Source: a virus
DNA length: 23,738 nt
Direction: 5' to 3' (one strand)
Virus record (IMG/VR): IMGVR_UViG_3300049825_000016
Location: 1 to 23,738 of that record
A model generated the notes under the pieces. The model worked only from the letters and a program-made list of their open reading frames with translations. It searched no databases and was not told the origin of the DNA. Below are positions 1-23,738 of the stretch, piece by piece. Numbering within the stretch: the first letter of the stretch is position 1; every line of letters starts with the position of its first letter. The position numbers were made by a program, and so were the translations under genes.

Positions 1-72
1 AAGTGGATCGGCATGGAAGGTGAAGCGAAAGCGGAAGCACCGGCCCGTCGTCGTCGCGCTATTACCGAGTAA
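1..72 (+). CDS. 3' end of an unknown rightward gene (partial)
   Basis: The open frame enters from the left edge and ends at TAA 70-72. Only 23 C-terminal residues are visible; they are charged and end in an Arg-rich stretch (PARRRRAITE). A basic tail in front of a phage replication block would suit a DNA-binding protein, and single-strand-binding-like proteins (for example the DUF2815 type) often sit just upstream of phage family A polymerases. That is inference from position only, because no domain is visible. It is probably cotranscribed with the next gene across a 109-bp gap. Confidence 0.55.
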   Translation, partial: KWIGMEGEAKAEAPARRRRAITE

Positions 73-181
73 GGTTTCGGGGGCGCTGTTAAGCCCGCGT
101 TCGAGGATGTCTATGCAGGGGTTTTTTTGGCTTTCCACCCTGCTTTGAAGTAACGACCAAATCGAGGCGCCCCCACCTACT

Positions 182-883
182 ATGAAGCACGTTATTGGAC
201 TGAGCGGTGGCAAAGATTCCACCGCACTCGCCCTGCGTTTGATGGAAGTCGAGCCGCGCGAGTACGAACTGATCTGCAACGCCACCGGCAATGAACTTCC
301 AGAGATGGTCGCGCATTGGGAGAAACTGGAACGCCTGCTGGGCCTGCCGATCAAGAAGGTAGGCCACACGACCGACCTGTACGGGTTGATCGACCAAATG
401 CAGATGCTGCCCAACTTTCGCGCCAGATGGTGTACGCGCGTCTTGAAGATTGAGCCGACGATCAAGTATTTTGAATCGCTGCCTGATGGGTCGGTGCTGT
501 ATGTGGGGTTGCGCGCTGACGAAGAGGCGCGGCGCGGTATCTACGGCGAAGACATGAAGATCAGGTTCCCCATGCGAGAGTGGGGGTGGAACGAGGCGGA
601 TGTTTGGAAGTACCTGGCCTTGCGCGATGTAACCATCCCTAAGCGCACCGACTGCGCCGTGTGCCCATATCAGCGGCTGGGTGAATGGCGCGACCTCTGG
701 CGCGATTACCCAGAAGAGTACGCGCGTGGCGTGGCAGTTGAAGAGAAACTCGGTCACACGTTTCGATCCCCGCAGCGCGACAACTGGCCTGCTTCACTCA
801 AAGAACTGGCGGTAGAATTTGAAAGCGGGCGCAAGATTCGCGGCGACGGTAACGCCCCAACGTGCCGGGTTTGCTCTTTATGA
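182..883 (+). CDS. PAPS reductase-like / adenine nucleotide alpha hydrolase family protein
   Basis: This 233-aa protein has the PP-loop signature SGGKDST at residues 8-14, which binds the nucleotide phosphates in PAPS reductases, ATP sulfurylases and DndC-type sulfur-transfer enzymes. Cysteines occur at 84 (RWCT), 158 and 161 (DCAVCPYQ) and 228 and 231 (CRVC). This arrangement can hold a metal or Fe-S cluster as in DndC-like relatives, and differs from the single ECGLH cysteine of assimilatory PAPS reductases. Phages commonly carry such genes in replication blocks; the substrate is usually unknown, with DNA or tRNA thiolation and other nucleotide chemistry as options. The ATG at 182 has no good Shine-Dalgarno nearby (GAGG lies about 14 bases upstream). 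The stop overlaps the polymerase start (ATGA), so the two are translationally coupled. The family call is firm; the reaction is not known. Confidence 0.9.
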   Translation: MKHVIGLSGGKDSTALALRLMEVEPREYELICNATGNELPEMVAHWEKLERLLGLPIKKVGHTTDLYGLIDQMQMLPNFRARWCTRVLKIEPTIKYFESLPDGSVLYVGLRADEEARRGIYGEDMKIRFPMREWGWNEADVWKYLALRDVTIPKRTDCAVCPYQRLGEWRDLWRDYPEEYARGVAVEEKLGHTFRSPQRDNWPASLKELAVEFESGRKIRGDGNAPTCRVCSL

Positions 884-2766
884 TCCTTTGGGTCGATTTT
901 GAAACGAAAAGCGCCTGCGACCTAAAAACCGCAGGCGTTTACAACTACGCTCAGGACGCCAGCACCGAGGTGCTGTGTATGTCCTACGCTTTTGACGATG
1001 AACCTGTACAGACTTGGGTGCCTTTCTGTACAGATGATGATGGATGTGTACAGAAAAACCCGTTTCCTGTACAGGTCGCCAATTTCACCGGCGAGATCAG
1101 GGCGCATAACGCGGCCTTCGAGCGGTTGATCTTCTGGTACGTCCTCCAGATCGAGTTCAAGTTAGAGCAGTTCTACTGCACCGCCACGCAGGCGCGCGCC
1201 AACTGTGCGCCTGGCTCGCTTGAGGACGTGGGCCGGTTCTTTGGCGCGTCGATGCGGAAAGACCATCGCGGCGCGCATCTGGTGCGGCAATGCTGCATCC
1301 CGCCGTATAACACCACTTTGCTGCCGGAACTGTATGCCTATTGCGAGCAGGACGTTCGGGCGATGCGCGCCATAAGCACCGGACTGCGCCAGTTGACCGC
1401 CGACGAACTGCTCGACTATCACGTCAACGAGCGTATCAACGACCGTGGTGTGCTGGTCGATGTGCCGTTGGCCCGTGGGGCTGTGCAGTACGCCGCGCAA
1501 GAGGTCAAGGACATCCAACAGATCGTCGTCGAGGTGACGGGCGGCGCTGTGCCGACCGTGCGCTCGCCCAAGATGCGCGACTGGGTGTACGACCGGCTAG
1601 ACGAAGAAGGCCAGCGCCTGATGATGGTCGAGGGCAAGAAGTCCATCGACAAGACCGTGCGCGCCAACTTGCTCAACACCGACCTTGACTCGGATGTGCG
1701 CGAGGTCATCCAGTCAGCAGATGATCTCTGGGCGTCGTCGGTGGCGAAGTTTCAGCGGATGGCCGACCTAGCCGACGTTGAGGATCACCGCGTGCGCGGC
1801 GCGTTCGTCTTCGCTGGCGGCAGCGCCACCGGCAGGGCGTCGTCGTATGGTCTGCAAGTCCACAACTTCGGGCGCAAGTGCCACAAAGACCCCGAGGCTG
1901 TACGCGCGGCCATTGTCGCTGGTCAGTCTGTCGTCCCTCAGTTTGGCGTTCGCACTACTGACGTTCTCAAGACCATGCTGCGGCCCGCCATGCGCGGGCC
2001 TTTTACTGTGGCCGATTGGGCAGCCGTCGAGGCGCGGCTGACGCCGTGGCTATCCACCGAGGGCGACGAGGTGCTGGACGTGTTCCGCGCGGGCGGCGAC
2101 ATCTACGTCAATGAGGCGCAGAAGATGTTCAACGTGCGCGACGTAACGCCTGAGCAGCGCCAGATTGGGAAGGTCGCCATTCTCGCCTGCGGCTTCGGCG
2201 GCGGTCACAACGCCTTTGCGGCGATGGGCCGCACCTATAACGTCAAGATGTCCGAGGCCGAGGCGCGCCAGACAGTCGAGGCGTGGCGCAGAGCGAACCC
2301 TTGGGCTGTCAGGTACTGGTCAGACCTAGAGTGGGCCTACAACGCGGCGATGCGGAATCCCGGCGAACACATCAAAGTCGCCCGGGTGACGTACTGCTTC
2401 AATGGTCAGCACCTATGGTACGCGCTGCCTTCGGGGCGTATCCTCTGCTACCCGTTCGCCCGCATCGAGGAGGACGGCATCACTTACGCAAAGGCCGCGT
2501 GGAAGCCCGCCCAAGATGCAAAAGAATGGCCCCGCGCCCGACTCTGGAAGGGTCTGGCCTGCGAGAACATCACCCAAGCGGTCGCCAACGACCTGCTGCG
2601 CTACGCGCTGCGTCAGGTGCCAAACGTTGTTTTACACGTGCATGACGAAATTGTCGTCGAGGGCGCTTGCCCTGATCTGGAACGGATTATGTGTACCCCG
2701 CCCGCGTGGGCGGCGGATTTGCCGTTAAAGGCCGAGGTCAAAACAATGGAAAGATACGGAAAATGA
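880..2766 (+). CDS. Family A DNA polymerase with 3'-5' exonuclease domain
   Basis: This is the phage replicative polymerase, 628 aa from the ATG at 880. An in-frame GTG at 862 exists, but the ATG forms an ATGA overlap with the upstream stop and places the exonuclease motif close to the N-terminus as usual. Exonuclease motifs are DFETKS (residues 5-10), AHNAAFE (75-81) and YCEQD (about 154-158). Polymerase motif A is VADWAAVEARL (377-387), motif B runs RQIGKVAILACGFGGG (427-442), and motif C is HVHDEIVVE (586-594). There is no 5'-3' exonuclease domain, which is normal for short phage polymerases. The region between the first two exonuclease motifs (about residues 44-70) is coded by DNA carrying four TGTACAG sites. 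The gene overlaps the primase/helicase by ATGA. Confidence 0.97.
   Translation: MILWVDFETKSACDLKTAGVYNYAQDASTEVLCMSYAFDDEPVQTWVPFCTDDDGCVQKNPFPVQVANFTGEIRAHNAAFERLIFWYVLQIEFKLEQFYCTATQARANCAPGSLEDVGRFFGASMRKDHRGAHLVRQCCIPPYNTTLLPELYAYCEQDVRAMRAISTGLRQLTADELLDYHVNERINDRGVLVDVPLARGAVQYAAQEVKDIQQIVVEVTGGAVPTVRSPKMRDWVYDRLDEEGQRLMMVEGKKSIDKTVRANLLNTDLDSDVREVIQSADDLWASSVAKFQRMADLADVEDHRVRGAFVFAGGSATGRASSYGLQVHNFGRKCHKDPEAVRAAIVAGQSVVPQFGVRTTDVLKTMLRPAMRGPFTVADWAAVEARLTPWLSTEGDEVLDVFRAGGDIYVNEAQKMFNVRDVTPEQRQIGKVAILACGFGGGHNAFAAMGRTYNVKMSEAEARQTVEAWRRANPWAVRYWSDLEWAYNAAMRNPGEHIKVARVTYCFNGQHLWYALPSGRILCYPFARIEEDGITYAKAAWKPAQDAKEWPRARLWKGLACENITQAVANDLLRYALRQVPNVVLHVHDEIVVEGACPDLERIMCTPPAWAADLPLKAEVKTMERYGK
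1004..1074. repeat. Cluster of four TGTACAG sites inside the polymerase gene
   Basis: TGTACAG occurs at 1005-1011, 1027-1033, 1047-1053 and 1068-1074, so starts are 22, 20 and 21 bp apart. Three copies are the full 8-bp palindrome CTGTACAG. The copies fall in different codon phases (Val-Gln in some, Cys-Thr in another), so the repeat is not explained by a repeated peptide. Roughly two-turn spacing would put all sites on one face of the helix, as in operator or iteron arrays. The same heptamer overlaps the leftward promoter -10 at about 6988-6994. The function is inferred only. Confidence 0.5.
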
Positions 2767-4988
2767 TTGACTACCTATGCTCCCTTGCCGCCGAGGGCGA
2801 GACTTTTTTGATCGTCAAGCAAAAGCAAAAGGGCGAACGGTTTACCTACCCCGCGTTCCTGCCGTCGCGTTATGTCGCTGGCGGCGCTTGGTACGGCAAC
2901 ACCGGCTCGTACATCATCGACCGCTTCCGCGACGGTCATGTGTCCGCGTCGAGCGCCAACATCGAGCACGTGCTGGTCATGGTGCTGGACGACATAGGCA
3001 CCAAGAGCAAGACCCCGCCATTGCCCCCGACTTGGATCATGGAGACAAGCGAGGGTAACTACCAATGGGGCTACACGTTTAGCGATCAGCCCACAAAACA
3101 TGAATTTGCCGCCGCGATCATCGCCATCGCCGCTGCTGGTTACACAGATCCAGGCGCCATCAACCCCGTTCGCAACTTCCGCATCCCCGGCTCGCTGAAC
3201 CACAAAAACGGTTTTGCCTCGCGCTTGGTCGAGATGCACAAGGACCGCGAGTACACGCTGGCCGAGATCTGCGCCGCCCTCGAAGTAACGCCTGCCGAGG
3301 CCAACAGCGGCAGCGTGGTGGGCGTGACTGTAGACGCCGGGGCCGACGATGTGGTCGAGTGGCTGTCAGGCAGGGGCGAGGTGCTGGAGCGCGGGAATTC
3401 GTCTGGATGGTGGGGCGTCAAGTGCCCCAACAGCGCCGAACACAGCGACGACCAGATCGGCGCGCGTTACCTGCCCGCCACCCGCGCCTTCGCCTGCTTC
3501 CACGGCCATTGTCTCGACTGGGACAGCGTGGCGTTCTTGCGCTGGGTGGCCGACTCGGGCGGGCCGCAGCGCACGCACGGCTTCCGATCCGAACTGATGG
3601 CGACGATGATGCAGGTAGTGTCCGCGAAGCTAAACCCGTCCCCTGAATACCCCGACCGCGCCGCCGAGATCATCGCCTCGGTCGAGCAGCGCGAGCTAGG
3701 CCGCATGGAGAAGGCCGACTGGTGGGCCAAGTGGGCGTATGTGCAGGACGACGAGTCATTTTTCAGCATTGAAGACCGCCGTCTTATCTCCCGCGCGACC
3801 TTCAACGCCATTTACCGTCACATCTCCTGCGTCTCGATCCACGGCGCAAAGCCCCGCCGTGTCGAGGCGTCTATCTGCTATGACGAGAACCGCCAAGCCA
3901 ATGGAGCGCACAGCCTGACCGGCGTCACCTACGCTGCCGGATCATCCATGCTGGTCACCCGTGAGGGTCTGGTCTACGGCAACCGCTGGCGCGATCAGCG
4001 CCCGACGCCTATCGCTGGTGACGTTGGCCCTTGGTTGCGTCATGTTGAGCGCATGATCCCCGACGCCGACGAGCGCGCGCACTTCCTAAGCGTGTTGGCG
4101 CATAAAGTACAGTACCCAAGCATTAAGATCAATCATGCGATCCTGCTAGGTGGCAACCACGGCTCCGGCAAAGACACCCTGATGGCCCCGTTTTTCTGGG
4201 CAATCGGTGGTGCCACTAAGTCAAACTGTTCCCTAGTCAAGAATGACGAACTAACTTCTCAATGGGGTTACGCACTCGAGTGCGAAGTCATGGAAATAGC
4301 CGAATTGCGCCAGTCTCAGGCGCAGGACCGCCGCGCGCTTGAGAACACCCTTAAGCCCCTGATCGCCGCGCCCCCCGAGTTGCTGCCGGTCAATCGCAAG
4401 GGGCTGCACCCGTACTTGGCGCTCAATCGAATTCTGGTTGTTGCGTTCACGAACGAACGCGGGGCGATCTCGCTACCTAGTGAGGACCGCCGTTGGTTTG
4501 TCCTGTGGTGCGACGCCGACCGCCTCTCCGAGGCCGACGCCACGTCCCTTTGGACGTGGTACACGCGCCGAGACGGTTTTGCCATCGTTGCGCATTACTT
4601 GGCTACCCTTGACGTGTCGGCGTGGTGCCCGACTGCGCCGCCTCCGATGACAGAGGCTAAGATGATTTTGATTGACGCCGCCATGTCGCCCGCCGAGGCC
4701 GTGCTGGTGGCCACCATTAAGGGCCGCGTCGGTGACTTCCGCGACGGGGTCATCTGCGGGCCATTTCACGCGATCCTAGATCGAGTGCATTATCCCGCGC
4801 ACGTCAAGACACCCCCACAAGCCGCGTTGTTTCACGCGCTAAAAGAGGCTGGCTGGGTTGATATGGGGCGTCTACATTCGCGCGATCACAACACCAAAAA
4901 GCATATCTTCCGCGCGCCTGAGTTGGCGGGGATGCAGAAAAGCGACCTGCGCGCGATGGTCGAAAAAAAGCCCGCTGTCGCGGGCTAA
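2763..4988 (+). CDS. Phage primase/helicase (RepB-like primase plus DUF5906-type NTPase)
   Basis: This 741-aa protein primes and unwinds DNA for the polymerase encoded just upstream. The ATG at 2763 is chosen because it makes an ATGA overlap and follows GGAAA; a further ATG at 2691 lies deep inside the polymerase gene. The N-terminal third resembles RepB/prim-pol domains, with VLVMVLDDIG and FRIPGSLNHKNGF. A zinc-binding set follows (C221, H227, then C245-x-H-x-H-C250). The C-terminal half has a Walker A loop GNHGSGKDT (464-472) and an EDRRWFVLWCDAD segment typical of DUF5906/D5-like phage NTPases. Its last codons also encode the terminator hairpin of the opposing genes, and its stop TAA overlaps the stop of the 18-aa leftward ORF. 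Confidence 0.93.
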   Translation: MIDYLCSLAAEGETFLIVKQKQKGERFTYPAFLPSRYVAGGAWYGNTGSYIIDRFRDGHVSASSANIEHVLVMVLDDIGTKSKTPPLPPTWIMETSEGNYQWGYTFSDQPTKHEFAAAIIAIAAAGYTDPGAINPVRNFRIPGSLNHKNGFASRLVEMHKDREYTLAEICAALEVTPAEANSGSVVGVTVDAGADDVVEWLSGRGEVLERGNSSGWWGVKCPNSAEHSDDQIGARYLPATRAFACFHGHCLDWDSVAFLRWVADSGGPQRTHGFRSELMATMMQVVSAKLNPSPEYPDRAAEIIASVEQRELGRMEKADWWAKWAYVQDDESFFSIEDRRLISRATFNAIYRHISCVSIHGAKPRRVEASICYDENRQANGAHSLTGVTYAAGSSMLVTREGLVYGNRWRDQRPTPIAGDVGPWLRHVERMIPDADERAHFLSVLAHKVQYPSIKINHAILLGGNHGSGKDTLMAPFFWAIGGATKSNCSLVKNDELTSQWGYALECEVMEIAELRQSQAQDRRALENTLKPLIAAPPELLPVNRKGLHPYLALNRILVVAFTNERGAISLPSEDRRWFVLWCDADRLSEADATSLWTWYTRRDGFAIVAHYLATLDVSAWCPTAPPPMTEAKMILIDAAMSPAEAVLVATIKGRVGDFRDGVICGPFHAILDRVHYPAHVKTPPQAALFHALKEAGWVDMGRLHSRDHNTKKHIFRAPELAGMQKSDLRAMVEKKPAVAG
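4963..4986 (-). terminator. Rho-independent terminator of the leftward gene cluster
   Basis: On the minus strand, AGCCCGC (4986-4980), a 4-base loop and GCGGGCT (4975-4969) form a perfect 7-bp stem followed by a run of seven T. It ends leftward transcription and is embedded in the last codons of the convergent primase/helicase gene. Confidence 0.88.
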
Positions 4989-5041
4989 AGGTCAAGGAGA
5001 ATCGCCAGTATAGCGGCGATGATCGCGGCCAAAATCAGCAT
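4985..5041 (-). CDS. 18-aa hydrophobic micropeptide
   Basis: The frame encodes MLILAAIIAAILAILLDL, almost entirely one membrane-length hydrophobic helix with a single acidic residue near the end. GAGGAACC lies just ahead of the ATG and gives a plausible ribosome binding site. The start overlaps the stop of the 103-aa upstream gene, so coupled translation is likely. Its TAG stop sits at the foot of the terminator stem and overlaps the primase stop on the other strand. Very short hydrophobic ORFs can be toxin-like, lysis-related or regulators of membrane proteins; none can be assigned here. Arguments for a real gene are the Shine-Dalgarno, the overlap and the composition; the main argument against is its length. 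Confidence 0.45.
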   Translation of the reverse strand: MLILAAIIAAILAILLDL

Positions 5042-5346
5042 GGTTCCTCGCTCACGATAGGCTCGCGCGGGTCGTAGTGTGTCGTTGGCCGATCATTGAG
5101 CGGCGCCCAGCGTTTCATTTCGCTAGTACCGAAAATTTTGTGATTCATTGTCTCAAACTGGCAAACATAATCATAAGTGCTGGCGGCGCTCTCAGGGTAC
5201 TGGCGCGTCATGTTCAAATGCGGCTTGTCGAGCCTAAACTTGCGGCCCTTACCCTTAACTTTAATGTTGGAGCATAGCGTGCGCACGTTTTCGGCGTTCT
5301 CCGGGCGCAGAATGAAATCGGTGCCATCAATATGTAGTGTGATCAT
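5035..5346 (-). CDS. Hypothetical protein, 103 aa
   Basis: The start is ATG at 5346, preceded by GGAGATAAGCAA, a good ribosome binding site; the frame stays open upstream to a GTG at 5427 but with no better signal. The product begins MITLHIDGTDFILRPENAEN, is polar and has a basic patch (KVKGKGRKFRLDK), with no signal peptide or membrane segment. I do not recognise a family. The ATG overlaps the stop of the 28-aa ORF upstream and the stop overlaps the start of the 18-aa peptide downstream, so all three would be made from one leftward mRNA. The basic patch might suit nucleic-acid contact, which is a guess. Confidence 0.75.
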   Translation of the reverse strand: MITLHIDGTDFILRPENAENVRTLCSNIKVKGKGRKFRLDKPHLNMTRQYPESAASTYDYVCQFETMNHKIFGTSEMKRWAPLNDRPTTHYDPREPIVSEEPC

Positions 5347-5429
5347 TTGCTTATCTCCATAGTCAGTGTGACGATAGCGCGGGTTTGATAGACCGGTGTC
5401 GAGCCGCGCACCGTGCGGCCGGCGCACAT
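5343..5429 (-). CDS. Small ORF, 28 aa
   Basis: This short frame starts at ATG 5429 with a strong Shine-Dalgarno (AGGA, five bases before the ATG) and stops with TGA sharing bases with the start of the 103-aa gene (ATGA). The peptide begins MCAGRTVRGSTPVYQTR and ends TLTMEISK, basic overall, with no recognised domain. The good start signal and the coupling favour a real product or a leader that couples translation of the next gene. The short length leaves doubt. Confidence 0.45.
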   Translation of the reverse strand: MCAGRTVRGSTPVYQTRAIVTLTMEISK

Positions 5430-5464
5430 GTTTTTCCTGTCGCTGATTTTTACTTGGTAAGTGT

Positions 5465-5554
5465 TCAAGGGGTCATCACAAAAATAAAGTAATAAAAAAG
5501 AGGTGCGCCGATGATGGCTGCGGCCAGGATGGCTTGCAGTAAAAATTTAAGCAC
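5465..5554 (-). CDS. 29-aa hydrophobic small protein (GTG start)
   Basis: The frame starts at GTG 5554, overlapping the stop of the 123-aa gene, with AAGGGAT about eight bases ahead as ribosome binding site. It encodes VLKFLLQAILAAAIIGAP followed by LFYYFIFVMTP, so nearly the whole product is hydrophobic, with one lysine at the N-terminus. A single membrane segment is likely. This is the second tiny membrane-type peptide in this cluster. Phage proteins of this kind include lysis and superinfection factors, but nothing identifies the role here. Confidence 0.45.
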   Translation of the reverse strand: MLKFLLQAILAAAIIGAPLFYYFIFVMTP

Positions 5555-5918
5555 GGTGATATCCCTTGCGAAGATGAGCCACCGCCGCCGCGTCCTGCGC
5601 TGCACTCAGGTAGAGCGCCTCGGACCCCACCCAGCCGTTGACGCATGACACGGCCGTGAGCCACCAGCCGCCGCGGGTGCGGGTGAGCGTGGCGCGGGTC
5701 AACTCGCGGCTGTACTTATAAGCGTTGGGCACGCGGCCCCCGCTCACACAATGCACCACAGCGCCCGCGCGCTGCGCGGGGGTCAAACCCAGCGCGGCCA
5801 TTTGCGCTTCCGCGCGGTCAGCCACCATGTTGAGGCCAAGCGCGGTGTAGGTGTGCGCTTTTGCGTTGTCATTGACGTCCGCCAGCGCGGCGGCGCACTT
5901 TTCAATTTTAATCTTCAT
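5547..5918 (-). CDS. Hypothetical protein, 123 aa
   Basis: The product starts MKIKIEKCAAALADVND. The ATG at 5918 is preceded by AGAGG at six bases. It is Ala-rich in its first half (ALGLTPAQRAGAVVHCVSGG) and has a Trp-containing beta-like stretch RGGWWLTAVSCVNGWVG near residues 82-98. No family is recognised and no signal peptide or membrane segment is evident. It is the first gene after the GP88-like gene's terminator, so it needs read-through or its own promoter; only a poor promoter match was seen upstream. It is followed by the overlapping 29-aa ORF. Confidence 0.75.
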   Translation of the reverse strand: MKIKIEKCAAALADVNDNAKAHTYTALGLNMVADRAEAQMAALGLTPAQRAGAVVHCVSGGRVPNAYKYSRELTRATLTRTRGGWWLTAVSCVNGWVGSEALYLSAAQDAAAVAHLRKGYHRA

Positions 5919-5974
5919 TTTTTGCCTCTGTAGTGACGATCATTCAAATTTTTCGCAGCGTTCGTTTGATCGCC

Positions 5975-5998
5975 AAAAAAGCCCACTCTGAGCGGGCT
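5975..5998 (-). terminator. Rho-independent terminator after the GP88-like gene
   Basis: On the minus strand AGCCCGC (5998-5992), loop TCAGA and GTGGGCT (5986-5980) form a 7-bp stem with one G-U pair, followed by six T. It lies just past the GP88-like stop codon and separates the two leftward gene groups. Confidence 0.8.
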
Positions 5999-6006
5999 GG
6001 ATCCGG

Positions 6007-6735
6007 TCAGTAATGCACGCCGACGCGCTGTACAAACCCGCTATCGTCATGCCGAGCCTTACCCTTAGCGTATAGCGCAACAATAACGCCGCTCGGCTCA
6101 ATATGCCGCACGTCGGTGTTGTCCCCATCAATAACGGGCCAGCCGCGAAATGTCGTTGGAATGTCTTCGCGTCGGTGAAAGACAACAGCCACCCGCGCGC
6201 CAGGCTGGCTCACACCCTTTAGCGTGATCTTTTCTGGCGTGACGCCGGAAAACGAGTACGTTAGATCATAGTTTTTAATCTTCGCCGTGTTTCGTTTTGG
6301 ATGCTTTGTATAATCATAAAATTGAACGTCCGGGAACATCTCGAAAATTGTCTGGCCGGTGAACAATAGGATGTTTTCGTACAAAATATCAGACGTGCCA
6401 TTAAGCCGGACCAGCGGAATCAAACCCAGTTTAACCGCGCGTCGCTGCAGCGTCCAGATATCGGCGGCTAGTGCGCGCATAAATGAGTCGATGTCAGCGT
6501 GAAAAAAATCCGTCTTAGCCTGTCGGGCACGCTGTACTTTATGCTGCGCGCCCCGGCCGGCTGTCGATAAACAAGGTTTAAGACATCCAGCAACGGCCGA
6601 GTATGCGCAGACGCGGATTGACGGCACCAGATAAACAATGCCGGTCAAAAAGCCAATTTTTTCGCCCTTGATTGTTTTGGCGGACGTTTGCCCTAGGATG
6701 GGGCGATACGTTTGTGTTTTGTATGGATTGTTCAT
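6007..6735 (-). CDS. GP88-like phage protein (conserved cysteine family of unknown function)
   Basis: This 242-aa protein starts at ATG 6735, preceded by AAAGGC; an upstream in-frame extension overlaps the previous gene and is not used. It matches my memory of a phage family often labelled GP88: conserved GEKIGFLTGIVYL (residues 24-36), cysteines at 43, 51 and 55 followed by LSTAGRGA (56-63), RLNGTSD (110-116), FYDYTK (139-144), a VIDGDNTDVR segment (201-210) and a glycine-rich C-terminus. The regular strand-like motifs after a cysteine cluster recall barrel-type enzymes, and a metal or Fe-S site is possible, but the function is unknown. It is the second gene of the leftward unit and is followed directly by a terminator. 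Confidence 0.8.
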   Translation of the reverse strand: MNNPYKTQTYRPILGQTSAKTIKGEKIGFLTGIVYLVPSIRVCAYSAVAGCLKPCLSTAGRGAQHKVQRARQAKTDFFHADIDSFMRALAADIWTLQRRAVKLGLIPLVRLNGTSDILYENILLFTGQTIFEMFPDVQFYDYTKHPKRNTAKIKNYDLTYSFSGVTPEKITLKGVSQPGARVAVVFHRREDIPTTFRGWPVIDGDNTDVRHIEPSGVIVALYAKGKARHDDSGFVQRVGVHY

Positions 6736-6745
6736 TTTTTGCCTT

Positions 6746-6958
6746 TTAGCGCGTAACAATAATGGCCATCGGCGAGCCCGAGTACCGCAACTGGACGCTA
6801 TAGCGCCCAAACCCGTCCCTGCGGACGTTATATCGCTTGCGGCCCATGTTGCCGCGCGCGTTGCGGCACGATCGCAGGTAGTGCGCGATCCATGTGCGCG
6901 ATTCGGCGGACGCAAATTGGGGCTCGTCGGCGAAGTAAAACAATCCGGCGGTTTTCAT
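6746..6958 (-). CDS. Small basic protein, 70 aa
   Basis: This is the first gene of the leftward unit, starting about 23 bases after the predicted transcript start. The product begins MKTAGLFYFADEPQFASAES and is Arg-rich from the middle onward (RSCRNARG, GRKRYNVRRDGFGRY). The strand-like ending YSVQLRYSGSPMAIIV suggests a small alpha/beta fold. The Shine-Dalgarno is weak (GAAAGA). It lies 10 bases upstream of the GP88-like start, so they form an operon. No family is recognised. Confidence 0.7.
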   Translation of the reverse strand: MKTAGLFYFADEPQFASAESRTWIAHYLRSCRNARGNMGRKRYNVRRDGFGRYSVQLRYSGSPMAIIVTR

Positions 6959-6987
6959 TTCGGGTCTTTCGTTGATTGGAGGACTAG

Positions 6988-7016
6988 ACTGTACATGATT
7001 GTTTTACAGATGTCAA
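6988..7016 (-). promoter_or_regulatory. Leftward sigma70-type promoter
   Basis: Read on the minus strand, a perfect -35 TTGACA (7016-7011) is followed by a 17-base spacer and -10 TACAGT (6993-6988; four of six consensus bases). Transcription would start near 6981 and reach the 70-aa gene after a short leader. The -10 overlaps TGTACAG, the heptamer repeated four times in the polymerase gene, so a regulator binding that site could block this promoter (inference). Confidence 0.65.
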
Positions 7017-7091
7017 CGATTATTTTTGTGGGTCATGTGTGGGTCGTGTGTGGGCGCGGTGTGGGCATCGGTTTTTGATGGTCTACGCCAC

Positions 7092-7223
7092 GTGTGGGTC
7101 ATTGTGGTCATGTGTTTTTAAGTTTATGTTGTTGAATTGTGTATATAGGAGATATGAGCATCGGCGCAGCGTACGCTGCGCGTAGCCGCAGACTTGGAAA
7201 AGCATGACCACAATGACCCACAC
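7092..7223. repeat. 21-bp perfect inverted repeat flanking the AT-rich centre
   Basis: The arm at 7092-7112 (reads GTGTGGGTCATTGTGGTCAT then G) is the exact reverse complement of 7203-7223. The arms are 90 bp apart and enclose the AT-rich tract and the 18-bp palindrome. The same 21-mer as the right arm recurs at 7339-7359 and 7384-7404. Confidence 0.85.
7164..7181. repeat. 18-bp perfect palindrome
   Basis: GCGCAGCGTACGCTGCGC is its own reverse complement and sits between the arms of the 21-bp inverted repeat. It could be a dimer-protein site or extrude as a cruciform. No T-run follows and there is no loop, so it is not a typical terminator. Confidence 0.8.
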
Positions 7224-7325
7224 GCTAACTTGTTGATTTAATAGGGTTTTTTGGCATTTAGCCCGACCCACACGTGACCCACGCAAATGACCCACACTTT
7301 CGCGCCAAGCGACAAAACCATTTAT

Positions 7326-7404
7326 CGAGTTGCGTGGGCATGACCACAATGACCCACACAATCGGCAACGCGAGTTGCGTGGGCATGACCACAATGACCC
7401 ACAC
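7326..7404. repeat. Two identical 34-bp direct repeats, 45-bp period
   Basis: Positions 7326-7359 and 7371-7404 are identical over 34 bp, each beginning CGAGTTGCGTGGGCATGACC and ending in GACCCACAC, with an 11-bp spacer. Shorter related units starting GCGTGGGC recur at 7444 and 7488 (44 bp apart), so the right arm looks like a decaying tandem array. Confidence 0.85.
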
Positions 7405-7591
7405 CGCATGCTGGCGGGCTGCGCGCCTGGCGGCATATTGGCCGCGTGGGCATGGCACACGGCCGGATGCTGGCGGCAAAGCGAGCCGCGTGGGCGTGGC
7501 ACACATGGCACACGGTTTTCAGAATTTGAAGGGGGGGCAGGGCCGACACAAATCGTCCGCGGCTACGGAGCGTCCGCAGACAAAATTTTTT

Positions 7592-7600
7592 TGGTATAGT
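7592..7600 (+). promoter_or_regulatory. Extended -10 promoter for the late genes
   Basis: TGGTATAGT at 7592-7600 matches TGn plus TATAAT with one mismatch, and an AT-rich tract precedes it. No -35 box is seen at the correct spacing, as is usual for extended -10 promoters. Transcription would start about seven bases downstream, at the A of the small terminase ATG (7607). Confidence 0.55.
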
Positions 7601-7606
7601 TCTGCC

Positions 7607-8053
7607 ATGTTTCAAAGTCTTCCTTACGAACCCCGCCGGATACAGGCAACTGAGGCGCGTCTTGAGCGGATATACGCCGCAGCCAAGCGTGGTCTGAAGG
7701 GCGAATCGCTGGCAATATCAGCAGGTATGCTTCCCGCTGAGTTCAATCAGATTGCTCAACTTGACCCGCTGGTTAACTTGGCCGCGCAAAAAGGCCGCGC
7801 CGACGCCGAGCAAGAACTGTCCGAGGTGCTGCACACGGCGGCGCTGTCAGGCGACGCTAAGATGGCGCTAGAGATACTCAAGCATCAGCATGGGTGGGTC
7901 GCCAAGCAACAGATCGAAGTGGATCAGCGCATCAGCATTACGGCTGCGTTGGCGATGGCACAACAAAGGGTAACGGATGCAAACGACGATCTATTCAGCG
8001 GCGGACGAACAGGCTTTAATGGCGAGGTTGTGGACGCCCGCGTTATCGAATGA
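7607..8053 (+). CDS. terS: Terminase small subunit (putative)
   Basis: This 148-aa, helical, charged protein begins MFQSLPYEPRRIQATEARLE. The segment AAKRGLKGESLAISAGMLPAEFNQI (residues about 24-48) looks like a helix-turn-helix, as in small terminase DNA-recognition domains, and ALSGDAKMALEILKHQHGW is typical of phage small terminases. It lies directly upstream of, and overlaps by 77 bp, the large terminase. The frame is open upstream to 7274, but that part encodes only repeat-derived peptide. There is no Shine-Dalgarno before 7607; the promoter placement suggests a leaderless mRNA. Binding to the repeats just upstream is a natural hypothesis. The call rests on context and fold-like features rather than a strong signature. 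Confidence 0.8.
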   Translation: MFQSLPYEPRRIQATEARLERIYAAAKRGLKGESLAISAGMLPAEFNQIAQLDPLVNLAAQKGRADAEQELSEVLHTAALSGDAKMALEILKHQHGWVAKQQIEVDQRISITAALAMAQQRVTDANDDLFSGGRTGFNGEVVDARVIE

Positions 8054-9500
8054 TCCTCTAGCGTTCGTGATGTTCGTGTTCCCGTGGGGTCAAGCGGGCA
8101 CACCACTAGAACACTTCAGCGGCCCGCGTAAATGGCAACGCGAAGTCCTCGCCGCCCTGCGAGAACACATCAAGCAAAACGGCGGCAAAGTTGATTTTGA
8201 CACCCTTAGATTAGCGGTGGCGTCGGGGCGGGGTATCGGCAAGTCGGCCCTAGTCAGTTGGCTGACTATATGGATGCTGTCCACGCGGATCGGCTCGACG
8301 ACCATCATCTCGGCCAACTCAGAGTCTCAGTTGCGGTCGGTCACATGGGCCGAGATCACCAAATGGCTGGCGATGTCGCTCAACAGCCACTGGTTCGAGG
8401 TCAGCGCCACCCGACTGATGCCCGCCAAGTGGCTGACTGAACTGGTCGAGCGTGACCTAAAGAAAGGCACGCGGTACTGGGGCGTCGAGGGGCGACTGTG
8501 GTCGGCTGAGAATCCTGACGCCTACGCGGGCGTTCACAACTACGACGGCGTGATGGTGGTGTTCGATGAAGCCAGCGGTATTGACGACGCTATCTGGTCG
8601 GTGACGGGCGGCTTCTTTACTGAGAACACGCCGAACAGGTTCTGGCTGGCGTTTAGTAACCCACGGCGCAACACGGGGTACTTCTACGAAGCCTTTAACA
8701 GCAAGCGGGACTTCTGGCTAGGCAAACAAGTAGACGCGCGCACGGTTGAGGGTACGGACAAGCAGGTCTATGAACAGATCATCGCTGAGTACGGGTCGGA
8801 CTCGTACCAGGCGCACGTTGAGGTGTACGGGTCATTCCCTAACGCCAGCGACGACCAGTTCATTGGGGCTAGCCTGGTGGACGAAGCGATGGCCAGGGAA
8901 AAGTATAAAGATGCCTCGGCGCCAATCATCGTCGGCGTCGATCCGGCCCGCTTTGGCGCTGACTCGACGGTGATCGCCATCAGGCAAGGACGCGACATCG
9001 TGACGATCAAGCGGTACAAGGGCGACGATACGATGACGGTGGTCGGTCATGTGATCGAGGTCATTGAGGAATACAAGCCTGCGCTAGTGGTCATTGACGA
9101 AGGCGGGCTAGGCGCTGGCATCGTGGACAGGCTAAAGGAGCAGCGGTACAAGATCAAGGGTATCAACTTCGGCAACAAGTCGAAAAACCCGATCATGTAC
9201 GGCAATATGCGAGCGCAGATGTGGGGTGAAATGCGGGAGTGGCTTAAATCGGCCAGCATACCCAAGGACAAGTTCTTGAAAACTGACCTTATTTCGCCTA
9301 TGATGAAACCGGACTCACGGGGTACAATCTTTCTTGAAAGCAAGAAAGAGATGAAATCTCGCGGACTTGCCTCGCCAGACGCGGCAGATGCGCTGGCCGT
9401 GACGTTTGCTTTCCCTGTGGCTCATCGTGAGTACAATGAGCCTACTCGCCGCTCATCATACCAAAACGGCGGCGTCTTAACTTCTTGGATGGGTTCATAA
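7977..9500 (+). CDS. terL: Terminase large subunit (packaging ATPase/nuclease)
   Basis: This 507-aa protein powers DNA packaging and cuts the concatemer. Walker A is SGRGIGKS (83-90) and Walker B VMVVFDEA (192-199). The RNase H-like nuclease has acidic residues in VGVDPARFGADS (D322), VVIDEGGLGAG (D374) and SPDAADALAV (D468/D471). The start at 7977 overlaps the small subunit gene and is preceded by AAAGGG. Length and both domains are complete. It would dock on the P22-type portal encoded just downstream. Confidence 0.97.
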   Translation: MQTTIYSAADEQALMARLWTPALSNDPLAFVMFVFPWGQAGTPLEHFSGPRKWQREVLAALREHIKQNGGKVDFDTLRLAVASGRGIGKSALVSWLTIWMLSTRIGSTTIISANSESQLRSVTWAEITKWLAMSLNSHWFEVSATRLMPAKWLTELVERDLKKGTRYWGVEGRLWSAENPDAYAGVHNYDGVMVVFDEASGIDDAIWSVTGGFFTENTPNRFWLAFSNPRRNTGYFYEAFNSKRDFWLGKQVDARTVEGTDKQVYEQIIAEYGSDSYQAHVEVYGSFPNASDDQFIGASLVDEAMAREKYKDASAPIIVGVDPARFGADSTVIAIRQGRDIVTIKRYKGDDTMTVVGHVIEVIEEYKPALVVIDEGGLGAGIVDRLKEQRYKIKGINFGNKSKNPIMYGNMRAQMWGEMREWLKSASIPKDKFLKTDLISPMMKPDSRGTIFLESKKEMKSRGLASPDAADALAVTFAFPVAHREYNEPTRRSSYQNGGVLTSWMGS

Positions 9501-9501
9501 A

Positions 9502-9570
9502 ATGGGTAATACCAAATCTCTCGGCATCGCTTACCCTACTCAACGGGCATCGGCCCCAAAGAAAAAGTAA
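9502..9570 (+). CDS. Short basic ORF between terminase and portal, 22 aa
   Basis: The ATG lies one base after the terminase stop and the TAA directly abuts the portal ATG. The peptide begins MGNTKSLGIAYPTQ and ends in PKKK. It has no own Shine-Dalgarno, so translation would depend on terminating terminase ribosomes; it may mainly couple terminase and portal translation. The perfect fit into the gap supports it; the small size limits confidence. Confidence 0.4.
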   Translation: MGNTKSLGIAYPTQRASAPKKK

Positions 9571-11772
9571 ATGGCATACAACGGCGATGTGAAGTCCGCT
9601 GGCGTAGTGGCCAGCGGCGACACCAAGAAGGACACTCTTGATGTGATGCGTAGCCGTTTCACTATGGCGATCTCAGCCTATGGTGAATCCCGCGAAGACG
9701 AATTGGACGACCTGCGGTTCCTCGCAGCCAGCCCAGACAACCAATGGCAATGGCCTGCGGACGTTCTGGCGACTCGGGGGTCGATCCAAGGGCAGACGAT
9801 CAACGCACGACCGTGCCTGACCATCAACAAACTGCCACAACACGTTAAGCAGGTCACCAACGACCAGCGCCAGAACCGGCCAGCAGGCAAAGTCATCCCC
9901 GCCGACTCGGAAGGCGACGTAGAGGTTGCGGAAATCTTCGAGGGCATCGTCAGGCACATCGAATACATCAGCGATGCTGACGTAGCCTACGACACCGCCT
10001 GCGACAACCAAGTGACCTACGGTGAGGGGTACATTCGACTGGCTACGGAGTACTGCCGTGAGGACAGTTTTGACCAAGACATCAGGATTTGTCGGGTTCG
10101 GAACTCGTTTTCGGTCTACATGGATCCAACGATTCAAGACCCATGCGGAGCAGACGCCGAATGGTGTTTTATCACCGAAGACTTGACAAAAGACGAATAC
10201 CATCGCCAGTTTCCAGATGCTTTGCCGATTTCTACGCTTATGGCGCGGGGTATTGGAGACCAATCGCTGTCGCAATGGATCAGCGAAGACACAATCCGCA
10301 TCGCGGAGTACTTTTACGTCGAACACAAGGCGCAGACGCTGAACCTGTACCACGGCAACGTGTCGGCGTTGGAAAATACTCCAGAAGACAAGCAAATGAA
10401 GGCAATGGGCATGGTTCCCATTAAAACCCGGCAGGCCGACACCAAGGTAATCAAGTGGTGCAAGACCAACGGCGCTGAGTTTATGGAAGAAAAAGAGTGG
10501 GCGGGCAAGTGGATTCCGGTCGTTCGGGTAGTTGGCAACGAATTTGAAGTTGATGGTCGTTTGTATGTGAGCGGTTTGGTGCGAAACGCCAAGGACGCGC
10601 AACGGATGTACAACTATTGGGTCAGCCAAGAAGCAGAAATGCTCGCTTTGGCCCCAAAAGCACCTTTCATTGGCTACGGTGGTCAATTTGAGGGGTACGA
10701 AAACCAATGGAAAACCGCGAACACCACGAACTGGCCGTATCTGGAGGTAAATCCAGACGTTACGGACGGTCAGGGCGGTGTTATGCCGCTTCCGCAACGT
10801 GCCCAGCCGCCTATGGCTTCGTCTGGGTTGTTGCAGGCCAAGGCAGGCGCTTCCGACGACATCAAGTCAACCACAGGCCAGTACGATTCAAGCCTCGGCG
10901 CCACAAGCAACGAGCGTTCGGGCAAGGCTATTCTGGCGCGGGAGAAACAAGGCGATACGGGGACGTACCACTTTGTTGACAACTTGGCGCGTGCCATTCG
11001 GTACGTCACCCGTCAAGTAGTCGATCTGATCCCCAAAATCTATGATACCGAGCGTGTCGCTCGCATCATTGGTGTGGACGGTGAGACTAGCATGGCTAAG
11101 ATCAACCCGAACCAGCCAGAGCCGGTCAAAAAGATCGTTAACCAAGACGGTATCGTGATCGAAAAAATCTACAACCCAAGCGTGGGTATGTACGATGTGT
11201 GCGTCACGACCGGCCCGTCATACGCTACCAAGCGCCAAGAGTCGCTGGATGCCATGAGCCAGTTGTTGCAGGGCAACCCGCAACTGTGGGCGGTGGCAGG
11301 CGACCTGTTTATCAAGAACATGGACTGGCCTGGTGCTCAAGAAATGTCCAAGCGGTTTGCCAAAACGATTGACCCAAAACTGTTGGACGACAGCGAAGAA
11401 AATCCAGCACTTGCAGCAGCGCAGCAACAGATCGAGGCGATGGGCAAGGAAATGGAGCAGATGCACAATGCCTTGATGAGCGTGCAGGATCACATTGAAT
11501 CCAAGACTATCAAGGTCAAGGAATTTGAGGCGCAGGTCAAGGCGTTTGACGCCGAAACCAAGCGCCTAACGGCTGTGCAGGCGTCCATGTCGCCAGAGCA
11601 GATTCAAGACATTGTGATGGGCACCGTTCACGGCATGATTACCAGCGGCGACTTGATCGGAGAGATGCCGGGTCAGGATGTTGATATGGGTGCTGAGATG
11701 CCGCAGGAAGGCATGGAACAGCAACCACAAGAAATGCAACCCCAGCCTGAGATGCAAGGAGCGCCACAATGA
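9571..11772 (+). CDS. P22-like portal protein
   Basis: This 733-aa protein forms the dodecameric ring at the capsid vertex through which DNA enters and leaves; P22 gp1 is of similar size (about 725 aa). The N-terminus has the characteristic SRFTMAISAYGESREDELDD and LRFLAASPDNQWQWP (about residues 28-62) and INKLPQHVKQVTNDQRQNRP. It contains the family's SGKAILAREKQGDTGTYHFV (about 449-468) and a helical C-terminal region followed by a Gln/Met/Glu-rich tail from about residue 690, matching the P22 barrel plus disordered end. The stop overlaps the next start (ATGA). No truncation is seen. Confidence 0.96.
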   Translation: MAYNGDVKSAGVVASGDTKKDTLDVMRSRFTMAISAYGESREDELDDLRFLAASPDNQWQWPADVLATRGSIQGQTINARPCLTINKLPQHVKQVTNDQRQNRPAGKVIPADSEGDVEVAEIFEGIVRHIEYISDADVAYDTACDNQVTYGEGYIRLATEYCREDSFDQDIRICRVRNSFSVYMDPTIQDPCGADAEWCFITEDLTKDEYHRQFPDALPISTLMARGIGDQSLSQWISEDTIRIAEYFYVEHKAQTLNLYHGNVSALENTPEDKQMKAMGMVPIKTRQADTKVIKWCKTNGAEFMEEKEWAGKWIPVVRVVGNEFEVDGRLYVSGLVRNAKDAQRMYNYWVSQEAEMLALAPKAPFIGYGGQFEGYENQWKTANTTNWPYLEVNPDVTDGQGGVMPLPQRAQPPMASSGLLQAKAGASDDIKSTTGQYDSSLGATSNERSGKAILAREKQGDTGTYHFVDNLARAIRYVTRQVVDLIPKIYDTERVARIIGVDGETSMAKINPNQPEPVKKIVNQDGIVIEKIYNPSVGMYDVCVTTGPSYATKRQESLDAMSQLLQGNPQLWAVAGDLFIKNMDWPGAQEMSKRFAKTIDPKLLDDSEENPALAAAQQQIEAMGKEMEQMHNALMSVQDHIESKTIKVKEFEAQVKAFDAETKRLTAVQASMSPEQIQDIVMGTVHGMITSGDLIGEMPGQDVDMGAEMPQEGMEQQPQEMQPQPEMQGAPQ

Positions 11773-12131
11773 CCGCCGCACAATTCGTTGGCCTGCTATT
11801 TCTCGGGCGAGATGTAGCGCACAGCGTACACCTCAACACTCGCAGTTTCAGCAAGCACATGGCGCTCAATACGTTTTATGGTGAGATCGTGGGGCTGGCC
11901 GATTCGTTTGCCGAGGCTTATCAGGGCAGGCATGGTCTGATCGGGCAAATTGCTGTTCCTGCCAACAAGAAAGCAGCGAACATCGTCGAGTTTTTGCAGT
12001 CTCAACTCGATGAAATCGAGGCTGTTCGGTATGATGTCGTGGACAAGAAAGACACCGCGATCCACAATCTGATTGACGAAATTGTGGCGCTGTACCTGTC
12101 TACGTTGTATAAACTTCGTTTTTTGGCGTAA
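11769..12131 (+). CDS. DUF5856-like small helical protein, 120 aa
   Basis: The product begins MTAAQFVGLLFLGRDVAHSV and continues with NTRSFSKHMALNTFYGEIV and LADSFAEAYQGRHGLIG. This matches my memory of the DUF5856 family seen beside phage structural genes. It looks all-alpha, with His/Glu residues spaced as in ferritin- or Dps-like helical bundles, but metal binding is only a guess. It overlaps the portal stop by ATGA, so it is made together with the virion proteins. It is the first gene of the block that separates portal and scaffold relative to P22. Confidence 0.7.
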   Translation: MTAAQFVGLLFLGRDVAHSVHLNTRSFSKHMALNTFYGEIVGLADSFAEAYQGRHGLIGQIAVPANKKAANIVEFLQSQLDEIEAVRYDVVDKKDTAIHNLIDEIVALYLSTLYKLRFLA

Positions 12132-12137
12132 AACATT

Positions 12138-12515
12138 ATGGCAATCACACTTGCAACCACCCTGCGTAATAACCGCGCAGACCAGATCACCACCTTTGCC
12201 GGTACAAGCGCCAAACTGCGGATTTACACCGCAGCCTACGCTACTGCGCTGGTGGACTGTATTTGTAGCGCGTCTGCGTTTGCTGCTGCGGCATCTGGCG
12301 GCGTCTTGACGCTAAACGCCATTTCCGTAGGCACGGCTACCGCAGCAGGTACGGCGGCTATTGCCCGTATCTACAAGTCGGACGGCACGACGATGGTGAT
12401 CGAAGGTCTGACGGTTGGTGTGTCGGGTAGCAACATCAACATCACTAATACGACTATTGCTATCAGCGATACCGTAACTGTTACGTCTGCCACGATTACT
12501 GAAGGCAATCCTTAA
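12138..12515 (+). CDS. Putative virion protein, 125 aa
   Basis: The protein is Ala/Thr/Ser-rich and beta-type: MAITLATTLRNNRADQITTF at the start, AKLRIYTAAYATALVD next, and ending in DTVTVTSATITEGNP. This pattern (N-terminal ATTLRNNRAD, C-terminal ITEGN) recurs in uncharacterised phage proteins encoded among head and tail genes. A jelly-roll-like minor capsid or fibre component is plausible. It begins six bases after the DUF5856-like gene. No catalytic motif is present. Confidence 0.65.
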   Translation: MAITLATTLRNNRADQITTFAGTSAKLRIYTAAYATALVDCICSASAFAAAASGGVLTLNAISVGTATAAGTAAIARIYKSDGTTMVIEGLTVGVSGSNINITNTTIAISDTVTVTSATITEGNP

Positions 12516-12529
12516 ATTAGGGTAAGACA

Positions 12530-13435
12530 ATGACTCTGTACCATGCGTATAACCAAACGGTGGGCGATGGTACGGCAACATCCGTTGTTCGGCCTAGCGA
12601 CTGGAACAGCGGGCACAATCAATTTGTGACTCTTGCGGGGAATACCGCTGGTGCATCTACGATCAGCGGTACGAACATCGTCTATCAGGGTGGCAATAAT
12701 GTCACCCTGAGCGGGACGGGCGGCACCATCATTATTAGTGGTGCCAATACCGCTGCTGGGTACACGGGGCTGACCTATAACAATAGGCAACTGGGTGCGT
12801 CAGGCACAACCAGTGGACAAAACTCTGTGTGGCTATGCCCAATGCGGCTTGCGAATGCAGTTTCGGTGTCTACGCTTTTGCAAATGGTCAGCATTGCCGG
12901 TTCTTCTTCCTCGAACACTGGATCAGTTGGTATCACATACCGGCTTGCGCTGTATCAAAATACAGCAACCAGCAATGCAAGTCGAATGGATCAAATCTGG
13001 TCTACTTCGATGGGCATTACTGGGTACATGAGCAGCAGCAACAGCGCAGCGTTCAGTTTTGATGGCGGTGTGTCTGGGCAAATCCTTAGTACCGCAAGCA
13101 ATAACTCTGCTATTTTGAGTCAAGTAAGCGGTGTGCGACAAATTACCTTTTTGCTGAATACTGTTTTTGATACTGGTCTGTACGCTTTTGGATACGTCAT
13201 ATCCACATCTTCTGTTGGCAACAGCGCGGCGATTCGGTCATTTGCGCCTGTTATTGACAACCCAATGGCGCTTGGTCTGGGCGCTGGATTTGGCGGCGCT
13301 ACAAACAATTCCATTGGCTATGTAGATGCTGGGACATACAGCGTGACTTCCAACAATATGCCAACATCATTCTTGTTGCAAGACATTAGGCAAACGGCAA
13401 ACGTCGTGCCTTACGTCAAGATGGGCGCAATCTGA
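12530..13435 (+). CDS. Putative fibre or surface virion protein, 301 aa
   Basis: The N-terminus reads MTLYHAYNQTVGDGTATSVV, then RPSDWNSGHNQFVTLAGNT and ISGTNIVYQGGNNVTLSG, a Ser/Thr/Gly/Asn-rich beta pattern common in phage fibre-like proteins. The remaining two-thirds is also Ser/Asn-rich and ends YVKMGAI. AGGG lies ahead of the ATG. It ends in a TGATG overlap with the glycosyltransferase. A virion-surface role is inferred from composition and location; no receptor-binding domain is identified. Confidence 0.6.
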   Translation: MTLYHAYNQTVGDGTATSVVRPSDWNSGHNQFVTLAGNTAGASTISGTNIVYQGGNNVTLSGTGGTIIISGANTAAGYTGLTYNNRQLGASGTTSGQNSVWLCPMRLANAVSVSTLLQMVSIAGSSSSNTGSVGITYRLALYQNTATSNASRMDQIWSTSMGITGYMSSSNSAAFSFDGGVSGQILSTASNNSAILSQVSGVRQITFLLNTVFDTGLYAFGYVISTSSVGNSAAIRSFAPVIDNPMALGLGAGFGGATNNSIGYVDAGTYSVTSNNMPTSFLLQDIRQTANVVPYVKMGAI

Positions 13436-14178
13436 TGGGCTTAATCCAGCCGCAGATCATTTCTTCGTATGACGGTGGAAAGCACAGTGCCGATCTAGAT
13501 GAAACCATTTCTAGGTTGACGGCTGACAAGTCCTACAAAGACCTGTCGTGCATCCAGATTGTGCCGTGCTTCGGCCAGATTCCAACCAAGGCGGTGGCGT
13601 CTTGGATGAATTTGTATGCACCACCCAATGCAAAGTTCACAAGACTTTGGGCTGTTGGTATGGAGGTTGGCAAGGCGTTTAGTTCCGCTATTGAGAGCAT
13701 TCTTGCCCACCCAGATATGTCGAAGTGGAAGTACATCATCACGCTTGAGCATGACAACATCCCGCCGCCAGATGGGATTGTTAAATTGCTGGCTCAGATG
13801 GAAGCCAACCCAGAGTATGCCTGTATCGGTGGCCTGTACTTCACCCAAGGGCCGGGAGGCTGCGCTCAAATCTGGGGCGATGTAACTGACCCAGTAACCA
13901 ATTTCCGACCTCAAAAGCCTGACCCCAATGGTGGGTTGGTGGAGTGCTGCGGCACGGGCATGGGGTTTAATGTCTGGCGTCTTGATATGTTTAAGGATGA
14001 GCGGCTGCGTAAACCTTGGTTTGTTACGCAAACCGAGCAGGGCGTTGCCACTCAAGACCTATACTTCTGGGGCGATGCTAGGAAGTACGGCTACAGGTGC
14101 GCGATTGATTGCTCTGTCAAGGTTGGTCACTACGATCTTGATGGCAAGCGCGGCGGTATTGCAGACTATGTGTGGTGA
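13435..14178 (+). CDS. GT-A-type glycosyltransferase (putative)
   Basis: This 247-aa protein has GT2-like features: IITLEHDNIPPPDGI (about 101-115) with an acidic EHDN in place of a DxD metal site, CCGTGMGFNVWRL (171-183), TQDLYFW (206-212, a likely catalytic acid region) and H232 near the end as in many GT-A enzymes. It has no membrane segment, so it would be soluble. It overlaps the preceding fibre-like gene and is followed by a methyltransferase, suggesting coordinated modification of a glycan, virion protein or host surface. Donor and acceptor are unknown. Confidence 0.75.
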   Translation: MGLIQPQIISSYDGGKHSADLDETISRLTADKSYKDLSCIQIVPCFGQIPTKAVASWMNLYAPPNAKFTRLWAVGMEVGKAFSSAIESILAHPDMSKWKYIITLEHDNIPPPDGIVKLLAQMEANPEYACIGGLYFTQGPGGCAQIWGDVTDPVTNFRPQKPDPNGGLVECCGTGMGFNVWRLDMFKDERLRKPWFVTQTEQGVATQDLYFWGDARKYGYRCAIDCSVKVGHYDLDGKRGGIADYVW

Positions 14179-14180
14179 CT

Positions 14181-14723
14181 ATGAAAATTGATCTCGGATG
14201 TGGCCCCCGTAAAAAAGAAGGCTTCCTTGGCGTCGATCAGTACGCTATGGAGAATGTTGACGTTGTGCTGGACATTGGCACAGCAGTTTGGCCTTGGGAA
14301 GATGGTACGGTTGAGGAGATTTACGCCAGCCACTTCCTTGAGCATATGACTGCTCGCCAGCGTGTCCATGTGATGAACGAAGCGTTCCGTGTGATGAAGG
14401 ACGGGGCCACAATGACGGTGATTACGCCGCATTGGGCATCTAACCGCGCCTATGGTGACTTCACTCACCAATGGCCTCCGGTTGCGGAGATGTTCTATTA
14501 CTATCTCAAGCAAGAGTGGAGAGCAACCAATGCGTCCCATACCGACGTAAAATGGAACCCAGAAGGGTATTCCTGCAACTTCGATGCGACATGGGGTTAC
14601 TCCTTTACGCCAGAGTTGTCGGCTCGTCATCCAGATCATGTGCAGTTCGCGCTTCAGAACTATAAAGAAGCCGCCCAAGACTTGTACGCAACGCTTACCA
14701 AGCCAGTCAAAGTGGTGGACTAA
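14181..14723 (+). CDS. Class I SAM-dependent methyltransferase
   Basis: This 180-aa protein has the SAM-binding motif I IDLGCGPRKKEGFLGVD (residues about 3-19), VDVVLDIG for the second strand, and ASHFLEHM, typical of methyltransferase_11-like folds. In-frame GTG codons at 14172 and 14175 (the latter overlapping the previous stop as GTGA) are alternative starts; the ATG at 14181 puts motif I at the usual distance from the N-terminus. Family members act on small molecules, sugars or proteins. Its neighbour suggests a methylated sugar, which is inference. No DNA-target-recognition region is visible, so a DNA methylase is unlikely. Confidence 0.85.
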   Translation: MKIDLGCGPRKKEGFLGVDQYAMENVDVVLDIGTAVWPWEDGTVEEIYASHFLEHMTARQRVHVMNEAFRVMKDGATMTVITPHWASNRAYGDFTHQWPPVAEMFYYYLKQEWRATNASHTDVKWNPEGYSCNFDATWGYSFTPELSARHPDHVQFALQNYKEAAQDLYATLTKPVKVVD

Positions 14724-14725
14724 TC

Positions 14726-15175
14726 ATGGCTATTAAAGATGAAATCAGCAATGACCCAATGGGGCTTGGCTATGCAACATGGTTGCCTGATTCTCCGGGC
14801 ACCGTTTGCGATCTATTAAACGCCAAAAACTACGCGCTACCACAGTCAATGTTTGTCCGCGAGATTGAGATTATTGGGCTACATCCTGGTGGGCCAGTAG
14901 CCGGGGACGATGTGCTCGCCAAGTTGGAGGATTTTAGCCTGACCTCGCACCCGCTGGCGCGGATTGTTGTTCGTGCGCTCAATGCGTTGCGACAGACTGA
15001 AGGGCTTGATCTTGGGACTGATGCCGTGCAGTCGATGCTGACGTTGCTTGTGCCCGACGCATTAACCGCTGCTGAGTCTGACGCGCTCAAATCCATTGCC
15101 AGCCAACCAGCCAGCCGCGCAGAGGTGTTGGGGGTTGGGGTGGTGACTATTGAACAAGTGATTGGGGCACTCTAA
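14726..15175 (+). CDS. Hypothetical phage protein, 149 aa
   Basis: The start MAIKDEISNDPMGLGYATWL resembles a short motif (ND-P-x-GxGY) found at the beginning of uncharacterised proteins among phage virion genes. The rest is helical, with SLTSHPLARIVVRALNALRQ in the middle and ALTAAESDALKSIASQPASR near the end. It begins two bases after the methyltransferase stop and ends in a TAATG overlap with the next gene. It is probably a virion or assembly protein, based only on location. Confidence 0.65.
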   Translation: MAIKDEISNDPMGLGYATWLPDSPGTVCDLLNAKNYALPQSMFVREIEIIGLHPGGPVAGDDVLAKLEDFSLTSHPLARIVVRALNALRQTEGLDLGTDAVQSMLTLLVPDALTAAESDALKSIASQPASRAEVLGVGVVTIEQVIGAL

Positions 15176-15651
15176 TGGCTATCCAGTACGGAACCTCAAC
15201 TGCAATCACTATTACGGCGGCGTCACTTGCATCAGCGGCCAACCGTTCCTCGGCTGCGGTTACATCAGGCACGACCAACAACACCAACGACTACCTCATC
15301 ACGGTCAACTGCCTGACGACAGCCACCGCTCCTACCGGCAATAAGCAGATCATCGTGTACGGGTACATGAGCGAGGATGGAACCAACTACCTCGGTAACT
15401 CGACCACTACTGATAACGTGGATGGTACGGACAAGGCCTTGACTGCTATCGGTTCACCAACGAATCTGTTTTTCATGGGCACGTTGCAATTGAACCAAGG
15501 TGCCGTAGCAGTAACCTCTAGACAAGTTTTTAGCGTTGCCACGACGTTTGGTGCTGTTCCACCGAAATGGGGTATTGTTCTCTATAACGATGCAGGTACG
15601 GCGCTTGGGGCGACTGTTACCGCTACCTACCGCGAAATCTACTACACCTAA
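15175..15651 (+). CDS. Putative virion decoration-type protein, 158 aa
   Basis: This is a beta-rich Thr/Ala/Asn-rich protein: MAIQYGTSTAITITAASLAS at the start, DYLITVNCLTTATAPTG, then IIVYGYMSEDGTNYLGNS, and ending in TYREIYYT. The strand pattern suggests a small beta-sandwich of the kind found in capsid or tail decoration proteins. No cysteine cluster, signal peptide or catalytic motif is seen. Start and stop fit between two other putative surface proteins. Confidence 0.6.
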   Translation: MAIQYGTSTAITITAASLASAANRSSAAVTSGTTNNTNDYLITVNCLTTATAPTGNKQIIVYGYMSEDGTNYLGNSTTTDNVDGTDKALTAIGSPTNLFFMGTLQLNQGAVAVTSRQVFSVATTFGAVPPKWGIVLYNDAGTALGATVTATYREIYYT

Positions 15652-15662
15652 AGCGTAGAGCC

Positions 15663-17318
15663 GTGGCTACTAAGAAAGTACGGGCTTCGGCAAAGCGGAC
15701 TACACAGCCGCAATACCCATCCAGACTAAACTTAACTAATGCGCTTGCAAAGAGCATAGTTGGTTATTGGACGCCCGCCGTAAGAGCAGACGTTACAGCA
15801 AGAAACGACCCCCAACAAATAGTTGGTAAGCAAGGCAAAGGTTTAATCTTTGTAAAGGCATCAACACAGTCAGTTACTGTTCCGCTGAGTACGCCCATTA
15901 TTCTTACGAATACTGGAGCATCAATACTAACAATATGTTTTACAACCAATAGCGCAATCAAAGGATCATTTGTTGCGATTGGAAATAACTCAAATTATTT
16001 TAGTGCTTTACTTAGAGGCGATAACGGGTTTGGTGTTACCTCCGCAACTTGGGATGGAACCAATTACGGGCAATGGAGTTCGACACCGTTAACAAACAAT
16101 GAAGTCGGCGTTTATGTAATTACTATAAATGCGGCAAATACGCAGGGCAAAGTTTACAAAAATGGAGTGGATGTCACAACCACTCAAACAAATGTTGGCG
16201 TATTAAGTACAGCATCTTTACCACTTCTAATAGTAGCCGCAGCCAATGTTGGTGGAGGCGATCACCTTGACGGTGGAGTTTATCTTGCCGTTGCGTTTAA
16301 CAAAGTCCTTAGCCCGTCAGAAGTTAGCGCGTTATCTAGAAATCCTTGGCAGATATTTCAGCAAAACCCCGCCAAGTCATCATTAGTACTAAACGCAACA
16401 GCGGCGGCTATTGGAGATGCGTTCCAAGCGAATGCGTTCCAGACTAATGCGTTTCAAACTACCGCAACAACAGGAATTACCGCTACTCTAGCGGCCACGT
16501 TAGACAGCGTAACCGTAGCCTCGACAGGTACGGTAGGTCATCCAGCCGCTTTAATTGCCACGCTTGATAGCGTTACTGTAGCCGCCAGCGCCACCGCAGG
16601 CCACCCCACCAGCCTAGCCGTCACGCTAGACAGCGTAACCGTAGCCGCCAGCGCCACCGCAGGCCACCCCACCAGCCTAGCCGTCACGCTAGACAGCGTA
16701 ACCGTAGCCGCCAGCGCCACCGCAGGCCACCCCACCAGCCTAGCCGTTACGCTGGACAGCGTAACCGTTGCAGTATCTGCTACCGCAGGCCACCCCGCGA
16801 CGTTGACAGCAACGCTTGATAGCATTGCTTTTGCTGCGGCGGCAACAACGACCAGCGGCATTACCGCTACGATGGCGGTCACGCTTGACAGCGTAGCGTT
16901 TGCGTCTAGTTCTACCGTTGGGCACCCTACTACTCTAGCGGTTACGCTAGACAGCGTTGCGGCCTCTTTTGCCGCAACAACGGGTCATTCTGCCAACCTA
17001 GCCGTTACGCTTGATACCGTAGCGGTTGCATCGGTTGCCACGGTCGGCCATCCGGCGACGCTGGCGATAACGCTAGACGACATTGTATTTGCCGCCGCAG
17101 CAACCACCGCTCACAGCATTACCGCCAACATCGCTTTTACGCTTGACGGCGTTTTGTACAATAGTGCTATAGTATCTGGGCATAGCGCCACGATTGCCTT
17201 TGCACTTGACGACATCAGCGTCAACATCACGGCGGTCAATTCCAACCCCGGCCCGATCACAGGGTACGTTGAAACGCTGCTCGTTTTGAGAACATTTACC
17301 GATAGAAAGAGGTTCTGA
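15663..17318 (+). CDS. LamG-like surface protein with 12 tandem 21-23-aa repeats
   Basis: This 551-aa protein starts at GTG 15663. Residues about 20-235 resemble a concanavalin/LamG domain (GKVYKNGVDVTT and the closing LSRNPWQIF motif often seen in phage LamG-like proteins). A short AFQ-x-NAFQ-x-NAFQ linker follows at about 250-264. From about residue 273 to 530 there are twelve repeats on the theme (A/T)xLAVTLDSVTVAASATAGHP. A short C-terminal tail follows. It is probably a virion fibre or host-binding protein. The LamG part looks AT-richer than its neighbours, which could indicate separate acquisition. The Shine-Dalgarno is weak. Confidence 0.7.
   Translation: MATKKVRASAKRTTQPQYPSRLNLTNALAKSIVGYWTPAVRADVTARNDPQQIVGKQGKGLIFVKASTQSVTVPLSTPIILTNTGASILTICFTTNSAIKGSFVAIGNNSNYFSALLRGDNGFGVTSATWDGTNYGQWSSTPLTNNEVGVYVITINAANTQGKVYKNGVDVTTTQTNVGVLSTASLPLLIVAAANVGGGDHLDGGVYLAVAFNKVLSPSEVSALSRNPWQIFQQNPAKSSLVLNATAAAIGDAFQANAFQTNAFQTTATTGITATLAATLDSVTVASTGTVGHPAALIATLDSVTVAASATAGHPTSLAVTLDSVTVAASATAGHPTSLAVTLDSVTVAASATAGHPTSLAVTLDSVTVAVSATAGHPATLTATLDSIAFAAAATTTSGITATMAVTLDSVAFASSSTVGHPTTLAVTLDSVAASFAATTGHSANLAVTLDTVAVASVATVGHPATLAITLDDIVFAAAATTAHSITANIAFTLDGVLYNSAIVSGHSATIAFALDDISVNITAVNSNPGPITGYVETLLVLRTFTDRKRF
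16581..16769 (+). repeat. 63-bp tandem repeat, three units
   Basis: Units 16581-16643 and 16644-16706 are identical over 63 bp; 16707-16769 differs at only three positions, all near its end. Each unit codes for 21 residues (AASATAGHPTSLAVTLDS plus VTV). Neighbouring units on both sides are divergent, so this is a recent expansion inside an older repeat array. Confidence 0.95.
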
Positions 17319-17624
17319 ATGTCGATCAATCTTAAAGCAATTACGACCCGTCTGGGTTACCAGCAGATCACCGCGCTGACAGCATCTACTGCTCTTACGG
17401 TGCCTATCATGGACGTTAACGGTCTGTCGTGCCGTCCTGCTATTGCCATCATCACGCCAGAAACGCAAGCCGTGCGATGGCGCGACGACGGCGTGGCACC
17501 TACCGCAAGCGTCGGTATGCCCTTGGCGGCTGGCGTTTCGTTGCAGTATGATGGTGACATCACGCAGATTCGCTTTATCGAGCAATCTGCAAGTGCCAAA
17601 CTTAACGTGACGTACTACGCATGA
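17319..17624 (+). CDS. Putative virion protein, 101 aa
   Basis: The product has the pattern VRWRDDGVAPTASVGMPLAA (about residues 52-71), then an ITQIRFIEQSASAKLNVTYY ending, a short beta-type protein seen repeatedly among phage head and tail genes. AGAGG in the end of the previous gene serves as ribosome binding site. Its stop overlaps the next start (ATGA). No enzyme motif is present; a head or tail surface role is inferred. Confidence 0.65.
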   Translation: MSINLKAITTRLGYQQITALTASTALTVPIMDVNGLSCRPAIAIITPETQAVRWRDDGVAPTASVGMPLAAGVSLQYDGDITQIRFIEQSASAKLNVTYYA

Positions 17625-18109
17625 ACATCTCAAACGATACCCCAAGCATGGACTATCTGGCGTATTTTACGAAGCAGATGCCCAAAGACCTTGCGGCTAT
17701 GGCCGCGCTGCGTGACGAACTGGCTGTTCGTCAAGGCGCGTTGTCGGCGGCTGAAGATACGGTCAAATTGAAGGCTGATGCCGTAATAGCATTGGCATCA
17801 GCAAACGAGGAAGCGGCTGCGTTGCGGTCTAAAGCGGCGGCATATGTTTTGGAGACCAAGGCACAAAAGTCTGCTGCTGACAAGCGCGACAAAGAACAAG
17901 CCGTTCGCGAAAGCGAATTTGCGGTTAGTTTTGACGCCCGCGACAAAGCACTTGCATTGCGTGAAACGCAACTCGCAGCCAATCTTGCCGCCGTAGAAGT
18001 TAGAGATTCTGCGTTGTTTGCCGCACTAGCCAAGTTGGACGCTGATCGTGCTGTACTCGATAGCCGCGTCAAAGCGTTCCAAGACAAGGTAGCATCTATT
18101 TCCGTTTAA
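17621..18109 (+). CDS. Coiled-coil protein, 162 aa
   Basis: After a short N-terminal segment (MNISNDTPSMDYLAYFTKQM) the protein is one long Ala-, Lys-, Glu- and Asp-rich helix with heptad character from about residue 25 to 155 (for example ALRDELAVRQGALSAAEDTV and DKALALRETQLAANLAAVEV). No membrane segment or cysteine is seen. It directly precedes the scaffold gene and could be an assembly, fibre-stalk or chaperone protein. No family is recognised. Confidence 0.65.
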   Translation: MNISNDTPSMDYLAYFTKQMPKDLAAMAALRDELAVRQGALSAAEDTVKLKADAVIALASANEEAAALRSKAAAYVLETKAQKSAADKRDKEQAVRESEFAVSFDARDKALALRETQLAANLAAVEVRDSALFAALAKLDADRAVLDSRVKAFQDKVASISV

Positions 18110-18149
18110 CCGTACTGGCCCGTTGACCAGGGAATCTTAGGATTCACAA

Positions 18150-18905
18150 ATGTCTGAAGAAGTTGAAGTATTTGTACCAGCGGAAATACCCGCGCCAGAG
18201 CAGGTTGCCACGGCAGCGCCTGAGACTGAAGTAGAAACGCCGGAAGTCAAGTCATTCTCGCAAGAGGAACTTGATGCCGCCATCGGCAAAAGGTTGGCAA
18301 GAGAGCAGCGTAAGTGGGAAAGAGAGCGTCAGGTTGCACCGTCCGTTTCGACGGCCCCGGTTCCTACTGTTGACCAGTTTGAGTCTGTTGAAGCATATGC
18401 TGATGCGTTGGCATTGCGTAAGGCCGAACAACTGGTTGAGCAGCGGGAACAACGGAAGCAACAATCTGAGGCTCTGGAAACCTATCACGACAAAGAGGAA
18501 GACGCGCGGGGTAAGTACGATGACTTTGAACAAGTCGCGTACAACCCTAACCTCCGAATCACAGATGTGATGGCACAAACGATCCAGGCGTCAGATATTG
18601 GGCCTGATGTAGCCTACTTCTTGGGGTCAAACCCAAAAGAGGCGGATCGCATTTCCCGTTTGGCTCCGCTCATGCAAGCCCGTGAAATTGGCAAATTGGA
18701 GGCAAAACTTGCTTCTGACCCGCCAACGAAAAAAGTCTCAAGTGCCCCTACCCCGATCACACCGATCAAGGGTAAAGGTACTGCTCCCGCGACCTATGAC
18801 ACGACTGATCCAAGATCAATCAAGTCTATGAGTACATCTGATTGGATTGCTGCTGAACGTCAGCGGCAGATCAAGAAGATGGAAGCATCCAACAAGTTCC
18901 GCTAA
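18150..18905 (+). CDS. Capsid scaffold protein (P22-like position)
   Basis: This 251-aa hydrophilic protein has an acidic, Pro/Glu/Val-rich N-terminus (about 1-38), the AAIGKRLAREQRKWERERQV motif common in phage scaffolds, a helical Glu/Gln/Arg-rich middle, and a basic C-terminal helix (ERQRQIKKMEASNKFR). Basic C-terminal helices of P22 gp8 bind coat protein. It lies immediately upstream of coat, as in P22, and has TTAGGA ahead of the ATG. It is somewhat shorter than P22 gp8 (303 aa). The role is confident from context; sequence similarity is limited. Confidence 0.88.
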   Translation: MSEEVEVFVPAEIPAPEQVATAAPETEVETPEVKSFSQEELDAAIGKRLAREQRKWERERQVAPSVSTAPVPTVDQFESVEAYADALALRKAEQLVEQREQRKQQSEALETYHDKEEDARGKYDDFEQVAYNPNLRITDVMAQTIQASDIGPDVAYFLGSNPKEADRISRLAPLMQAREIGKLEAKLASDPPTKKVSSAPTPITPIKGKGTAPATYDTTDPRSIKSMSTSDWIAAERQRQIKKMEASNKFR

Positions 18906-18921
18906 CTTCTAAGGAAATGTA

Positions 18922-20133
18922 ATGAGTAACTCGATTCTCACAATCGACATGATTACCCGCAAGGCACTTGAAATCCTTGAGAATAATCTTGTCCTGACCC
19001 GTAACGTCAACCGCCAGTACGACGACTCGTTCGCCGTTGAAGGTGCGAAGATCGGCTCTACGCTGCGTATTCGTCTGCCCGACCGTGCGCTGGTTACTGA
19101 CGGTGCCGCCCTGCAAGTCCAAGACGACAACGAACAGTACACCACGCTGTCGGTGTCCTCGCAAAAGCACATTGGCGTCAATTTCACCAGCGCCGAACTG
19201 ACGATGCAGTTGGACGACTTTGCAGACCGTGTGCTGAAGCCGCGTATCTCGCAGTTGGCTGCGTCCATTGACAACGATGTGGCTAACGCCTACAAGTCGA
19301 TCTACTCGTCGGTCGGCACCCCCGGCACCACCCCCGGCACTTCGTTGGTCATGCTGCAAGCGCAGCAAAAGATGAACGAATATGCTGCCATGACGAACAA
19401 CCGTTACCTGACGGTGAACCCTGCTGCCAACGCGCAGTTGGTCGAAGGCATGAAGGGTTTCTTCAACCCTACCAGCACGATTAGCAAGCAGTTTGCTTCG
19501 GGCATGATGGGCACGGGCGTTCTGGGCTACGACGAAGTGAATATGTCGCAGTCCATTGTGAACCACACCACAGGTAACTTCCCTGCGGCCCCTATCGTTG
19601 CAACTACCGTTGCCGCGCAAGGTCAAGCCACGTTGGACATCAGTTTTACCAGCGGCACCAAAACCGTTCTTAAGGGCGATGTGTTCACGGTTGCTGGCGT
19701 CTATAGCGTCAACCCACAGACCCGTCAATCGACCGGCTCGTTGCAGCAGTTCGTTGTTACCGCTGATGCCAGCGTGACCAGCGGCACGACTATGACGCTG
19801 AACATTGCGCCTGCAATGTATACGTCTAGCAGCGCTTTGGCGACCATTGATGCGTTCCCAGTTGCCACCAGCGGCGCGATTACCTTCCTTGGTGCCGCAT
19901 CTACGCAATACGCGCAAAATCTGGCCTACCAAAAGGATGCCATTACGTTTGCCACGGCTGACCTGTTGCTGCCTCAAGGTGTGGACATGGCTTCGCGTCA
20001 AGTCCATAACGGTATCTCGATGCGTATTGTTCGTCAGTACGACATCAACAACGACCGTATGCCTTGCCGTATCGACGTTCTGTACGGCTACAACGTCATT
20101 CGCGCACCTATGGCTGTGCGGATGTGGGGCTAA
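18922..20133 (+). CDS. P22-like major capsid (coat) protein
   Basis: This 403-aa protein has a strong AAGGAAATGTA ribosome binding site before the ATG. It shows the gp5-type N-terminus ITRKALEILENNLVLTRNVN, then VEGAKIGSTLRIRLPDR and VNFTSAELTMQLDDFADRVL, and ends with DVLYGYNVIRAPMAVRMWG, typical of P22-type coats (HK97 fold with an inserted domain). P22 gp5 is 430 aa. A UUCG-loop terminator follows at once, as expected for a highly expressed gene. Confidence 0.95.
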   Translation: MSNSILTIDMITRKALEILENNLVLTRNVNRQYDDSFAVEGAKIGSTLRIRLPDRALVTDGAALQVQDDNEQYTTLSVSSQKHIGVNFTSAELTMQLDDFADRVLKPRISQLAASIDNDVANAYKSIYSSVGTPGTTPGTSLVMLQAQQKMNEYAAMTNNRYLTVNPAANAQLVEGMKGFFNPTSTISKQFASGMMGTGVLGYDEVNMSQSIVNHTTGNFPAAPIVATTVAAQGQATLDISFTSGTKTVLKGDVFTVAGVYSVNPQTRQSTGSLQQFVVTADASVTSGTTMTLNIAPAMYTSSSALATIDAFPVATSGAITFLGAASTQYAQNLAYQKDAITFATADLLLPQGVDMASRQVHNGISMRIVRQYDINNDRMPCRIDVLYGYNVIRAPMAVRMWG

Positions 20134-20137
20134 ATTG

Positions 20138-20160
20138 AACGCCCCTTCGGGGGCGTTTTG
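20138..20160 (+). terminator. Rho-independent terminator after the coat gene
   Basis: AACGCCCC (20138-20145), TTCG tetraloop and GGGGCGTT (20150-20157) form an 8-bp stem, followed by a short T-rich run. It should partly end transcription after coat and lower expression of the downstream tail genes. Confidence 0.8.
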
Positions 20161-20183
20161 TAACTCTTTTTAAGGAAATTATC

Positions 20184-20606
20184 ATGGCACTCCCTTCAGT
20201 TGGTGGCGGTTCGCAAATTGGCGACGGCAACCTCAATGAAATTAAACTCGGCGCTCTTTCGGCACCACAAACGGCTACGGCTACGGCTACTTTGACGGTG
20301 GCCCAAACCACCGGCGGCATTTTGGTCGGCAACCCGTCCACTACCGCAGCAACCTACACGTTTCCAACGGCTGCGTTGTTGGATGCTGGTCTTAGCAACG
20401 TCAAGATCGGCAGCACGTTTGAGTTGACCATCATTAACTTGGGCACCTCAACGGGCCTGATTACTGTGGCTGGTGGCACGGGCGTCACCGCTGTTGGCAA
20501 TCTGGTAATTGGTATCACCGGCAGCGTGGCGGGTGTTGGTGCAGCGGCGCAGTTTGTGTTCCGCAAGACCGGCGACGGCGCGTACTCGGTGTACCGTACT
20601 GCCTAA
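20184..20606 (+). CDS. Putative capsid decoration protein, 140 aa
   Basis: The protein is small, glycine- and threonine-rich and beta-type, with LTVAQTTGGILVGNPSTTAA (about 37-56), STFELTIINLGTSTGLITVA and a C-terminal FRKTGDGAYSVYRTA. This pattern recurs directly downstream of coat genes in tailed phages and is often considered decoration or head-associated. TAAGGAAATTATC gives a good ribosome binding site. A hairpin lies on each side of the gene, so it may be expressed at its own level. Confidence 0.7.
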   Translation: MALPSVGGGSQIGDGNLNEIKLGALSAPQTATATATLTVAQTTGGILVGNPSTTAATYTFPTAALLDAGLSNVKIGSTFELTIINLGTSTGLITVAGGTGVTAVGNLVIGITGSVAGVGAAAQFVFRKTGDGAYSVYRTA

Positions 20607-20611
20607 TGAAC

Positions 20612-20629
20612 GGGGGGCTTTGGCCCCCC
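20612..20629 (+). terminator. GC-rich hairpin, possible attenuator
   Basis: GGGGGGC (20612-20618), loop TTTG and GCCCCCC (20623-20629) form a strong 7-bp stem six bases after the decoration-gene stop. It lacks a T-run, so it may stabilise the mRNA end or pause transcription rather than terminate it. Confidence 0.45.
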
Positions 20630-20636
20630 ATTCTCT

Positions 20637-20789
20637 ATGGTCATTTACCTGCGACATGAGAAGCACGGCACCAAGGTCGCCATAAGCGAAACTGAGGCCG
20701 TTGCTGATGAAAAAAATGGATGGGTGCGGTACACTCTGGGCGAGGTAGTCCCTCCACCAGTTAACCGGCTACGAAGGCGAAAAGAATGA
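20637..20789 (+). CDS. Conserved small phage protein, 50 aa
   Basis: The product begins MVIYLRHEKHGTKVAISETE, continues with AVADEKNGWVRYTLGE and ends in a basic LRRRKE. The HGTKVA...E...DEKNGW pattern is familiar from short proteins encoded between coat and gp4-like genes in podoviruses. The stop overlaps the gp4-like start (ATGA). The ATG lies eight bases after the preceding hairpin and has no clear Shine-Dalgarno apart from the GC-rich stem. The function is unknown, although its constant position suggests a head-completion or assembly role. Confidence 0.75.
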   Translation: MVIYLRHEKHGTKVAISETEAVADEKNGWVRYTLGEVVPPPVNRLRRRKE

Positions 20790-21496
20790 CGACTGCTGCG
20801 GATCAGATCAATGGCGCACTTCGTTTAATCGGCCAACTGGCCGAGGGTGAAATTCCTTCGTTGGAAACGTATCAAGACAGCCTGACTGCTTTGAATCAGA
20901 TGATTGATTCATGGAGTACCGAGCGGTTGTCGGTGTTCTCGACGCAAGATCAGGTATTCACTTGGGCACCCGGAGTTCTTCACCAAACACTTGGGCCTAC
21001 CGGCACGTTTGTCGGCAACCGCCCCGTGTTGCTGGATGACTCGACGTTTTTTAAAGACCCGACAAACGGCGTTTCGTTTGGCATCAAGATAATCAACCAG
21101 CAGCAGTACAACGGTATTGCTGTCAAAACGGTTACGTCCACTTATCCGCAAGTCATATGGATCAACACGGACTACGAGAACATTGATATGTACGTTTATC
21201 CGGTGCCAACAAAGGCGCTGGAATGGCACTTTGTGTCGGTGACAGAATTGACCCAACCTGCGTTGTTGTCTACAACGTTGTCGTTTCCGCCAGGTTATTT
21301 GCGGGCGTTTCGGTACAGTTTGGCGGTAGAGTTGGCGGCTGAGTTTGGCGTTGAACCTTCGCCTACGGTAGCGCGGATTGCTATGGCATCCAAACGCAAT
21401 CTCAAGCGCATCAACAACCCTGACGACATTATGAGTCTGCCGTACAGCATCGTTGGCACCCGCCAGCGGTTCAACATCTTTGCAGGTAACTACTGA
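20786..21496 (+). CDS. P22 gp4-like tail accessory (head completion) protein
   Basis: This 236-aa protein has the typical N-terminus for this group: INGALRLIGQLAEGE, then SLTALNQMIDSWSTERLSVF, followed by a beta-rich middle (VIWINTDYENIDMYVYPVP) and a C-terminal helical LRAFRYSLAVELAAEFG. In P22, gp4 binds below the portal ring and closes the channel after packaging. The order coat, small protein, gp4, gp10 is conserved. It is longer than P22 gp4 (166 aa). Its TGATG end overlaps the gp10-like gene. Confidence 0.87.
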   Translation: MTTAADQINGALRLIGQLAEGEIPSLETYQDSLTALNQMIDSWSTERLSVFSTQDQVFTWAPGVLHQTLGPTGTFVGNRPVLLDDSTFFKDPTNGVSFGIKIINQQQYNGIAVKTVTSTYPQVIWINTDYENIDMYVYPVPTKALEWHFVSVTELTQPALLSTTLSFPPGYLRAFRYSLAVELAAEFGVEPSPTVARIAMASKRNLKRINNPDDIMSLPYSIVGTRQRFNIFAGNY

Positions 21497-23592
21497 TGAA
21501 GTCGCCTATTCTTGGCGGCTCATATGTAGCAAGATCGACCAATGCGGCAGACGCCCGCATGGTCAACTTGTATGCCGAGGCAACAGCAGAGGGGGGCAAG
21601 GAAGCAGGTTTCTTGTCCCGCTGCCCCGGTTTAAGTGCGCGTATTACGGTAGGCGATGGCCCAATTCGAGGGCTGTGGACGTATGGCGGCAATGGTTATG
21701 TCGTATCTGGTCTGGAACTGTACAAGATTGCACCCGACTACACCAGCACGCTGTTAGGGTCTGTAACGGGCACCGGCCCCGTGTCAATGACCGACAACGG
21801 CACGCAACTGTTTGTTGCCTGCAACGGCCCCGGATTTATCTACAACGCCAACACCAACGTGTTTTCGGTTATTGGCGACCCCGATTTTGCTGGGGCGGTG
21901 AACGTTGGATTTATTGACGGGTACTTTGTTTTTACGCAGCCTAACAGCCAGATTTTTTGGGTGACCACGCTGTACGATGGCACTTCGGTTGACCCGTTGG
22001 ATTTTGCGTCGGCTGAAGGTTCTCCAGACGGCATCGTGTCAATGATCGTGGATCACCGCGAAGTTTGGATGTTGGGCACCAACTCGGTTGAGGTTTGGTA
22101 CGACGCAGGCAACACCGACTTTCCGCTGGCGCGTATTCAAGGCGCGTACAACGAGGTTGGTTGCGCTGCTACGTTCTCTGTAGCCAAACTCGACAACGGC
22201 ATCTTTTGGCTCGGTTCTGATGCCCGTGGCAATGGCATTGTGTACCGTTCCAAAGGTTACGCTGCGGTGCGTATTTCCACCAGCGCTATTGAGTATGCGA
22301 TTCAAAATTACGCAACTATTTCAGATGCAATTGCGTACACCTATCAAGAACAAGGGCACACGTTTTACGTTCTGACATTTCCATCTGCTGATGCAACGTG
22401 GGCGTATGACGCCTCAACCGATTTGTGGCATGAGCGTGCTGGCTGGGGGCCAAATGGGTTTATGCGGCACCGTTCTAATTGCCAAATGAATTTTGGCAAC
22501 GAGATTATCGTTGGCGATTTTGAAACCGGCAAATTGTACGCGCTTGATTTGCACAATTACACCGACGATGGCGTGATCCAAAAATGGTTGCGTTCATGGC
22601 GTGCTATTCCTACGGGTCAGAACGATCTTAAACGTACCGCGCAGCACAGCCTGCAATTGGACATGGAAGTGGGTGCGTATAACGATTTGGTGGACTTTGT
22701 GCCGCCAGCACCTGTTGGCGGGATGGTGTTGCGTTATTTCACCACAGAAGCCGCAAGCATCATTGAATTTACTTTGAATGGCGGTTCTGCTCCGTTAAAC
22801 GCGACCGTGGATTGGGGTGACGGGGCTGTCGATACATTTACCGCAGATGGAACGTACAGCCACGAAAATATGGTTGGCGGTGAAGTTTTGGTAACTATTA
22901 CTGGAACTTGCCCTCAGTTTATTTCGGGAACCGGATTTATTGCGCGACTTATAGAAATTGTGTCGTGGGATGATGCATTGGGCCTTGAGGTTGTAGATAT
23001 TTCGGATAGCAATCCCGAAAACCCAGTTTTTGTAGGCGTCCCCGCAAATTTACCAACTACGCTTTGGCGGGTAAGTTTTTTTAATTGCTATGTGTTTAAT
23101 GATGCTAATGTTGTATCTTGGGACACCAGCAATTTAACTAGCATGGGGAATATGTTTAATGGGGCTAATACATTTAATCAAGACATATCTGGATGGAACA
23201 CATCCGCTGTCGGTATTATGTTTGGCATGTTTCAAAATGCCTTCTCATTTGACCAAAACATTGGCGCGTGGAATACATCTTCCGTTTACGATATGGGAAG
23301 TATGTTCAGCGGCGCAACGGCGTTTAACCAAGATATTAGTGGTTGGGACATGACACAGGTTGTGTATACAAATAATATGTTTGAGTTTGCTTCTGCGTTC
23401 AACCAACCAATTGGTGCTTGGACGTTTACAATGCTGGAAGACGCTTCGTATATGTTCTTGGACGCTACGGTGTTTAACCAAGATTTGAGTGGCTGGTGCG
23501 TAACCAACATTCCTTCGCTGCCTACGGACTTTGACACCGGCTCTGCGTTGACCGCCCCCCACCTTCCAGTTTGGGGCACTTGCCCCCCATAA
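21496..23592 (+). CDS. P22 gp10-like tail hub protein fused to PKD-like and DUF285/BspA-type repeats
   Basis: The first about 400 of 698 residues are gp10-like (packaged DNA stabilisation): MKSPILGGSYVARSTNAADA, RMVNLYAEA, ITVGDGPIRGLW, QIFWVTTLYDGTSVDPLDFA, and SLQLDMEVGAYND at 387-399. Then the sequence changes: a PKD-like beta domain (TVDWGDGAVDTFTADG, GGEVLVTITGTCP, about 405-475), a spacer, and DUF285/BspA-type repeats from about 535 to 690 with the period FNQDISGWNTS...MxxMFxxAxxFNQ. The gene stops at TAA 23590-23592. The gp10-like C-terminal segment appears immediately afterwards in the same frame. P22 gp10 is 472 aa without such repeats. The extra module looks AT-richer than the gp10 part. 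It may add a host-binding surface to the tail. Confidence 0.88.
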   Translation: MKSPILGGSYVARSTNAADARMVNLYAEATAEGGKEAGFLSRCPGLSARITVGDGPIRGLWTYGGNGYVVSGLELYKIAPDYTSTLLGSVTGTGPVSMTDNGTQLFVACNGPGFIYNANTNVFSVIGDPDFAGAVNVGFIDGYFVFTQPNSQIFWVTTLYDGTSVDPLDFASAEGSPDGIVSMIVDHREVWMLGTNSVEVWYDAGNTDFPLARIQGAYNEVGCAATFSVAKLDNGIFWLGSDARGNGIVYRSKGYAAVRISTSAIEYAIQNYATISDAIAYTYQEQGHTFYVLTFPSADATWAYDASTDLWHERAGWGPNGFMRHRSNCQMNFGNEIIVGDFETGKLYALDLHNYTDDGVIQKWLRSWRAIPTGQNDLKRTAQHSLQLDMEVGAYNDLVDFVPPAPVGGMVLRYFTTEAASIIEFTLNGGSAPLNATVDWGDGAVDTFTADGTYSHENMVGGEVLVTITGTCPQFISGTGFIARLIEIVSWDDALGLEVVDISDSNPENPVFVGVPANLPTTLWRVSFFNCYVFNDANVVSWDTSNLTSMGNMFNGANTFNQDISGWNTSAVGIMFGMFQNAFSFDQNIGAWNTSSVYDMGSMFSGATAFNQDISGWDMTQVVYTNNMFEFASAFNQPIGAWTFTMLEDASYMFLDATVFNQDLSGWCVTNIPSLPTDFDTGSALTAPHLPVWGTCPP

Positions 23593-23595
23593 ATC

Positions 23596-23738
23596 ATGCC
23601 ATCTACGCCTGCTGATCCTGTGGTGCGCCTTCGCTGGTCTGATGACGGCGGGCACACTTGGTCGAATTACCATGAAAAATCTTGCGGCAAAATTGGCGAG
23701 ACAGGCAAGCGTGTGATCTGGCGCAGGCTGGGCATGAC
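23596..23738 (+). CDS. C-terminal segment of the gp10-like tail protein (partial, runs off the window)
   Basis: The 47 visible residues begin MPSTPADPVVRLRWSDDGGH and continue TWSNYHEKSCGKIG...RVIWRRLGM. This matches the conserved end of gp10-like proteins (P22: LFLSATTDGINYGREQM then KRVLWKRVGR). It is in the same frame as the preceding gene, separated by the stop TAA and one codon. Starting at ATG 23596 would give a separate polypeptide. No Shine-Dalgarno is seen; a small hairpin GGGGC-ACTT-GCCCC sits at 23573-23586. Either it is translated by reinitiation, it is made by stop read-through, or it is a remnant after insertion of the repeat module. Confidence 0.75.
   Translation, partial: MPSTPADPVVRLRWSDDGGHTWSNYHEKSCGKIGETGKRVIWRRLGM

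Follow-up and report, generated by a model that had tools for sequence, protein, structure and literature searches.

What purpose is served by a cluster of mirrored short repeats beside the small terminase gene of a tailed phage, and which protein would read it? The window analysed here is a 23,738-base IMG/VR record, a fragment of a tailed phage whose genes run from left to right in the order PAPS reductase, family A DNA polymerase, primase-helicase, a leftward gene block, the repeat array, terS, terL and portal (Table 1). The array is separated from the primase-helicase gene by around 2 kb and adjoins terS. Within the leftward block, the minus-strand gene at 6007-6915 encodes a protein of the Pfam 'Gene product 88' family (E=2e-36), which, as far as seen here, shares with the Gp88/Odn of ICP1 the name alone. 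An earlier note on this DNA had read the array as a bidirectional origin or, equally, as a cos/pac or terminase-binding site. The layout of the array, its conservation, the diversity of its repeat word and the statistical co-change of this word with the primase-helicase wing come directly out of the sequence analysis, and replication of the phage DNA most likely starts at the mirrored repeats.

Nine copies of TGACCCACA with at most one mismatch are found in 7000-7540, three on the minus strand, all left of the core, and six on the plus strand, all right of it; the "about ten" oppositely directed motifs described earlier are a fair count if degenerate copies are included. The window contains 10 copies of the heptamer GACCCAC, nine of them within 400 bp; when the window was Markov-shuffled 60 times, the best-scoring 7-mer had 3 to 6 copies in 400 bp. 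With one mismatch allowed, GACCCACRC is found 18 times in the whole window against 12.7 expected, a total that is not unusual. The unusual features of the array are the clustering and orientation of the motifs, not their window-wide number. The 21-bp perfect inverted repeat, which extends to 33 bp at 88%, encloses an AT-rich tract and an 18-bp palindrome, all present as first described. Each arm beside the core is made of two head-to-tail 9-mers, TGACCACAA and TGACCCACA, and the left arm has two further perfect pairing partners, 7339-7359 and 7384-7404; the right iteron stretch holds two identical 34-bp repeats (7326-7359 and 7371-7404). Single-stranded folding of the array segment is strong (z -6.7), for which the inverted repeat alone accounts.

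Table 1. Coordinates of the array and of neighbouring genes in the window.
Feature	Position	Strand	Remarks
Family A DNA polymerase	862-2766
Primase-helicase	2691-4988	+	RepB_primase-like N-terminus, DUF5906/D5-type SF3 helicase, C-terminal winged helix; proposed iteron reader
C-terminal domain, predicted winged helix	4596-4985	+	AlphaFold model, pLDDT 82; last 130 residues
Wing codons GRLHSRDHNTKKH	4866-4904	+	Residues 726-738; co-changing residues H729, R731, N734
Leftward gene block	5035-6958
C3, small protein gene	5035-5427	-	Downstream of primase in many relatives
Left iterons	7027-7101	-	TGACCCACA type at 7027, 7038, 7093; degenerate GTGTGGGC copies in between
Left arm of 21-bp inverted repeat	7092-7112	-	Tandem 9-mers TGACCACAA/TGACCCACA; such core-side tandem pairs recur in relatives
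Core between arms	7113-7202		Left half (7113-7160) 73% AT; candidate unwinding region
18-bp perfect palindrome GCGCAGCGTACGCTGCGC	7164-7181		Inside core
Right arm of 21-bp inverted repeat	7203-7223	+
Right iterons	7214-7403	+	7214, 7264, 7275, 7288, 7350, 7395
Degenerate right-hand copies	7441-7515	+	GTGGGCATGGCACAC type
G-rich block and T-run	7530-7595		Just upstream of terS
terS	7607-8053
terL	7977-9500
P22-type portal	9571-11772

A TerL search retrieved 80 relatives and further loci were fetched by primase; the comparison set comprises 117 distinct loci with both primase and TerL. An array of the same design sits upstream of terS in most of the TerL-fetched relatives, and the mirrored layout was recovered by a strict automatic call in 94 of the 117 loci. 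The earlier note had proposed looking for the motif upstream of terS in related phages: the layout is indeed kept there, but the 9-mer itself changes by lineage. While position and layout remain constant, the word reads TGACCCACA, TTGTCCACA, TGACCCAAA, TAGCCAACA or TTGCCTACA, and in further lineages TGACTCACA, TGACACACA, CTGCCAACA, TTGCCCACA and others; an exact 17-mer search of viral contigs returned seven stretches with one match each. Left of the core, sites in relatives number 445 on the minus against 99 on the plus strand, and right of it 620 plus against 174 minus, counts that are partly built in because the automatic call demands a minus site on the left and a plus site on the right. 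The words are mostly spaced by 9 to 11 bp, in pairs, with minus pairs on the left and plus pairs on the right; additional pairs beyond the mirrored set take either orientation. The cores of the relatives have a median length of 91 bp and a mean AT content of 64% compared with 51% in the flanks, and are richer in AT than their own flanks in 88 of the 94 layout-positive loci. In seven complete relatives the density of the word core is 1.8-12.5 per kb in the array vs 0.1-0.43 elsewhere.

Other elements were seen around these arrays. In the cores of many relatives, the motif AGCGA(C/T)T, commonly with TTAAA after it, precedes the right arm by about 20-25 bp. Many relatives (L018, L019, L022, L024, L026, L029, L047, L050, L066, L091 and others) also carry, between iterons and terS, a second array of GTTAGTGnnCACTAAC-type palindromes with around 10 to 16 half sites, perhaps the operators of another regulator; no such array was seen in the window. 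L001 and L002, which are more distantly related, have different repeats at the same place; in L001, whose primase is 49% identical, a quite different repeat, TGTTTACATAAACA, at 10400-10600 accompanies a quite different wing, GMCFAPELSTKRH. Three relatives, L415, L416 (Rhodoferax MAG) and L414 (beta proteobacterium MAG), come from bins carrying a Betaproteobacteria label, which hints at the hosts of these phages; misbinning is possible, because further matches fall in actinobacterium- and Mucilaginibacter-labelled bins.

With a word that changes under a constant layout, some protein must change along with it. Aligning primase C-termini by word revealed a pattern in the segment GR-L-x1-S-x2-n-n-x3-T-KKH. 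Using a tree built from TerL and the primase minus its last 110 residues, we counted branches carrying a change both at a word position and in a protein column, over 745 columns of primase-helicase, TerL and TerS (around 6700 tests). Word position 8 co-changed with wing residue 725 (P=9e-9) and with R731 (P=1e-8), and word position 4 with residue 729 (P=9e-8); these P values are approximate, with branches treated as independent. The three wing columns are the strongest of the 745 and remain below 0.001 after Bonferroni correction. Among the top 40 columns there are none from TerL and one from TerS, whose best P values (about 4e-4 and 3e-5, respectively) compare with 1e-8 for the primase wing, and PolA columns do not rank high. 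The correlation of word and protein distances over 25-residue blocks is weak and best at the wing (0.21).

Four rules linking wing and word were fixed before the arrays of the primase-fetched loci were examined, and were tested on 72 new distinct loci, some of them closely related to earlier ones. The first, Arg731 (x2) if and only if C is at word position 8, held in 71 of 72 loci (shuffle mean 63.6), and all four new cases without Arg731 (G, S, A, T) lack C8. Lys729 (x1) together with Asp/Glu734 (x3) predicted TTG and C6 (TTG..C) in 26 of 28 loci (shuffle mean 10.2), Asn/Thr at x3 predicted A3 or TGGC in 13 of 14 (4.8), and a small x1 with Gln/Ala at x3 predicted A or G at position 6 in 6 of 8 (1.3). 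Among 2000 shuffles none matched the scores of the first three rules and one matched that of the fourth. The automatic word finder, whose first version mis-called some loci and caught a second repeat, CACTAAC, was refined between rule-setting and test, protein residues being unused. Two examples illustrate the code: L174 and L184 share 94.7% identity up to the wing, where ASSDYP vs KSRDYD goes with TGACCCAAA vs TTGTCCACA, and the Rhodoferax MAG locus L416 conforms to the rules with wing KSRRHD and word GTCCACA. Repeat spelling therefore tracks three primase-helicase residues across more than 100 related phages, which points to this protein as the probable reader of the array.

The code is not strict, because one clade keeps its wing while words vary. 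Among members with wing GRLASREYQTKKH, whose C-terminal domains are nearly identical, some have TAGCCAACA arrays and others TGACCCACA-type TGACC(C/T)ACA arrays; L154 carries both kinds, and L061 also belongs to this loose clade. Either specificity may be loose there or other residues may count. Elsewhere, L098 was called CTACCCAAA despite Arg731, and in its sister L096 the arrays combine CTACCCAAA and copies of the CTACCCACA and GCACCCACA types.

Primase and D5/SF3 helicase domains were both assigned to the product of the 2691-4988 gene from Pfam-level and fold matches, with DUF5906 at E=2e-9 and RepB_primase just under the cut-off. By sequence, its best and only PDB match is NrS-1 (E=1e-10). 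A full-length model of moderate quality (pTM 0.41) matched the fold of the NrS-1 PrimPol helicase best, and also matched SaPI primase-helicases (7ola and 7pds) and poxvirus/ASFV-type primase-helicases, including poxvirus D5. The AlphaFold model of the C-terminal domain shows the element order of a winged helix, in which x1, x2 and x3 fall in the hairpin loop between strands 88-93 and 102-106 of the domain model; a PDB fold search with this domain alone gave no match at E<=0.001.

From these patterns we consider it very probable that the array (about 7027-7515) serves as the replication origin and that the C-terminal winged helix binds its 9-bp iterons, with H729, R731 and N734 setting the word that is read. 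As in iteron origins, tandem short repeats lie by an AT-rich region and the repeat is matched to the C-terminal domain, with one loose clade. The winged-helix domain would contact the iterons directly, and the primase-helicase may assemble on both arms, loading helicase rings in opposite directions. The AT-rich core would then melt and two forks depart in opposite directions, primed by the N-terminal primase domain of the same protein and elongated by the phage family A polymerase, encoded just upstream of the primase-helicase. This scheme is modelled on SaPI Rep and Cch2, whose C-terminal domains bind iterons (PMC7581432). GC skew, a check suggested in the earlier note, gave in seven complete relatives no consistent cumulative minimum, which lay within 3 kb of the array in three of the seven.

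An operator or silencer, acting over the leftward block and the rightward late operon and read by a phage transcription factor such as C3, would suit the place of the array between the leftward genes and the late genes. In the 71 loci with a C3 gene, the columns of this very variable protein, which has no Pfam or PHROG match, co-change with the word at nearly the strength seen for the wing. Wing, C3 and array adjoin and can be exchanged as a block, and C3 co-change where the gene is present is as expected if the three travel together; L174 and L184 differ in C3 as well as in wing and word. However, C3 was undetected in 46 of 117 loci. Where two loci share the wing class but have distant C3 proteins, their words are no more than one mismatch apart in 185 of 229 pairs; where C3 is close and the wings differ, this is so in 16 of 43 pairs. 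The C3 proteins of L355 and L384 are 96% identical, yet both wings and words differ. The words follow the wing rather than C3. The region also holds one weak promoter-like site and no more, and we regard the operator as improbable.

Packaging, the array being a cos/pac or small-terminase binding site, would agree with its location directly upstream of terS and terL. Against it, TerL columns show no co-change with the word and TerS columns a weak one, and the contig ends of relatives, an indirect measure, begin at scattered positions with no single-nucleotide pile-up. A conserved G-rich block (consensus GGGGTAGGGCCGA) followed by a T-run lies nearer terS, between it and the array, in 103 of the 117 loci and does not vary with the word; this candidate packaging site or promoter suits cos/pac better than the array does. 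We therefore judge packaging by the array very unlikely. Of the two roles that the earlier note had put on an equal footing, the origin gains from the conserved layout, the lineage words and the wing co-change, while cos/pac loses ground with the terminase ranks and the scattered contig ends.

Host DnaA boxes, at which the host initiator would open the origin, are scarcely credible: TTGTCCACA is one base off the E. coli box, TTATCCACA, and the 9-bp head-to-tail spacing is alike, but TGACCCAAA, TAGCCAACA and TGACACACA diverge from it under a constant layout, host DnaA specificity is to our knowledge nearly universal, and the co-change with the phage wing would be left without explanation. Rather than TTATNCACA boxes, the window and most lineages have words that deviate from the DnaA box. 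A phage-encoded DnaA-type reader is also unlikely, since a DnaA domain IV match was confined to MW202483 (L001) and absent from the window, OR003940 and the IMG/VR relatives searched.

For an aquatic phage family that is widespread but mostly uncultured, a candidate origin thus comes with a candidate initiator, and many mutually independent origins of one design are suggested. With more than 100 initiator-origin pairs and around 20 words, this natural data set makes directly testable how an initiator shifts its DNA specificity yet keeps its origin. As a tentative scenario, which we hold to be possible rather than probable, a wing code of three residues diversified origin specificities within one phage family, wing and array being swapped together by recombination, perhaps under pressure to block the use of the initiator by co-infecting relatives or satellites. 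No report of initiator-origin covariation in this phage family was found in the open-access literature searched.

Among known systems, the P4 alpha protein is a fused primase-helicase that binds origin iterons; whereas P4 has ori and crr as separate sites, a single array was found here. NrS-1, the closest PDB match of the window protein in sequence and fold, has a primase-polymerase that recognises TTTGGTTA and GTGG-type template sequences (PMC8718748), with two copies of an 8-nt site in its genome (PMC7102993). It reads a single-stranded template through its primase/HBD region, in contrast to the long arrays of the present phages and to their co-changing residues, which lie in a C-terminal winged helix. 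The earlier statement that no known phage element has this layout was too strong, as SaPI origins are also iterons: SaPI Rep/PriRep and SCCmec Cch2 are SF3-type helicases whose C-terminal domain reads short iterons, as predicted here, and may act as two hexamers (PMC7581432). Unlike theirs, the present array belongs to a free-standing phage, is located beside terS some 2 kb past the helicase gene, and is mirrored about a core of around 90 bp, with 9-mers whose word varies with the wing across many lineages. Initiator-origin covariation is itself already known. In the PLE satellites of Vibrio cholerae, the DNA-binding domain of RepA covaries with the iterons of the origin, and the two function only when matched (PMC8263062); there are two groups only, and the RepA_N initiator has neither primase nor helicase. 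Geminivirus iterons differ between close relatives and interact with the cognate Rep (PMC12548392), a replication protein of single-stranded DNA plant viruses from an unrelated family. The novel features of the present arrays are the mirrored arrangement of their 9-mers, the many words found among lineages, and the link to wing residues from which these words can be predicted.
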